In this document: in pieces, positions 1 to 61,658 of the stretch | How positions within the stretch are numbered: the first letter of the stretch is position 1 | How the letters are laid out: every line of letters begins with the position of its first letter | Origin: Alphaproteobacteria bacterium | GTDB taxonomy: Bacteria; Pseudomonadota; Alphaproteobacteria; Micavibrionales; Micavibrionaceae | Assembly (NCBI GenBank): GCA_009929775.1 | Contig: RZZS01000006.1 | Location: forward strand, 1 to 61,658 | Length of the DNA stretch: 61,658 nucleotides | Direction of reading: 5' to 3' | The notes under the pieces: model-generated | Databases searched by the model: none | What the model saw: only the letters and a program-made list of their open reading frames with translations | What the model was told of the DNA's origin: nothing | Translations under genes and position numbers: made by a program

Positions 1-117
1 GCATTTCGATAATCTCCTTGTTTAGACCACAAAAAGATTATCCGCTCGCCTGACCCGCTACCACCCCCCAATCGGGCACTTCACTGTTGAAAGGGCGCCC
101 CAAAAGGAGGGCCGATC

Positions 118-1875
118 ATGGAAAAAGAGGCGAAAAAGGCGGCGTCGCTGCTTGAGGAGGGGCGATCCCTCCTGAGCGCCGGAGGCTGGGACAAGGCGCT
201 TGAGAAATTCGATGCGGCAATCGCGGACGATCCGGGATTTCTGCCCGCCTATTACGCCGCCAGCGACGTATACAACAGCCTCGGATACAAACCGCATGCG
301 CTGAATTACCTCGTCCGGGCCTTCGAGGCGAAACCGGCGGCGCGCGAAACGATCGTGAAATTTATCGAGACCGTGTCGGGACTGTCCTTCCGCGTTCCCG
401 TGCCTTCCTACCGCAAGGTGATCGCTGAAAGCTTCTCGTTCGACAATGTCGATTTCCAGCCTGTGGAGAGCGCGTGGCGCTCGATCCTGCAGAACGACCG
501 CGCGTTCGGACCGGTTTACCGCGCGCTGGCGCACCCGGACGAAGATCGCGCCCGCGCCCAGTTCGACGCATTGCCGTCGAAGAACGCTTTACTCGACCCG
601 ATGTTTCTCGAAGGGCTTTGTCGAATCAGGCTTGCCGATTCCGGTTTCGAGCTATTCCTTTCCCGATTGCGCTGCCTGTTGCTTGAGGACGAAACGCGCG
701 GGGAGACACATACGCTCGGGGACGAACCGCGCACCCGTATCGCGCAGGCGCTAGGACAGGCCTGTTTTTACACGGATTACCTGTTCGATGTCAGTGGGCG
801 GGAGCAGGCGCTTGCAGACGCCTTGCGTGCGAAGGTCGAGAAAGCGCCTGCCGCACCGGACGTTGCTGTCTTGTCCTGTTACGTTCCGCTGCACGAACTG
901 GCGAATGCCGGAACGCTTCTCACGAAGTTCGGGAAGGGCGAGTTGGCCGCGCTCGTCAAGCTTCAGATCGCGGATGTGCGCGAGCGGCATGCGCTGGCCG
1001 AAGACATTCCGGTCCTCACGGAAGTCGAGGATCCCGTCTCGCGCAAGGTTCGCGCGCAGTACGAGGAATCGCCCTATCCGAAGTGGCTTGCTCTCTCTCA
1101 TCGCGGCCATGTCGAGGCACGGGAGGGGTTCCTGCTGGATGGCGCGCCGAAGATTCTTGTGGCCGGTTGCGGAACGGGCCGGGAGGCTTGCGATCTGGCT
1201 GCGGCATTTCCGAATGCCGAGGTTCTGGCGGTCGATCTGAGCGTCGCAAGCCTTGCGTACGCGACGCACCGGGCGAAAAAATTCGGCCTGACAAATGTAC
1301 GGTTCGCGCAGGCCGACATTCTCGGCCTCGGCGCTCTGGACGAGCGGTTTGACTTCATCGCCGCCTCGGGCGTCCTGCACCATATGGACGCGCCGCTCAA
1401 AGGCTGGGAGGTTTTGACCTCGCTGCTGAAGGAAGGCGGCAGGATGCGGATCGGCCTCTACAGCGAACACGCCCGGCGATTCGTCGTCGAGGCCCGCAAA
1501 GCTATCGCCGCGAGGGACTATAAGCCGGATAGCGAAGGAATTCGCCGCTTTCGGCACGATGCGCCGAAGCACCTGAAGAAAAAGCACTACAAGACCCTCG
1601 TGGAGGCGCGCGACTACTACTCGCTCCCCGAATGCCGCGACCTGCTGTTCCACGAACAGGAGCACCGTTTTACGATTCCGCAGATCCGGCAGGCCTTGCA
1701 GACACGGGGCCTGACGTTCGAAGGTTTTCAGGTGGGTGGCGCTACCGCGCGAAAATACCGAAAAAAATTTCGCAAGGACCCGGCCATGACCGAGCTCGAC
1801 AACTGGGCGAAATTTGAAAAGAAAAACCCGCAGACGTTTGTGGCGATGTATCAGTTCTGGTGCAAAAAGAGTTGA
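118..1875 (+). CDS. TPR-containing SAM-dependent methyltransferase
   Basis: The 585-residue protein begins with TPR-like helix pairs (about residues 1-75, with a DKALEKFDAAIADDPGFLPAY-type pattern). It ends with a class I SAM-dependent methyltransferase domain: motif I VAGCGTGRE near residues 345-355, an acidic loop AVDLS, and ASGVLHHMDAP near 416. An AGGAGG lies 7-12 bases before the ATG and fixes the start. The substrate cannot be read from the sequence. The family contains soluble proteins that methylate small molecules or protein partners, and the TPR part suggests a protein partner. It is a single gene, convergent with mlaF. Confidence 0.85.
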   Translation: MEKEAKKAASLLEEGRSLLSAGGWDKALEKFDAAIADDPGFLPAYYAASDVYNSLGYKPHALNYLVRAFEAKPAARETIVKFIETVSGLSFRVPVPSYRKVIAESFSFDNVDFQPVESAWRSILQNDRAFGPVYRALAHPDEDRARAQFDALPSKNALLDPMFLEGLCRIRLADSGFELFLSRLRCLLLEDETRGETHTLGDEPRTRIAQALGQACFYTDYLFDVSGREQALADALRAKVEKAPAAPDVAVLSCYVPLHELANAGTLLTKFGKGELAALVKLQIADVRERHALAEDIPVLTEVEDPVSRKVRAQYEESPYPKWLALSHRGHVEAREGFLLDGAPKILVAGCGTGREACDLAAAFPNAEVLAVDLSVASLAYATHRAKKFGLTNVRFAQADILGLGALDERFDFIAASGVLHHMDAPLKGWEVLTSLLKEGGRMRIGLYSEHARRFVVEARKAIAARDYKPDSEGIRRFRHDAPKHLKKKHYKTLVEARDYYSLPECRDLLFHEQEHRFTIPQIRQALQTRGLTFEGFQVGGATARKYRKKFRKDPAMTELDNWAKFEKKNPQTFVAMYQFWCKKS

Positions 1876-1910
1876 GCGCGTGGTAGTGAAATCAAACGTT
1901 CTTGCGTGTC

Positions 1911-2747
1911 TCAGCCGCGCTTTAGATCGTCCGTAATCGGCCCCACGGCGCGACCGTGGATGAACTGGTCGACATAGTCGTTGTCGGGACTGTCGAGGTC
2001 CTGTACATGGCCGTGCCAGATGATGCGGCCCTGATAGATCATGGCGACCTTGTCGGCGATTTTGCGGGCACTCGCCATGTCGTGGGTGATGGACAGAGCC
2101 GTCGCGCCGAGGTCCCGCACGCATTCGACGATCAGATCATTGATGACATCGGCCATGATCGGGTCGAGGCCGGTGGTCGGTTCGTCGAAGAAGATGATCT
2201 CGGGATTGGCGGCAATAGCGCGCGCGAGGCCCACCCGCTTTTGCATCCCGCCGGAGATTTCCGCCGGATACAGTTCGCCGTGCTCAGGTTTGAGGCCGAC
2301 CGCCTTGAGTTTTTCGACGGCGATGTCTTTCGCCTGCCTGCGATCCATGCGCCGTCCCTGAATCAGGCCGAAGGCGACGTTTTCCCACACCTTTAACGAG
2401 TCAAACAGAGCCGCGCCCTGAAACAGCATGCCGAATTTCTTCATGACCTCGTCGCGGCCCTTCGTGTCGAGCCCGACCGTCTCGCGTCCGTCGACAAGAA
2501 TCGAACCTTCTTCCGGATAAATCAGGCCAAGAATGCATTTAAGCATCACCGATTTGCCTGATCCCGATCCGCCGATGACGACGAGGGATTCGCCTGCCTT
2601 GATCTGCAAATCGACACCATTCAGTACATGGTTGCCGCCAAAGGCTTTCCGGACACCGGAAAGCTGCATCTTGCAGGGCTTAAGCTCTGAGCAACGCGTC
2701 GCGTCTTCGCCGACTGTGACCGGTTGTGCAGGATTTGCCCCGCTCAT
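1911..2747 (-). CDS. mlaF: MlaF-like ABC transporter ATP-binding protein
   Basis: Cytoplasmic ATPase of the Mla-type ABC importer that moves phospholipids between the outer and inner membranes. The 278 residues show Walker A GGSGSGKS (59-66), an ISGGMQKR signature (about 164-171), Walker B IIFFDEPTTGLDP (about 184-195) and a switch His in SITHD. The start overlaps the mlaE stop by four bases (ATGA), so the two are translationally coupled. The substrate-binding MlaD is not next to it here. The first 25 or so residues precede the ABC core and look variable. Confidence 0.92.
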   Translation of the reverse strand: MSGANPAQPVTVGEDATRCSELKPCKMQLSGVRKAFGGNHVLNGVDLQIKAGESLVVIGGSGSGKSVMLKCILGLIYPEEGSILVDGRETVGLDTKGRDEVMKKFGMLFQGAALFDSLKVWENVAFGLIQGRRMDRRQAKDIAVEKLKAVGLKPEHGELYPAEISGGMQKRVGLARAIAANPEIIFFDEPTTGLDPIMADVINDLIVECVRDLGATALSITHDMASARKIADKVAMIYQGRIIWHGHVQDLDSPDNDYVDQFIHGRAVGPITDDLKRG

Positions 2748-3598
2748 GAGAAAAAGACCTGCGTAAGGATGTAGTTGAATATCAGGATCAGGATCGAGGC
2801 CGTTACGACTGCGTTTGTTGTCGCCGTGCCGACCCCTTGTGCGCCGCGCTGCGAATAGTAACCGTGGTAGCAGCCCATCAGTGCGACGATGAGCCCGAAG
2901 ACGGCGGCTTTGATAAGACCTGAAATCACGTCGATTGGCTCAAGCATGCTCCATGTCTGGGACAGGTAGGTGCCGGGACTGAAATCAAGGCTGTAGATCG
3001 CCACGACATAGCCGCCGAACACGCCGATGATGTCGGCGACCAACACCAGCGCCGGAAGCATGACTGTTCCGGCGATAAGGCGCGGAGCGATCAGGTATTT
3101 GAACGGATTGACTGACAGCGTCGATAGAGCGTCGATCTGCTCGGTGACACGCATCGTGCCAATCTCGGCGGCAATCGAGGCCCCGATCCTTCCCGCGACC
3201 ATCAGACCGGCGAGCACCGGCGCCAGTTCGCGCGTGACGGACAGAACGACGACGCCTGCAATAGCGCTTTCGGCGTTGAACCGGGTGAAACCGGTGTAAC
3301 TCTGGAGCGCGAGCACCATGCCGGTGAACAGCGCCGTCATGCCGACCACCGGTAGCGAATAGTAACCAATGTCGATGAGTTGGCGCAGGATCAGCCGAAA
3401 ATAGATCGGCGGCATGAAGGAATGAACAATCGCGCGCAGGATGAAATAGGTCAGCGAACCGACGCCGTTGAACAGGCGGACGATTGTCTTCCCGATGGAC
3501 TCGCACGTGTCGAGAAGGTACTCGAGAGCTTCCCGGAGCTTTGCCTGAAAGCCGTTGTGTTTTGTCCCGTCAACCGGTTGTTCCGAAGAAGAGTCCAT
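2744..3598 (-). CDS. mlaE: MlaE-like ABC transporter permease
   Basis: Inner-membrane permease of the phospholipid ABC transporter, 284 residues, MlaE/DUF140 family. After an amphipathic N-terminus it has several hydrophobic segments (around LPVVGMTALFTGMVLAL, VLAGLMVAGRIGASIAAE, and ILILIFNYILTQVFFS at the end). The conserved RIGASIAAEIGTMRVTEQIDAL region contacts the ATPase in this family. It lies 67 bases after alr and overlaps mlaF by four bases. The order alr-mlaE-mlaF is frequent in alphaproteobacteria. Confidence 0.92.
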   Translation of the reverse strand: MDSSSEQPVDGTKHNGFQAKLREALEYLLDTCESIGKTIVRLFNGVGSLTYFILRAIVHSFMPPIYFRLILRQLIDIGYYSLPVVGMTALFTGMVLALQSYTGFTRFNAESAIAGVVVLSVTRELAPVLAGLMVAGRIGASIAAEIGTMRVTEQIDALSTLSVNPFKYLIAPRLIAGTVMLPALVLVADIIGVFGGYVVAIYSLDFSPGTYLSQTWSMLEPIDVISGLIKAAVFGLIVALMGCYHGYYSQRGAQGVGTATTNAVVTASILILIFNYILTQVFFS

Positions 3599-3665
3599 GC
3601 CTGTGATATGCCGTCTGCTTTAGACCAGCTCCCTTTTTACAGTTTTCGATCCGGAAAGAAAACAC

Positions 3666-4745
3666 TCAAGAGTTATACACTCGCTGATATCTACCGCCAA
3701 AATTCGTAAGGATTTCATAGGAGATCGTTCCCGCGTCCTGCGCAAGGTCGTCGACTCCCTGATGAAGGCCGAGCACTTCGACCATGTCGCCTTCCCGCGG
3801 CCTGGTGTCGGCATCCGTAATGTCGATGCTCGTAAGGTCCATCGAAACGCGGCCGAGGACCGGGCATGGCTTTCCTTGCCAGTACAGTTTTGCATGCCCG
3901 CCCGCCGATCGGAGGAAGCCGTCGGCGTAGCCGATGGCAACGGTTGCTGTAACGCGGTCTGTGGGGAAAGTGTATGTCGCTCCGTAACCGATCGTCTCGC
4001 CTTCTTTTACCTCCCTGATCTGCAGGACGCGGGCTTCGAGGAACGCGACCGGCCGCATGGGGTTTTCAGGCAAACCCGGATTGCCGCCGTATAGCGCGAT
4101 TCCGGGCCGGGCGAGGTCGAGCGCGTAGGCCGGGTCCCGCAAGAGCCCCGCCGAATTGGCAAGGCTTCGGCGAGCGTCCGGGAAGGCCGCCGCCAGTTCT
4201 GTGAATCTCGCGTACTGCGTGGCAGTCTGCCCGCCATCGGGATAGTCGTCTGCGCTCGCAAAGTGACTCATGACGAGCGGGACGGGAAGCCGATCCCGAA
4301 GCTCCCTCTCATTAAAAAAAACGCCCAGGTCGTCAGCGGAGAATCCAAGCCGGTTCATGCCCGTGTCCATGTGCAAAAAGGCCGCGCCTCTTGCTTCTGC
4401 GGCCCACCGCCTCGCCGCCTCCAGCGAATTGATGACAGGTGTCAGAAGCGCTTGGACAAAAACATGTTCGGTTTTCGGTGGCGCACCGCCCAGAACGGCG
4501 ATTGTAATGTTCTTGCCCGGCAGGACGTCTCGCAGCGCCAGCCCTTCCTGAAGGGTCGCGACAAAAAACGTCCGGCAGCCGAGCGCTTCCAGGGTCCGTG
4601 AAACCGGAGCGAAGCCGGTTCCGTAGGCATTGGCCTTCACGACACCGGCGACCTCGCATCGGTGCCCGGCCCGCTCTTGCAGCAGGCGGTAATTGGCGGC
4701 AAGAGCGCCGAGATCCACACTCAGGATTCCGGGGGGTGTGCGCAT
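3666..4745 (-). CDS. alr: Alanine racemase
   Basis: PLP enzyme that makes D-alanine for peptidoglycan. The PLP lysine sits in VVKANAYG (residue 37 from this start) and the catalytic tyrosine in the GYGATYTF motif. The SHFASAD, NSAG and DLARPGIALYG motifs are also present. The reading frame allows an ATG at 4763 (six residues longer), but AGGAG lies 10 bases before the ATG at 4745 and nothing similar precedes the first one, so the shorter start is preferred. Probably transcribed with mlaE-mlaF. Confidence 0.92.
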   Translation of the reverse strand: MRTPPGILSVDLGALAANYRLLQERAGHRCEVAGVVKANAYGTGFAPVSRTLEALGCRTFFVATLQEGLALRDVLPGKNITIAVLGGAPPKTEHVFVQALLTPVINSLEAARRWAAEARGAAFLHMDTGMNRLGFSADDLGVFFNERELRDRLPVPLVMSHFASADDYPDGGQTATQYARFTELAAAFPDARRSLANSAGLLRDPAYALDLARPGIALYGGNPGLPENPMRPVAFLEARVLQIREVKEGETIGYGATYTFPTDRVTATVAIGYADGFLRSAGGHAKLYWQGKPCPVLGRVSMDLTSIDITDADTRPREGDMVEVLGLHQGVDDLAQDAGTISYEILTNFGGRYQRVYNS

Positions 4746-4829
4746 GGAAGCGATGCTCCTCATTTCGGGTTAGAAACCTGTTAATCTCTTTTGTATTAAT
4801 ATGAGCACTTTGTTGTACAATAATAACTG

Positions 4830-5594
4830 ATGATGGATTCCCGAAAATACCATTCCGAACGAGGCTCGTCGCGCATACTTGCGTTCATTTCGGCGATCCT
4901 TTTCATGATGCTCGCCTGGGTCGTGACGCACGATTACGACCCGAACGCACGGGATAAGCGGAGCCTGCCCGAATACGTCAAGATTGCCTCGTCCGAGATC
5001 GCGCAATATGCCTTGAGTCTCCAAACAACCCTAATGCGCCAGCGTGCCGTAAAACTCAACGACATCTCGCAGCTCAGCTTCGAAAACAGTCATGTTGAAG
5101 GCTATGAAAACCCATCGTGCCATTACGCCGACTGTCAGATTTTTCACCCTGACGGCGGGGCAGGCACATACCGGATTCCCGACGAAGACTGGCTTGACGA
5201 GACTCACGAGGAGCAGCCGGGTCACGGCGAGTGGATTTTCCCTTCGAATGTCTGTGTAAAGGACCTTCCCGATATGAGCTTCCAGCCCTGCCACCTTGAT
5301 AATGTGAGCAACGAGGAGGTCGTTATGCTGCTGCCTTACGTGCACGACAGCATCTGCAAGGGTATCAATATCAGTCTTGGCCTCCAAAAAGGAAATGAAA
5401 AACTCCCGGTCAACGAGGGCTGCGTTTACGATATGGACAACAGGTTCAAGGGGTACTTCACGGACGGTCACATGATCGCAAGCCGCCAGGGCACGTTTTC
5501 GAACAAGATATTCGGCTGCGTGCATGTAAGCGCCCTCGACTGCATCGGCCAGCCGGACCACAATGTTTTCTTCTTCGTTCTGCAGCCGCAATAG
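4830..5594 (+). CDS. Pilin-like membrane-anchored protein, unknown function
   Basis: The 254-residue protein has one N-terminal hydrophobic helix (about 16-33, ILAFISAILFMMLAWVV) and a cysteine-rich exported domain. No GFTLxE prepilin site is visible. It resembles the protein at 49113-49850: both share the anchor, a helix ending near residue 75, an IFHPxGG motif (residues about 106-112), a later C-xx-IN segment (SICKGIN) and a hydrophobic C-terminal strand (NVFFFVLQ). It sits between dnaB and alr on the opposite strand. A TACAAT element lies only about 9 bases before the first ATG, so the mRNA may be nearly leaderless. A second ATG follows at 4833. Confidence 0.75.
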   Translation: MMDSRKYHSERGSSRILAFISAILFMMLAWVVTHDYDPNARDKRSLPEYVKIASSEIAQYALSLQTTLMRQRAVKLNDISQLSFENSHVEGYENPSCHYADCQIFHPDGGAGTYRIPDEDWLDETHEEQPGHGEWIFPSNVCVKDLPDMSFQPCHLDNVSNEEVVMLLPYVHDSICKGINISLGLQKGNEKLPVNEGCVYDMDNRFKGYFTDGHMIASRQGTFSNKIFGCVHVSALDCIGQPDHNVFFFVLQPQ

Positions 5595-5600
5595 AAACGG

Positions 5601-7085
5601 CTAATCGTTCGAGTAGCTGCCGTAATTGCGGTCAAGGTCGGCGAAGCGCGTGTAGTTGCCGTCGAAGAACAGCGGAACCGTGCCGATCGGACCGTGGCGC
5701 TGCTTGGCGACGATCACCTCGGCGACGTTGTGGGCGCGGTCCATTTTTTCCTGCCACTTCGCGAACTTGTCGGTGTCCTCGATATCGGGCTGGGAGCGCG
5801 AGAGATAATATTCTTCGCGGTAGATGAACATCACCACGTCGGCGTCCTGTTCGATCGAGCCCGATTCCCGCAGGTCCGACAGTTGCGGACGCTTGTCCTC
5901 GCGCTGTTCGACCGCGCGCGAGAGCTGGGAAAGCGCGATGACGGGAATTTCCAGCTCCTTGGCGATGGCTTTGAGTCCGCGCGTGATTTCCGAGATTTCC
6001 AGCACGCGGTTCGTTTCGGACTGGCGCGAGCCGGTCCCCTGCAAGAGTTGCAGATAGTCGACGACCAGAAGGCCCAGCCCGTGCTGGCGCTTGAGCCGCC
6101 GCGCCCGCGAGCGCACCGCGCCGATGGACAGCGCGGGCGTGTCGTCGATGTAAAGCGGCACCTGGCTGAGTTTTTGCGAGGCCTTGACGAAATTGTGAAA
6201 GTCGCTTTCCTGAATGTTCCCCTTGCGCAGCGCGTCGCCCGAGATGTTCGACTGGTCGGCCAGAATCCGCATGGCGAGCTGGTCCGAAGACATTTCGAGC
6301 GAGAAGAACGCCGTAATCGCTCCTTCCTTGCCACTGGTTTCCTGATTGAGCTTGGCCGCATTGAAAGCGATATTTACGGCCAGCGCCGTTTTTCCCATCG
6401 AGGGGCGCGCCGCGAGGATCAGCAAATCCGAATTGTGCAACCCGCCGAGCTTCTGGTCGAGGTCGCGCAAACCCGTCGAGACGCCCGAAACCGCACCTTC
6501 CGATTTGTAGGCTTTTTCGGCCATCTCTATGGCGGCGAGCACCGAATCGCGCAGCGTCACGAAGCCCGAGCGCGTCTCGCCCGATTCGGCGAGGCTATAA
6601 AGCTCCTTCTCCGCCTTCTCGATGACGTTGTGCGCGTCGCCGTCGAGATGCTGGGAAAACGAATCGTTCACAACGTCCTCGCCGAAGCTGATGAGCTGGC
6701 GGCGCAGGTGGAGGTCGTAGATCGTACGGGCGTAATCCGCGGTATTGATGACCGTGACGACGCTCGCGGCCAGATCGGCGAGATATTCCGCCCCGCCGAC
6801 ATGGGCAAGGTCGGCGTCCTGCTCAAAATAACCTTTCAATGTCACGGGCGAGGCCGTCTGGCCCCGGTCGGTCAGCTTGACGATGGCGGCATAGATGCGC
6901 TGGTGCGCGGGCGCGAAAAAATGCTCGGGCTTAAGGATATCGCCGACCTTCTCAAGCGCGCGGTTGTCGATCATCACCGCCCCGAGCAAACCCTGCTCCG
7001 CCTCCAGGTTATGGGGGAGCATCCGGTAACCCGGACCGTCACTCTCGCCGCGCGGCAGCGATTCGATTTTGGCTTGCGTCGTCAT
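5601..7085 (-). CDS. dnaB: Replicative DNA helicase DnaB
   Basis: Hexameric helicase that unwinds DNA at the replication fork. The 494 residues comprise the N-terminal DnaG-interacting domain (PHNLEAEQGLLGAVM near 24-38) and a RecA-like C-terminal ATPase with Walker A ARPSMGKTAL (about 225-234) and Walker B LLVVDYLQLL. The DLRESGSIEQDADVV and HRPxGT-like KQRHGPIGTVPLFFD motifs are typical. No intein is present. The gene is intact and of standard length. It ends six bases from the convergent pilin-like gene. Confidence 0.96.
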   Translation of the reverse strand: MTTQAKIESLPRGESDGPGYRMLPHNLEAEQGLLGAVMIDNRALEKVGDILKPEHFFAPAHQRIYAAIVKLTDRGQTASPVTLKGYFEQDADLAHVGGAEYLADLAASVVTVINTADYARTIYDLHLRRQLISFGEDVVNDSFSQHLDGDAHNVIEKAEKELYSLAESGETRSGFVTLRDSVLAAIEMAEKAYKSEGAVSGVSTGLRDLDQKLGGLHNSDLLILAARPSMGKTALAVNIAFNAAKLNQETSGKEGAITAFFSLEMSSDQLAMRILADQSNISGDALRKGNIQESDFHNFVKASQKLSQVPLYIDDTPALSIGAVRSRARRLKRQHGLGLLVVDYLQLLQGTGSRQSETNRVLEISEITRGLKAIAKELEIPVIALSQLSRAVEQREDKRPQLSDLRESGSIEQDADVVMFIYREEYYLSRSQPDIEDTDKFAKWQEKMDRAHNVAEVIVAKQRHGPIGTVPLFFDGNYTRFADLDRNYGSYSND

Positions 7086-7416
7086 GAGGGCAAGCTAGCA
7101 GCCCGCCCTTCGCTTTTGCCAGAGTTTTGACTTCCGGGGGTGTGAATAGCGGGGAGAAGATTTGGGGGGAAGGCGCGAAGGTCCGTCGAGCATGCGGACA
7201 GGCCTTGTCCCGCCAGCCTGTCCCGACCCGCCCCGGGGGGCATGATAAAGCGACTTGTCACGCCGAAGCCGTTGGCGAAGGCGGAAGCGTATCGTGTCCC
7301 CGCAAAGTTGCAGCGCGCTGGCGAATAAAATGTATACGGTCCCCTTTTATATGCTTTAATCTACTACCTACCGGCAGGAGAGCAAGGCATCTTTGATGGT
7401 CTTTCTCCAGCTGTAG
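7086..7416. other. Intergenic region upstream of dnaB, no gene seen
   Basis: No convincing coding frame or ribosome-binding site was found between the dnaB start and the toxin-tail frame. The segment at 7259-7290 carries a short GCCGAAGCCGTTGGCGAAGGC-like imperfect palindrome, and 7328-7345 contains a GTATACGGTCCCC element like those seen in REP-type repeats. The base composition becomes AT-richer from about 7330. Confidence 0.5.
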
Positions 7417-7668
7417 AAAGCTTTATGTTTTGGATCGCGCTGGTTCTACTTTCCAACAAACAAGGGAAATGGTGTGCGTACCGATAACGGCAATCCAAGC
7501 TCTAAGCTTTCTATACAAAGGGTTGATCATGTGATAGTTAGGAGTAATGGCCGAGTTATTGGAAGAAATGGAAACCCAATAAACGGTCCCATCGATAAGA
7601 ATGCCGAGCAAGCGCACATTCCACTTAGTGGGTATGCAAAATGGAAAAAATGGGATTCGCCACAATAA
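7417..7668 (+). pseudogene. Orphan C-terminal tail of a polymorphic toxin
   Basis: An open frame after the stop at 7414-7416 encodes about 83 residues with no ATG or ribosome-binding site. Its segments RTDNGNP, RVDHVIVRSNGRVIGRNG, NPINGPI and AHIPLSGY resemble the C-terminal nuclease-like tails of contact-dependent polymorphic toxins, which often end NGxxVxxxxPEAHIPL. The large delivery part that normally precedes such a tail is absent, so this looks like a decayed remnant. It overlaps the start of the immunity-like gene, the usual toxin-immunity order. The function is inferred by family resemblance only. Confidence 0.55.
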
Positions 7669-8031
7669 AATTCCCCGAAATGCGGGATGAGTTAATTTGG
7701 TATCTTCGGGAGCTGAGCGATCTTGAGTATCAGAAGAAATGTTGGGTGCTTAAAGAATGCCCTGAAAACGTGCAAGATGGCGGTTTCGATTATGTAATAC
7801 ACTTTTTTTGATGATACCGAACTATCGTCAAACCCAGGTGGCTTGATCGGTTATTTGTTACATAACGAAGATGAAGCCCAGGCTGTTGATTCGGTATGTA
7901 AGTCTATTGAAACACTCTTGGATAAGCACGGTTACTCCAGGACGGACGAGGAGTATATATCGCTCCCCGAGTGGAAGAAGGTAGTACAATATGCTGCTCA
8001 CGCGCTCGAGGTATTGCAGCAAAACGGCTAA
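7641..8031 (+). pseudogene. Frameshifted immunity-like protein (SCO4402-like family)
   Basis: The frame from ATG 7641 (or 7650) runs MGFATIKFPEMRDELIWYLRELSD and on to YVIHFF, then meets TGA at 7809-7811 directly after seven Ts (7803-7809). Removing one T restores one continuous protein through DDTELSSNPGGLIGYLLHNEDEAQ to the stop at 8031, about 129 residues. The joined sequence matches the small acidic SCO4402-type family found beside polymorphic toxins. Either the gene is inactivated or the T-run length is a sequence error. It is AT-richer than its neighbours, which suggests transfer. Confidence 0.65.
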
Positions 8032-8084
8032 CCCGTACACCCCGGCGGCAAATCGCGGGAAAGCCGGTGATTGTGTTCAATAAG

Positions 8085-8189
8085 TCAAGCAGCCGGTTGC
8101 CATTTTTGCTGTTTGGCGATGAGGGTGTTGGCGAGGATGATGAGCTTTCGCATGCAGGCGCTTTTGGCGTCGCTTCCTTGTGTTGTCAT
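8085..8189 (-). pseudogene. Possible C-terminal remnant of an IS110-type transposase
   Basis: The minus strand encodes a short tail, ACMRKLIILANTLIAKQQKW, followed by QPAA and a stop at 8085-8087. Tails of the ACMRKLLxxxNAxxx kind close IS110/IS116 transposases. Only about 30 residues remain, and the DEDD catalytic part is missing. It joins the palindromic repeat at 8188. The match rests on a short motif and is tentative. Confidence 0.4.
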
Positions 8190-8277
8190 CTCGACCGACC
8201 GGAGGGAGTGGAGAGATCTTCCCCGGTTGATTGCGGATCAGATCCCTCGTCGCTCCGCTCGCTCGGGAGACAAAAAA
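8188..8277. repeat. Imperfect inverted repeat, about 30-base arms
   Basis: The left arm CTCGACCGACCGGAGGGAGT and the right arm, read on the other strand as CTCCCGAGCGAGCGGAGCGA, align imperfectly and both continue into a GATCT. Sequences of this type are dispersed between genes in many bacteria. A related, more diverged element occurs at about 46250-46345. It lies downstream of feoB and could also help end its transcript. Confidence 0.55.
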
Positions 8278-8298
8278 GGGAGGCTTCACGCCTTTGCG

Positions 8299-10170
<1,872 letters not shown>

Positions 10171-10199
10171 GCCGGGATCTGTCGTGAATTCGTCTCTTA

Positions 10200-10296
10200 C
10201 CCCCACCCGACACTCCCCCGCAGGCGGGGGAGGGCACTGAGGCTCCGCTTCGCTGCAGGCGAAGCTTTAGCCGAATGGGTGGGGGAGTGCGGGACC
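10200..10296. repeat. Palindromic C/G-rich repeat between feoA and feoB
   Basis: The element contains a hairpin CTCCCCCGCAGGCGGGGGAG and outer parts CCCACCCGACACT and GAATGGGTGGGGGAGTG that can pair. Read on the other strand, its end CCCCCACCCATTCGGCTAAA resembles CCCCCACCCGGCTTCAGCTAA at 48332, so both belong to one dispersed family. Its place inside an operon could lower feoB expression relative to feoA. Confidence 0.65.
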
Positions 10297-10317
10297 AAAG
10301 AGAGAAACATTGGGCAA

Positions 10318-10587
10318 CTAGCTGGATTTAACGGTAATCAGCGAGGCTTCCGCGCGGCGGATCGCAAGAACCATCCGGTCGACGCGCACCGCAATCGGGT
10401 CGCGTCCGAACGGACCGGTGTGCAGAATCTCGACTTCCTTGTCTTCCTCGAAACCGATCTGGCGCAGGCGGCGGATCGACAGTTGCGTATTGTCATCGCC
10501 GGTCCCGATGGAAACGATACGGGCGCAGCAGCGCCGACCAAGCTGGGTCAATTGAAAGACCGGATCGTCGCTTTCCAGAAGCGCCAT
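10318..10587 (-). CDS. feoA: FeoA family protein
   Basis: Small SH3-like cytoplasmic protein that supports FeoB. The 89 residues show the family pattern: a first strand near LTQLGRRCCARIVSIG, the central RRLRQIGFEEDKEVEIL (about 39-55) and an end GRDPIAVRVDRMVLAIRRAEA. A GAGGGGTAGG ribosome-binding site lies just before the ATG. It is first in the feoAB unit, with a Fur-like box about 70 bases upstream. Confidence 0.92.
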   Translation of the reverse strand: MALLESDDPVFQLTQLGRRCCARIVSIGTGDDNTQLSIRRLRQIGFEEDKEVEILHTGPFGRDPIAVRVDRMVLAIRRAEASLITVKSS

Positions 10588-10654
10588 TGGATACCTACCC
10601 CTCTAAAGAGCTTTCGAATATACACGGTTCTACATCAGAAAGAAATAAATTGCG

Positions 10655-10667
10655 AATGATTATCACT
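10655..10667 (-). promoter_or_regulatory. Fur-like box upstream of feoAB
   Basis: On the gene strand the site reads AGTGATAATCATT, which differs at one position from the perfect palindrome AATGATAATCATT upstream of the nicotianamine-synthase-like gene at 19280. It sits 68 bases before feoA. A TATATT that could be the -10 lies between the box and the gene, near 10617-10622. Binding by Fur is inferred from the match to the general Fur consensus. Confidence 0.65.
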
Positions 10668-10855
10668 ATTGCTGTTCGCAGAATTGATAAAAAGTTCCAG
10701 AAATAACGGACCCGCCTGCAAACAGATCCGTTGCCTCAAGTGCATGGAATGGAAAGAGATTCGGTTCTGGCTCGACGTGGGAACGCGAACTGGGGAACCG
10801 AAACGGCAGGTCGCTGATGCGCAGCAGAAAAATTGTCGCACCTGCCCGATGCTTC

Positions 10856-11599
10856 CTAAATCATCGCCAGCCCGCCATTCACGTGAATGGTCTGACCTGT
10901 AATATAGCCGGCTTCGTTGGTGGCGAGGAACATGACGGCGGCAGCGACCTCGTCGGCGGTGCCCATGCGGCCCAGAGCGATATTGCGGTTGATTTTGTCT
11001 TTTTGCTCGTCGGTCAGGGCGTCGGTCATCGGCGAGGCGATGAAGCCCGGCGCGACGCAGTTCACCGTAATGCCGCGCGAGGCGAGTTCCTGCGCCATGG
11101 CTTTCGACCAGCCGACGATCCCTGCCTTCGAGGACACGTAGTTGCACTGGCCCGGATTGCCGGTGAAGCCGACGACCGAGGCGATGTTGATAATCCGGCC
11201 CCAGCGGCGTTTCATCATGCTGCGCTGTACGGCCTGCGCCAGCTTGAACGGGACGGAGAGATTGACCTCGATCACCTCGTCCCAGTCTTCTTCCTTCATG
11301 CGCATCGAGAGATTGTCGCGCGTGACGCCTGCGTTGTTCACAAGAATGTCGATCTGCCCCATTTCTTTTTCGGCAGCGGGAATAATGCTGGCAACGAAAT
11401 CGCGGTCGCGCAGATCGCCTTCGAATTCGTAAAAACGTGAACCCAGCACGGCGGCTGTTTTGTCGAGCCTCTCCCGATTGCGGTCGACGAGGCCGATCGT
11501 CGCGCCGTGGGAGTGCAGGGCGCGGGTGATCGCACTGCCGATTCCGCCGGTGGCGCCGGTAATGAGGGCCGTTTTGCCGGTCAGGTCCAACTCGAACAT
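10856..11599 (-). CDS. fabG: 3-oxoacyl-ACP reductase FabG
   Basis: NADPH-dependent short-chain dehydrogenase that reduces 3-ketoacyl-ACP in fatty-acid elongation. The 247 residues show the TGATGGIGSAI cofactor loop (14-24), NNAG near 88, and the catalytic Ser-Tyr-Lys (SVVGF, then YVSSKAG). An AGGAGA precedes the ATG. It is the last gene of a fabD - C39-like - fabG unit, 48 bases after the C39-like gene. Confidence 0.95.
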   Translation of the reverse strand: MFELDLTGKTALITGATGGIGSAITRALHSHGATIGLVDRNRERLDKTAAVLGSRFYEFEGDLRDRDFVASIIPAAEKEMGQIDILVNNAGVTRDNLSMRMKEEDWDEVIEVNLSVPFKLAQAVQRSMMKRRWGRIINIASVVGFTGNPGQCNYVSSKAGIVGWSKAMAQELASRGITVNCVAPGFIASPMTDALTDEQKDKINRNIALGRMGTADEVAAAVMFLATNEAGYITGQTIHVNGGLAMI

Positions 11600-11647
11600 T
11601 CGTGGGTCTCCTGTTGTGATTCGTGCAAGGCTTTCGAAAAAGCGCCC

Positions 11648-12334
11648 TTATGTTGCGCCTTTTTGATCCTCTGTCAATCGGTGGATATACCACAGCCCGG
11701 CCTTGCGCTCGAGGCCGTGGTGCTGAAGGGAATGATATATGTGCCATGGCTCGAAGACGCGCCACTTGCGTCCGCGCGCGGGGTCGACGATCCGGATCTT
11801 GCCGTCGACGAGCCGGTCGAAAACGCAGACATGTCCCATCGTCGGATCAATGGGCGCGGCGGCCTTGTCCTCGTCGAGTACGTCGCCCCAACGCAGACAG
11901 AACAGCACGTCTCCGTCGCGGTCGACGACCTCCTGAAGCGCGGTGACGAAGCTCTCGAGCGTCGGAAAATTATCGATGGTCTGGATGTCAACCCGGAACG
12001 GGATGCCCAGCCGCTCCATCGCCTTTGAGGGATGGTATTCGTCAATCAGGCCGACCTGCGTGCCATAGCCGATGGGTGGTTCCTCAACCGAAATGCGCGG
12101 GTTGTAGAAAAACTTTGCGTCCTCCGGCGGCACGACGAGCCCCATATGCCAGCCGATCAACTCGGCGGGCACGAGCGGCATGCCATGCCTGAGCATGACG
12201 ATCTGAAACGAGGTCGGGCAGCAGCTGTAGGGTTGCTGCTGCAGCGGAACGTAGCGGGAATCCTGCGGGACGATATACTCCTCGGGGAGCGAACGCTGCT
12301 CCTGATAGACGGGCAGAGCGGTGTCGCTGGTCAT
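11648..12334 (-). CDS. C39-like cysteine peptidase-fold protein
   Basis: The 228-residue protein has a papain-like C39 layout: QQQPYSCCPTSFQIVML with Cys38/39 near the N-terminus, a late GHVCVFDRL with His168, and a following IRIVDPA acidic residue. Such domains process leader peptides or act as isopeptidases, but no transporter part or substrate gene is present. There is no signal peptide, so it is probably cytoplasmic. Its start overlaps the fabD stop by four bases (ATGA), so it is translated with fabD. The activity and substrate are unknown. Confidence 0.75.
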   Translation of the reverse strand: MTSDTALPVYQEQRSLPEEYIVPQDSRYVPLQQQPYSCCPTSFQIVMLRHGMPLVPAELIGWHMGLVVPPEDAKFFYNPRISVEEPPIGYGTQVGLIDEYHPSKAMERLGIPFRVDIQTIDNFPTLESFVTALQEVVDRDGDVLFCLRWGDVLDEDKAAAPIDPTMGHVCVFDRLVDGKIRIVDPARGRKWRVFEPWHIYHSLQHHGLERKAGLWYIHRLTEDQKGAT

Positions 12335-13275
12335 GCGAGCCTTTGGATCAGCGCGTCGAGTTGCTCCGGCGTGCCGACGCTCTCGGCCTGAACGTCCTTT
12401 TCAATGCGCTTGACGAGTCCCGCAAGAACCTTGCCCGCGCCAATCTCGACCATCTCGTCCACGCCCTGACCGCGCATCCACTGAACCGACTCCCGCCAGC
12501 GCACCATACCGGTGATCTGGTCGACGAGGAGGCGGCGGATCTCGTGTGGATCGGCGGCACCCCGCGCCGTGACGTTCGAGACGACGGGTACGATCGGCGG
12601 GCGAATGTCCGTGTCGGCGAGCGCCTGCGCCATGCGCTGGGCCGCCGGGGCCATCAGGGTCGAATGGAACGGTGCGCTGACCGGAAGCTTGACGGCCCGT
12701 TTGGCGCCCATCTCGGAGGCCATGGCTATAGCCGCCTCGACAGCGCCCGCGTGGCCGGAAATGACGACCTGTCCCGTCGAGTTGTCGTTCGCGGCCTGGC
12801 AGACTTCGGATCCCGCGGCGCGTTTGGCAATTTCCTGAACCTCGGCGAAATCGAGACCGAGAATGGCCGCCATTGCGCCTATTCCGACCGGCACCGCCGA
12901 CTGCATCGCCTGCCCCCGCAGACGGACGAGGCGGGCGGTGTCGGCAAGGTCGAGCGCGCCCGTGGCCGTAAGGGCCGAATATTCCCCGAGACTGTGCCCG
13001 GCGGCAAAGGTTATGACATCGTCAAGCCGGATGTTCGCCTCGCGCGTCATGACGCGCATGCAGGCCGTGGAAACCGCGAGCAGGGCGGGCTGGGTGTTCT
13101 CGGTGAGGTTCAGCTTGTCTTCCGGCCCTTCCCACATCACCCTGCTCAAGTGATCTCCAAGGGCGTCGTCCACTTCCTCGAAAGTCTGTCGCGCCGCCGG
13201 GAAAGCCTCGGCGAGGTCCTTGCCCATACCGACGAATTGCGAACCCTGTCCGGGAAACAGAAAAGCGCGTGTCAT
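12331..13275 (-). CDS. fabD: Malonyl-CoA:ACP transacylase FabD
   Basis: Transfers malonyl groups to acyl carrier protein to begin fatty-acid elongation. The 314 residues open with FPGQGSQFVGMG, carry the nucleophile Ser95 in GHSLGEY, and have a downstream His in PVSAPFHSTLM. The frame is intact and the length standard. It heads the minus-strand fabD - C39-like - fabG unit. Confidence 0.95.
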   Translation of the reverse strand: MTRAFLFPGQGSQFVGMGKDLAEAFPAARQTFEEVDDALGDHLSRVMWEGPEDKLNLTENTQPALLAVSTACMRVMTREANIRLDDVITFAAGHSLGEYSALTATGALDLADTARLVRLRGQAMQSAVPVGIGAMAAILGLDFAEVQEIAKRAAGSEVCQAANDNSTGQVVISGHAGAVEAAIAMASEMGAKRAVKLPVSAPFHSTLMAPAAQRMAQALADTDIRPPIVPVVSNVTARGAADPHEIRRLLVDQITGMVRWRESVQWMRGQGVDEMVEIGAGKVLAGLVKRIEKDVQAESVGTPEQLDALIQRLA

Positions 13276-13384
13276 GCCGCGAAACCTCCATTTTTGAATA
13301 TCCGGCTCCTGTCATACATGAGGGGGCCGGGAAAGACAAAAATTTTTCTTGGATCCGGGTCTGAGGTTTTCCAGACCCTGGGTC

Positions 13385-13880
13385 TTACGCCGGTGCGGGA
13401 GCCGGGGCAAACCGAATAACCGGTTCAGGCCCGGGTTGGGCAGGCAAAAGATGTCCGTTCCGGGTTGTCGCAAATTGCTGATGGGTCAGCCCTTGCACCT
13501 GAGACAATTCGGCATCCGTGATATCTGCGTTACTGAGAATGGCTCCCTCCAGGCGGGCTCCAAACAGGTCGGTATCGATCAATTCGGCATCGGTCATGTC
13601 CGCGCCGCGAAGGTCTGTATATATAAGGTCAGCTTCCTTGATCTGTGCTCCTGTCAGGTCTCTTTCCCGGAGGTCCGCATCGCGAAGAATCGCCCTGCGC
13701 AAATTCACTCCACGAAGATTTCGTTGGAAAATTCAGGGGAGTTCTCTGGGTGTTCAGACGTTGGCCCTGCTGCCCGCCGGTCTGGAGCCAAAGGGAGTGC
13801 TGGTTCAGGGTCTCGGCAAATTCAGGAGTCCAGCCCTCTGGCAGTTGAGAAAGCACATGGTTCGCAAGATCGGTGAACAT
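13385..13880 (-). pseudogene. Pentapeptide-repeat protein with a frameshift
   Basis: From ATG 13880 the frame reads MFTDLANHVLSQLPEGW and runs to PLNF. Then a four-T run on the coding strand (13728-13731) leads into the wrong frame. Dropping one T gives an unbroken continuation PLNFQRNLRGVNLRRAILRDA into a clear run of A(D/N)LxxADL pentapeptides, ending near 13385 with a proline-alanine tail. The joined product is about 164 residues. Pentapeptide proteins form a right-handed beta-helix, and the role here is unknown. The shift may be a real mutation or an error in the run length. Confidence 0.65.
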
Positions 13881-14341
13881 TGTTTCGGTTCTTTCGTCCG
13901 GTTGCCTGGCAAGAGTATTGGATAATTTCCCATAAGGGGAGACGGAAGGCAAGAAAATTACGTCATTTGTTTGTGGGTTTCCGGCTTTGCCGGGCGGAGA
14001 AGGCAAATTTGGGGTCAATGGAGGCCATCCGGGCCGCTGAAAAACGATCATCAGCAATTAAGTCATCGGGAAGGCTCATGGCTCAATCGACCTCAGTCAA
14101 GTTGACCTGATTATACGACAAACAGGCAGTCGGTTTCGCGCGTTCGTGCAAATGGACGTTGGAATTCGGTGAGCCTTGCCAGAGTGCTAAAACTCGCCTT
14201 TACTTATAAAGAATTCCCTTGCTTTCCGGCGTATATTCCTTATATTGCCCGCCATTACCGAAAACCTCGCTGGCCCGATTAAGGTAAAGGTCAGCTTTGG
14301 TCCCGGGAGTTTGCGGGGCCGTAACCCGAGAGGAGAACGAC
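13881..14341. other. Intergenic region between the pentapeptide gene and rpsF
   Basis: This 461-base stretch has no supported gene. Its right end holds the probable rpsF promoter and a leader of about 95 bases. Within that leader GGTCCC (14299-14304) can pair with GGGGCC (about 14315-14320), followed by a CCG. The left half shows no repeats or RNA genes that could be recognised. Confidence 0.5.
14219..14246 (+). promoter_or_regulatory. Probable sigma-70 promoter of rpsF-rpsR-rplI
   Basis: TTGCTT (14219-14224), a 16-base spacer and TATATT (14241-14246) form a good -35/-10 pair. They stand about 95 bases before rpsF and face the ribosomal-protein genes. Confidence 0.55.
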
Positions 14342-14698
14342 ATGCCTTATTACGAGACCGTGTTCATAGCACGGCAGGAGCTCTCGACCCAGCAGGTCGA
14401 GGAACTGAAAGAAAAGTGCACGCAGGTCATCACTGATCGCGGCGGCAGAGTCATAAAAACGGAAGACTGGGGCCTTCGCTCCCTTGCGTTCCGGATCAAG
14501 AAGAACCGGAAAGGCCACTACGTCCTGATCGAGAGCGACGCTCCGGCTGAAGCCGTGCACGAACTCGAGCGCCAGATGCGCCTGAACGAAGACGTGCTGC
14601 GCTTCATGACCATCAAATTGAAAGAACTGTCAAAAGGTCCGTCCGTCCAGGTCGGAGGTTCGAACCGTGACGACGATAGCGAACAGGAGGCCGCATAA
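14342..14698 (+). CDS. rpsF: 30S ribosomal protein S6
   Basis: The 118-residue protein begins [15 protein letters not shown] and has the typical [19 protein letters not shown] and [11 protein letters not shown] strands, then an acidic tail. GAGAGGAG before ATG 14342 sets the start; an upstream in-frame start at 14297 is not needed. The stop overlaps the rpsR ATG by one base. S6 binds S18 on the platform of the small subunit. Confidence 0.96.
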
Positions 14699-14967
14699 TG
14701 TCCGCCGCTGATGCACCGACCGTAAAACGCCCGTTTTTCCGCCGCCGCAAGACCTGCCCGTTTACGGGTGACGGCGCGCCGAACATCGACTGGAAAGACA
14801 CGCGTCTTCTGGGCCGTTTCGTTTCCGAGCGCGGCAAGATCGTGCCGAGCCGGATTACGGCCGTTTCCACAAAGAAGCAGCGTGAGCTGGCTATCGCCAT
14901 CAAGCGCGCCCGTTACATGGCCCTCATTCCGTACGTCCGCCAGGAAGCGGAAAGCGGCGGTCGGTAA
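14698..14967 (+). CDS. rpsR: 30S ribosomal protein S18
   Basis: The 89-residue basic protein contains [14 protein letters not shown], the [22 protein letters not shown] core and [21 protein letters not shown], all typical of S18. It is coupled to rpsF by a one-base overlap and precedes rplI by 23 bases. It forms a heterodimer with S6 in the ribosome. Confidence 0.97.
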
Positions 14968-14990
14968 GCGACAGGAAGGAACAGAAAAAG

Positions 14991-15614
14991 ATGCCAACAC
15001 AAGTCATTCTGCTCGAACGCATCGAGCATCTCGGCAACATGGGCGACGTCGTCAATGTGAAACCGGGCTACGCGCGCAACTACCTCCTGCCGCAAAGCAA
15101 GGCGCTTCGGGCGACAAAGGACAATCTCGCCTATTTCGACGCGCAGCGTAAGGTTCTTGAGGCCGAAAACGAAAAGCGCAAGAAGGAGGCCGGAGGCCGC
15201 GCCGGTAAACTTGAGGGCACGACGGTCGCCATCATTCGTCAGGCCTCCGAGGGCGGTCAGCTTTACGGTTCGGTCACAGCCCGTGACATCGCCGAAGAAC
15301 TCTCGGCGGCGACCGGAGAAAAGGTCGAGCGAGGCATGGTCGAGCTCAACAGCAACTTCAAGACCATCGGCCTGTTTCCCGTGACGGTTCGCCTGCACCC
15401 GGAAGTCAAGGTCGAAGTCACCGTCAATGTCGCCCGCTCGAAGGACGAGGCCGCGGTGCAGGAAAAAACCGGTCGCGCTCTGGTCGCGGAAGCCGGTGGG
15501 ATCGTTCAGGTCCGTGAGGAGCCTGCGGAAGAGGAGGTCCTTGACGAGGGAGCCTCCGCCAACGACCAACAGGCCACGGATGCCGAAAGCGAAGAGGAGA
15601 AAGCTGCGGGCTAA
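14991..15614 (+). CDS. rplI: 50S ribosomal protein L9
   Basis: The 207-residue protein starts MPTQVILLERIEHLGNMGD and has the NYLLPQSKALRAT motif, a long connecting helix and a C-terminal domain. It is longer than the roughly 150-residue Escherichia coli L9 because of an acidic, low-complexity tail (about 170-207). It is the last gene of the rpsF operon and is followed by a clear terminator. Confidence 0.96.
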   Translation: MPTQVILLERIEHLGNMGDVVNVKPGYARNYLLPQSKALRATKDNLAYFDAQRKVLEAENEKRKKEAGGRAGKLEGTTVAIIRQASEGGQLYGSVTARDIAEELSAATGEKVERGMVELNSNFKTIGLFPVTVRLHPEVKVEVTVNVARSKDEAAVQEKTGRALVAEAGGIVQVREEPAEEEVLDEGASANDQQATDAESEEEKAAG

Positions 15615-15640
15615 CCCGCCGCCCTTAAAAAAGCCCGTTA

Positions 15641-15672
15641 AAAAACCCGCTCGGATTAAAGGCGGGTTTTTA
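15641..15672 (+). terminator. Rho-independent terminator after rplI
   Basis: AAAAAACCCGC (15641-15651) and GCGGGTTTTT (15663-15672) form a G/C stem with an A-tract before and a T-tract after it. It closes the rpsF-rpsR-rplI transcript. Confidence 0.8.
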
Positions 15673-15817
15673 ATGCCTGGTGGCTGGAAGGTGTCGTTGG
15701 TGAGGGGGCGGAAGTGCAGGGGACATAAAAAGCCCGCGTTATCCACACCCCCCCGTTTTGCGCCTCCGGGAAAAGGCTGGCATTGCTTCTCCGGGTGTGC
15801 TAATCGAACAAAATCGC

Positions 15818-15845
15818 TTGAAATGTGCGGATGGCTTGCTAAAGT
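15818..15845 (+). promoter_or_regulatory. Possible promoter of acpP
   Basis: TTGAAA (15818-15823) and TAAAGT (15840-15845) are 16 bases apart and lie about 50 bases before the acpP ATG. The -10 is weak, so the call rests mainly on position. Confidence 0.4.
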
Positions 15846-15893
15846 CGCCCACGATTTCAGGAGTTCAGATCAAACCAAAGATAGGGAAAACCA

Positions 15894-16133
15894 ATGAGTG
15901 ACATTGCCGAGCGCGTGAAGAAAATCGTGGTTGAGCATCTGGGTGTCGAAGATGAAAAGGTGACGGAATCCGCCAGCTTTATCGACGACCTCGGAGCCGA
16001 CTCGCTGGACACGGTCGAGCTGGTTATGGCGTTTGAAGAAGAATTCAGCGTCGAAATCCCGGATGACGCTGCCGAGAAAATCCAGACGGTTGGCGATGCC
16101 ATCGGGTTTATCAAGGAAAACGCTGCCGAATAA
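15894..16133 (+). CDS. acpP: Acyl carrier protein
   Basis: The 79-residue acidic carrier holds growing acyl chains on a phosphopantetheine arm attached to Ser37 in the [18 protein letters not shown] motif. The length and composition are typical. It precedes fabF, with a hairpin and T-run between them, so acpP is probably expressed well above fabF. Confidence 0.97.
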
Positions 16134-16154
16134 TTCCGGCGGCCTTTTCTGACC

Positions 16155-16183
16155 AGCGGGGGTTTGGGCCCCGCTCTTTTTTT
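16155..16183 (+). terminator. Rho-independent terminator or attenuator between acpP and fabF
   Basis: AGCGGGG (16155-16161) pairs with CCCCGCT (16169-16175), followed by a run of seven Ts. No separate promoter for fabF was seen in the few bases left, so this hairpin probably lets some transcription through. Confidence 0.75.
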
Positions 16184-16194
16184 CAGGCGAAACG

Positions 16195-17466
16195 ATGAGA
16201 CGTGTTGTAGTCACGGGTATGGGTATGGTCACCCCGTTGGGGGTGGGCGTTAATCACAACTGGGCCGCCATCACGGTCGGAAAAAGCGGTATCAGACGCA
16301 TCGAGCACATCGACGTGTCGGATATCGCGTCGCAGGTTGCGGGGATCGTCCCGCGCACCGGGGATCCGGATCCGAAGGACGGTGCCTTCAACCCCGATCT
16401 CTACGTTTCGCCCAAGGAACAGCGAAAAACCGACACGTTCATCACCTACGCGATGGCGGCGGCCAGGGAGGCCGTCGAGGATAGCGGGTGGACGCCTGAA
16501 GACGAGGAATCGCGCGACCGTACCGGCGTGATGATCGGTGGCGGGATCGGCGGCCTGACGACGGTCTACGAGACGTCCGTTACCCTCGAGAATCAGGGGC
16601 CGCGCCGCGTATCGCCGTTTTGCATCCCGGCGATGCTCATCAATCTCGCTTCGGGGCACGTCTCGATCAAATACGGATTTCGCGGCCCCAACCATTCCGT
16701 GGTGACGGCCTGCGCGACCGGCACGCACGCCATCGGCGACGCGGCCCGGATGATTGCGCTCGACGACGCGGACGTCATGGTCGCGGGCGGCGCGGAAGCG
16801 GCGGTCAACCGCCTTGGCGTTTCCGGATTTGCGGCCGCGCGGGCGCTTTCGACCTCCTATAACGACCGGCCTCTGGACGCTTCGCGTCCGTTCGACGAGG
16901 GACGGGACGGCTTTGTTATCGCCGAAGGCGCGGGCATCGTTATCCTTGAGGAATACGAGCATGCAAAGGCGCGCGGCGCGAAGATCTACGGCGAAGTCAT
17001 CGGCTACGGCATGTCGGGTGACGCCTACCACATCACCGCCCCGTCCTCGGACGGCAGCGGCGGCTACCGGGCGATGAAAGCCGCGCTCAAACGTGCGGGG
17101 CTCAATCCGGAAGACATCGACTACATCAACGCGCATGGCACGTCCACGCCGGTCGGCGACGGGATCGAGTGCACGGCGGTGAAGCGCCTGTTCGGGAGCG
17201 CCCTGGGCACGGTCTCAATGTCCTCGACCAAATCGGCCATTGGCCACCTGCTTGGCGCGGCCGGTGCGGTGGAGGCGATCTATTCGCTGAAGACCATTGA
17301 AACCGGGATTCTCCCGCCGACGCTCAATCTCGAAAACGTATCCGAGCCATGTCAGGGCATCGATCTGGTGCCGAAGGTTGCGAAGGAAAAGAAAGTCAAT
17401 GTCGCTCTGTCGAACTCGTTCGGGTTCGGAGGCACGAATGCCAGTCTGGTTATGCGGGGCGTTTGA
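16195..17466 (+). CDS. fabF: 3-oxoacyl-ACP synthase II FabF
   Basis: Condensing enzyme that extends acyl-ACP with malonyl-ACP. The 423 residues have the Cys173 nucleophile in TACATGTHAIG, the catalytic His in NAHGTSTPVGD and in SAIGHLLGAAG, and a C-terminal NSFGFGGTNASL. Its last 17 bases overlap the convergent ATP-grasp gene. In related bacteria fabF is usually followed by mltG; here an opposite-strand operon separates them. Confidence 0.96.
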   Translation: MRRVVVTGMGMVTPLGVGVNHNWAAITVGKSGIRRIEHIDVSDIASQVAGIVPRTGDPDPKDGAFNPDLYVSPKEQRKTDTFITYAMAAAREAVEDSGWTPEDEESRDRTGVMIGGGIGGLTTVYETSVTLENQGPRRVSPFCIPAMLINLASGHVSIKYGFRGPNHSVVTACATGTHAIGDAARMIALDDADVMVAGGAEAAVNRLGVSGFAAARALSTSYNDRPLDASRPFDEGRDGFVIAEGAGIVILEEYEHAKARGAKIYGEVIGYGMSGDAYHITAPSSDGSGGYRAMKAALKRAGLNPEDIDYINAHGTSTPVGDGIECTAVKRLFGSALGTVSMSSTKSAIGHLLGAAGAVEAIYSLKTIETGILPPTLNLENVSEPCQGIDLVPKVAKEKKVNVALSNSFGFGGTNASLVMRGV

Positions 17467-18340
17467 GGCGCGTCTGTTCCATCCGGTCTATAATTGCGGT
17501 CGCAAACCGGTTTGTTGCACCTCTTTCGGATGACAGGTAGAGAGAGGGCTCATTGAGCTCAAGTTCCATCAGCAAAAGCCGGTCCTCGTGGAAGATTCCG
17601 TCAACTCTTGCATAAAGGGGGATTTCCGGAAGGGCTTCCAGCACGGCCTGTCCGCGCTTGACTTGCGCCTCTGTTACGCGAATCGGCTTGGCGCGTCCTC
17701 CGAAGCTCTTTTGAACGCGAAAATCCCCCGGCGCAGGATGTTTGCACACGGCGTGGGAGAATGCGCCTTCAATGAAAATCAGGGACACTTCACCCGTTGT
17801 CGCAATCTCGGGTAACAACGGCTGCAGAAGCATGTCGCAGTCGTAAGCCGTTATCGCCATTGTCAGGTCCTGCCGGAGAAGCTTCACGGTTCCCTCGGCG
17901 GAAGCGGAAATGGCGGGCTTGAGAACGAAATGCTCCGCCCGGTGATCTGCGAGTACCCTCCGGATCGCGGGAGCCGGGCAAAGTCCGGCCCGGAGCAACA
18001 CGGTCGGCACGATGGGCACGCCTTTTTTCTCAAGCTCGAACAAATAGCGCTTGTGCAGATTCCACGCTACCAGAGCCGGGCTGTTGGCAAGAGGAATGCC
18101 CCGTCCCGCCATGTCGCGAAGCCACCTGCGATAGGCTACGGGCCTGTTGTGGTAGCCCCACGTCGACCGGATCACGACGAAGTCGAAACGGGCCCAGGCA
18201 CTTGAGGTATCGGACCAGACGGGGCAGGAAGTCTGGTAACCCAATGCACGCAGTTCGCGAGCAAGACCTGCCGTTTCTGCGTCAAGAGGCCAGATGTCCC
18301 CGATCACGAGGGCGATGTTGCGAGGGTTCGAAAAAGTCAT
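17450..18340 (-). CDS. RimK-type ATP-grasp ligase, putative metallophore tailoring enzyme
   Basis: The 296-residue protein starts MTFSNPRNIALVIGD at ATG 18340, seven bases after the stop of the nicotianamine-synthase-like gene. A longer frame upstream overlaps that gene and is not used. ATP-grasp features are HFVLKPAISASAEGT (phosphate loop region), MLLQPLLPEIATTGEVSLIFIEG and a metal-binding ARVDGIF then MELELNEPSLYL. The family, which includes DcsG-like proteins, joins a carboxylate to an amine using ATP. With its partner it may ligate an amino acid to a nicotianamine-like product; this is inference from gene order. The 3' end overlaps fabF by 17 bases. Confidence 0.85.
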   Translation of the reverse strand: MTFSNPRNIALVIGDIWPLDAETAGLARELRALGYQTSCPVWSDTSSAWARFDFVVIRSTWGYHNRPVAYRRWLRDMAGRGIPLANSPALVAWNLHKRYLFELEKKGVPIVPTVLLRAGLCPAPAIRRVLADHRAEHFVLKPAISASAEGTVKLLRQDLTMAITAYDCDMLLQPLLPEIATTGEVSLIFIEGAFSHAVCKHPAPGDFRVQKSFGGRAKPIRVTEAQVKRGQAVLEALPEIPLYARVDGIFHEDRLLLMELELNEPSLYLSSERGATNRFATAIIDRMEQTRLKRPA

Positions 18341-18347
18341 CGTGATT

Positions 18348-19280
18348 CTATGCGGGCAGTGCTTCCGGGGAGGGCGTGGGCGTCCGTGCTCCAGAGGTCG
18401 CGGCGGCTTTGCCCGGAGGCAGTGTCGCGCCGTACGGGGCCGGGCGGAGAAAATGGGTCGTGTTGATCGTTTCAGATGAGTCTTTGCTGCTACTGACGTG
18501 CCGCAGACCGAGATCGTCAAACGCATGTTCGTTAACCGGTTCGTACAAGAGCGCCTTGAGGCCACGCACGGATCGTACCCCAATGGCGGCGTCCGGTGCC
18601 GTCGCCTGGATCCTTCGGACAACAGAATCCTTTTCGGGAACAAGCGAGGCGACCATTACGACATCGCACCCGGCATAGTCAAACGTTTCACCCGCATGCC
18701 GGTGTACGCCGATTTTGTGTTGGAGGCCCATATTGGCTATCATTTGCCTGGAAAGCCGGACGGCATCCGCGTCACTGTCAATACAGAGCACGTCCGCTCC
18801 GGTGGCGAAATGCATGTCAATTGCGGTCAGCGGGAGTGGACCGGAGCCAACGAAAGCAATCTTGCCGGAGAGTGCGCTGCCTGAACGAAGAACGCTGGCC
18901 ATCGCTGTGACTTCCGCGTCGACCAGATTTCGGTAACATGTTCTGTACCAGAACTGGTCAAGGTCGGAGGCGGTGAGCGGACACTGCGCTCCAAACTGCT
19001 GCGCGAAATACCGTTCCATCAGGTATTCTGCATGGCTCAACTTTTCCAGCATCGGCTTCCTGATGTTACGCACATCCGGATTTTCGAGAATCGACGCCGT
19101 AGCGTGGACGGAGGAAACGTGAAGGACGGCATCGACGAATGTGCGGAGGAGGGAATTAACCCGCTCGTTTGCGGGGGACAGATCCACCTCCCTTCCGAGG
19201 CTTTCGTAGGTCTGGCGGATGAGGCTGATAAAAGCCGCAACTTCGGGATGATCGGGCGTAGCGACAGAGCCTGTCGGCAT
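18348..19280 (-). CDS. Nicotianamine synthase family protein
   Basis: The 310-residue protein matches the nicotianamine synthase fold. FWYRTCYRNLVDAE (110-123) parallels the Y-xx-Y-x-NL-xxx-E block that holds the catalytic Glu in plant and archaeal enzymes. FVGSGPLPLT (143-152) is the SAM-binding signature, and GVRSVRGLKALLYEPV and VASLVPEKD are also conserved. The family transfers aminobutyrate units from SAM to make metal-chelating products (nicotianamine, or opine metallophore precursors in bacteria). GGAGG six bases before the ATG sets the start. It leads a two-gene unit with the ATP-grasp gene, behind a Fur-like box. No opine dehydrogenase or transporter is nearby. Confidence 0.88.
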   Translation of the reverse strand: MPTGSVATPDHPEVAAFISLIRQTYESLGREVDLSPANERVNSLLRTFVDAVLHVSSVHATASILENPDVRNIRKPMLEKLSHAEYLMERYFAQQFGAQCPLTASDLDQFWYRTCYRNLVDAEVTAMASVLRSGSALSGKIAFVGSGPLPLTAIDMHFATGADVLCIDSDADAVRLSRQMIANMGLQHKIGVHRHAGETFDYAGCDVVMVASLVPEKDSVVRRIQATAPDAAIGVRSVRGLKALLYEPVNEHAFDDLGLRHVSSSKDSSETINTTHFLRPAPYGATLPPGKAAATSGARTPTPSPEALPA

Positions 19281-19371
19281 AGAAAACCTCCACGGAAAAA
19301 TTGCGAATAAGTCGCATTTGCGTTTGTTGCGGACCAGAAGTACGAAAGAGCGACAGGCGAGTCAACAAGGA

Positions 19372-19384
19372 AATGATAATCATT
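19372..19384. promoter_or_regulatory. Perfect Fur-like palindrome
   Basis: AATGATAATCATT is a perfect 13-base inverted repeat and matches the core of the Fur consensus. It lies 91 bases before the nicotianamine-synthase-like gene and 60 bases before mltG on the other strand. A TTGACT that could be the -35 for the minus-strand gene lies a few bases inside the intergenic region. Iron repression is inferred. Confidence 0.75.
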
Positions 19385-19444
19385 CGCAGCCCATCGAATG
19401 ACAAAAAGGGTTGCCGAACGTCACAGACGCGCTAAAAGACATTC

Positions 19445-20443
19445 ATGAAACCGATTCTTGCTTTGGTGGGTCTGATCATTTCTCTGGCAGTGCTGCTCGC
19501 AGGAATCGCGCTCTGGTGGCTGCTTACAGCTTTCAACGCGCCGGGTCCGGTTTCGGAAGAGCGTTTTTTGGTTGTCGAGCGCGGGGAGTCGCTTGGGCAT
19601 ATCGCTGCGAAACTTGAGTCGGAAGGGTTGCTGAAAAAGCCGTTGGTGTTCAAGCTGATAGCGCGGCTCTCGGGCGCGGCGGCGGATCTGAAAGCCGGCG
19701 AGTATGCCGTCCCGGCTTCGGCGAGCGCGAAAGATATTCTCGAATTGTTGCGGTCCGGCAAGGTCTATCACCGGTCAGTGACGATCCCTGAGGGCCGGAC
19801 CAGTTGGGAAATCGTCCAGATCGTCAATGCACTGGATGTCGGCGGTGCGATTAAATCTCTGCCGGACGAAGGCGCTCTGCTTCCCGAGACTTACACCTAT
19901 ACACGGGCTGATACGTGTTCGTCGCTAATCGCCCGGATGGAAGTGGCTATGGACGAGGTTATCGAGGAGCTTTGGCCTGGTCGCGCGGAGAACCTGCCGT
20001 TCGAGAGGGTTGAAGAAGCCATTACGCTTGCCTCTATCGTCGAAAAGGAGACGGGCGTGGCTGGCGAACGGGCGAAAGTAGCGGGCGTCTTCATTAACCG
20101 TCTGCGCAAGGGCATGCCATTGCAATCCGACCCGACGGTAATTTACGCTCTAACCCGCGGCCAACACGAGAACACGGGGAAAGGCCCGCTCGGGCGGCGT
20201 TTGCTTCGCAAGGACCTCGCGTTCGACTCGCCCTACAACACCTACAAACATACCGGCCTGCCGCCGGGCCCCATTGCCAATCCGGGGCGGGGTTCGATCG
20301 AAGCGGTTCTGCATCCGGAAGAACACGACTACCTGTACTTCGTTGCCGACGGCACCGGGGGCCATGCCTTCGCGAAGACGCTCGACGAACATAACCGCAA
20401 TGTCGCTGTATGGCGGAAAATCAGGCGCGAAAGCGGAAGGTAG
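19445..20443 (+). CDS. mltG: Endolytic murein transglycosylase MltG
   Basis: Cleaves nascent peptidoglycan strands and sets glycan length. The 332 residues have an N-terminal membrane helix (4-28), a LysM-like region (GESLGHIAAKLESEG) and the YceG catalytic domain with Glu200 in LASIVEKETG. The DPTVIYAL and SPYNTYKHTGLPPGPIANPG motifs follow. It stands apart from fabF, its usual neighbour, because of the intervening metallophore-like operon. Confidence 0.94.
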   Translation: MKPILALVGLIISLAVLLAGIALWWLLTAFNAPGPVSEERFLVVERGESLGHIAAKLESEGLLKKPLVFKLIARLSGAAADLKAGEYAVPASASAKDILELLRSGKVYHRSVTIPEGRTSWEIVQIVNALDVGGAIKSLPDEGALLPETYTYTRADTCSSLIARMEVAMDEVIEELWPGRAENLPFERVEEAITLASIVEKETGVAGERAKVAGVFINRLRKGMPLQSDPTVIYALTRGQHENTGKGPLGRRLLRKDLAFDSPYNTYKHTGLPPGPIANPGRGSIEAVLHPEEHDYLYFVADGTGGHAFAKTLDEHNRNVAVWRKIRRESGR

Positions 20444-20490
20444 TTTAACAAATCGGACACGGGTCCGCCCGTTTCAGCTCAAACAGCACT

Positions 20491-20826
20491 TTAGCGCTGA
20501 GTTGCCGCACGCCCCTGTTCCTCGAGGAACGACTGAACTTTCTTGACGTCCTTGTCACTCAAGCCATCAAGGGTGACTGAACTGAATTCCCTTTCCTGAA
20601 GTTTCAGTTCGAACTGCATCCTCGCTCCCACCGGAGTGGGTGCGCGGACGGTGCTTTTCGGCGGAACCGGATCGACAAAATTCATCTCGATTTTGGCGGG
20701 CCGGGAATTTTGCGGGCAGAAGGCGTCTCCGCTCCGACTGATCTGGCACCCGGCGAACCCATCGGAGGCAACAAAAAAGACCGAGGCGAAAAGCGCCAGA
20801 GCCATGGTTCCTGTGAATCTGCTCAT
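20491..20826 (-). CDS. Small secreted protein, unknown function
   Basis: From ATG 20826 the 111-residue product begins MSRFTGTMALALFASVFFVASDGFAG, a clear signal peptide, followed by a short mature part with two cysteines (GCQISRSGDAFC). A longer upstream frame exists, but the signal peptide favours this start. The C-terminal LDGLSDKDVKKVQSFLEEQ forms a helix. No family was recognised. Confidence 0.65.
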   Translation of the reverse strand: MSRFTGTMALALFASVFFVASDGFAGCQISRSGDAFCPQNSRPAKIEMNFVDPVPPKSTVRAPTPVGARMQFELKLQEREFSSVTLDGLSDKDVKKVQSFLEEQGRAATQR

Positions 20827-20935
20827 AGCATAAGTATAACCGAAAATCCGTGAGGAAAAAAATATTGCGACATCTGCCGCAAAAAAAGGGCGGCGCATGG
20901 CGCACGCCCGGTTCTTTGCGGAAAGTCGCAAGCGA

Positions 20936-21403
20936 CTATTTCCGACCGATGCTCTCGAGCATCCATGCCGCTTTTTCGTGAACCTGAACCCGCGCGATCA
21001 GCATGTCCGTTGTGGCTTCGTCGCCTGCATCCTGCGCGGCACGCAGCGCCGAATACAGCGAGTCGACGATCGCACGGTTGTCGGCAGCAAGAGCCTTAAC
21101 CATTTCGTCGGCGTCGGGGAGCTGGCCGACCTCGCGCAACGTGGCTTTGTCCTGAATTTCCTTCATGGAGGTCGCGGCCCATGCATCAAGAGCGCGGATC
21201 CGCTCGGCCAGTTCGTCGACGGCGTTCCAGAGTTCCGTATATTGCTCCTCAAACAGCTCGTGCAAAGCCTTGAACTGAACGCCCGTCACGTTCCAGTGAA
21301 AAGCGTGTGTCTTGAAGTACAGAACGAACGTGTCGGCGAGCACGCGGGCCAAACCCTCGGTTACGTCCTTGTTCTTTTTGCCGTCCATATAAGGCTGGCG
21401 CAT
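20936..21403 (-). CDS. dps: Dps/ferritin-like DNA-binding protein
   Basis: The 155-residue ferritin-like protein has the Dps signature KTHAFHWNVTG (about 31-41) and HELFEEQYTELWNAVDELAERIRALD, which contribute the dimer-interface ferroxidase residues. Dps forms 12-subunit shells that store iron and protect DNA from peroxide. It is a single gene. The name fits the family; whether this copy binds DNA cannot be read. Confidence 0.92.
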   Translation of the reverse strand: MRQPYMDGKKNKDVTEGLARVLADTFVLYFKTHAFHWNVTGVQFKALHELFEEQYTELWNAVDELAERIRALDAWAATSMKEIQDKATLREVGQLPDADEMVKALAADNRAIVDSLYSALRAAQDAGDEATTDMLIARVQVHEKAAWMLESIGRK

Positions 21404-21479
21404 TCTTGTCTCCTATGCGTTTGGAAATCTTATTCTTTGACGAAAGATATCGTGGAAAGACCGGGTGTCAATGCGACAT

Positions 21480-22163
21480 TCAATCCCTTTCGCCGTTATC
21501 GTCGCGGTTTGCGGCGGGGGTTTTACGGTAGGTGTGTCCGGGGACCCGGCGACCGCCTCCTCCGCCCCCCGCTCCCGGACCGAAGGAAGGTGCGTTGTGC
21601 GGGGCGGGCGCTCGGGGTGCCGCTTCGAGCCGGCGCTGGTGCGCGAGCGCCGGGGAGTATTGGGGGGCGACCATCTGGGTCGCGTCCATGACAGTTTTCA
21701 GGGCGGCTTCGTTTCCGAGGTCGCTGCGGTGGACGGGCTGTCCGGAAACGACGTTTTTGGCGAAGGATTCGAAGTGCAGCACGGAATTGCGCCGGAACGG
21801 AAGATCGTCAAGCGGAGGCAGCGAATCTTCTTCGAGAACGATCAGCGGCACCTGAATGCTCTCGGTGACGGCATTCTCCATCACGGTGCCGATCTCGATC
21901 ATGTCGGCATAGCGCAGATCCTCGGCAAGCTCGTCCGCGACGGTGATGTTGAGAATGGCCGCCTGATGGTCTTCCAGTTCGACCGAAAGCTGCCGGTCGC
22001 GCGGATCGAACATGACCGCGACGACGGGTTCCGGAAAGGGTTCGTCGCAAATGAGACCCGGCTCGCCTTTACCGGTTATGAGAAGATCGATGTTCACGCG
22101 TTTTTCGACCGGTTTGTTGTGGTGGTGCGCGCATATGTTATGACACCCTCCCGGAAGAAACAA
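21480..22163 (-). CDS. Unknown protein with Gly-rich tail; start uncertain
   Basis: The frame includes RVNIDLLITGKGEPGLICD, an acidic middle part ending VPLIVLEEDSLPPL, and a glycine- and proline-rich C-terminus (FGPGAGGGGGGRR). No family was recognised. The frame begins only with TTG 22163. A strong GGGAGGG ribosome site points instead to ATG 22134 in another frame, reading MRAPPQQTGRK, which would join the main frame if the five-A run on the coding strand (22101-22105) lost one A. So the true product may begin there, with a frameshift or a sequence error in between. Confidence 0.5.
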   Translation of the reverse strand: MFLPGGCHNICAHHHNKPVEKRVNIDLLITGKGEPGLICDEPFPEPVVAVMFDPRDRQLSVELEDHQAAILNITVADELAEDLRYADMIEIGTVMENAVTESIQVPLIVLEEDSLPPLDDLPFRRNSVLHFESFAKNVVSGQPVHRSDLGNEAALKTVMDATQMVAPQYSPALAHQRRLEAAPRAPAPHNAPSFGPGAGGGGGGRRVPGHTYRKTPAANRDDNGERD

Positions 22164-22222
22164 GAATCGCGATCGTTCTTTGGCCTTTACAGGTGGGTCC
22201 GGAACGGTAAAGAGTAGGTGCC

Positions 22223-24163
22223 ATGTGCGGAATTGCGGGTCTTTACCAGTTCAGAACCAGTCGGACCGGCCTTGAGGCGACAGCCGCGGCGATGGCGGCG
22301 GCGATGGAACATCGCGGTCCCGACGATTCCGGGGTCTGGAAGGACGCGGAGTCGCCACTGGCGCTTGCGCACCGGCGTCTTTCGATTATCGACCTCACGC
22401 CCGAAGGCCGTCAGCCGATGGCGTCGGCATCGGGCCGCTACGTGATTGTCTTTAATGGCGAAGTTTACAATTTTCCCGATCTGCAGCGCGCGCTTGAAGC
22501 GCGGGGTCACGCCTTCCGGGGGCGCTCGGACACGGAAGTCATGCTCGCGGCGATCGAGGAATGGGGGCTGAATCCGGCGCTCCAGAAATTCAACGGCATG
22601 TTCGCCTTTGCGCTCTGGGACCGCAAGGAACGGCAACTCCATCTCGTGCGCGACCGGCTTGGCAAGAAACCTCTTTATGTCGGCTGGGCGGGGGACACGC
22701 TGCTGTTCGCGTCCGAGCTCAAGGCTTTCCGCGCGCACCCGGCTTTCGCGGGAGAAATCAGCCGCAACGTCCTGCAGCTTTATATGCGCTACTCCTATAT
22801 CCCGGCGCCGCACTGCGTCTACGAGGGAGTCTGGACCCTGCCTGCCGGTTGCCGTCTCGCGGTCGATCCGGGTGCGCTGGAGCCGGGGCAGGATCTCGGC
22901 CTGCGCATGGAGCCGTACTGGCACCACACCCGCATTCTCGAGGAAGCCCGGGCCAGAATGGACGGGAACGGCGACGAGGCCGCGACGGACGAATGCGAGG
23001 AGCTCCTCAAAAGATGCGTGGGCGACCGCATGGTGTCCGACGTACCGCTCGGCGCGTTCCTGTCGGGCGGCATCGACAGCAGCACGGTCGTGGCTCTGAT
23101 GCAGCAGCAATCGGCGCAGCCCGTGAAAACCTATACGATCGGCTTCCACGAAGCCGGTTTCGACGAGGCGGCGCATGCTCGCAAAGTCGCCGCGCATCTC
23201 GGAACCGACCACCAGGAGCTTTACCTGACGGCGCGGGAGGCGATGGAGGTCGTCCCGCGCCTGCCGGAAATCTACGACGAGCCCTTTGCCGACATTTCGG
23301 CGATCCCGACCTTTCTCGTGGCGCAATTCGCGCGGCGAGACGTGACGGTGGCGCTGTCCGGCGATGGCGGGGACGAGATGTTCGGCGGCTATTCGCGCCA
23401 TGTGCAGGGGCCGCAGATTTACCGGCGCCTCCGGATGACGCCTGCCCCTTTGCGGCGCTGGCTCGCCCGGCGGATCGAAAAGCGCGGAACCTCGGAGCTT
23501 GACCGTCTTGCGCCCGGCCTGCCGCAGCTCGGCGACAAGCTGCACAAGGTGGCATCGGTCCTGCCGCTGTCTTCGCCCGAGGAAATCTATAAACGTCTGC
23601 TCGGCCATTGCGCCGACCCGTCCGAAATTGTCGAAGGCGGACGGGAGCCGGAGATACTCCTGTTCGCCTCCGAGCACCGCGCGCAGACGACGCTTTCCTT
23701 CGCCGAGCGGATGATGGCAGGCGACGCGCTCTCCTATCTGCCGAACGACATTCTGGTCAAGGTCGACCGCGCCAGCATGGCGGTTTCGCTGGAGGCGCGC
23801 GCCCCTCTTCTGGACCGGCGGGTCTACGAATACGCCTGGACCCTGCCCGAACGGTTTAAGGTTCGGGACGGCAAAGGAAAATGGCTGTTGCGGCAGGTGC
23901 TCGCCCGGCACGTTCCCGCCGCGCTGTTCGAGCGGCCAAAACAGGGGTTCTCCATGCCGGTGGGCGAATGGCTGCGCGGCGATCTGCGCGACTGGGCCGA
24001 AGACCTGCTGGGCGAAAACCGCCTGAAGCTTGACGGGTACCTCAACCCGGAAGCCGTCCGCTCCCTGTGGTCCGCGCACCTCGCCGGACAGGGCGGCCGC
24101 CAGACCCTGCTGTGGAACATCCTGATGTTCCAGGCCTGGCTGCGGCACGGCCGGGCGAAATAG
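22223..24163 (+). CDS. asnB: Glutamine-hydrolysing asparagine synthase
   Basis: The 646-residue protein has an N-terminal glutaminase domain starting MCGIAGLYQF with catalytic Cys2, HRGPDDSG and FNGEVYNF. Its C-terminal ATP pyrophosphatase domain has LSGGIDSS near 280-287 and ALSGDGGDEMFGGYSRH. It moves the amide of glutamine to aspartate or a similar acid. Next to an epimerase and a glycosyltransferase it may serve a surface-glycan pathway, as this subfamily often does; that role is inferred. Confidence 0.92.
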   Translation: MCGIAGLYQFRTSRTGLEATAAAMAAAMEHRGPDDSGVWKDAESPLALAHRRLSIIDLTPEGRQPMASASGRYVIVFNGEVYNFPDLQRALEARGHAFRGRSDTEVMLAAIEEWGLNPALQKFNGMFAFALWDRKERQLHLVRDRLGKKPLYVGWAGDTLLFASELKAFRAHPAFAGEISRNVLQLYMRYSYIPAPHCVYEGVWTLPAGCRLAVDPGALEPGQDLGLRMEPYWHHTRILEEARARMDGNGDEAATDECEELLKRCVGDRMVSDVPLGAFLSGGIDSSTVVALMQQQSAQPVKTYTIGFHEAGFDEAAHARKVAAHLGTDHQELYLTAREAMEVVPRLPEIYDEPFADISAIPTFLVAQFARRDVTVALSGDGGDEMFGGYSRHVQGPQIYRRLRMTPAPLRRWLARRIEKRGTSELDRLAPGLPQLGDKLHKVASVLPLSSPEEIYKRLLGHCADPSEIVEGGREPEILLFASEHRAQTTLSFAERMMAGDALSYLPNDILVKVDRASMAVSLEARAPLLDRRVYEYAWTLPERFKVRDGKGKWLLRQVLARHVPAALFERPKQGFSMPVGEWLRGDLRDWAEDLLGENRLKLDGYLNPEAVRSLWSAHLAGQGGRQTLLWNILMFQAWLRHGRAK

Positions 24164-24239
24164 CGCCCCGGGCCTTTTACCTGCAGCGAACACGGCACCG
24201 CTTCGCTGCCCGGAGAGCAGCATGAAAGGGGACGTGAAT

Positions 24240-24277
24240 GGGGACGGAGTAAAACCCCTATGTTTTACTCCGTCCCC
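24240..24277. repeat. Perfect 16-base inverted repeat (REP-type)
   Basis: GGGGACGGAGTAAAAC (24240-24255) and its exact reverse complement (24262-24277) flank a six-base loop CCCTAT. It lies in the 272-base gap between the asparagine synthase and the epimerase. The motif is of the GGGGAC-type REP class. A second GGGGAC palindrome is found at 48433. Confidence 0.85.
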
Positions 24278-24435
24278 GTTTGCCGTCTGGCGCGGAAATC
24301 GGGTTCGCGAAGCCTCGTTGCCTCTCCCGGGGGAGAGGGAGGTGTTTCCGCGCCCTTTCGCCTCCCCTTGGCCATTGCCAACCGGTTCCTTTTGGGTTTT
24401 GATTGGCGGAAGACACATCGAAGGCGGGACAGGTC

Positions 24436-25401
24436 ATGAAGATAGCCATCACGGGCGGTGCGGGATTTATCGGCGGCAGGCTGGCGAGGGCCTTGTCGGA
24501 GCAGGGGCACGAGGTTGTCATCCTCGACACGGCGGCGACTCCCGCGGTCGATGTTACGGACGCGCAGGCGGTCATGGACGCGCTTGAGGGGGTGGACGCC
24601 ATCTATCACCTTGCCGCGCAGCACCGCGACGACGTGCGGCCGGTGCAGCTTTATTACGACGTCAATGTCGGCGGGGCGGAAAACATCGTCGCTGCCGCGG
24701 AAAAGCATGGGATCGAGACGATTCTCTTTACGAGTTCGGTTGCTGTCTACGGCCTGAACGCGGGCGAGTCCCGCGAGGACAGTGTGCCGGAGCCGTTCAA
24801 CGACTACGGAAAAAGCAAGCTCGAATCCGAGAAAGTACTCGAGCGCTGGGCCGGAAAGGACCCCGGTCGGCGGACCCTTCTCATGGTACGGCTCGTTGCG
24901 ACGTTCGGGCCCGGCAACCGGGGCAATATCTTCACGCTGATCGACCAAATTTACCGGGGTAAGTTTATGATGGTCGGCAGCGGGCGCAACTGCAAATCTG
25001 TTGCCTATGTTGGCAACGTCGTGGCGTTTCTTTCCTATGCCCTGAGCGTCTTCAAGCCCGGCATCCACATCTGTAACTACGCCGACAAGCCCGATCTCAA
25101 CATGCGCGACATGGTGGCGCGTATCCGCGAGAATTTCGGTCTGAGCGGACTCGGGCCGAAAGTGCCCTACGCAGTTGGTTTCGCAGGCGGAAAGACGTTC
25201 GATGTCGCCGCGAAGTTCACCGGGCGCACCTTTCCGATCAGCGCGGTCCGGGTGCAGAAATTCTGCGCCGACACGGTCGTGAATGCGGACAAGCTCAAGG
25301 AGACGGGCTTTACAGCGCCTTTCAGCCTTGAGGACGGCCTGCGTGAAATGATTGCCGCGGAGTTTCCGGATCGCGAAGACGCGGCGCGCCATGCCGGGTA
25401 A
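24436..25401 (+). CDS. NAD-dependent epimerase/dehydratase
   Basis: Extended short-chain dehydrogenase, 321 residues from ATG 24436, with the GGAGFIGG cofactor loop (7-14), FTSSVAVYG and the catalytic Tyr-Lys in DYGKSK. Such enzymes change nucleotide-sugar stereochemistry or oxidation. A longer start at 24403 is possible, but the Rossmann fold begins at MKIAITGG. The stop overlaps the glycosyltransferase start by 11 bases. Confidence 0.88.
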   Translation: MKIAITGGAGFIGGRLARALSEQGHEVVILDTAATPAVDVTDAQAVMDALEGVDAIYHLAAQHRDDVRPVQLYYDVNVGGAENIVAAAEKHGIETILFTSSVAVYGLNAGESREDSVPEPFNDYGKSKLESEKVLERWAGKDPGRRTLLMVRLVATFGPGNRGNIFTLIDQIYRGKFMMVGSGRNCKSVAYVGNVVAFLSYALSVFKPGIHICNYADKPDLNMRDMVARIRENFGLSGLGPKVPYAVGFAGGKTFDVAAKFTGRTFPISAVRVQKFCADTVVNADKLKETGFTAPFSLEDGLREMIAAEFPDREDAARHAG

Positions 25402-26494
25402 GCTTCTTCTCGTCGTCAACCATATCGACTGGTTCTGGTCGCATCGCCTGCCGCTTGCGCGGGGAGCAAAAGAGGCAGGTTTCGAGGTCGTCGTTGCCTG
25501 CCACGGCGCGGATGGCGATCCGCGACTTGCAGAGGCCGGTTTTCGGGGTGTATCGCTTCCCGGCGGGTCCCCGTTCGCAACGCTGGGAGCCTTGCGCGCG
25601 GCGGTCCGCGACGAGTCTCCTGACGTTTTGCATGTCATCACAATCAAATATGCGTTTCTCGCAGGCCTTGCCACGCTCGGGCTGGGTCTTCCGCGAATCG
25701 TCCATACTATCGCTGGGCTCGGCTATCTCTATACCGGGGAGGGGGTCAAGCCACGCCTCCTGCGCGCTGCGCTTGCGCCGTTCTTTCGGATTGCGCTGCG
25801 GCGGGGCAATACGCACGTGATCTTCCAGAACCCCGACGACAAGACACTTTTGGAGCGGCTCGGCCTCGCCGATCCGGTGCGCTCGCACCTGATCCGGGGC
25901 TCGGGCGTCGATGTGGACGCGTTCACCGTCACGCCGGAGCCGCAAGGCGAAACGCCGCTCGTCCTGATGCCGACCCGCCTCGTGCACGAAAAAGGCGTCG
26001 CGATCTTCGTCGAGGCCGCGCGTATGCTGAAGGCCGAAGGCGTGCAGGCCCGCTTCGCGATTGCGGGCGGCCTTTCGCGCTCCAATCCGCGCGCCATCAC
26101 CGAAGCGGAAATGCGGGCGATGACCGCGGACGGCGCGGTCGAGTGGCTCGGCAAGATCGACGATATGCCGCGCCTGCTCGCGGAGAGCGCCCTGATTGTC
26201 TATCCGTCGTATTACGGCGAGGGTATCCCGAAAGTTCTGCTTGAAGCCATGGCCGCAGGCCGCGCTATCGTTACGACCGACCATCCCGGCTGCCGCGAGG
26301 CGGTCGCCGACCGCGTCAACGGCCTTCTTGTCCCGGTAAGGAACGCGCGTGCCGTTGCCGATGCCATCCGCTCGTTCCTCGACCACCCGGACGAACGCGC
26401 CCGCATGGGCGCCGAGGGCCGCGAACGGGCGGAAGAAGAGTTTCGCGTAGAGCGGATTGTCGGGGAGACGCTAAAGGTTTATTCCGGCGTCTGA
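25391..26494 (+). CDS. GT4-family glycosyltransferase
   Basis: The 367-residue protein starts MPGKLLLVVNHIDWFWSHRLPLA and ends with a GT-B C-terminal domain: LMPTRLVHEKGV, VEWLGKID, and the nucleotide-sugar site PSYYGEGIPKVLLEAMAAGRAIV with the E-x7-E-like pattern. It is probably membrane-associated and adds a sugar to a lipid-linked glycan. It is coupled to the epimerase by an 11-base overlap. The donor and acceptor are unknown. Confidence 0.88.
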   Translation: MPGKLLLVVNHIDWFWSHRLPLARGAKEAGFEVVVACHGADGDPRLAEAGFRGVSLPGGSPFATLGALRAAVRDESPDVLHVITIKYAFLAGLATLGLGLPRIVHTIAGLGYLYTGEGVKPRLLRAALAPFFRIALRRGNTHVIFQNPDDKTLLERLGLADPVRSHLIRGSGVDVDAFTVTPEPQGETPLVLMPTRLVHEKGVAIFVEAARMLKAEGVQARFAIAGGLSRSNPRAITEAEMRAMTADGAVEWLGKIDDMPRLLAESALIVYPSYYGEGIPKVLLEAMAAGRAIVTTDHPGCREAVADRVNGLLVPVRNARAVADAIRSFLDHPDERARMGAEGRERAEEEFRVERIVGETLKVYSGV

Positions 26495-26599
26495 AAATCC
26501 TTCCGTGCCAACGGGACCGGTTTTGTCATAAAAAACTATTGTGCGCATGGTCGGGAAAGGATAAATAAATGAAAACGAAAAAACGGCGGAACAGGGACC

Positions 26600-27982
26600 A
26601 TGACAGTTATCGTAAATTTCAACGACAGGGCGGGACCCGGTCGATATGCGTTCACGGAACGTGAGCGCGCAGAACTACAAAACATTCTGGGCCTGTACCG
26701 GGAAAATGGCGTCCTCGCTGGTTGTGAGGACGAAATGATGCTGGTCGGTGGTCGCCCGGTTGGTCTTGTTAATTTTTATAGTGACCGGTCCGACTCGCCA
26801 GTGACGGATATTGTTGTTGCGAAGGTTCGCGGTGCGGGCGGAGAGCCCGCCTATATCTGCGAGTACTTTGTTTTTCGCGGCGGCGTCTCCTTCAATCATG
26901 ATGCGCAATACGCATCTTTCGACGCGCTTGCAACCTTCCTGCGCTTTCATGCCGACTGTGCTTTCGGGACCCGCAACAGCTCTTCGATGGAGGCAACGGA
27001 AAAGAAAGGCCCGGAAATCCATCGCCCTGAATTCGGCAGGAAGCGAAGTGGCGCTCTGCCCGAAGGCCTGGCACCAGTGGTACCGTTTCCGGGGGTTAAC
27101 GTTCGCCTGCCCGGCGACGGGCGTCAGGGAACGTTCACAAGAGCCGAGCTAGAGGTGCTTGCCGAGCGGCTTGAGGAAGGCAAGGCATCAGGACACCTGA
27201 CCCACGGAGTCGTCAGGCAGCATTCCGGAGAGGAGCGGGCGATGTACGTTTTTATGAACAAGGGTCCCTTCGACACAGCCATTCCGCTTCGTGTCGCCAA
27301 GCGCATTGAGGGGGTCAGTGCGGTCTATACTCTGGTCCGCCGACCGGGGCTGTGCGAGGGGGAGGGACAGGAAGTCGCGGAGACGATGGAGACCGGCGAC
27401 TTCGAAGAAGTTTCTTGCCGACTCTCGGATTACCTTGCCGAGGCACAGGGGCGTGACTACGGCTACGTTCGTGCCGGGATCGAGAAACGGAGGGCCGCCC
27501 GCCAGCAGGGCGCTGCGAGGATTGACTTCCATTCCGCCGCTGAGGCGCGCGGCCACGATCTTTCTCCGAAAGGCGCATGGGACGACCGAAATTCTCTCGA
27601 CTGTGGCATTTTTGGCTTCGGGGCGAGTATCGCCCGCCTTCGTCCGATTTTCACGCCGCACGAACTCCACGCCATCTCGGTAAGGGTCCAGCAAGGGCGC
27701 GCCGCAGGTCTGTTCGACAGGATGGAGCGCAGTCGTATCGGTATGGTCGACTCGGTGATACTGCCCGGGTCCCCGCACCGCGAAACGGTACGTATTGAGA
27801 AGGACGTTTCGCTTAGAGAACCGGTTTACCGTCTTTCCTTTACCGACTCTACAGGATCGGAACTGACAGTGGGCGCTCGTGATTTTTCCTGGCTGCTTCA
27901 CCAGTTCGACAACCATCTTGAGAACCACGCCTCTCCTTCTCCGGCCACCAGAGGGAACGAGCCGGACCCGCTTGTTCCGTAG
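26600..27982 (+). CDS. Unknown protein with three internal repeats
   Basis: The 460-residue protein has no recognised domain, signal peptide or membrane helix. It contains three diverged copies of a unit of about 95-107 residues (15-118, 177-283, 348-441). Each opens with F-T-xxx-E-L (FTERERAEL, FTRAELEVL, FTPHELHAI) followed by a helix and a glycine. Each then has a mid-part strand with a Lys and Tyr (AKVRGAGGEPAYICEYF, AKRIEGVSAVYTLV, IEKDVSLREPVYRLSF) and closes with an aromatic helix (FDALATFLRFH, EEVSCRLSDYLAEA, DFSWLLHQFDNHLE). A weak CAGGGA precedes the ATG. The linkers are charged and of low complexity. Confidence 0.75.
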   Translation: MTVIVNFNDRAGPGRYAFTERERAELQNILGLYRENGVLAGCEDEMMLVGGRPVGLVNFYSDRSDSPVTDIVVAKVRGAGGEPAYICEYFVFRGGVSFNHDAQYASFDALATFLRFHADCAFGTRNSSSMEATEKKGPEIHRPEFGRKRSGALPEGLAPVVPFPGVNVRLPGDGRQGTFTRAELEVLAERLEEGKASGHLTHGVVRQHSGEERAMYVFMNKGPFDTAIPLRVAKRIEGVSAVYTLVRRPGLCEGEGQEVAETMETGDFEEVSCRLSDYLAEAQGRDYGYVRAGIEKRRAARQQGAARIDFHSAAEARGHDLSPKGAWDDRNSLDCGIFGFGASIARLRPIFTPHELHAISVRVQQGRAAGLFDRMERSRIGMVDSVILPGSPHRETVRIEKDVSLREPVYRLSFTDSTGSELTVGARDFSWLLHQFDNHLENHASPSPATRGNEPDPLVP

Positions 27983-28209
27983 GGTGCAAACCCTTCTTGC
28001 CAGCGATTTGACCCGGATGTTTGTACATAATAATATCAATTGCAACGCCATTGTTGCGTGGTAGAGATATGATCATAGGAAAACCCTGGCGGGGAATGCA
28101 GGCGTTTCGGCGAAGATTGCAGCCAGAATCAGAAAGGTTTTCGGGAAAATTCGACGTTGCCGTCCGTGTTGTCTTACCGTTCTTCCTTCAACCGTTCCCT
28201 GCTTCCCCC

Positions 28210-28241
28210 AAAAAACAAACGCCCGCATTTTTGTTGCGGGC
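28210..28241 (-). terminator. Terminator of tRNA-Gly
   Basis: GCCCGCA (28221-28227) pairs with TGCGGGC (28235-28241). On the minus strand the stem is followed by a T-rich tract (complement of 28210-28220). It lies just downstream of the tRNA. Confidence 0.7.
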
Positions 28242-28273
28242 TGTGTACAAACGGTTGGTTCTACTCTGAAAAC

Positions 28274-28348
28274 TGGAGCGGGTGACGAGATTCGAACTCG
28301 CGACTTTTACCTTGGCAAGGTAACGCTCTACCCCTGAGCTACACCCGC
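28274..28348 (-). tRNA. tRNA-Gly (anticodon GCC)
   Basis: The minus strand folds into a cloverleaf: acceptor GCGGGTG pairs with CACCCGC, the D arm has GCTCAGGGGTAGAGC, the anticodon loop TTGCCAA holds GCC, and the T loop is GTTCGAATC. The CCA end is encoded (complement of 28274-28276). It is a single-copy tRNA with its own terminator. Confidence 0.95.
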
Positions 28349-28408
28349 ATCGCCTCGTTCATCTGAACGGGGGCTACTATATTTCATTGTCCGGGAATTG
28401 CAAGAGGA

Positions 28409-28690
28409 TTAATACAGGTCGCCGACCTGGATGATCGGGACGTCGTAACCGAACATCTCCTTGCCGGGCTCTGCTGTGACGACGACTGCGCAGGGGCTTG
28501 TTTCAATGGACTTTCTGGAGGATTCGTTGAGCTCGTATTGCATCAGGTCGCCTTCGTGCTCGTCGTCATAAACGAGCATCAGAAGACGCTGGTCGCGGTA
28601 ATATTCAACGCGCGCCACCTCTGCCGGGAAGGCGCTGTCGCTCAGGATCACCATATTGCCGTTCGGCAGTTTTCCAAGCTCGATGTTCAT
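28409..28690 (-). CDS. Small conserved-looking protein, unknown function
   Basis: The 93-residue soluble protein starts MNIELGKLPNGNMVILSD and is made mostly of predicted beta strands (ARVEYYRDQRLLMLVYDD, CAVVVTAE) with an acidic character. No family or signal peptide was seen. Its ATG lies three bases after the stop of a 52-codon gene upstream, so the two form a small operon. Confidence 0.65.
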   Translation of the reverse strand: MNIELGKLPNGNMVILSDSAFPAEVARVEYYRDQRLLMLVYDDEHEGDLMQYELNESSRKSIETSPCAVVVTAEPGKEMFGYDVPIIQVGDLY

Positions 28691-28693
28691 CGT

Positions 28694-28852
28694 TTAAAGT
28701 TTCAGGTCGGCAAGAAAGTCATTACGGGGGGGCGTAGGCGCAGGCGCACGATTTTCCGGTCCGGAGAGATCAAGCTGTGCAGAGGGCAAAGCACCGTCCA
28801 GCGGTCCGCTGATCCTCTGAAGAGACTCGAAACCTGATAAATCGAAAGCCAT
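28694..28852 (-). CDS. 52-residue small protein upstream in the same operon
   Basis: ATG 28852 opens a short frame MAFDLSGFESLQRISG that continues through LDLSGPENRAPAPTPP to the stop at 28694. It ends three bases before the next ATG, a spacing typical of translational coupling. A palindrome GGGACAGTCCC (28856-28866) lies just before it and contains the GGGGA that could act as a ribosome site. It is soluble, with a proline-rich middle, and of unknown function. Confidence 0.55.
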   Translation of the reverse strand: MAFDLSGFESLQRISGPLDGALPSAQLDLSGPENRAPAPTPPRNDFLADLKL

Positions 28853-28968
28853 TTTGGGACAGTCCCCTTCAATTACTATGATTACATAAACACAGAAAGA
28901 TTAAAAATCCCTGAAACCGTGGGCTTCCGGCGCTTGCCTTTTGCCGCTTTTTTGCCTAATTCGAAGGC

Positions 28969-29553
28969 ATGACTAAAGCAGGATCCGTGATTCGCGACGA
29001 CGAAACGGCCCGGCCGCAAGAACGTGGCGGGCCGCTACCCACGACGCCTGGCGATCTGTTTGCGATGCTGGACAGTCTCGGCATCGCCTATGAGGTGTTC
29101 CATCACGAGCCAATTTTCACGGTCGCCGAAGGAGAGCACCTGAAGAAGAACATACCGGGCGTGCATTGCCGGAATCTTTTCCTGCGCGACAGGAAGAAAC
29201 GGATGTTTCTCGTCGTCGCCGCAAACGAGACGGCACTGGACCTCAGGAAACTTCAGGCATTGCTCGGAAGCGACCGCCTTTCGTTCGGTTCTCCGGAGCG
29301 GCTGTGGACGCGTCTCGGCATCCGGCCCGGCTCGGTCTGTCCGTTCTGCATCGTCAACGACCACGACGGCGAGGTGGAAATTATTCTGGACGCCGATATG
29401 ATGCAGGCGGCCATCGTTAATTACCATCCACTCGACAACGCGATGACGACAGGCTTGACTCCGGACGATCTGATTAAATTTATTGATTACACAGGACATA
29501 AGCCCCGGGTCCTCAATCTGAAACCGGCGGCGCCGGATCCGGGCAGCACCTGA
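28969..29553 (+). CDS. Prolyl-tRNA editing protein (ProX/YbaK family)
   Basis: The 194-residue protein has an N-terminal extension, then the YbaK/ProX fold: EVFHHEPIFTVAEGEHLKKNIPG, HCRNLFLRDRKKRMFLVV and GSVCPFCIVNDHDGEVEIILD. These proteins hydrolyse mischarged Ala-tRNA(Pro) or Cys-tRNA(Pro) in trans. It stands 35 bases before the thioredoxin-like gene and is probably transcribed with it. Confidence 0.88.
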   Translation: MTKAGSVIRDDETARPQERGGPLPTTPGDLFAMLDSLGIAYEVFHHEPIFTVAEGEHLKKNIPGVHCRNLFLRDRKKRMFLVVAANETALDLRKLQALLGSDRLSFGSPERLWTRLGIRPGSVCPFCIVNDHDGEVEIILDADMMQAAIVNYHPLDNAMTTGLTPDDLIKFIDYTGHKPRVLNLKPAAPDPGST

Positions 29554-29588
29554 CGAACACAAAGAATATAACAAAGGGAAATCAGACC

Positions 29589-30539
29589 ATGCTTTTTGGC
29601 AAGAGCCAGCAACCGCAACCGGCAAAGCCGGGAAGGGAAGGCGCCGATACGAGCGCAAGCCCGAATATATTCGACGTGACGGCCCGTGATTTCGAGGACA
29701 GGGTCCTTCGCGCTTCGCTGGAACGACCGGTGATCGTCGATTTCTGGGCACCTTGGTGCGGCCCTTGCAAGCAGCTCGGGCCTCAGCTCGAAGCTGCGGT
29801 CGAGGCGACGAACGGGCAGGTCGTTATGGCCAAGGTCAATCTCGACGACAATCCGGAGCTTGCGCAGGCTTTGCGGATTCAGTCCGTGCCAACGGTTTAC
29901 GCTTTCGTGCAGGGCCAGCCTGTAGACGCCTTCATGGGTGCGCAGCCCGAGAGCAAGGTGAAGGAATTCATTGCAAATCTCGTCAAGGTCGCCCGGCAGA
30001 TGCAGCCCGAGTCGATCGACATTCCTGCCGCTCTCAAGGAAGCGGCTGAGGCTCTGGCGGAGGGGGACCTGGCGAGGGCGCAAGGGCTTTATGCGCAGAT
30101 TCTCGGCGAGGACGAGAGCAACGCGCAGGCTTTCACGGGTATTGTACGCACCTATATCGCTGCGGGGCAGGTCCCGCAGGCGCGCGCGATCCTCGATCAG
30201 GCCCCGGAAGCAGTGCGCAAGAGTCCGGTCTTCTCGGAAGCGGAAACGGCGCTTGAACTTGCCGAGGCCGGACCGTCGGGCACCCCGGCGGAATTCGAGG
30301 CGAAGCTTGCGAAGGATCCCGGCAATCAAGCCCTGCGCTTTGAACTGGCGATGGCGCTTTTTGCGCACGGTCGCAAGGAGGAAGCCGCCGACGCCCTGCT
30401 CGACATTCTGCGCGCCGATCGCGCCTGGGAGGAGGAAAAGGCGCGTACGCAACTGCTCAAATTTTTCGAGGCCTGGGGCCCGGCGGACCCGGCGACCTTG
30501 AAAGCGCGCAGAAAATTAAGCGGAATTCTTTTCTCTTAA
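29589..30539 (+). CDS. Thioredoxin-TPR co-chaperone, CnoX/YbbN-like
   Basis: The 316-residue protein has a thioredoxin domain with the active site WCGPC (56-60) in VDFWAPWCGPCKQLG and the cis-proline loop SVPTVYAF. A C-terminal TPR-like half follows (about 140-316, helices with EAAEALAEGDLARAQGLYAQIL). The layout is that of CnoX, a holdase for oxidised proteins; unlike Escherichia coli CnoX it keeps both active-site cysteines. It stands in a run of plus-strand genes. Confidence 0.88.
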   Translation: MLFGKSQQPQPAKPGREGADTSASPNIFDVTARDFEDRVLRASLERPVIVDFWAPWCGPCKQLGPQLEAAVEATNGQVVMAKVNLDDNPELAQALRIQSVPTVYAFVQGQPVDAFMGAQPESKVKEFIANLVKVARQMQPESIDIPAALKEAAEALAEGDLARAQGLYAQILGEDESNAQAFTGIVRTYIAAGQVPQARAILDQAPEAVRKSPVFSEAETALELAEAGPSGTPAEFEAKLAKDPGNQALRFELAMALFAHGRKEEAADALLDILRADRAWEEEKARTQLLKFFEAWGPADPATLKARRKLSGILFS

Positions 30540-30562
30540 TTTTAGTGCACTACGTTAATGAC

Positions 30563-31219
30563 ATGTCTGACAACCCTTACGCGCCAGACTTCGAGGACCT
30601 GCCGGAAATCATGCCGGTATTCCCGTTGCACGGCGTGCTGCTGTTGCCGAAGGGCCAGCTGCCACTCAATATATTCGAGACCTGTTACCTCTCGATGATC
30701 GAGGATGCCATGCGCGGACGGCGCATGATCGGCATTGTCCAGCCCGAACGTCCCCAATCGAAAAAGCTTTACCGCACGGGTTGTGCGGGCAAGATTACGA
30801 GCTACCAGGAAACGGACGATGGTCGCAATCTTGTCACGCTGACCGGCATTTGTCGTTTCAATATCTGCGAAGAACTGAATACGACGACCGTCTACCGGCA
30901 GATTGTTCCCGACTGGAAGCCTTTCCGTGGCGATTTGAAGAAGGACGGTTGCACCAAAATCGACCGCGACCGGCTGGTGGGACTGCTCAAAAGCTATTTT
31001 GAGATGCACGATCTGACCTGCAGTTGGGACCACATCGACAAAGCCCCGGACGAAAAACTCATCACGTGTCTGTCCATGATCTGTCCGCTTGAACCAACCG
31101 AAAAGCAGATGCTCCTTGAAGCCATGACCTGTACCGAGCGCGGCGAGAAGTTCCTCGCCATGCTTGAGATTGCAGTCAAGGGCCGCTCTGGCGAGAACTG
31201 TCTGGGGAAATGCCATTGA
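30563..31219 (+). CDS. LON substrate-binding domain protein
   Basis: The 218-residue protein starts [39 protein letters not shown], the classic opening of the LON N-terminal domain. No AAA or protease part follows. Such stand-alone proteins are thought to bind peptides, but their targets are unknown. A GTG at 30545 could add six residues. It follows the CnoX-like gene by 23 bases. Confidence 0.88.
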
Positions 31220-31256
31220 GGTTGCCTTCACGTACCGGGGGGCGTATAAAAATTCC

Positions 31257-31451
31257 ATGACACAGGATGTTGACCCGAAGCTTCTCGAAATTCTCGTCTG
31301 CCCTTTGACGAAGGTGCCGTTGCGCTATGATCGGGCGGCGCAGGAGCTGATTTCCGATCAGGCCGGGCTCGCCTATCCGATCCGCGACGGGATCCCGATC
31401 ATGCTGGTCGACGAGGCCCGCAAGCTTGAAGACCGGGAAGTCCGCAAGTAG
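31257..31451 (+). CDS. Trm112-family zinc-ribbon-like protein
   Basis: The 64-residue protein reads [17 protein letters not shown], then [18 protein letters not shown], the YcaR/Trm112 pattern. It has only the first cysteine of the usual zinc ribbon and so probably binds no zinc. Family members support methyltransferases. It is followed two bases later by the DUF971 gene. Confidence 0.85.
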
Positions 31452-31453
31452 TC

Positions 31454-31759
31454 ATGGCCATGAGCGAGGATATCTGGCCTTCTGAAGTCCGTCTTTCGCA
31501 GGATAAACGGACTCTTTTCTTGCAGTTCACAAACGGTGAGAGAGTCGCGCATTCCGCCGAACGGCTTCGGGTGGAAAGTCCGTCGGCCGAAGTGCATGGG
31601 CACGGGCCGGGTCAAAAAGTTGACGTAACGGGCAAGGAAAACGTGAAGATCCTCAGAATTGAACCGATGGGCAACTACGCCGTCAAGCTTTACTTCGACG
31701 ACGGCCACGATACCGGAATTTACACGTGGCGCTACCTGCATGCCCTCGGCAGGCACTAG
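31454..31759 (+). CDS. DUF971 domain protein
   Basis: The 101-residue protein has the DUF971 (GBBH-like N-terminal) signature: WPSEVRLSQDKRTLFLQFTNGE, KILRIEPMGNYAVKLYFDDGHDTGIYTWRYLHAL. This domain is found alone or on iron-dependent hydroxylases, and may bind iron-sulfur clusters in some proteins. It ends a plus-strand series beginning at 28969. Confidence 0.88.
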   Translation: MAMSEDIWPSEVRLSQDKRTLFLQFTNGERVAHSAERLRVESPSAEVHGHGPGQKVDVTGKENVKILRIEPMGNYAVKLYFDDGHDTGIYTWRYLHALGRH

Positions 31760-31765
31760 GCGGGC

Positions 31766-32164
31766 TCACGCAAAATCGATTTCCATGTATTCGCGGGTTT
31801 CGCTCTTGAGAAGGGCCGAATCGGTCGAACGGACGCGGTTGACCAGCTGCTTGATCAGCTCCTGCACAAGCGGATCGCTCTGCCGGATGATTTCAATCAG
31901 CTGTGGGCTCGTGATGACCTCGACTTTCACGGTGTCGATCGCCTTGACGTTCGCGGCGTTCACATCGTCGGTCAGGAGCGACATTTCGCCGATGATCTCA
32001 CCGGGCCCCAGTTCGGCGAGGTCGACGACCCGTCCGTCCCGCGATAAAAACACACGGACCTTCCCTTCGATCAGCCGGTACGCTTCGCCTGTGCGCTCGC
32101 CCTGCACGAGCAGGTATTCGTCGCCGCCAAAAAATCGGGTTTCAAAAACCATGTCCTCAGCCAT
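31766..32164 (-). CDS. Stand-alone cyclic-nucleotide-binding domain protein
   Basis: The 132-residue protein is a single cNMP-binding beta-roll: GEAYRLIEGKVRVFLSRDG, then LAELGPGEIIGEMSLLTDD at the phosphate-binding cassette. No DNA-binding or catalytic domain follows, only a helix. It is not seen whether the ligand is cAMP, cGMP or none. A PycTM-like effector gene lies about 600 bases away on the other strand. Confidence 0.85.
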   Translation of the reverse strand: MAEDMVFETRFFGGDEYLLVQGERTGEAYRLIEGKVRVFLSRDGRVVDLAELGPGEIIGEMSLLTDDVNAANVKAIDTVKVEVITSPQLIEIIRQSDPLVQELIKQLVNRVRSTDSALLKSETREYMEIDFA

Positions 32165-32289
32165 CGGATATCCACACTTTGCTGCCCCTGTTTGATATTA
32201 TGGCATCTTTATGCTCGCAAATTTTCATTCTATTGTGTATTAATGAGCGGAGTTTTGATAGTAAGAATGCAGCAGATATGCAGGAAAAA

Positions 32290-32742
32290 ATGAAAACGCA
32301 TTACGCTTGCAGGTTGTTTTTTGCCGGATTCGGTCTTGCGGCCCTGCTTTCTTATCCGTCGGCGGTCGTTGCCGCGATGGACGGAACCCCGGTTACTCCG
32401 GTGGAAACGGCGGCGGACGATTTTGGAGGTGGCGGCTTCCCGCACAACTCCCATTCGGCTCTTCGGGGCGATCCGGAGATGAGCGCGGAAGAGGCTTCGG
32501 AGATCGAGCCGGCAGCCGGTCCCAAGGCTTCTCCGGCGAGTCCCTCCGAAAAGGAGCTTGAGGACGAATACGGTACGGACGTGAACCAGACGGTGATCGA
32601 TCGCGGTGACAGCGAGGTCAAAACGCGCGACCGTTTCGGTTCGGATGACGTGGGTCTCTTTTATGACCACAAGCGCGACGAGCGGGTCAACGACGAAGAC
32701 GATGCGATCGGCGTGGAATTTCGTCTGCTCGAGTTCGACTGA
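32290..32742 (+). CDS. Secreted acidic protein, unknown function
   Basis: From ATG 32290, with AGGA five bases before it, the 150-residue product begins MKTHYACRLFFAGFGLAALLSYPSAVVAA, a signal peptide. The mature part is acidic and of low complexity (EEASEIEPAAGPKASPASPSEKELEDEYG) and ends GVEFRLLEFD. No domain was recognised. It may be periplasmic or surface-exposed. It precedes the PycTM-like gene by 11 bases. Confidence 0.65.
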   Translation: MKTHYACRLFFAGFGLAALLSYPSAVVAAMDGTPVTPVETAADDFGGGGFPHNSHSALRGDPEMSAEEASEIEPAAGPKASPASPSEKELEDEYGTDVNQTVIDRGDSEVKTRDRFGSDDVGLFYDHKRDERVNDEDDAIGVEFRLLEFD

Positions 32743-32753
32743 CAACCGGATTG

Positions 32754-33332
32754 ATGCTATTTCTTCGAAGCGAGGACCATCCAACCGAACTGCCCGAGGC
32801 CACCGACCGGGAACACTGGGCGGCGCTGATGCGCGGACAGGTCATGGCCGCGATCATCCGCAAAAACATGGACTGGGTAATCCTGGCCGATCAGAAGGCG
32901 CAGGCGATGATCATCCTGAACACCATCCTTGTGCCAGTGGCAATGAACTGGTTGCATGATCCGGCGTTCGCCGGACCGGCGGCAATCGCAATCTTCACGG
33001 CCTTTTCCAGCATTCTCGCCTCGATCGTCTGCATCTACCCGAAGCGCCAGAAGGGCCGCAAGCCGCGCGGGGAGCGGAATCTTCTGCACTTCGGCGATAT
33101 CGGCCGCCTGCCCGAAGCCCGCTATCTCGATTTGTTCAATCCGGTCTTCAACGACATGGAACGCTTCGCCGAGGCGACGATCAGGGATCTCCACGACGTG
33201 TCCCGCCATGTCATCCTGCCGAAATTCTTCTGGCTGAAAATCGCCTACGGCATCTTCTTCATCGGTAATCTCGCGGCGGTGGTCTGGGGTATGGCGGCCC
33301 TCTGGGGCGGCGAGCCGCTGGCGTCTTCCTGA
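32754..33332 (+). CDS. PycTM-like (DUF5706) membrane protein
   Basis: The 192-residue protein resembles the Pycsar effector transmembrane domain: NMDWVILADQKAQAMIILNTILVPVAM (first helix), AIAIFTAFSSILASIVCIYPKR (second), then RNLLHFGDIGRLP and a last helix KIAYGIFFIGNLAAVVWG. In Pycsar defence a cyclic pyrimidine opens such proteins to damage the membrane. No cyclase is in this window, so a housekeeping role is also possible. A TTG three bases upstream was not used. Confidence 0.75.
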   Translation: MLFLRSEDHPTELPEATDREHWAALMRGQVMAAIIRKNMDWVILADQKAQAMIILNTILVPVAMNWLHDPAFAGPAAIAIFTAFSSILASIVCIYPKRQKGRKPRGERNLLHFGDIGRLPEARYLDLFNPVFNDMERFAEATIRDLHDVSRHVILPKFFWLKIAYGIFFIGNLAAVVWGMAALWGGEPLASS

Positions 33333-33339
33333 ACCGCCG

Positions 33340-34290
33340 TCACCATTCGTACCCGAGCTTGAGCGAATAGGTCGTATCCTCTTCGCGAACGCCGGGCACG
33401 GGATCGTTGTCCCAGTCGAACTCGATTTCGGCGGTGCCGACGAGGTGCTGGCCGACCGGAACGCGCAGGCCGGAATTGCTCTCGAACAGAAACGCCCCGG
33501 TATCGTCGAACGGGATGGACAAATCGTGGTCGTGGAAGAGCGTGAAGGCGTCCTCGAAAAACGTCTGGTCGTAGTCGAGGGCCCACGTTCCTGCAAGGTC
33601 GTTTTCGTCCTTCGCGCCCTCGAACCGTTCGCGGATATAGTCGACCCCGCCCCGTGCCTTAAGGTTCAGGTCGTCACTCTCGAAGAACTGGTAGCCGAGA
33701 AAAAGACCGTATTTGCTGCGCAAATCGAGCTTCTGCAACTCGTCCGTCCTGAACCGCACGCGCGTGCCCGCGAACCATTTTTCGGTCAGGAAGCGGTCGT
33801 ACTCGGCGTAGGCAGTGCGGTCGTTCTCCGTGACCGCGCCCTCTTCCTTTGCCCAGTTGAATTCGCCGCCCACGATGAACCGGTTCAGCGTATCGCGCGC
33901 CTCGGCCTTGCCATCGACCGTGACGTCTTTCTTGCTGGCGTTTCCGTCCTGAAGGCTTGCCCCGAAATTCACCCGGCCCGACCATTCGAGCGGATCGTCC
34001 GGTCCAAGGGCGGGTTCGAGCGCAGCCGCTTCCTGCGCGTCCTCGGGCGCGGGTGTCAGCGGCGCGCCAGCCGGGGCGGCGTCGCGCTGGATCGCCATGA
34101 TATCCGCGGGCGGAACGGAAAAGGTATGGCCGTAAGCGGAATCGAAAAGAATTGCGCCGTCCGGACCGGTTCCGGTGATCGAGCCGGTCAGCCGGTCCCC
34201 GTTCAGCAGGAAAATCCGGTCCGCCATGGCAGCGGAGGGTGTGATAAGGGATGCAGCGGAAAGCAGGGCAAGGGCGGCGTGTCGGGTCAT
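33340..34290 (-). CDS. DUF481 outer-membrane beta-barrel protein
   Basis: From ATG 34290 the 316-residue product has a signal peptide (MTRHAALALLSAASLITPSAAMA), an early DRIFLLNGDRLTGSITG segment and a C-terminal barrel with alternating aromatic strands ending LKLGYEW, as in YdiY-like DUF481 proteins. It probably sits in the outer membrane; the cargo is unknown. It lies downstream of mltA on the same strand. Confidence 0.85.
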   Translation of the reverse strand: MTRHAALALLSAASLITPSAAMADRIFLLNGDRLTGSITGTGPDGAILFDSAYGHTFSVPPADIMAIQRDAAPAGAPLTPAPEDAQEAAALEPALGPDDPLEWSGRVNFGASLQDGNASKKDVTVDGKAEARDTLNRFIVGGEFNWAKEEGAVTENDRTAYAEYDRFLTEKWFAGTRVRFRTDELQKLDLRSKYGLFLGYQFFESDDLNLKARGGVDYIRERFEGAKDENDLAGTWALDYDQTFFEDAFTLFHDHDLSIPFDDTGAFLFESNSGLRVPVGQHLVGTAEIEFDWDNDPVPGVREEDTTYSLKLGYEW

Positions 34291-34352
34291 GGAGGCTCGC
34301 TCGTCGTTTTGTTTATGAGAAGAGCGGCAGTCTATGGCCTCAAGGCCGCTTG

Positions 34353-35519
34353 TCAACCTCGGGAAGGATCCGTAACGCCTTTCGGCAGCAGGAGCCAGGC
34401 GCGGCCCTTTGACTTCATGTGTCCGGCCATATGCTCCGCGCGCTCGCCGTAACCCCAGAACACGTCGCCGCGGATCGCGCCGCGGATGGCCCCGCCGGTG
34501 TCCTGCGCGACCATCAGGCGGCGCAGTCCGGATTCGCCTTTCACAGGCGGGTCGATATCGACGAAGACCGGAATACCGTAGGCGATCTTCGAGCGATCAA
34601 CAGCGAGCGAGCGTTCGGGCGTCAGCGGCAGGCCCTCGCCGCCGAGCGGTCCTTCGCCCTCAAGCACCTGGAAGAAGACATAGGACTTATTGAGATTCAT
34701 AAGGTTCGCCGCCTGATCCGGGTTTGCTTCAAGCCAGGCGCGAATTGTCTGCAGAGAGACGTTTTCCTTCGTGAGTTCGCCCCGCTTGATGAGTTCGCGG
34801 CCAATGGCGTAATACGGATGTCCGTTCTGTCCGGCATAGCCAAGGCGCAGCGTTTGCCCGTCCGGGAGGAGCACCCGGCCCGAGCCCTGAATCTGAAGAA
34901 AGAACGCATCGACCGGGTCGTCGACCCAGACGAGCGGCAGCTCTGTTTCGTTCGGCAGCTTGCCCGCCGCGATCTCCGCCCGATCCTCGAAGGGCTTGAG
35001 GCGCCCGTCCTGCACGCGCCCGGCAATGCGCTGGCCTTTGAGTTCGTCGCGGAACTCGCCGAGATCGACCATCACAAGATCCGAAGGCTTCGCCCGCAAG
35101 GGGGTCTGGTAGGGTCCGAACCGCGTCAGGGAACCGCTCAGGCTTGGCTCGTAATATCCGGTAAACAGGCCACGCTTGTGCCGTCCCGCGAGGGTCTGGT
35201 AGGGCAAAAAATGCGCTTCAAAAAAGACTTTCGCGGCAGCATCGTTCCCGGCAGGCAGGTTCATTGCGGCCCGGCAGGGGCCTTGCCAGTCGCCGTAGGT
35301 TCCTCCGATCGGTCCGAAGGTGCGCTGCGGGTCCTGTTTCAGGATGCGCTCGCACGAGCCCCGGAAAGCGGCGAGCGCTTCGGAATGGCGGTCGTTTCCC
35401 CAGCCGGGCAGGTCGGCGGAAAACGAAGCCGGACGAAGGTTAAGCGGAGCATCCTCCGGCGGCAGACCGCCAGCGCAGGAAGCAAGAAAGAAGGAGAGGG
35501 CAAGGGCAAAGAATCTCAT
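34353..35519 (-). CDS. mltA: Membrane-bound lytic murein transglycosylase A
   Basis: The 388-residue lipoprotein opens with a signal and lipobox MRFFALALSFFLASC. The MltA barrel has GLFTGYYEP, QIQGSGRVLLPDG and YAGQNGHPYYAIGRELI, then the 3D domain with RLMVAQDTGGAIRGAIRGDVFWG, which holds the catalytic Asp. It cleaves peptidoglycan with formation of anhydro-muropeptides at the outer membrane. Confidence 0.94.
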   Translation of the reverse strand: MRFFALALSFFLASCAGGLPPEDAPLNLRPASFSADLPGWGNDRHSEALAAFRGSCERILKQDPQRTFGPIGGTYGDWQGPCRAAMNLPAGNDAAAKVFFEAHFLPYQTLAGRHKRGLFTGYYEPSLSGSLTRFGPYQTPLRAKPSDLVMVDLGEFRDELKGQRIAGRVQDGRLKPFEDRAEIAAGKLPNETELPLVWVDDPVDAFFLQIQGSGRVLLPDGQTLRLGYAGQNGHPYYAIGRELIKRGELTKENVSLQTIRAWLEANPDQAANLMNLNKSYVFFQVLEGEGPLGGEGLPLTPERSLAVDRSKIAYGIPVFVDIDPPVKGESGLRRLMVAQDTGGAIRGAIRGDVFWGYGERAEHMAGHMKSKGRAWLLLPKGVTDPSRG

Positions 35520-35573
35520 GCCGCCATTGTAGCGGCGGGCGGGATTCCATCGCCAATGAATTTTATCAATGAT

Positions 35574-35825
35574 TCAGGCTTGCCGGTTTTCCTGCTGTAC
35601 AAGCCCGGCGCTGATATTGGCGATTTCGGTTCGGCCCCAGCGGACGAATTGCCAGATGCGCTCATGAATGACGTACATGACGAGAGCGACAAGAGTTAGC
35701 GAGACCGTGAGTCCGGCGGCTTCCGCGAGGCTGCCGGTGAAAAGAAATGTAATGACCGTCGTTGTGCATAGGCCGAGAAGCTGCCAGGTAATCGCCTTGA
35801 CGAGACTGCGCGTGCAACTTTCCAT
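35574..35825 (-). CDS. DUF2061 small membrane protein
   Basis: From ATG 35825, with GGAGGG four bases before it, the 83-residue protein reads MESCTRSLVKAITWQLLG followed by two membrane helices and HERIWQFVRWGR. This matches DUF2061, small inner-membrane proteins of unknown role often found near sulfate or cysteine genes. It is a single gene here. Confidence 0.85.
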   Translation of the reverse strand: MESCTRSLVKAITWQLLGLCTTTVITFLFTGSLAEAAGLTVSLTLVALVMYVIHERIWQFVRWGRTEIANISAGLVQQENRQA

Positions 35826-35976
35826 TCTACCCTCCCTGCGCCGCATTTTTTTATTATGTCTTATTATCCTTCCTGGTGGCCGCCCGGCGCAACGCAGGAA
35901 TGTGCACATTAATGGAATATTAGAGCAATAAGGCATATATTAGAGACAAAACTCCTAAATCGAGATAAAAACAGCA

Positions 35977-36822
35977 ATGGACAAACGGGAACGCGCACGA
36001 CTCTTCCGAAAACGTCTTCTCACGGCGATGGAGAAAGCCGGATATAACAGGGGGCAGCTGGCCAGTGCAGCCTCAATCGACCGCTCGACACTCGGGCAGT
36101 TGCTGGCGGAAAACGAGACGCGTTTGCCGAACGGCCACACGCTTGCTGAACTGAGCGATGTGCTTGGCGTGAGTGCGGACTGGCTGATCGGCCTGTCGCA
36201 GGAAGCCCGGACGATGACGACGTTCCTTGAGGGCGCGATGGATTTTCGGCCAGAGAGAAGTCGCTCGCCGGTCGACGAGAATCTCGCCACGTGGTACGAG
36301 GACGCGGCGGGGATGAAAATTCGCCACGTTCCCTCGACCCTGCCCGACTCACTGAAGAGCGAGGAGTTGTTGCGCTTCGAATACCGCGACTACATCGTGA
36401 AAACGACCGAGCAGGCCATTGCCGATTCGCGCGATAAACTCGCCTACACGCGCCTGCCGCAGACTGATATGGAGATCTGCATGCCGGTTCAGGCGCTTGA
36501 GGTCTTCGCGGCAGGGGAGGGCGTTTGGAAAGGGTTTCCAAAGGCCGCGCGGGAAAAGCAGCTTTCGCATATGGCCCGCCTGATGCGGGAACTGTATCCG
36601 GGCCTGCGGGTCTACGGGTTTGACCATGCGACCCATTTCAGTGCGCCGTACACGGTGTTCGGCTCATTGCGCGCCGCGATCTATCTCGGCCAGAGTTACG
36701 TGGTGCTCAATACGACAATGCATGTGCGCCAGTTGACCCAGCATTTCGACGATCTGATCCGCCACGCCAAAGTCCACGCCCATGAGATGGCGGATTTCGT
36801 GGAAGGGCTGGAGTGTCGCTGA
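35977..36822 (+). CDS. Cro/C1-type transcriptional regulator with a long C-terminal domain
   Basis: The 281-residue protein has an N-terminal helix-turn-helix (about 12-70): MEKAGYNRGQLASAASIDRSTLGQLL, followed by LAELSDVLGVSADWLIGLS. The long C-terminal part (about 90-281) has no recognised fold; it includes KTTEQAIADSRDKLAYTRLPQ and ends DLIRHAKVHAHEMADFVEG. It might sense a ligand or partner. The target genes are unknown. Confidence 0.8.
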   Translation: MDKRERARLFRKRLLTAMEKAGYNRGQLASAASIDRSTLGQLLAENETRLPNGHTLAELSDVLGVSADWLIGLSQEARTMTTFLEGAMDFRPERSRSPVDENLATWYEDAAGMKIRHVPSTLPDSLKSEELLRFEYRDYIVKTTEQAIADSRDKLAYTRLPQTDMEICMPVQALEVFAAGEGVWKGFPKAAREKQLSHMARLMRELYPGLRVYGFDHATHFSAPYTVFGSLRAAIYLGQSYVVLNTTMHVRQLTQHFDDLIRHAKVHAHEMADFVEGLECR

Positions 36823-36829
36823 GGGCTTT

Positions 36830-38152
36830 TTACCCCTTTTCTTTCTTCAGCTTCTCCCGCCTGTTTTTCGCCCAGCCCTCCCGGATGATCGGGCGGTTGC
36901 GGGCGACGGCGAGCGCGTCGGCGGGAACGTCCTTGGTCATCACCGATCCGGCGGCGACATAAGCGCCATCGTCAATCGTGATCGGGGCGACGAGGGTGGA
37001 GTTCGAGCCGATGAAGACGCCGTCGCCGAGTTTGGTCCTGTGCTTGTTGACGCCGTCGTAATTGCAGAAGATCGTGCCTGCGCCGATATTGCATCTTTCG
37101 CCGATGTCGGCGTCCCCAAGGTAGGTGAGATGGTTTGCCTTTGATCCCTTGCCAAGCCGGACCTTCTTGAGTTCGACGAAATTGCCGACCTTCGAGCCTT
37201 CCTCAAGCACAGAGCCGGGACGAAGGCGCGCAAACGGGCCGACCGTGGCTCCATTCCCGATTCTCACGCCTTCAAGGTGGCAGAAGGGAAGAATTTCGGC
37301 ATTGTCGGCAACGGAAACGCCAGGACCGAAAAAAACGCTCGGACCGATTGTTACGTCGCGCCCTATTTGCGTATCCCATGAGAAATAGACAGTCGCCGGG
37401 TCCAGCAGCGTTGCTCCCGCCGCCATGTGCCCTTCGCGCAGATCCCGTTGCAGGATTCGTTCATGCTCGGCGAGCTGGGCGCGCGAATTGATGCCCCAGA
37501 CATGATCGACGACCACTTCGACGACCTCGCACGTAAACCCTTCCCTACGGGCGATATCAACGATGTCGGTGAGGTAATACTCTCCCTGGGCATTGCTGTT
37601 GCCGATTTTTGGCAGGGCACTACGCAGCAGGGCCGAATCGACGCAATAGTTCCCGCCGTTGCAAAGCATGATTTCCTTCTCGTCCTCGCTAGCGTCCTTT
37701 TCCTCGACGATGCGCTCAAGATGGCCGTCGTCGACAAGGATCATTCTGCCAAGACCGGTCGGGTTATCGGGGATGATTCCCATCACTGCCAGCGGCGAGG
37801 GAGTCGCGGCGAGTTCCCTGAGCGCCGGTTCCGGAACGAGCGGCTCGTCGCCCATGAGAATGAGCACACGGCCTGCAAAATCCCCGAGAAGCGGCATGGC
37901 TGCAGCGGCGGCGTCGGCTGTACCTCTCTGCTCTTTCTGGAGGGCAACCGTGTACGGTCTTACGGCCTCCTCAAGATTCTGCATGTCCGGACCGACGACA
38001 ACGACGATTTTTTCCGGATGCAGCGCTTCGACCCGCTCGATGAGCCAGCGGATCATTGGCCGACCGGCCAGTTCATGCAGGACTTTTGGTTTCACGGACT
38101 TCATCCGCGAGCCTTTTCCGGCGGCAAGTATAATGCAGGCAAGGCTTGTCAC
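36830..38152 (-). CDS. glmU: Bifunctional UDP-GlcNAc synthase GlmU
   Basis: Makes UDP-GlcNAc for peptidoglycan and lipopolysaccharide. The uridyltransferase half has LAAGKGSRMKS at its start; the acetyltransferase half is a left-handed beta-helix (GVRIGNGATVGPFARLRPGSV, KANHLTYLGDADIG). The frame opens with an ATG at 38179, but a GAGG lies six bases before GTG 38152, where the conserved TSLACIILAAGKG begins, so the GTG is preferred. The stop lies eight bases from the convergent regulator gene. Confidence 0.94.
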   Translation of the reverse strand: MTSLACIILAAGKGSRMKSVKPKVLHELAGRPMIRWLIERVEALHPEKIVVVVGPDMQNLEEAVRPYTVALQKEQRGTADAAAAAMPLLGDFAGRVLILMGDEPLVPEPALRELAATPSPLAVMGIIPDNPTGLGRMILVDDGHLERIVEEKDASEDEKEIMLCNGGNYCVDSALLRSALPKIGNSNAQGEYYLTDIVDIARREGFTCEVVEVVVDHVWGINSRAQLAEHERILQRDLREGHMAAGATLLDPATVYFSWDTQIGRDVTIGPSVFFGPGVSVADNAEILPFCHLEGVRIGNGATVGPFARLRPGSVLEEGSKVGNFVELKKVRLGKGSKANHLTYLGDADIGERCNIGAGTIFCNYDGVNKHRTKLGDGVFIGSNSTLVAPITIDDGAYVAAGSVMTKDVPADALAVARNRPIIREGWAKNRREKLKKEKG

Positions 38153-38272
38153 GTGTTTCACCTCGGAGTCGAAATTCATCCGTATATTCTGTCTATAATG
38201 TCACTCCGGGCGCGGGGCGCAAGCCCGAAGTCGAGAGGCGGTTCCGCGCGTCGACAGAGAGGCGCGACAGGT

Positions 38273-39136
38273 TCATCCGTCGCTATCGAGATTGCCCGTA
38301 ACGACGCCTGCTCCTTCATACCCGGTGAGATGGGCCATCAGGGAGCCGTAATCCGTTTTGACCTGAACCTTGACGGGCACGGCCGGTATACCCTCCCCCA
38401 TGGAGGCGAGCCACAATCTAGGCAGGTAGCCTTTCTTTCGGCCCTGCTCCTGAATCGAGAACCAGCCGCGTGGCTTCGAGTGCCATTTGCCGCCTCTCGG
38501 CTCAATCTCGACCTCGCAGATCACCGCGGGCCCTTCGTACACGTTGTAGCTCGACGCCTTAAGGACGGCGTTACCCTTGTTGTGGAATTTGAGTTCGAAA
38601 CGACGCTCGCCATCGAAGACTTCCGACGCGCCTTCACATGAACCCTTTTCCTTGATGCCCTGCATCACCAAAAGGGTTGCCGTGAGAGCGTCCGTGGTTC
38701 CCTGCGTCAGGCCGGAATCGATCGCGCCAGGCGACTTGTCCTCTCCTTCTTCGGTGATCCTGAGACCCGCGAAGTCTCCGCCCTTCGTATAGACATACTC
38801 CTTGATTTCGGTCTCTTCCTTCCACGTGCTGATCGATTTGTGAAGTTCGGGTTGAAGCTGTTCGCCTTCCTTCCAGCCCTCGGTTTCAAAACTGCCATGC
38901 CACGGCGCGAGTCTGGCAAGAAAGCCGCGAGTCTTCGCGGAAAGCGCCATCTTGTAGCGCTCGGCGCGGCTGTCGTCGATCTGGAGGCGTGCCTGTACCG
39001 CGTTGATACCGCCCGCATAGACGCTGTAGACCATGGTCTGGAATTTTTCCTTTGCGCCGGCCTGCGCATCCGCCGGACCTGCGATGAGGGCAAGGCTACA
39101 GATACTGGCCAGCCAGAGAGATTTCCGTTCCGCCAA
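38273..39136 (-). CDS. DUF3108 secreted protein; start uncertain
   Basis: The mature region matches DUF3108: KFQTMVYSVYAGGINAVQARLQI, WHGSFETEGW and a C-terminal VQVKTDYGSLMAHL. The hydrophobic signal [22 protein letters not shown] places the start near TTG 39136, giving 287 residues. ATG 39199 has a good GAGGGG before it and would add 21 residues, but lies about 100 bases inside the FemAB-like gene. Either start overlaps that gene. The family is periplasmic, function unknown. Confidence 0.75.
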   Translation of the reverse strand: MAERKSLWLASICSLALIAGPADAQAGAKEKFQTMVYSVYAGGINAVQARLQIDDSRAERYKMALSAKTRGFLARLAPWHGSFETEGWKEGEQLQPELHKSISTWKEETEIKEYVYTKGGDFAGLRITEEGEDKSPGAIDSGLTQGTTDALTATLLVMQGIKEKGSCEGASEVFDGERRFELKFHNKGNAVLKASSYNVYEGPAVICEVEIEPRGGKWHSKPRGWFSIQEQGRKKGYLPRLWLASMGEGIPAVPVKVQVKTDYGSLMAHLTGYEGAGVVTGNLDSDG

Positions 39137-40037
39137 GTCCTGCCTTGAAACGCCGGAGCCCTTCGGCTTCTTCGTTGAATCCACCAAGATCGAGATCATC
39201 GATTCCCCTCGCTTTGAGTTTCTCGCAGCCTTTCCACAGGAGCAGGGCATTGGCCGAGACTTCCCGACCGGACGCACTGTTCCAGCCGAGCTGGTAGGTC
39301 GCCGCCCGGCCATGGCAAAGAAGTATTATAGCAGAGCAAAAATTACCATTCCATAAAGCTCGGCCAACCATCAGTCCGCGGGTTTTCTGGTATTCCCCGG
39401 CGAGATTCTGCACGAAATCTGGCGAGGCCCCGCCATAGCGTCGTTCGCTCCGGTCCAGTTTATACACCGAAATTATATCGGATATGTTGGCCGCTTTTGT
39501 CTCCCAGACCACTTCGATGCCTGCCTTTTCGGCCTTGTTGAGACTGTTGCGCCATTTCTGTCGCATCGCCTTCCGGAGGGATTCTTCCGGCGGGCGCAGG
39601 TCGATCCAGAAGGTCTGGTAGCCGGGTCGTGGTCGGCGCGTAAAGCCTGTACGTGCCATAGACTCACACGCTTGTGGGGATTCGCTCCATTCCGGGATAA
39701 TTCGCCTTTTGCGACCCGGGCGACGGGGAAACTGGTGCCCGAACTCCGCGAAAAACGACTCTCGATGTGAGTCTGATCCATATCCGGGCAGCCATAATGG
39801 TCCGCGGTCCAGAAGGACGGCGTGGATCGCGTTGTTAAGGAGTCCGGCTTCGAGTATCTGGACGATGCCTGCCTTCTGACCATCCAGACGGATAAGGCCC
39901 CAGCGCACCCGCTGATGGTTTCGTTTGGCGCAGACGATCCCGTAAACCGCATCCTGCAACAGCGTCGAGCGGGGGATTCGTTGGAAGAGGTCCTGATATT
40001 CTGCCGCGGAAAGCGACCAGTCGATGGTAGCGTTCAT
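39096..40037 (-). CDS. FemAB-like GNAT-fold aminoacyltransferase
   Basis: The 313-residue protein has the FemAB/FemX arrangement: SRAEYQDLF-type N-terminus, [20 protein letters not shown] and a C-terminal acceptor part ending [24 protein letters not shown]. Family members link amino acids from aminoacyl-tRNA to lipid or peptidoglycan acceptors, or act in exopolysaccharide pathways; the acceptor here is unknown. Confidence 0.8.
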
Positions 40038-40174
40038 GGCTTCAGGTTAACCGCAAATCCGGTGCCCGTCACCCGGGAGTGTCAGTGCGCAGGAGGAAGG
40101 GCGACCGGAATAGCTTGATTCGGAGGGCCAATCTGCTAAATCTCGTCCAAACCAAAGACAAAGGATCGACGACT

Positions 40175-41032
40175 ATGACCGAAGCTGCCCGCGCGATGGA
40201 AAGTCTCGCCGAATCGATTGACCGCGCCTGGGAGCAGCGCGTGGATGTGAACTCGTCGACAAAGGGTGAGGCCCGGGAAGCGGTGGAGCACGCGCTGGCG
40301 CTGCTGGACAGTGGTAACGCACGCGTTGCCGAGCGCGCTGAGAATGGCTGGCGGGTCAATCAGTGGCTTAAGAAGGCGGTCCTGCTCTCTTTTCGTCTCA
40401 ACGCCATGCAGCCGATTCCCGGTGGCCCGGATGGCTCGTATTGGTGGGACAAGGTACCACCGAAGTTCAAGGGCTGGGGACCGGCGGAGTTCGAAGCCGC
40501 GGGTTTTCGCGCGGTGCCGGACGCGGTGGTGCGCTACTCGGCCTTCATCGGCAGGGGCGCCGTTCTGATGCCGTCCTTCGTTAATGTTGGCGCCTATGTA
40601 GACGAAGGCACGATGGTCGATACTTGGGTAACGATCGGCTCCTGCGCGCAAATCGGGAAGAACTGTCATATCTCGGGAGGCGTCGGGATCGGCGGCGTGC
40701 TCGAACCGCTGCAGGCCGAGCCCGTGATCATCGAGGATAATGTTTTCATCGGTGCTCGCTCGGAAGTTGCCGAGGGGGTCATCGTCGAAGAGGGCGCGGT
40801 GCTCTCGATGGGCGTATTTATCGGCGCCTCTACGAAGATTGTCGACCGGGAAACCGGGCAGGTCTACCGGGGCCGCGTTCCGGCCTATTCCGTCGTCGTT
40901 CCCGGCTCTATGCCCGGCAAGGCTCTTCCCGACGGCGCGCCGGGACCGAACCTCGCCTGCGCGGTGATCGTCAAGCGGGTTGACGAAAGAACGCGCGCGA
41001 AGACCTCCATCAACGAGTTGTTGCGCGACTAA
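40175..41032 (+). CDS. dapD: Tetrahydrodipicolinate N-succinyltransferase
   Basis: Succinylates tetrahydrodipicolinate in the lysine and diaminopimelate pathway. The 285 residues have an N-terminal helical part and a left-handed beta-helix ([34 protein letters not shown]). A longer start exists at 40079, but the family begins near [16 protein letters not shown]. It is followed by the HD-domain gene and then dapE, its pathway partner. Confidence 0.94.
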
Positions 41033-41113
41033 AGAATTTTCAATAATTCCTGGAAATTTGGGCGCGTGCGGTTTATATAATCCCCCGACTTTTGGAGGCG
41101 CGGGCCGCAGGCG

Positions 41114-42175
41114 ATGTTGTTCAGGTTGTTTCGTTCAAAAGCGGATACAGGAAATTGTTTTCCTGACGAAGCTGCCGTCAATGACGCTGATCCGGCCACT
41201 GTGGAGGCTCACGTGCGAGGCCGCTTGCGTACCCACGGGTTTTCGCTTGCCGAAGAGAGTCTCGATTTTCTGGTTTCGTTCAAGACACGCGATCGTGGTC
41301 CCCGGGACGACGGTTCCCGTTCCGAGTATCATGAATTTCGTCAGGCTCTTGCCGCGCTGAGTTTCATTGAGAACGGCATGATCCCGAGAGCGGCGCAGCG
41401 GCGTTTCGGGTCGTCGGAAATTCTTGTTTGTACCGCGTTCGTTCACGATCTGGGGGAAGATTTCGGGGTCACCAGTACCCGGCTTCATGATTATCTGACG
41501 CGTGATGCCGCTACCGCCAAAGCGCAACGGACGCGCGGGGCGTTGGATATTCGTCGTGATACAATCGAGCGGGTTTGCAACGCGTTTGACGTTATCACCT
41601 ACAAGCGGGACGGGCGGCCGATTTATGGAAAAGACGATCCGAACGTCTATCAGAACTGCCTTCTGGAAGATCCATATGCGTTGCTCGCGAAATATATTGA
41701 TCGCAACGACAATCTTGCGACCATGGTTGGCGGTTTCACGCATGCAAAACAGTGCGGGTATCTGGACAAGACGCTGGCACTGTTTTCGCTGCGCGATATG
41801 GTTGGGGAAGCGCGAAAAAAGTACCCGGACATGAAGAAGGCTTTCGAGGCCGCGGATAATATGATGCTGGCGCTCGACAGGCTCGGCCGTTTCAACTGTC
41901 TTTATCATCCCGATGCGAATGCCGGCAAGAAACCCGGGAAACGCCTTGATATCAGGACGGCGTCAACGCTTTCCTTCGGTGGATCGATCCGCAAGGGGGA
42001 AACGGCTTACTGCGGCGTTCCGGGCGGTTTTCATCCCTTGCGCATTCAGGAGTCACGTATTTTCTCCCAGCCCCATATGCAGGGCAGCACGGTGGTTCCA
42101 GTGTTGCGCAGAGAACTTCAAGTGGCTAGCCGCTGTGCATGCGCGAACACCCTCTTGCGTGTCCTCACGCTTTGA
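41114..42175 (+). CDS. HD-domain protein, possible alarmone hydrolase-like
   Basis: The 353-residue protein has an HD domain whose residues resemble the RelA/SpoT hydrolase set: His73 (EYHEFRQAL), HDLGED at 111-116 (FVHDLGEDFGVT) and a later DRNDN at 196-200 (LLAKYIDRNDNLATM). No synthetase domain follows. The C-terminal 90 residues are unlike known domains. It lies between dapD and dapE. Whether it cleaves (p)ppGpp or another phosphoester is not known. Confidence 0.72.
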   Translation: MLFRLFRSKADTGNCFPDEAAVNDADPATVEAHVRGRLRTHGFSLAEESLDFLVSFKTRDRGPRDDGSRSEYHEFRQALAALSFIENGMIPRAAQRRFGSSEILVCTAFVHDLGEDFGVTSTRLHDYLTRDAATAKAQRTRGALDIRRDTIERVCNAFDVITYKRDGRPIYGKDDPNVYQNCLLEDPYALLAKYIDRNDNLATMVGGFTHAKQCGYLDKTLALFSLRDMVGEARKKYPDMKKAFEAADNMMLALDRLGRFNCLYHPDANAGKKPGKRLDIRTASTLSFGGSIRKGETAYCGVPGGFHPLRIQESRIFSQPHMQGSTVVPVLRRELQVASRCACANTLLRVLTL

Positions 42176-42228
42176 CACGTCCGGATTTCGGGTTACAGTT
42201 GCCTGACAAATAACAGGCTGGCCCTTTC

Positions 42229-43365
42229 ATGAAAAAAGCCCTTTCCGCGACCGAACTCGCCCGCACTCTGATCCGCTGCCGGTCCGTGACGCCGCTTGAC
42301 GCCGGAGCGCAAGGGTATCTGGATGAGGTGTTGTCGTCACTGGGGCTCTCCTGCAAACGCCTCCCCTTCGGGGAAATTTCGAATCTCTTTGCCCGGATTG
42401 GCGATGAAGGCCCGCATTTCTGTTTTGCCGGGCACACGGACGTCGTGCCGCCCGGTGACGAGAGCGCATGGCGGTATCCGCCTTTCGCCGCGGAGATCGA
42501 AGACGGGGTTCTTTTCGGCCGGGGCGCGGTCGATATGAAGGGCGGGATTGCCGCTTTTGTGGCGGCGGTCGCCGCTTTTCTGGATAAGCACGGCGCGCCG
42601 AACGGTTCCATCAGCCTTTTGATCACCGGTGACGAGGAAGGTGAGGCCGTAAACGGGACGGTCAGGGTGCTCGAGTGGATGGTCGAAAACGGCCATACGC
42701 CGGATGTTTGCCTCGTCGGGGAACCTACGAACCCCTCAATGCTCGGAGAACAGATCAAGATCGGACGGCGCGGTTCCCTGACCGGGAGCATTACCGTTAA
42801 GGGCAGGCAGGGGCATGTCGCTTACCCGCATCTTGCCGATAATCCGTTGCCGAAACTGGTAGCGCTTCTCGAGCGGCTTTCGTCGCATTGTTTTGATGAA
42901 GGCACGGAGTTTTTTCCGCCTACGAATCTCGAGATCGTGACGATCGACGTTGGCAACAAGGCGGACAACGTCATTCCGTCAAGCGGGCAGGCGCGATTCA
43001 ATGTCCGCTTCAACGACAAATGGACGTCCTCGACGCTTGAATCCGAGATCCGCAATTGTCTCGACGAGGAGGCGATCGCCTATCATCTGGACACGCGCGC
43101 AGGAGCCGAGAGTTTCCTCACGCAGCCCGGCGAGTTCACAAAGTTACTGGCGGAAGCGGTTGCTGACCTGACCGGGATGCGGCCCGTTTTTACGACGGAG
43201 GGCGGCACTTCGGACGCGCGCTTTATCTGCAAGGTTTGCCCGGTCGCTGAATTCGGCCTGATCAACGCAACCGCCCATCATGTCGACGAGCGGATTGAAC
43301 TCAAAGCTCTTGAGCGTCTTGCGGAAATCTATCTGGCGGTTCTGGAGAAATATTTCGGCGTTTAA
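42229..43365 (+). CDS. dapE: Succinyl-diaminopimelate desuccinylase
   Basis: Zinc peptidase-like enzyme that frees diaminopimelate from its succinyl form. The 378 residues have the M20 metal ligands: CFAGHTDVVPPGD, RGAVDMKGGIAA, TGDEEGEAVNGT and the final HHVDE. It ends four bases into the convergent PRC-barrel gene. Confidence 0.95.
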   Translation: MKKALSATELARTLIRCRSVTPLDAGAQGYLDEVLSSLGLSCKRLPFGEISNLFARIGDEGPHFCFAGHTDVVPPGDESAWRYPPFAAEIEDGVLFGRGAVDMKGGIAAFVAAVAAFLDKHGAPNGSISLLITGDEEGEAVNGTVRVLEWMVENGHTPDVCLVGEPTNPSMLGEQIKIGRRGSLTGSITVKGRQGHVAYPHLADNPLPKLVALLERLSSHCFDEGTEFFPPTNLEIVTIDVGNKADNVIPSSGQARFNVRFNDKWTSSTLESEIRNCLDEEAIAYHLDTRAGAESFLTQPGEFTKLLAEAVADLTGMRPVFTTEGGTSDARFICKVCPVAEFGLINATAHHVDERIELKALERLAEIYLAVLEKYFGV

Positions 43366-43994
43366 TCCCGCAAGTATGCGTTCAGTGCCGCCGAATAGGC
43401 GGAGTTCAGAAGAACGATCCGCCCCGGCCCGGTGCGCATCCCGCGATTGACGGGGAGGACGAGGTTGCCGACATGGCTTTTCGAACCGCGTACGGTGACG
43501 GCGATGACGTTGGTGCCTGTTTCGTTCAGAAAGGCGTCCTGGACGGTACCAAACCGCTCACCGGAAACCCCCACAATTCGCGCTCCCAGAATATCGCGAC
43601 CGCGAAGCCGGCCCGCATCGCCTGCCGCCGGTTCGATTTCGGCGACATGGCGCCCGATGTCGTCGCGGTGGAAAGCAAGCTGGAGGGCGCTTTCCGAAAA
43701 GGGTCGGAGGTTGCGCGGGTGAAGGGGAACGTGGCCTTGTCCGTTGATGTCGAGCACAATGTTTTCGATCGTGCCGCGATCATTCATAACGACATCGTCA
43801 ATCTCGCCGATCACGCGGTTGGTTTCATCGACGACCCTGCGACCGATGATTTCCCGAAGATCGCTGAAATGCGCACGGCCCGGGCGGGCGTCTCTGTTGG
43901 CCTTGTGGATCTGGTCGAAGAAATAGCTTTCCGGCTCCGCGACGGCGCTGCCACAGAACGTCAAAACGCACACCGATAAAATAAAAACGCGCAT
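43362..43994 (-). CDS. Exported PRC-barrel domain protein
   Basis: The 210-residue protein has a signal peptide (MRVFILSVCVLTFCGSAVA) and two PRC-barrel-like units: LREIIGRRVVDETNRVIGEIDDVV and LRGRDILGARIVGVSGERFGTVQDA. PRC barrels bind protein or RNA partners, or have photosynthetic roles; an exported pair such as this is of unknown role. Its stop overlaps the dapE stop by four bases. Confidence 0.82.
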   Translation of the reverse strand: MRVFILSVCVLTFCGSAVAEPESYFFDQIHKANRDARPGRAHFSDLREIIGRRVVDETNRVIGEIDDVVMNDRGTIENIVLDINGQGHVPLHPRNLRPFSESALQLAFHRDDIGRHVAEIEPAAGDAGRLRGRDILGARIVGVSGERFGTVQDAFLNETGTNVIAVTVRGSKSHVGNLVLPVNRGMRTGPGRIVLLNSAYSAALNAYLRD

Positions 43995-44060
43995 GATCGC
44001 CTCTTTTGTAGATTATGGCAATACCATTACGCAATCCGGCCGGTCGATTCAAGTGTCTTG

Positions 44061-44825
44061 TCAGTAATCGACGCGCACGAGATACAGGCCGTCCGCGGGC
44101 GCAGTCGGTCCGCCTCTGGAGCGGTCTCGTGCGGCCAGCGCCGACCGCACGTCCTCCGCCGTCCATTTGCCTTCGCCGACGAGAGCCAGCGTGCCGACCA
44201 TGTTGCGCACCTGATGGTGCAGGAAGGAACGGGCCTCGGCATGGATCTGGATTTCGGTGCCACCGTTTCCGTCATAAGGAATCGTCTCGACGTCCAGCCG
44301 GTCGAGGGTTTTCTCGGGTCTTTTGGCCTGACACTGACTGTCACGGAAGGACGTAAAATCGTGATGGCCGAGCAGGACGGTCGCGGCGTCCGCCATTGCG
44401 CCGGCATCCAGCTCCTTGCGGACATGCCACAAGCGCCCCTGTTCCAGCGCGGGCGGCGCCGGGCGGCAGAGAATGCGGTAGGTATAGAGTTTGTTGCGCG
44501 CCGAAAAGCGGGCGTGAAAATCCTGCGGGACCTCCTCGGCGGCGGTAATGGCGATGGGCCGCGGCCGCAGATGCGCGTTAATTGCCTTGGCGAGGTCGAA
44601 GCCGGAAAGAGGACGGGTCCCGTAGTCGAGATCGACATGGGCGACCTGCCCGCGCGCGTGCACGCCCGCATCCGTGCGCCCGGCGACGTGCAGACGCAGA
44701 TCTTTCTGGCAGAATTTGTACAGGGCTTCCTCGATTTCCTGCTGGATGGACGGCGCGTTTTCCTGCCGTTGCCAACCGGCATAGTTCGTCCCGAGATACT
44801 CGATTGTCAGTTTCCAGCGTGTCAT
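44061..44825 (-). CDS. truA: tRNA pseudouridine synthase A
   Basis: Makes pseudouridine at positions 38-40 of tRNA. The 254 residues have the catalytic Asp in AGRTDAGVHARGQV, the LHHQVRNMVGTLALVG motif and YLGTNYAGWQRQ at the start. It forms a group with fmt and def, with a small unknown gene in between. Confidence 0.95.
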   Translation of the reverse strand: MTRWKLTIEYLGTNYAGWQRQENAPSIQQEIEEALYKFCQKDLRLHVAGRTDAGVHARGQVAHVDLDYGTRPLSGFDLAKAINAHLRPRPIAITAAEEVPQDFHARFSARNKLYTYRILCRPAPPALEQGRLWHVRKELDAGAMADAATVLLGHHDFTSFRDSQCQAKRPEKTLDRLDVETIPYDGNGGTEIQIHAEARSFLHHQVRNMVGTLALVGEGKWTAEDVRSALAARDRSRGGPTAPADGLYLVRVDY

Positions 44826-44910
44826 GGACGGTCCGAGGCGTTGTTCCGGTAGCGAGAGCTCTTACCCGAACAGGTAAGGGCAAGTCAATGACGCCAAAAA
44901 ACGTTTCGCA

Positions 44911-45162
44911 TTATCGGGACGGCGTTCCCGCGCCTTTTTTCCCTTTGGTGGCCCAGGCGAGTAGCAGGTCAATGGGATCCTTGAAAACGAACGTCAGGAC
45001 GGCACCGTTCGAAAACGTAATGGCCAGTTCATCTTTTCCGGTGGCTTCCACATCAATGACCTTTTGTCCGACGAGGCGTGTCAGGGCGGTCTGCGCTCCG
45101 TCTCCGGGGACCTCATAACGGCTCTTGTCCAGAGCTATGTAGGCATGCGCGGTGCTAATCAT
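44911..45162 (-). CDS. Small protein of unknown function
   Basis: From ATG 45162, with GGAG six bases before it, the 83-residue product reads MISTAHAYIALDKSRYEVPGDG and has beta strands ending VLTFVFKDPIDLLLAW and a basic C-terminus. A longer upstream frame was not used because the ribosome-binding site favours this start. A 14-base inverted repeat GTTTACACATAAAC (45241-45254) lies in its upstream region and may be an operator. Confidence 0.6.
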   Translation of the reverse strand: MISTAHAYIALDKSRYEVPGDGAQTALTRLVGQKVIDVEATGKDELAITFSNGAVLTFVFKDPIDLLLAWATKGKKGAGTPSR

Positions 45163-45293
45163 GCGGGGCTCCTTCTTTCGTTTGTCCTGGACAGCCCGCC
45201 AGTCGGTACCTTCCTGTTTAATTTCATATTTTTCCAACCAGTTTACACATAAACTGAAGAAAGGAACAGCATTTTCGTGCACCACCGGATCTG

Positions 45294-46244
45294 TCAGGCC
45301 AACGATCCGCCGACGGTGAAAAAGCCTCCATTAACGGCGGAATCAACATCCATCGGCTTTTTGCCTGACGGCTGAATCCTGTTTAGAATCAGAACGCTTT
45401 CGCCACCGCAACTCACCTTTCCGCCCCGGCCAAGAAGCGTTCCGGGTGTGGTATCGCTTGTCTCGGGGCTTGGGACCGCTTCGAGGATCTTGACGCGCTC
45501 GCCCGCCTTATCGATAAAAACGCCCGGCCACGGGTTCAGGGCCCGGATTTGCCGGTCGATCTCCGTCGCATGCCGCGTCCAGTCGATCCGACCGTCCTCG
45601 CGGCGCAGAAGCGGGGCGTAGGTCATGCCCTCTTCAGGCTGTGGCGTTGAGGACAGGCTTCCGTCGGCAGCCAGTTGGTTGACGGCTTTCTCCGCCATCT
45701 GTGCGCCGAGAACGGCGAGCGTGTCGTACAGGTCCGAAGCCGTCGTGCGCGGTCCGATGGCGATTTTCTCGCAGGAAATGATGCCGCCGGTGTCAAGTCC
45801 CGCGTCCATTTGCATGATGCACACGCCGCTTTCGGAATCGCCGTGCAAGATAGCGTGCTGGATCGGCGACGCGCCCCGCCAGCGCGGCAATAACGAGGCA
45901 TGCACGTTGAGGCAACCATAACGCGGCGCTTCGAGGATCGGCGCGGGAAGGATCAGGCCGTAGGCGGCGACGACTGCGACGTCGAGATCGAGTGCGGCGA
46001 ACGCCTCCTGTCGCTCCGGCTTCCTGAGACCTTTGGGCGTGCGGACCTCGATGTTGTGCGCTTCCGCCAGCGCATGAACGGGCGAGGGCTGAACCTTGCG
46101 CCCTCGTCCCTTGGGACGTGGCGGCTGGGTATAGACGCAAACGACGTCGTGCCCGGAATCGATCAAGGCCCGCAAGCTTGGCACGGCAAAATCCGGGGTG
46201 CCCATGAAGGCAATGCGGAGGCGCTTTTTTTCTCTCATTCGCAT
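45294..46244 (-). CDS. fmt: Methionyl-tRNA formyltransferase
   Basis: Adds the formyl group to initiator tRNA. The 316 residues have FMGTPDFAVPSL, the catalytic NVHASLLPRWRGASPIQHAIL and a C-terminal tRNA-binding domain. A second ATG two codons later is an equal start. It lies downstream of def, as is usual. Confidence 0.95.
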   Translation of the reverse strand: MRMREKKRLRIAFMGTPDFAVPSLRALIDSGHDVVCVYTQPPRPKGRGRKVQPSPVHALAEAHNIEVRTPKGLRKPERQEAFAALDLDVAVVAAYGLILPAPILEAPRYGCLNVHASLLPRWRGASPIQHAILHGDSESGVCIMQMDAGLDTGGIISCEKIAIGPRTTASDLYDTLAVLGAQMAEKAVNQLAADGSLSSTPQPEEGMTYAPLLRREDGRIDWTRHATEIDRQIRALNPWPGVFIDKAGERVKILEAVPSPETSDTTPGTLLGRGGKVSCGGESVLILNRIQPSGKKPMDVDSAVNGGFFTVGGSLA

Positions 46245-46249
46245 TCAAA

Positions 46250-46345
46250 CCCGCGCGCGACCGGTGCGAGGCGAAGAATCCCATCCCGGTCGATCGTTTG
46301 CAGATCCCGCGACTTCTCTCGGAATGAGATACAAAAACACGTCCA
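46250..46345. repeat. Diverged palindromic repeat between fmt and def
   Basis: A left arm (CGACCGGTGCGAGGCGAAGA) and a right arm read on the other strand as CATTCCGAGAGAAGTCGCGG can pair imperfectly and frame an ATCCC/GGGAT core. It resembles the better-conserved element at 8188-8277. The rest of the fmt-def gap shows no gene. Confidence 0.4.
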
Positions 46346-46413
46346 ATCGCCGGGCGTCGGAGGCACTTTTCGCGCGAAACCGGTGTGCTGTGAGGTTAGC
46401 AAATTCGCGCATG

Positions 46414-46932
46414 TCATAACTCTCCGCAGCGCTTCATCTTCTCGACCTTGCGGACGATCATGTTCCGTTTGAGCTTGGAGAGATAATCGATGCACAGGAT
46501 GCCGTTCAAATGATCGATCTCGTGCTGTACGCAGTGAGAGGCGAGGCCTTCGCCCTCGAACAGCTTTTCCTCGCCTGTGACGTCCCAATACCGTACCTTT
46601 ACGGCCATCGGGCGTTCAACGAGTGCGTACTGGCCCGGGATCGACAGGCAACCCTCGTCCATTGAACTCATTTCTTCGGAGCGCCAGACGATTTCGGGGT
46701 TTGCCATGCATATTGGGGCTTTCTCGCCTTCTTCCCGGTCCGAGACATCCATCACGAGGACACGATTTAGAATATTGACCTGATTGGCGGCGAGGCCGAT
46801 GCCGCGCGCCGCGTACATCGTCTCCAGCATGGTTTCCATCTGTTTCTTCACCGATCCGTCCACAGCGCCGACCGGATTGGCGACGGTCTTCAGGGACGGG
46901 TGGGGAATGGTAAGGATCTCATATGTGCTCAT
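46414..46932 (-). CDS. def: Peptide deformylase
   Basis: Metal enzyme that removes the formyl group from new proteins. The 172 residues have GIGLAANQVNI, EGCLSIPG and the metal motif HEIDHLNG. It heads the def-fmt group. Confidence 0.96.
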   Translation of the reverse strand: MSTYEILTIPHPSLKTVANPVGAVDGSVKKQMETMLETMYAARGIGLAANQVNILNRVLVMDVSDREEGEKAPICMANPEIVWRSEEMSSMDEGCLSIPGQYALVERPMAVKVRYWDVTGEEKLFEGEGLASHCVQHEIDHLNGILCIDYLSKLKRNMIVRKVEKMKRCGEL

Positions 46933-46978
46933 GGAAGTTATTTAGCGGACAAAGGGGGATTTGTCACGTCCCGCGCTG

Positions 46979-48187
46979 TCACCCCGTCCCCGTCTTCCCG
47001 AGCAACTCCGGCGCGGCCACCGAGCGCACGCCGTCTTCGAGGGGGGGAAGCTCCGGGATCTCCTTGCCGCCGGTCTGGACGTGCAGGTCGCGGAACTTGC
47101 GCGCGCCGGGCAGGACCGAGCTTTCCAGCGAGCCGACCGCCTGATTGTACGCGCCCATCGCAGTGGACAGGTTGCGCCCGAGCTTTTGCATGTGCTCGCC
47201 GAAGGTGGTGATTCGCTTGTAAAGCTCGCAGGCCATGTTGGAAATCGTCTTCGCTTCCTCGGCAAGAGACTGTTGTTGCCAGCCATACATGGCCACGCGC
47301 AAAAGCCCCATGACGGTCGTCGGCGAGGCGAGGATGATGTTCTGCGCCGCCGCGTCTTCCAGCAGGCGCGGGTCGGAACTGACGGCCATCGAATAGAGAC
47401 CCTCGGTCGGCAGGAACATGACGACGAAGTCGGGCGAGTCGAAGCTGCGCCAGTATTCCTTGGAACTTAAGGATTTCAGGTGGTCGCGCATGTGCTTGCG
47501 AAAGGAATTGAGCGCCTGATCGCGCTCGGCCTCGCTGCTTGCGGCCTCCATCGCCTCCCAGTACGGCTCGATCGGCGCCTTGACGTCGATGACGATGTTC
47601 ATGCCGCCGGGCAGCTTGACGATGAAGTCCGGACGGGTGCGGCCGCCTTCGGTGTTGATGGATTGCTGCTGGACGAAATGCGTGCCTTCGACGAGGCCGA
47701 TCATCTCGAGCGTACGCTGAAACTGCATCTCGCCCCAGCGCCCGCGCAGGGCCGGGTTGCGGAGCGTGCGCACGAGGTTCTGGGTTTCCTGCCTCAGGAG
47801 CCTTTGATCTTCCGCGAATGTCTTGAGCTGGCTCTCGATTCCCGCGCCCGCCTTGCCGAGATTCTCGATGCGGGTTTCCATCTCTTTCAGCGATTTCGAG
47901 ATCGGGTCGACCAGATCGGCAATCGCTTTCTGGCGCTTCTCGAGATCGTGCGCCCCGTCGGCCTGCGCGTTTTTCAGTTTCTCCTGCGCGAGCTGGAGAA
48001 AACTCTCGCTGCTTTGCGAAAGCGCCTGCTGGGCCAGCACCTTGAATTCGTTCTCGAGTCCCGTGCGATCATCCTGCAAATGCTTAAGCTTCGCCTTGAG
48101 CGCCGCCGTACGCCAGAGGACGAGCATGGCGCCGACGGACAGACCGACAAGAAGGCCGATAAAAATGGATAGCAGATCGATGGACAT
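46979..48187 (-). CDS. rmuC: DNA recombination protein RmuC
   Basis: The 402-residue protein has an N-terminal membrane helix (LSIFIGLLVGLSVGAMLVLW), a long coiled coil (about 30-140) and the RmuC nuclease-like domain with GRWGEMQFQRTLEMIGL, RPDFIVKLPGG and VIDVKAP. RmuC limits recombination at inverted repeats. It is a single gene. Confidence 0.92.
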   Translation of the reverse strand: MSIDLLSIFIGLLVGLSVGAMLVLWRTAALKAKLKHLQDDRTGLENEFKVLAQQALSQSSESFLQLAQEKLKNAQADGAHDLEKRQKAIADLVDPISKSLKEMETRIENLGKAGAGIESQLKTFAEDQRLLRQETQNLVRTLRNPALRGRWGEMQFQRTLEMIGLVEGTHFVQQQSINTEGGRTRPDFIVKLPGGMNIVIDVKAPIEPYWEAMEAASSEAERDQALNSFRKHMRDHLKSLSSKEYWRSFDSPDFVVMFLPTEGLYSMAVSSDPRLLEDAAAQNIILASPTTVMGLLRVAMYGWQQQSLAEEAKTISNMACELYKRITTFGEHMQKLGRNLSTAMGAYNQAVGSLESSVLPGARKFRDLHVQTGGKEIPELPPLEDGVRSVAAPELLGKTGTG

Positions 48188-48492
48188 CGCTCAAACCTCT
48201 CAAGCCAGCAAAACAGCGCGAGTGTAGCAGGAAGAGGGACGGACGCAAAGGAAGGGGCGCCACACCTCTCCCCCCCTTGCAAAGGGGGGAGATCGAGAGG
48301 GGGGGGTAACGGCGCTTGACGGAGGCTCACCCCCACCCGGCTTCAGCTAAGGCCCTTACGGGCCAAAGCTTGCGTATCCCTCCCCCTCTTCAAGGGGGAG
48401 GGACCGACTATCAAGCGATTGCCGGGGGCAATGGGGACACAATGACTTATTGTGTCCCCTGAGAATGCGCGAAACCCTCGCCTTTTGCTTCT
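48188..48492. other. Repeat-rich intergenic region
   Basis: No gene is seen. The stretch holds a hairpin CTCCCCCCCTTGCAAAGGGG (near 48268), a second CCCTCCCCCTCTTCAAGGGG hairpin (near 48378), a CCCCCACCCGGCTTCAGCTAA segment (from 48332) shared with the feoA-feoB repeat, and the GGGGAC palindrome at 48433. It appears to be a landing site for several repeat types. Confidence 0.65.
48433..48459. repeat. Perfect 11-base inverted repeat (REP-type)
   Basis: GGGGACACAAT (48433-48443) and ATTGTGTCCCC (48449-48459) flank a five-base loop GACTT. It shares the GGGGAC end with the element at 24240 but has a different inner sequence. Confidence 0.8.
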
Positions 48493-49089
48493 TCATCTAT
48501 CCCTTTGCTTCCGCCTTCGGGCTTCGGTGGACAGGTCGCGTCGGGATGGCTCGTCATTTAATTCCCGAACATACAGGTTCGAAGGCCGTTCCGTGCCGTC
48601 GGCTTGCCGGACAAGCGTGATCCGCGAAAACCGGAAGCCGCATTTTTCCAGTATCTTCTGCGAGGCGCGGTTGTCGATGGCCGTTGTCGCGGCGAGTTTG
48701 CGGATGCAAGGCCGGTTTGAGGCGATATCGATGGCAGCCAGTGCCATCTCCGTGCCATAGTCCTTTCCTCGGGCGCTTTCGGCCACCCAGTAGCCCATTT
48801 CGGCCGTCCCCTCTTCTTCGGTCCGGTGGATGCCGACACATCCTGCAGGGACGGCTTCGCTTCTCTCGCGGGCCAGATAGAGGTACTCGCGGCCTGATTT
48901 CACGCCGTCGACGGAACGTCTGCACCAGTTCTCCGCCTGATTGACGGTCACGGGCCAGTGCAGAAACGAAACCGCCTCCGCCGCCGCGCGGCTGTTCATG
49001 GTTTCGAAAACGCCTCCGACGTCTTCCCGTCCGATGATCGTCATTGTCAGTCTTTCCGTTTCGAACGACATCATTCGCTTGGCACCCAT
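48493..49089 (-). CDS. GNAT-family N-acetyltransferase
   Basis: From ATG 49089, with AGGAAGG before it, the 198-residue product has the RimJ/RimL-like GNAT layout: FETERLTMTIIGRED, EMGYWVAESARGKDYGTEMALAA (acetyl-CoA loop region) and IDNRASQKILEKCGFRF. The acceptor is unknown. The C-terminal tail is basic. It is divergent from the pilin-like gene. Confidence 0.85.
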   Translation of the reverse strand: MGAKRMMSFETERLTMTIIGREDVGGVFETMNSRAAAEAVSFLHWPVTVNQAENWCRRSVDGVKSGREYLYLARERSEAVPAGCVGIHRTEEEGTAEMGYWVAESARGKDYGTEMALAAIDIASNRPCIRKLAATTAIDNRASQKILEKCGFRFSRITLVRQADGTERPSNLYVRELNDEPSRRDLSTEARRRKQRDR

Positions 49090-49112
49090 GCGCCTTCCTG
49101 TAAGATAGCCTG

Positions 49113-49850
49113 ATGGAACACAAAAATTCACAATCCGGCAACGCTCTTATTTACGTGCTGATCGCGATTGCGCTGTTCGCGGCGCTGAGTTTCGTGATGG
49201 GGCGCCAGACAGATTCCAGCGAATCGGGCGTCGTTGCCGACGAGCAGATCAAGCTCTATGCCGTTCAGCTTATCGACTATACGGCTCAGGTCAAAAGCGT
49301 CGTCGAACAAATGAGTTTCTCCGGCACGTTTCCTGAAGACCTGACCTTTTTCCTTCCCGGAGACGCGAATTACGAATCCGAGGCGACGCACCTCAATATT
49401 TACAAGATTTTTCACCCGGCGGGGGGTGGGCTGAACCTTGCGAATCTTCCCGAGGGCGTGCGGGCGGGGAACGGCACGGAGGTTGACCCGGTGCCAGGCT
49501 GGTATATGGGCCGCTTCAACGACATCAACGGGACGCCAACAGCCGCGCACGATATTGTTCTCGTGGCATACAAGATTGCCCGGCCGGTTTGCGCCGCAAT
49601 CAACGAGAAAATCACCGGCACGACGGCAATTCCTGCCCTGACCGGAAAAGCCCGCAACTTCTTTATCAAGGAGTTGCCCTCGACCCCCGTCCACATCGAC
49701 TCAACAGCCAACGGTCACGGTGGTAGCGCGAACGCGGATCTGATCGATACGTCCTGCGCCGGGTCGGCCTGCGAAGGTATGCCGACACTGTGCGTATCGA
49801 ACGACACGGCGGATGTGTTCGCGTTCTACAGCGTGGTCGGGGGGCTATGA
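49113..49850 (+). CDS. Pilin-like membrane-anchored protein, unknown function
   Basis: The 245-residue protein has an N-terminal SGNALIYVLIAIALFAALSF helix after a short basic head, like class III pilin or TadE leaders, then a long helix and an exported domain. It shares IFHPAGG (about 99-105), a VCAAIN segment and a hydrophobic C-terminal strand with the protein at 4830-5594. Cleavage after the Gly is possible but unproven. It may belong to a secretion or surface system encoded elsewhere. Confidence 0.75.
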   Translation: MEHKNSQSGNALIYVLIAIALFAALSFVMGRQTDSSESGVVADEQIKLYAVQLIDYTAQVKSVVEQMSFSGTFPEDLTFFLPGDANYESEATHLNIYKIFHPAGGGLNLANLPEGVRAGNGTEVDPVPGWYMGRFNDINGTPTAAHDIVLVAYKIARPVCAAINEKITGTTAIPALTGKARNFFIKELPSTPVHIDSTANGHGGSANADLIDTSCAGSACEGMPTLCVSNDTADVFAFYSVVGGL

Positions 49851-49865
49851 GACGGGACCTTGCGC

Positions 49866-50504
49866 CTACAAGGCGCACAGCCGGACGGTCGAACGCAGTT
49901 CCGCGATGCCTTCATCCTCGTGCGCGCTCGTCGTCATGACGGACGGAAACGCTGCCGGGTGTTTCTTCAGGGCCGTTTCGGTTTCCGCGATCGTCTCCGC
50001 CAGCGCTCCCGGACGGGCCTTGTCGGCTTTGGTCAGGACGATGCGGTAGTTGACGGCAGCGGCATCCAGAAGATCGAACACGTGCCCATCGCTATCCTTG
50101 ACGCCATGGCGCGAGTCTATCAGCACGAAGACGGTGCGCAAATTCGGCCGCCCCTTAAGATAATCGAAGATCAACGCATCCCAGGCCTTGCGCTGTTGCT
50201 TTGAAACCTTCGCGTAGCCGTAGCCCGGCATATCGACAAGGTGGCAGACTCCCCCTAGATCGAAGAAATTCAGCTGCTGCGTGCGGCCCGGCGTGTGGGA
50301 AACGCGGGCGAGCGCCTTGCGCCCGGTCAGCGCGTTCATCAGGGATGACTTGCCGACATTCGAGCGCCCGACGAACGCTATTTCCGGTAAATCCGCAGGA
50401 GGTAGCTGCGCAAGATCCGTAATGCCAAGCACAAAATCGCAGGGCCCCGAAAACAGCTTCCGGCCCTCTTCGATATTGGTATCGTCGGCGACGTCAGCCG
50501 TCAT
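49866..50504 (-). CDS. engB: GTP-binding protein EngB (YihA)
   Basis: Essential GTPase in ribosome assembly and division. The 212 residues have FVGRSNVGKSSLMNAL (P-loop), DMPGYG (G3) and LTKADK (G4). The start overlaps the yidC stop by four bases. It is the end of the rpmH-rnpA-yidD-yidC-engB series. Confidence 0.95.
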   Translation of the reverse strand: MTADVADDTNIEEGRKLFSGPCDFVLGITDLAQLPPADLPEIAFVGRSNVGKSSLMNALTGRKALARVSHTPGRTQQLNFFDLGGVCHLVDMPGYGYAKVSKQQRKAWDALIFDYLKGRPNLRTVFVLIDSRHGVKDSDGHVFDLLDAAAVNYRIVLTKADKARPGALAETIAETETALKKHPAAFPSVMTTSAHEDEGIAELRSTVRLCAL

Positions 50505-52438
50505 TTCTTCTTCTTTTTCTTCTTCGGCCGGGGGGGCGTTACCGGCTTTCTTTCTTCCTCGCCCTCGCCGAACATCGCTTCTTCGATTTCATGTTCGGCA
50601 ACTTCGAGACCCGGATGGACGGCAGGGCCTTCGGCTACGGCCTTCTCCATTTCGCGGTCCTCTTTCGGGCGGCGGAACTGGAAGAACTTCACCTCGACGC
50701 CCAGCGAGCGCATGATGACGTACTGCTGAACGATGGCGAGCATGTTTGAAAACGTCCAGTAAATCACGAGGCCCGCGGCAAACTTGGACATGATGTAAAC
50801 CATGAACCAGGGCATGAAGTTGATGATAAAGGCCTGCTGCTTGTCCTGCGGAGGCGGTTGCATCGACCTCTGGAGGATCATCGTGATCAGCATAAAGCAC
50901 GGCCAAGCTCCTATCATCAGGGGCCCCGGAACGCTATAGGGCAACAGGCCGAACAGATTGAATACCGTTGTCGGGTCGGGAGCCGAGAGATCCTGGATCC
51001 AGCCGAAAAACGGCGCATGTCTCATCTCGATGGAAAGCTGCAGAACCTTGAAGAGCGCAAAAAAGATGGGAATTTGCGCCACAATCGGCAGACAACCTGC
51101 CATCGGGTTAACCTTTTCACGCTGGTACAGCTCGACGAGTTCCTGTTGCAGCTTTGCTTTGTCGTCGCCGAACCTGTCGCGCAGTTCTTTCATCTGCGGC
51201 GCAATTTTGCGCATGTTGGCAAACGACCGGTACGAAGTGTTGGCGAGCGGAAACACGGCGGCCCGCAGTACGACCGTGAGCATCAGGATGGCAATACCGA
51301 AATTGCCGACCACCCCGTAGAAGAAAATCAGTATGTAATAGAACGGTTTGGTGAGAAAATAATACATTCCGAAATCGATCGCGAGGTCGAAGTGCCGTAC
51401 CCCGAGATTCTTTTCATACATCTCAAGCGTTTTCAGCCGTTTGGCGCCTGCAAACAGCCGGTTTTCGTAGACCAGTTCTCCGCCGGCTGCCGCGGTTTGG
51501 GCCGGCCCAAGAACGTCGACCTGATAGAGGGGGTCCTCTTCGTCACCGAGCTTCGGCTTGTAGACGAAGCGGAAGGTCTTGTCGCCGTCCTGCGGGGGCA
51601 GGATGCTCACCAGCCAGTATTTCTCGGTTACCCCGATCCATCCCTTCTGTCCGGCGACTTCGATGGTGCCTCTCTCCTTCAAATCGCTGTAGGGTTTTTC
51701 CATCAGCTCGTCATGGATATGGCCGATCGGTCCTTCGTGCATGATCCAGCGGCCCGTGAAATCCTCCGGCATTCCGCGCTGGGAGATCAGGGCGTAAGGG
51801 TACAATGTGACAGCCTTTCCGGTACTGTTGATCACCCGCTCGGTCATCGTGAAAAGAAAGTCCGCATCGAGCGTCAGCGTTCGCTCGAAGGTCAAGCCCT
51901 GCCCGTTTTCCCAGAACAGCGTAACCGGGCTGTCCGGGGTCAGTTCGGCGTCCTTCGAATCGCCCCGCACGCGCCAGACGGACTTCGGTCCTGGCACGCT
52001 GACGTCATCCGATGCAGGCACCCAGCCATATTCGGCAAAGCGGGCATGCTCGACACCGGGAGGTGTCATAATGGATACGTGCCGCTCCCTCTCAAGTGTG
52101 ACATAATGGTTGCGCAACCGGATATCGTCGATCCGGGCTCCGACGAGGTTTATAGAGCCGAAAATCAGATCGTTGGAAACCTGCACCCGGAGGCCCTCTG
52201 AGACGACCTCATCTCGGGAGCGGAGCGTTGGAACGATCTCGATGCTCGCATCAGGCGTTTCGGCCAGCCGTGCCTGACGTTCGAGAGCTTCCTGCTGCTG
52301 GGCGACGCGCATTGCTTCCATGCGCGGCTGTAGGACGATTGCATCGAAGCCGAAATAAAGAATTACGGCCAGGATCATGAACAGGAATAGGTTACGCCTG
52401 TCCTCCGGATGCATGCCGGGATCGTTCGGGTTGTTCAT
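50501..52438 (-). CDS. yidC: Membrane protein insertase YidC
   Basis: Inserts proteins into the inner membrane. The 645 residues have an N-terminal helix (NLFLFMILAVILYFGFDAIVL), a large periplasmic domain, and the C-terminal insertase core with the helices around FYYILIFFYGVVGNFGIAILML. The tail ends in a lysine run (KKKKKKK). The start ATG 52438 is used; the yidD 3' end overlaps it by 47 bases. Confidence 0.96.
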   Translation of the reverse strand: MNNPNDPGMHPEDRRNLFLFMILAVILYFGFDAIVLQPRMEAMRVAQQQEALERQARLAETPDASIEIVPTLRSRDEVVSEGLRVQVSNDLIFGSINLVGARIDDIRLRNHYVTLERERHVSIMTPPGVEHARFAEYGWVPASDDVSVPGPKSVWRVRGDSKDAELTPDSPVTLFWENGQGLTFERTLTLDADFLFTMTERVINSTGKAVTLYPYALISQRGMPEDFTGRWIMHEGPIGHIHDELMEKPYSDLKERGTIEVAGQKGWIGVTEKYWLVSILPPQDGDKTFRFVYKPKLGDEEDPLYQVDVLGPAQTAAAGGELVYENRLFAGAKRLKTLEMYEKNLGVRHFDLAIDFGMYYFLTKPFYYILIFFYGVVGNFGIAILMLTVVLRAAVFPLANTSYRSFANMRKIAPQMKELRDRFGDDKAKLQQELVELYQREKVNPMAGCLPIVAQIPIFFALFKVLQLSIEMRHAPFFGWIQDLSAPDPTTVFNLFGLLPYSVPGPLMIGAWPCFMLITMILQRSMQPPPQDKQQAFIINFMPWFMVYIMSKFAAGLVIYWTFSNMLAIVQQYVIMRSLGVEVKFFQFRRPKEDREMEKAVAEGPAVHPGLEVAEHEIEEAMFGEGEEERKPVTPPRPKKKKKKK

Positions 52439-52736
52439 GCTTGTCGTCCTTGTCGCCAGCGGCGTTTCGGTTTTGATCGAACGGCTTTTTATAGCGGATG
52501 AAGTCCCGCCACGCAAACCGTTCCGGTACCGGGTCCGTCCACGGTCTCCGGGAATAGGGGTGGCAATTCAGAATGCGCAGCGCCGCAAGGCACCAGCCCT
52601 TGAGCGCGCCGTGCCGACGGATCGCTTCCTGCGCATAGGCCGAACAGGTCGGATGAAATCGGCACTGATTGCCGAAAAAGGGCGAGAGCCCGTAACGGTA
52701 AAGCCGTATGATCCGTTCGGACACGCTCCTAGACAT
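52392..52736 (-). CDS. yidD: Membrane protein insertion efficiency factor YidD
   Basis: The 114-residue protein has YGLSPFFGNQCRFHPTCSAYAQEAI and HGALKGWCLAALRILNCHPY, the full YidD pattern, then a longer charged tail. The tail overlaps the yidC start by 47 bases. It overlaps the end of rnpA by eight bases. Confidence 0.93.
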   Translation of the reverse strand: MSRSVSERIIRLYRYGLSPFFGNQCRFHPTCSAYAQEAIRRHGALKGWCLAALRILNCHPYSRRPWTDPVPERFAWRDFIRYKKPFDQNRNAAGDKDDKHEQPERSRHASGGQA

Positions 52737-53097
52737 TGTCCAGCAGGTCCATTTTCTTCAGGCACCAGCGCAAGTCGCGCAACAGATCGGCGTACGGACG
52801 GGAAAGCGTTTCCGGACGGCCGATCAGGACGTAGTCGGTTCCGGAAACGGCCGTCTGCGGCAATATGTCTGCGGCGACAGCCCGGAGCCGCCGCTTGATG
52901 CGGTTTCGGCGCACGGCGGATTTGTCGACCCGCTTTGAGACGGTAAACCCGATGCCCTTGTATCCGGATGCGTTGGCGGCGGCCTGAAGAATGAGGCCGT
53001 TAGAAACCCAGCGCCGACCGGTCTTCTGAACCTTTATGAAGTCGGCGCGTTTTTTTAGTGTTTGCAGCTGTGCGAGCTGGTGCGCGGTCGCATGCAT
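52729..53097 (-). CDS. rnpA: Ribonuclease P protein component
   Basis: Protein subunit that helps ribonuclease P mature tRNA. From ATG 53097 the 122 residues have LKKRADFIKVQKTGRRW, the GFTVSKRVDKSAVRRNRIKRRLR basic motif and YVLIGRPETLS. It lies four bases after rpmH. Confidence 0.93.
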   Translation of the reverse strand: MHATAHQLAQLQTLKKRADFIKVQKTGRRWVSNGLILQAAANASGYKGIGFTVSKRVDKSAVRRNRIKRRLRAVAADILPQTAVSGTDYVLIGRPETLSRPYADLLRDLRWCLKKMDLLDNV

Positions 53098-53101
53098 GAA
53101 A

Positions 53102-53236
53102 TCATGCTGACAGGCGCTTGCGTCCCTTGGCGCGGCGGCGGGCGAGGACAAGACGTCCGTTCTTCGTCGCCATGCGCGACCGGAAACCATGACGGCGGGC
53201 GCGGACCAGTTTGCTCGGTTGATAGGTGCGTTTCAT
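53102..53236 (-). CDS. rpmH: 50S ribosomal protein L34
   Basis: The 44-residue basic protein reads [18 protein letters not shown], then [20 protein letters not shown], the standard L34. It is first in the rpmH-rnpA-yidD-yidC-engB series and has a good promoter in front. Confidence 0.97.
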
Positions 53237-53288
53237 GGCTCTTTCAAACCCTTGTTCACTGACGTGTTCGTTTTTAACAGAGCGACTG

Positions 53289-53316
53289 AAATAACGGGTT
53301 TGCCGCCTCCTGTCAA
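53289..53316 (-). promoter_or_regulatory. Probable sigma-70 promoter of rpmH
   Basis: On the minus strand a perfect TTGACA (53316-53311), a 16-base spacer and TTATTT (53294-53289) stand about 53 bases before rpmH. Confidence 0.6.
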
Positions 53317-53465
53317 TCTCTGCTTGTTCAAACCGGCAAAAACTTTTACAAAAGGGCTGGTAATACGCTATTTTTTCTATCAGCCTATTGCGACTTTCGT
53401 CCGCTTTGGCATGATAGATGATCGTTCGGGTGTGTACGAAACGGAAAGACAGGCAGGTACAATCG

Positions 53466-54086
53466 ATGTATTTAGATGATAACTGGCAGAGCGTCACAGG
53501 CGATGAACTCGCCGGGTTTCTTGAGCAAATCAATCCGATTGACGGTAAATACAAGGTTTCGCCGCAGACGACGCAGGTCGCCTGGCGCGCCCTGCCGTTC
53601 TACGACACTGTCGCGCTGATCCGCGTGCATGATTCGAGCTGGCCGAGCAAGAAACTCAATATTTACTACCTGACCGAAGCGGGCGAGCTGTTCCGTCTCA
53701 ACGGCACATCTCCACCTATCCACGAGGTGAACGCCAAGGCGCCGATCAAAATAACAGAAGAAAACGTACTCGAATACCTGCGTTTCTTCTGTTTCTTCGT
53801 GCGCGGCGAGGAAGGGCCGTTCCTGATCGCGGAAGCGTCGAGCGACCCTTATCTTCCCAAGGACGTCGATCCGCAAACAAAGTCGGTCATTGAAGGCACG
53901 ATCCGTCCCGCCTCCTACGAAGGAAAGAACGAGCAGGGATTTTATCTTGCGGACGCGGTCGTCTACTACTCGAACGCCCTTTTCATCGCTAATTTCGCCA
54001 TCCAGCCGGGTGGCATGATCGAAATGCTCGATGACGAGCCAATCGCCGCGGATCTCCCCGCGAAGGTCGAAGCGCCGATCTCGTAA
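53466..54086 (+). CDS. Soluble conserved-looking protein, unknown function
   Basis: From ATG 53466 the 206-residue product reads [24 protein letters not shown] and has strand-rich parts ([40 protein letters not shown]). No signal peptide, membrane helix or family was recognised. A start at 53418 would add 16 basic residues. It is divergent from rpmH. Confidence 0.65.
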
Positions 54087-54227
54087 TTTTCCGGCGGACG
54101 GGTTTCAGGGAAGCGGGGTGATCGCTGTTGTCAGCACGCCCTTGAATATACCTTTTATTTAGCCTACGATTATCTGTGGATTTCGGTCCGCTGAAACTTT
54201 TTCCTTCCCGCTTCCGGGCTCGACATC

Positions 54228-54869
54228 ATGAACAGGATTTTTCCTTTTGCTGCCACGTGCGCCTTTGCGCTGCTGCCGCTCTCCGATGCGCAGGCGAAAA
54301 TGTCGCGCCTTTACATGGCGGGGTATATGGGGCTTAACGTCTACCCTGTGCTCGACATTTCGGACGGGCGGGCGTCGGCGAGCGGCGAACTCGAGGTGAA
54401 GAACAGCCTCGCTTTTGCGGGTGCGCTCGGCTTGCGGCTGACGAAAAAGGTTTCGGTCGAGGCGGAAGTCGGCTACGCGAGCGCCGATATGGACAGTCTC
54501 GAGATCGCGGCCGGGGGCGAGAATAAAATCGGCGGCCAGCTTCGGACGACTACCGTATTGCTGACCGGAATCTACAATTTTGACGAATACTGGGAGCGTT
54601 TGAACCCGTTCGTAACGGGCGGTATCGGTTTCGCTTTTCATGACGGAAAAATCGAAGACCCGAGCGGTGCCGCCACCAATGTCAGCGACAGCGATATAGG
54701 CCTTGCCTGGACGATGGGCGGCGGGATGCGTTACCGGGTGCGGGACGGTTTCGCCTTTACCGGCGCGTACCGTTATGTCGGCTCGACGGATATCGGTCTC
54801 GAAAGTACGGACGTCGAATATGGCGCGCACGAGTTCCGGGTCGGCGTTCAATACGATTTGCACCCTTAA
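54228..54869 (+). CDS. OmpA-like outer-membrane beta-barrel protein
   Basis: The 213-residue protein has a signal peptide (MNRIFPFAATCAFALLPLSDAQA) and an eight-strand barrel pattern: YMAGYMGLNVYPV, SVEAEVGYASADM, NPFVTGGIGFAFHDGK and a final FRVGVQYDLHP. No peptidoglycan-binding domain follows. It is closed by a terminator. Confidence 0.85.
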   Translation: MNRIFPFAATCAFALLPLSDAQAKMSRLYMAGYMGLNVYPVLDISDGRASASGELEVKNSLAFAGALGLRLTKKVSVEAEVGYASADMDSLEIAAGGENKIGGQLRTTTVLLTGIYNFDEYWERLNPFVTGGIGFAFHDGKIEDPSGAATNVSDSDIGLAWTMGGGMRYRVRDGFAFTGAYRYVGSTDIGLESTDVEYGAHEFRVGVQYDLHP

Positions 54870-54896
54870 ACCCTGTTTCTACACACCCTCGACTGC

Positions 54897-54927
54897 AAGC
54901 CCGGTTTAATGCCGGGTTCTTTTTTGC
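54897..54927 (+). terminator. Rho-independent terminator after the barrel gene
   Basis: AAGCCCGG and CCGGGTT form a stem around TTTAATG, followed by a CTTTTTT tract. Confidence 0.75.
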
Positions 54928-54935
54928 CACGGAAA

Positions 54936-54964
54936 AGCCCCCCGTCGCGATGCGGCGGGGGGCT
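54936..54964 (-). terminator. Terminator after amtB
   Basis: AGCCCCCCG and CGGGGGGCT pair around a short loop. On the minus strand a short T-tract follows the stem, so it can end the glnK-amtB transcript. Together with the element at 54897 it separates two convergent genes. Confidence 0.65.
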
Positions 54965-54981
54965 GTGAAAACGGTTGCGGC

Positions 54982-56349
54982 TTAGTGTGCCGGACGTGGA
55001 TCGAAGTCCGGATAGGCTTCGAGGCCGACCTCACCGCGGTCGAGTCCGTAGCGCTCTTCCACCTCATCGACCCGCAGGCCCATCGTGAACTTGAGGGCTA
55101 GCCAAACGGCCGTGCTCGTGACTATCACGAAAATGCCAACGGCAACGATGCCGACGATCTGGGCCACCAGCGGTGCGCCGCCGAAAATTCCGACCGCGAG
55201 CGTGCCCCAGATGCCGGGAATCAGGTGCACCGAGAGAGCGCCGACGACGTCGTCGATCTTGATCCTGTCGAATAGCGGGATGAACACGCAGCACAGTACA
55301 CCGCCAACAGCACCGATCAGCATTGCAAGACCCGGATGCGCGATGTCCGGACCGGCCGTGATCGAAACGAGCCCGGCGAGGGCGCCGTTGAGCACGAGCG
55401 TCAGGTCCGGCTTGCCGTAGACCAGTTTTGCATAAGCCATCGCAGCGACAACGCCGGCGGCGGCGGCAAGATTGGTGTTGACGACAACCAGCGACATCAG
55501 CGTGACAGCTTGTGCGCTGCCTAAAGCCAGCACCGAACCGCCATTAAAACCAAACCAGCCGAACCACAGGATGAAGGTGCCGAGCGTAGCGAGCGGCAGG
55601 TTTGCGCCTGGCAGAGGCTGTACCCGTCCGTTCGGAAGGTACTTGCCCATGCGCGGTCCGAGGATAATGGCTCCGGTAAGCGCGGCCCAGCCGCCGACCG
55701 AGTGAACGATGGTGGATCCGGCAAAGTCGGAGAAACCCATCTCGGACAGCCAGCCGCCGCCCCACGTCCATGCGCCCTGAACCGGGTAGATCAGGCCGGT
55801 TAGCACGACGACAAAGATCATGAACGGCCAGAGCTTGTTGCGCTCGGCCAGCGTGCCGGAGACGATGGACGCGGCGGTGGCGACGAACACCATCTGGAAG
55901 AACCAGTCGGACATCGCGCTGTAATCGCTCCCTACCACAACGGCATCGGTGAGTTCGACCGTGACCTCTTCGGCGGCCACAAGCGCGGCCTCCGCTTCGG
56001 TCGGGTTGTAGAACAGCGAGAGCGAGCCGATCCAGCCGCCCTCCACGTCGACATACATCAGGCTGTAGCCGATCAGGTAGTACATGATCCCGGCTACGGC
56101 GTACAGAGCCACGTTCTTGAGACAGATCGTCGCCGTGTTTTTCGCGCGGACGAGACCGGATTCAAGCATTGCAAATCCGGCGGCCATCCACATGACGAGG
56201 AAACCGCAGACGAGGAAACTGAATGTGTTGAATATGAAGGCGGTTTCCGGGGAAACCCCGGCGGCCTGCGCGTATGCCGCCCGTCCTATAAAGGTTGCGA
56301 AAACGCCGAATGCGGCGAGTAGTGCCAATCTGGCAGGAAGTCTTTTCAT
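54982..56349 (-). CDS. amtB: Ammonium transporter AmtB
   Basis: The 455-residue membrane channel starts with a signal-like MKRLPARLALLAAFGVFATFIGRAAYAQ and has about eleven helices, with DWFFQMVFVATAASIVSG, FAGSTIVHSVGGWAAL and the conserved HLIPGIWGTLAVG. It brings ammonium into the cell. A longer frame to 56685 overlaps glnK and is not used. glnK precedes it, so GlnK probably gates it. Confidence 0.95.
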   Translation of the reverse strand: MKRLPARLALLAAFGVFATFIGRAAYAQAAGVSPETAFIFNTFSFLVCGFLVMWMAAGFAMLESGLVRAKNTATICLKNVALYAVAGIMYYLIGYSLMYVDVEGGWIGSLSLFYNPTEAEAALVAAEEVTVELTDAVVVGSDYSAMSDWFFQMVFVATAASIVSGTLAERNKLWPFMIFVVVLTGLIYPVQGAWTWGGGWLSEMGFSDFAGSTIVHSVGGWAALTGAIILGPRMGKYLPNGRVQPLPGANLPLATLGTFILWFGWFGFNGGSVLALGSAQAVTLMSLVVVNTNLAAAAGVVAAMAYAKLVYGKPDLTLVLNGALAGLVSITAGPDIAHPGLAMLIGAVGGVLCCVFIPLFDRIKIDDVVGALSVHLIPGIWGTLAVGIFGGAPLVAQIVGIVAVGIFVIVTSTAVWLALKFTMGLRVDEVEERYGLDRGEVGLEAYPDFDPRPAH

Positions 56350-56419
56350 GGTTGCCTCGTCGTTCAAGTGGGCGAAAAACAGCTTAAGCGCGGGAGTTAT
56401 GCCGTTTTCGCCGCCTGAA

Positions 56420-56839
<420 letters not shown>

Positions 56840-56907
56840 TTACGAATGCAAGAGTTATTTCAGTTAGAACCATATGTTTTTTCTCCGGAATAAAAAAGGG
56901 ATCAGTG

Positions 56908-58116
56908 ATGAAAAGTGACATAGCCGTTCTCGGCGGCGGGATGGCGGGCCTGACGCTGGCTCTCACGCTTGCGGGAAGCGGAATGCGCGTTATCTGTATC
57001 GACCATGCCGAACCTGAAGCGACCGCTTCGCCCTCAGCCGACGGGCGGACAATGGCGGTCTCTTGGGGATCGCAGAAAGTGATTGCGGGCGCAGGCGTAT
57101 GGGAATCCATAGAGCGCGCGGCGTGCCCGATTCGCGACATTCGCATTTCCGAAGGCGGCGGCCCGGTTCTGCTGCGTTTCCGAAGCGAGGAAGTAGGCGG
57201 GCAATCTTTTGGCTGGATTGCCGAAATCGGCGCGATTCGCCGGACGCTGATCGAAGCCGCCCGGAAGACGGACAACCTGACTCTTCTTGCTCCTCGGCGC
57301 GTGACGGACATAGTGACCGAGGAGGACGGGGTGGTTTTGAGGCTCGATCGCGGCAAGGCCGTGCGAGCATCGCTGCTCGTCGGCGCGGATGGACGCAGAT
57401 CGTTTGTGCGGGATCGGATGGGCGTGCCGACCCTGGAGCGATCCTACTGCCAGCGAGCGGTTGTCTGTACGGTCATTCATGAAAATCCGCACGGCAACGC
57501 TGCAATTGAGGATTTTCGCGCGGAAGGCCCGTTCGCCATTCTGCCGATGACCGACGATGTGCAGGGGCGTCACCGTTCCTCCATCGTCTGGACAACTCAC
57601 GGCGGGCGGCGTAAGGGTCCGATGGACTATGACGATCGGACGTTTAACGCGGCGCTGACCGCCCGTTTTCCGGATCTGTACGGCGAGGTTGCGCGAGTTG
57701 GCGAGCGATTCGCCTACCCGCTTTCGCTTGTTCTAGCTCGGACGTACATCTCGAGCCGCATGGCGCTTGTCGCGGACGCAGCGCACGGTATCCATCCGAT
57801 AGCGGGGCAGGGGCTCAATATCGGTTTGCGGGACGTCGTGTGCCTTGCCGGTATCCTGACCGAAGCGCATGCGGCTGGTCGGGATGTTGGCGCGCAGGCC
57901 GTTCTCGCGCGCTATGAGCGCGAGCGCCGCTTCGACAACACGGTTATGGCCGCCGGGACCGATTTTCTCAACAGTCTGTTTGGCAATAATGTCCTTCCGA
58001 TATCTGTCGCCCGGCGGGCGGGTCTGCGGATTGTTTCCCGCATGGCACCGGTGAAACGCTTCCTCATGCATCAGGCCATGGGAGACGCGCCGTCCGTGCG
58101 CAAATGGATTAGCTGA
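56908..58116 (+). CDS. UbiH-family FAD-dependent monooxygenase
   Basis: The 402-residue flavoprotein has the FAD loop VLGGGMAGLTLALTLAGSG near its start, the DG-like ASLLVGADGRRSFVRD and the second flavin motif LVADAAHGIHPIAGQGLNIGLRD. It probably hydroxylates the ubiquinone ring (UbiH, UbiF or UbiI type); which position cannot be told. Start ATG 56908 follows a GTG at 56905. Its end overlaps thpR by eight bases. Confidence 0.9.
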   Translation: MKSDIAVLGGGMAGLTLALTLAGSGMRVICIDHAEPEATASPSADGRTMAVSWGSQKVIAGAGVWESIERAACPIRDIRISEGGGPVLLRFRSEEVGGQSFGWIAEIGAIRRTLIEAARKTDNLTLLAPRRVTDIVTEEDGVVLRLDRGKAVRASLLVGADGRRSFVRDRMGVPTLERSYCQRAVVCTVIHENPHGNAAIEDFRAEGPFAILPMTDDVQGRHRSSIVWTTHGGRRKGPMDYDDRTFNAALTARFPDLYGEVARVGERFAYPLSLVLARTYISSRMALVADAAHGIHPIAGQGLNIGLRDVVCLAGILTEAHAAGRDVGAQAVLARYERERRFDNTVMAAGTDFLNSLFGNNVLPISVARRAGLRIVSRMAPVKRFLMHQAMGDAPSVRKWIS

Positions 58117-58657
58117 ACGGGTACCAGCCGAGTGATCGGTAGCGCGGGCTTCCTTTCTCGGTCGATCGGGACTGGAACAGGTGAAATCCTTCTGCCTGCC
58201 AAATTGCCGTTATTCCGCGAGCGTGTTCCCTGACGAAAGAATCGAGGCTGGTTTTCGCGTCGAACCGGGCGACCGTAATGTGCGGTTCGAACGATCGCGT
58301 TCCGAAATCGAATCCGAGCGGAGCAAGCGCATCTGTTACTTTCGCGCAGAGATGGTTCAGTTTGCGGGTGTTTACGACCTTCGCGTACAGCAGTTGTTGC
58401 CGCCGCGAGGAAAAAACCGACAGACCGGAAACCTCGATGCCGAAAGGCATGCAGGAAACGCGGGTCAACGCATCCCGGATATCCGGCAATCGGTCTTTCG
58501 TAACGCTCCCAAGAAAGCGGATTGTAATATGGTAATCATCGGGTTGGACCCAACGACCTTTCGGTTCACGGGGCAGCGTGGAAAGGGCCGTCGCCAGGCG
58601 TTCCCCTGCGGGAAGGCCGGTGAAGAGCCGCAGGCTGCCTTGAAACTCTTCGGTCAT
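58109..58657 (-). CDS. thpR: RNA 2',3'-cyclic phosphodiesterase (2'-5' RNA ligase family)
   Basis: From ATG 58657 the 182 residues show the two HxT motifs of the 2H family, YHITIRFLG and PHITVARF, and an N-terminus LRLFTGLPAGERL. The family acts on cyclic phosphates and 2'-5' bonds of RNA. It is convergent with the UbiH-like gene. Confidence 0.9.
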   Translation of the reverse strand: MTEEFQGSLRLFTGLPAGERLATALSTLPREPKGRWVQPDDYHITIRFLGSVTKDRLPDIRDALTRVSCMPFGIEVSGLSVFSSRRQQLLYAKVVNTRKLNHLCAKVTDALAPLGFDFGTRSFEPHITVARFDAKTSLDSFVREHARGITAIWQAEGFHLFQSRSTEKGSPRYRSLGWYPFS

Positions 58658-58694
58658 GCTAACTTTCCGGGAAAAATTCCGGTGACAATCGATC

Positions 58695-59276
58695 CTACCA
58701 ATCGGTCTTGAGATCGACAATCTCCTTCGGCATCGGCGGAGGAAGGTCTAGAACCGGGTCGCTGGTTACAATAGCGGCAATACCGATATTGAATTGTTCG
58801 ATGATCTCCTGAGGAACATCCTTGCGCTCGTTGGCGCGCATGACCCAGATAGTATCCATGGCCAGCCCCGTTTTCTCGTCAGGCCGAAATGCGCATTCCA
58901 TTGTCGTATAGGTGTACTGGCCGAACGTGTCGGTCTGATTGAAGCCAATTCTCACTGACATCGGATATTGTTCGACGAAACGGATCTGGACCATGTCCGG
59001 GTAGGGGACCATGCGTTCAAGGAAAACCTTGCAGACGCCGTACATCATGGTGCCCTGGCGAGGACCGCACGAAAACAGAAGCATGATGAGAATCAGGGCG
59101 AAAAAGCCGCCAATCGACCAGTACAGCAAACGTTCTTTAGAAATCTTGCGGATATCGCTGAACTGCAGGCCCTTTTTGACGGGCTCGTCGGTCGGGATGT
59201 TCTGGGTCGTATCTCTTAACTGAACACGCCCACGCTCGGCCCGACGCTTTTTAATGCTTTCTGCGTAGGTCGTCAT
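58695..59276 (-). CDS. Single-pass membrane protein linked to a type IVB-like secretion ATPase
   Basis: The 193-residue protein has a basic N-terminus, one membrane helix (about 52-68, LYWSIGGFFALILIMLLF) followed by a Cys, and a periplasmic part with VRIGFNQTDTFGQYTYTTMECAF. The start overlaps the IcmB-like stop by four bases (ATGA), so the two are produced together. It may be a structural subunit of the secretion system. No known Dot/Icm subunit name could be given. Confidence 0.7.
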   Translation of the reverse strand: MTTYAESIKKRRAERGRVQLRDTTQNIPTDEPVKKGLQFSDIRKISKERLLYWSIGGFFALILIMLLFSCGPRQGTMMYGVCKVFLERMVPYPDMVQIRFVEQYPMSVRIGFNQTDTFGQYTYTTMECAFRPDEKTGLAMDTIWVMRANERKDVPQEIIEQFNIGIAAIVTSDPVLDLPPPMPKEIVDLKTDW

Positions 59277-61658
59277 GAGCCGGGCTTGCCCTCCGCGTCG
59301 GATTCGTCATCCTCGGTTTGCACGATGGTCGCCACCTTGGCGGGCGGTGGTTCGTCCTCTTCAAGATCGAAGAAATCTTCAGGCGTTTTGTTGAGTTTCT
59401 TAAGGCTGGCCTCGACGAGTTCCTCAACGATTTCGGCAATAACGGCGCTCTGGGATGCCGATCGCGTCTCGCCCTTGTCCGCGCGCATGTGAATCCGGCG
59501 CTTGATTTCGCTGCGCGCACTGCCGCCGGGGAAGTTTACGGCGAGCATTTGCCGCGCGCGAGAGGCTCCGAGGCGGGAGTAAAGCCGGTTGCGAATCGCG
59601 ACGTCCTCGGACGACGTCGACAACGCCCAGAGCTCGATGGGGCCGAGCGTGTTGATCAGGTGTTGCTCGTAGCGGCCGGACGTCGTTCCAAGCACGAAGA
59701 GGACGGGCGCCCCCCCGGCCTTCGGACCGGTCAGGCGGTAGCGGATGATGCTGCGAGCCGTGTCCGACAGACCGAATTTTTCGCGGATCTTCTCGACGGC
59801 CTGATCCGAGATGCCTGAGCCGCAAACCCATATTCCGGTCGCGAGATCGACCATGTCGTCGTCGAAGTCGTCGAGAAGTTGCGAGGCAAGAACGATCTGG
59901 ACGCCGCGCTTTCGGCCTTCCCGCACGTCCCGGACGACTTGCGATCGGACCGAGTAGGACTTGTTCGTACGGTGAAACTCGTCATAGCACAGGCGCTTGG
60001 GCGTTTCTGCAATCTCTTGCAGTCGGACTTCATGGTAGTGCTTGTACTTTTCAGGGACCTGGGAAAGGGCATCCGGACCCGACCACCAGTTGCGAACCAG
60101 AACGTGCCGCGCGAGCATGTACATGATGGCGGTCTGGCGGTCTGCGACCTCGTCCCCCTGCGGAGCGACGTCCATCAGGTCGAGCGAGGCGAGCCGCGCA
60201 TCCTTGATCTCGAATTGTGTAACTGAAGACAGAATGGGAAATTCGCGAATGGCCGAGGTGACCATCCGCTCGAAAGCGCTGATAACGGTTTCTGTTGAAA
60301 AGCCGATCGCCGTTTCTTCGAGGAGAGACCGGATCTGGGGGCGGCGCGAGGCGGTAATGGCATCCGAAATCGTCGGCACCGCATGTCTCTGGGCAAGGTT
60401 GGCAATGTGGTATTGTTCGAGGTCGAACATACGATCGACAACATCCCACCAGTACGGGTCGGTCGGAAGGTGGACATTGAATTTCTGGAGCGCGTCGTCG
60501 ACATCGTGGTCGAGACGAGGCAGATAAGGGCGCGGCTCGGCATTGGCCATCTTGTCGTGCCGCCATCGGTACATTTCATCGACCACCAGACCCGAGAGCT
60601 GCTGAATCCCGTCATAGGGTCGCTCGTACCCGGGGGGCGTGCAAAGCAACGTCAGCAGTTCAACGAGATAAGAACGCTCATCGATCAGCGGGTAGCGAAG
60701 GCCAAGCTGGGTGTCGTAGGGGTTGACCGCAAACTGGTGTGCCATCTGCAGGCGGTAGTAGGATGCCTCGTGCGCGCGCTCTGGTGGCAGCGATTCCTTG
60801 ATTAGCGAAACGAGGCCCGATGAGGACGGGCCGATGTCGATAATGGCCACGAACGGCAGCTGGGCGAGGCCCGGGGTCAGGCAGGTGCCGAGATTCATCG
60901 AGTTGAGGAGCACCGACTTGCCCGCGCCCGGTTGGGCGAAGACAAGGTCGAACCACGTCGTCGTAATGTTCGTACCGGTTGCGTAGGGCCAAACCTTTCC
61001 GTCCGGGGTCCGCAACAAAATCGAGCCTTTTTCGAACGGGCTGGAGGGGCGTTGCCACGGCATCAGTTTCATGACTTCAAACATCGGGGCGATCGCCATC
61101 GGCGCAGTGCCAGCGCAATGGATGCCGAGAGCCGAAGACATCACGCAATCGAGCGGGTCGCCGGAAAATTCCGATACCTGGCAGTAACCCCAGCTTTCCA
61201 GTGCCTGAACGAGGTTGGACAACCGGTCCTGCATCAGCCCGAGGTTATTCGAGGGGGCCCAGGTGGCAACCGATACCCGCAGGCGAACGACCGGCTCGCT
61301 GCGGGCCAGGGCTATCAGGCCCTCCAGAGAGTATTTGATCTGTTTGTTCAGGGCGTTCGTAACGCCGAGAATGGTTGCGAGAAACGCGCGCAGCGTTGTC
61401 GCGTAAGCGCCGCCGCCCTCGATCAGGAAGGAAATCCGGTAAGGAACATTGGCGTCGAACAGGCGATTCAGCAACATCGGGAACGGACTCGCGTCCATCG
61501 GCCCGAGGGTCATATCCGCGCCGCCCCAGTAAAGATCGCCAATCCGCACGATGCTCTCGTTCACGACCCAGGCGTCGGCCGATGCAAGTTGCTGCGAGAG
61601 CGGCGGCCAGAGGATGTCCGACAGGTCGATGTGACTCATCGGCGAGCGGGGCGGGGTG
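59273..61658 (-). CDS. IcmB/DotO-like type IVB secretion ATPase, 5' end beyond the window
   Basis: The visible part has VirB4-type ATPase features: Walker A AQPGAGKSVLLNSMN (about 237-250 of the ATG-started frame) and Walker B-like RLCYDEFHRTN with the catalytic Glu, followed by QIVLASQLLDDFDDDMVDLATGIWVCGSG. This matches IcmB/DotO, the coupling ATPase of Dot/Icm systems. An ATG at 61639 is available, but the frame stays open to the window edge and the family has about 1000 residues, so the gene probably begins outside. The acidic C-terminus is variable. Confidence 0.85.
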   Translation of the reverse strand, partial: TPPRSPMSHIDLSDILWPPLSQQLASADAWVVNESIVRIGDLYWGGADMTLGPMDASPFPMLLNRLFDANVPYRISFLIEGGGAYATTLRAFLATILGVTNALNKQIKYSLEGLIALARSEPVVRLRVSVATWAPSNNLGLMQDRLSNLVQALESWGYCQVSEFSGDPLDCVMSSALGIHCAGTAPMAIAPMFEVMKLMPWQRPSSPFEKGSILLRTPDGKVWPYATGTNITTTWFDLVFAQPGAGKSVLLNSMNLGTCLTPGLAQLPFVAIIDIGPSSSGLVSLIKESLPPERAHEASYYRLQMAHQFAVNPYDTQLGLRYPLIDERSYLVELLTLLCTPPGYERPYDGIQQLSGLVVDEMYRWRHDKMANAEPRPYLPRLDHDVDDALQKFNVHLPTDPYWWDVVDRMFDLEQYHIANLAQRHAVPTISDAITASRRPQIRSLLEETAIGFSTETVISAFERMVTSAIREFPILSSVTQFEIKDARLASLDLMDVAPQGDEVADRQTAIMYMLARHVLVRNWWSGPDALSQVPEKYKHYHEVRLQEIAETPKRLCYDEFHRTNKSYSVRSQVVRDVREGRKRGVQIVLASQLLDDFDDDMVDLATGIWVCGSGISDQAVEKIREKFGLSDTARSIIRYRLTGPKAGGAPVLFVLGTTSGRYEQHLINTLGPIELWALSTSSEDVAIRNRLYSRLGASRARQMLAVNFPGGSARSEIKRRIHMRADKGETRSASQSAVIAEIVEELVEASLKKLNKTPEDFFDLEEDEPPPAKVATIVQTEDDESDAEGKPGS

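What the first reader, a model, noticed from the sequence alone, without database searches (positions are those of the whole stretch)
17450..19384. Iron-regulated-looking operon joining a nicotianamine-synthase-like enzyme to an ATP-grasp ligase
A gene with the FVGSGPLPLT signature and the Y-xx-Y-x-NL-xxx-E block of nicotianamine synthases is followed seven bases later by a RimK/DcsG-like ATP-grasp ligase. A perfect Fur-like palindrome stands in front. Known bacterial metallophore pathways of this family use an opine dehydrogenase as second enzyme; none is here. An ATP-grasp partner would instead form an amide or ester bond, suggesting a different product class, perhaps an aminobutyrate-based chelator joined to an amino acid. 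This is the best candidate in the window for a new system.
Basis: partly seen in the sequence, partly recalled or inferred. Interest (0 to 1): 0.85.

Follow-up and report, generated by a model that had tools for sequence, protein, structure and literature searches.

The report
Iron-switched nicotianamine-like chelator gene pair
A Micavibrio-like bacterium carries two adjacent genes, one for a relative of the plant metal-chelator enzyme nicotianamine synthase and one for a bond-forming ATP-grasp enzyme, behind a DNA site that matches the iron-repressor (Fur) box; together they are predicted to make a new variant of iron-binding molecule when iron runs short.

Summary
Window 18348-19280 (-) encodes a nicotianamine-synthase (NAS) family protein: Pfam 85.9 bits (cut-off 27.1), nearest solved fold archaeal MtNAS, both catalytic residues kept. 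Seven bases later, 17450-18340 (-) encodes an ATP-grasp enzyme nearest to D-cycloserine synthetase DcsG. An exact Fur-core palindrome lies 91 bp upstream; a one-mismatch copy precedes feoAB in the same window. The pair recurs in two genomes of another genus of the family, in a genome of another family (G186; perhaps a second coupling, AU p 0.06), and probably in G048 across a contig break. Fur-like boxes precede 16 of 27 NAS operon heads tested in the order (not all independent). One relative has NAS in a run with an FTR1 iron permease. Against a textbook siderophore: no TonB-receptor domain was found in this genome. Best reading: a Fur-controlled pathway for an amide-tailored, nicotianamine-like chelator, perhaps kept inside the cell. 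Substrates, product and iron response are untested. The literature searches listed no description of the pair, in an open-access library only. New variant of a known kind.

The parts
18348..19280 (-). NAS-like aminocarboxypropyl transferase gene, 310 aa
17450..18340 (-). DcsG-like ATP-grasp ligase gene, 296 aa, starting 7 bases after the NAS stop
   Evidence: DcsG 6jil E 2.8e-24, TM 0.85; ATP/metal-site residues kept
19372..19384 (.). Fur-core palindrome AATGATAATCATT, 91 bp upstream of the NAS start
   Evidence: Only exact copy in the genome; binding itself untested
19376..19404 (-). Weak sigma-70-like promoter candidate whose second hexamer overlaps the palindrome
   Evidence: 1 found, 0.5 expected: not significant on its own
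10655..10667 (-). Second Fur-like site, 12 of 13, 67 bp upstream of feoA (co-regulation control, not part of the pair)
10318..10587 (-). feoA, 89 aa (co-regulated in our reading)
   Evidence: PF04023 E 7.1e-13
8299..10170 (-). feoB, ferrous iron importer (co-regulated in our reading)
   Evidence: PF02421 E 9.7e-52, PF07664 E 1.9e-14

Best explanation
The window carries a two-gene unit, a nicotianamine-synthase-like gene followed seven bases later by a DcsG-like ATP-grasp gene behind a Fur-box-like palindrome, that is likely switched on by iron shortage and would make an amide-tailored, nicotianamine-like metal chelator. Inferred steps: when iron is low, Fur leaves the palindrome and frees the promoter. 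The NAS-like enzyme, with E89 and Y116 as base, moves a 3-amino-3-carboxypropyl group from S-adenosylmethionine to the amine of an acceptor amino acid and releases methylthioadenosine. The ATP-grasp enzyme then activates a carboxylate as an acyl phosphate and closes an amide bond, either to a second amino acid or within the molecule as DcsG does. Because no TonB-receptor domain was found in the genome and the gene pair that shares the box encodes the ferrous importer FeoAB, the chelator more likely handles iron inside the cell than being recycled as a classical siderophore. Shown here: gene identities, kept catalytic residues, order and spacing, the boxes, and recurrence of the pair.
For: NAS identity and catalytic residues. 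ATP-grasp identity. Pair in G000, G041 and G060, in G186, likely in G048 and on two metagenome contigs by shared contig length and source (P0004 with P0061, P0009 with P0070). NAS-linked ATP-grasps plus P0043 and P0059 form one clade, 100/98; their NAS partners fall in one clade of 12 rows, 94/90. Box exact in front of the pair and 12 of 13 in front of feoAB; boxes at 16 of 27 operon heads in relatives, shuffle p <= 0.05. NAS in a cupredoxin-FTR1-NAS-M20-GNAT run in G090.
Against: No product, acceptor or iron response has been measured. Most NAS loci read have no ATP-grasp partner (2 of 22 named loci, both the same genomes as G060/G041; 1 of 10 class-level loci), and P0002, the nearest NAS relative, has unknown neighbours. 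11 of 27 operon heads lack a significant box and the tested rows share ancestry. No transporter or export gene stands beside the pair. For the in-cell part: 5 of 22 NAS genomes do carry a TonB plug domain, and G044 has an oligopeptide-type ABC ATPase next to NAS.
Confidence: 0.5

Rival explanations
1. The product is a secreted metallophore of the staphylopine kind with a different tailoring enzyme; it would leave the cell and return loaded through a porin and an ABC importer instead of a TonB receptor.
For: NAS relatives serve secreted zincophores (PMC7438024, passages); G044 has an oligopeptide-type ABC ATPase after NAS; such molecules are small enough for porins (recalled).
Against: No exporter or importer beside the pair; no TonB-receptor domain found in G000; ARL-13 is reported to lack amino acid, peptide and amine transporters (PMC3189940, passages).
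Confidence: 0.2
2. The two enzymes share an operon but not a pathway: the NAS-like enzyme alone makes the chelator and the ATP-grasp enzyme does an unrelated iron-linked job.
For: M. aeruginosavorus-type genomes G022 and G051 have a boxed NAS without an ATP-grasp neighbour and no ATP-grasp match at E <= 0.001; MtNAS needs no partner for its product.
Against: Seven- and eight-base spacing in G000 and G186, and recurrence with ATP-grasps from what look like different branches.
Confidence: 0.14
3. The pair makes a chelator for zinc, nickel or another metal, and the palindrome is read by another Fur-family regulator.
For: Known NAS-type bacterial metallophores are mainly zincophores; only one Fur-family gene was found and its metal was not tested.
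Against: The same box precedes feoAB, and NAS runs with FTR1 in G090.
Confidence: 0.1
4. The NAS-like enzyme would ring-close SAM to azetidine-2-carboxylate and the ATP-grasp enzyme would couple it to an amino acid, giving an antimetabolite rather than a chelator.
For: Azetidine-2-carboxylate synthase genes are reported with ATP-grasp and acetyltransferase neighbours (PMC11794875, section 10 and its figure legend).
Against: Those synthases are described as class I methyltransferase-like, whereas this protein matches NAS over model residues 9-282, N-terminal helical part included; the iron-type box recurs.
Confidence: 0.05

Closest known systems
Thermonicotianamine synthase MtNAS (Methanothermobacter, PDB 3fpe)
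   Different: About 23% identity; acceptor and number of additions unknown here; MtNAS is not reported in these sources with an ATP-grasp partner
Staphylopine-type opine metallophore pathway (CntL plus CntM)
   Same: NAS-family first enzyme; metal-starvation-type control
   Different: ATP-grasp instead of opine dehydrogenase as the next gene; no adjacent transport genes; box of the Fur type; CntL equivalog score 38 of 350
D-cycloserine synthetase DcsG (PDB 6jil)
   Same: Nearest solved relative of the ATP-grasp protein by sequence and fold
   Different: 28% identity; equivalog score 155.8 of 360; partner is NAS, not the cycloserine genes (recalled)
Azetidine-2-carboxylate synthases AzeJ/VioH and their clusters
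   Same: SAM aminocarboxypropyl chemistry with ATP-grasp genes reported nearby
   Different: Described as class I methyltransferase-like; the window protein scores as NAS over its full length

Membership tests
Nicotianamine synthase family (PF03059) | Curated Pfam score | tested here: met
   85.9 bits, cut-off 27.1
Nicotianamine synthase family (PF03059) | Catalytic Glu and Tyr (E81/Y107 of MtNAS) | tested here: met
   E89 and Y116; 78 of 78 sequences
Nicotianamine synthase family (PF03059) | SAM aminocarboxypropyl transfer | not testable with these tools
   Needs enzyme assay
Staphylopine-type opine metallophore | CntL equivalog | tested here: not met
   NF033601 38 bits of 350
Staphylopine-type opine metallophore | Opine dehydrogenase directly after the NAS gene | tested here: not met
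   The next gene is the ATP-grasp gene
Staphylopine-type opine metallophore | Opine dehydrogenase anywhere in the genome | tested here: inconclusive
   PF10100 and PF02317 gave no match but rang in none of the control genomes
TonB-dependent siderophore system | TonB-dependent receptor in the genome | tested here: not met
   PF07715 and PF00593 0 matches in G000 (100% complete, 190 contigs); both ring in E. coli, Caulobacter and Bacteroides controls
D-cycloserine synthetase DcsG | Equivalog score | tested here: not met
   NF058666 155.8 bits of 360
ATP-grasp ligase fold (DcsG/RimK/GshB group) | Fold and ATP/metal-site residues | tested here: met
   TM 0.85 to DcsG; K141, E184, R245, D247, E259, E261 kept in 7 of 7 NAS-associated copies. 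Pfam GSH-S_ATP is just below its cut-off, 20.6 of 23
Fur regulon | Fur-box match upstream, shared with a known iron operon | tested here: met
   Exact core at NAS, 12 of 13 at feoA
Fur regulon | Fur binding and iron response | not testable with these tools
   One Fur-family gene is present; its metal was not tested

The most novel reading that the evidence does not exclude
Micavibrio-type bacteria and their kin own a Fur-controlled family of nicotianamine-like chelators finished not by an opine dehydrogenase but by swappable modules (ATP-grasp amide ligase here; M20 peptidase with acetyltransferase, methyltransferase, or a fused cysteine-synthase-like enzyme in relatives), used plant-fashion inside the cell behind FeoB or FTR1 instead of as TonB-recycled siderophores.
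Probability: 0.35. Interest if true: 0.8.

Novelty: new variant of a known kind. Interest (0 to 1): 0.62.

Why it matters
Characterised bacterial nicotianamine-like metallophores are finished by an opine dehydrogenase and mostly serve zinc (PMC7438024, passages). A NAS enzyme coupled to an amide ligase under an iron-type switch would open a new product class and show how bacteria without TonB receptors may manage iron. Both proteins are small, and the chemistry can be tested directly in vitro. It also gives a search key (NAS plus DcsG-like ATP-grasp, or NAS plus M20) for pathways that searches built on opine dehydrogenase cannot see.

Tried and rejected
A NAS/ATP-grasp fusion as independent proof: a search sized for fusions scored nothing at E <= 0.001; as it also failed to list the 542-aa P0037, that negative is weak. 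Viral contigs: no NAS relative with the patterns used. Opine dehydrogenase elsewhere in the genome: nothing found, but PF10100 and PF02317 rang in no control genome, so left open. A link between NAS and lack of TonB plugs: 5 of 22 NAS genomes against 28 of 73 others have a plug, Fisher p 0.21; in the window's family 1 of 10 against 21 of 51, p 0.08; not significant, not used. Calling the ATP-grasp RimK: rejected, DcsG is nearer by sequence and fold. Pure chance neighbourhood: rejected because. A second recruitment in G186: favoured by the tree (100/99 with another ATP-grasp), not proven (AU p 0.060). The second NAS tree had an unsettled bootstrap and weak deep forks, so branching outside the Micavibrio-type clade is not relied on. 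A promoter scan was at chance level.

Rows left out. P0021, P0032, P0033 and P0037-P0040 (short or marginal), loci L032, L035, L037, L038, L119, L087 and the second NAS genes, and 2 of 20 named loci for which my script took no ORF; of the 120 listed ATP-grasp hits I took P0041-P0059, P0061, P0070 and the even numbers from P0060 on; the very long G050 row dropped. G044 not tested (contig ends upstream). Labels: 'linked' for P0004 and P0009 rests on shared contig length and source, for P0006 on near-identity to P0005; those contigs were not read. Genes other than those scanned are named from BLAST or by eye.
Full report
WHAT IS THERE. On the minus strand, window 18348-19280 encodes a 310-aa protein and 17450-18340 a 296-aa protein; the gap between stop and next ATG is seven bases. 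The pair sits between fabF (16195-17466, convergent) and an mltG/yceG gene (19445-20443, divergent), that is, between housekeeping genes, with no transporter beside it.

SECOND PROTEIN. Nearest solved relative is D-cycloserine synthetase DcsG (E 2.8e-24; model pLDDT 95.0, TM 0.85), then LysX/ArgX, D-Ala-D-Ala ligase, RimK and glutathione synthetase, which form amide bonds through an acyl phosphate (recalled). It misses the DcsG equivalog cut-off (155.8 of 360 bits) and, narrowly, Pfam GSH-S_ATP (20.6 of 23); its database record carries the newer Pfam label PF27100. Residues expected at the ATP and metal site are invariant in the 51-row alignment and kept in 7 of 7 NAS-associated copies.

REGULATORY SITE. 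AATGATAATCATT occurs exactly once in the 2.99-Mb genome, in front of this pair; with one mismatch there are five places in all, and the reversed control pattern gives none. The other place in this window lies 67 bp upstream of feoA-feoB. Of the remaining three, one is about 120 bp upstream of an ORF with iron-sulphur-type cysteine motifs on C45, one falls inside what looks like the ribosomal protein L11 gene on C100 (both read by eye), and one is on the 4.2-kb contig C9. One Fur-family gene was found; whether it senses iron, manganese or zinc was not tested. A promoter candidate overlaps the box but is at chance level. In relatives, 16 of 27 NAS operon heads have a box at shuffle p <= 0.05, 9 of 11 in the window's family; several rows share a genus, and 11 of 27 do not show it. 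Of five class-level NAS genes looked at without a shuffle test, G186, G358 and G191 have 11, 11 and 12 of 13 matches, G320 and G338 only 8 and 9.

WHO THE HOST IS. The single 2,481,983-base contig of G051 has the size reported for M. aeruginosavorus ARL-13 (PMC3189940, passages). All are in the window's family. So the window is from a Micavibrio-like lineage; NCBI files the genus under Bdellovibrionota. Whether this organism is a predator is not known.

IS THE PAIR REAL? NAS is patchy: 22 of 95 relatives (21 over the cut-off), 31 of 142 genomes of the order, 26 of 385 of the class, many of these weak. The ATP-grasp is rarer: 10 of 95 relatives, seven of them with E below 1e-30. They adjoin in G000, G041 and G060; G041 and G060 share a genus. 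In G050 a very distant ATP-grasp (23% identity, E 1.4e-5, no Pfam family at E <= 0.001) lies convergent to NAS. In G048 an ATP-grasp and the N-terminal part of a methyltransferase run off the end of one contig, and a methyltransferase C-terminal part followed by NAS-PLP enzyme-NAS opens another; they match residues 9-59 and 117-227 of G104's methyltransferase, while G023's methyltransferase matches only the first part clearly. One split operon is likely, not proven. Among 22 named loci with NAS only two, the same genomes as G060 and G041, have an ATP-grasp in the fetched flanks of up to 8 kb. Of ten class-level loci that I fetched (from 26 genomes with a match), one, G186 of another family, has NAS then ATP-grasp eight bases later. 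In the careful ATP-grasp tree the window-type NAS-linked enzymes plus P0043 and P0059 form one clade (100/98), while G186's copy lies elsewhere (100/99 with P0074); forcing it into that clade costs 37 log units, AU p 0.060. The matching NAS genes fall in one clade of 12 rows (94/90) within a Micavibrio-type clade of 17 (99/97); P0002, P0003 and P0007 in it have unknown neighbours.

WIDER PATTERN. NAS in this order has other partners. In most f3-family loci read it abuts an M20 peptidase (G141 is an exception), sometimes with a GNAT acetyltransferase; in G090 the run is cupredoxin-FTR1 iron permease-NAS-M20-GNAT. G104 has methyltransferase-NAS, G358 methyltransferase-NAS-NAS, and G044 an oligopeptide-type ABC ATPase after NAS. 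In G023 a NAS-like part is joined to a PLP (cysteine-synthase-like) domain behind a methyltransferase; there Pfam sees only the PLP domain at E <= 0.001, and the NAS part rests on the A1 profile (E 2.3e-36). The FTR1 run is independent context for a role of NAS in iron handling.

HOW IT MOST LIKELY WORKS. Fur frees the promoter when iron is low; NAS adds an aminocarboxypropyl arm from SAM to an amino acid; ATP-grasp closes an amide. All of this chemistry is inferred from family knowledge. Against a classical siderophore: neither PF07715 nor PF00593 was found in this genome (listed as 100% complete), while both ring in three control genomes. ARL-13 is reported to lack known amino acid, peptide and amine transporters. 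On the other side, 5 of 22 NAS genomes do carry a plug domain. I therefore favour, at modest confidence, a chelator that handles imported iron inside the cell; a metallophore recycled by porin and ABC importer remains open.

WHAT IS KNOWN. PMC7438024 (passages) maps opine dehydrogenase clusters with NAS and does not contain the word ATP-grasp. PMC11794875 (passages and section 10) shows ATP-grasp neighbours of azetidine synthases, a different enzyme family, in a figure legend. PMC3189940 (passages) contains neither nicotianamine, siderophore nor TonB. Searches: nicotianamine synthase with ATP-grasp, 2 papers; nicotianamine with ATP-grasp ligase, 0; metallophore, staphylopine and ATP-grasp, 1; Micavibrio with nicotianamine, 1; predatory bacteria with nicotianamine, 3; NAS, bacteria, gene cluster, iron and Fur, 4, all on staphylococcal or Pseudomonas zinc by title. 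Apart from PMC11794875 these were seen as listings only, and none is about this pair by title. Subscription papers are not held.

Noticed in passing
L087:7971-9782 (G023): One 603-aa frame joins a NAS-like N-terminal part to a PLP-dependent (cysteine-synthase-like) domain, behind a methyltransferase gene with a Fur-like box.
   Followed up: partly
L031:6079-10656 (G090): Run of cupredoxin, FTR1 iron permease, NAS, M20 peptidase and GNAT acetyltransferase, with a Fur-like box at its head.
   Followed up: partly
L040:345-3119 and L092:1-1137 (G048): NAS, Cys/Met-type PLP enzyme and a second NAS on one contig; ATP-grasp and part of a methyltransferase at the end of another, probably one split operon.
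   Followed up: partly
L158:7679-10590 (G358): Methyltransferase followed by two NAS-like genes in a row.
   Followed up: no
L028, L030, L031, L037, L038, L119, L120, L121 (f3 family): NAS overlaps or abuts an M20 peptidase gene; an aldo/keto-reductase-like gene (named by eye) stands near the NAS gene in these loci.
   Followed up: no
window 20936-21403 (-): Dps/ferritin-like gene (PF00210 E 4.4e-29) 1.7 kb from the NAS gene; no Fur-like core at <=3 mismatches near it.
   Followed up: no
L117:3080-3092 (G000 C45): One-mismatch Fur core about 120 bp upstream of an ORF with iron-sulphur-type cysteine motifs.
   Followed up: no
G000 (whole genome): No TonB-dependent receptor domain (PF07715, PF00593) found in a genome listed as complete, as also for G022 and G051 (PF07715) of M. 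aeruginosavorus type.
   Followed up: partly
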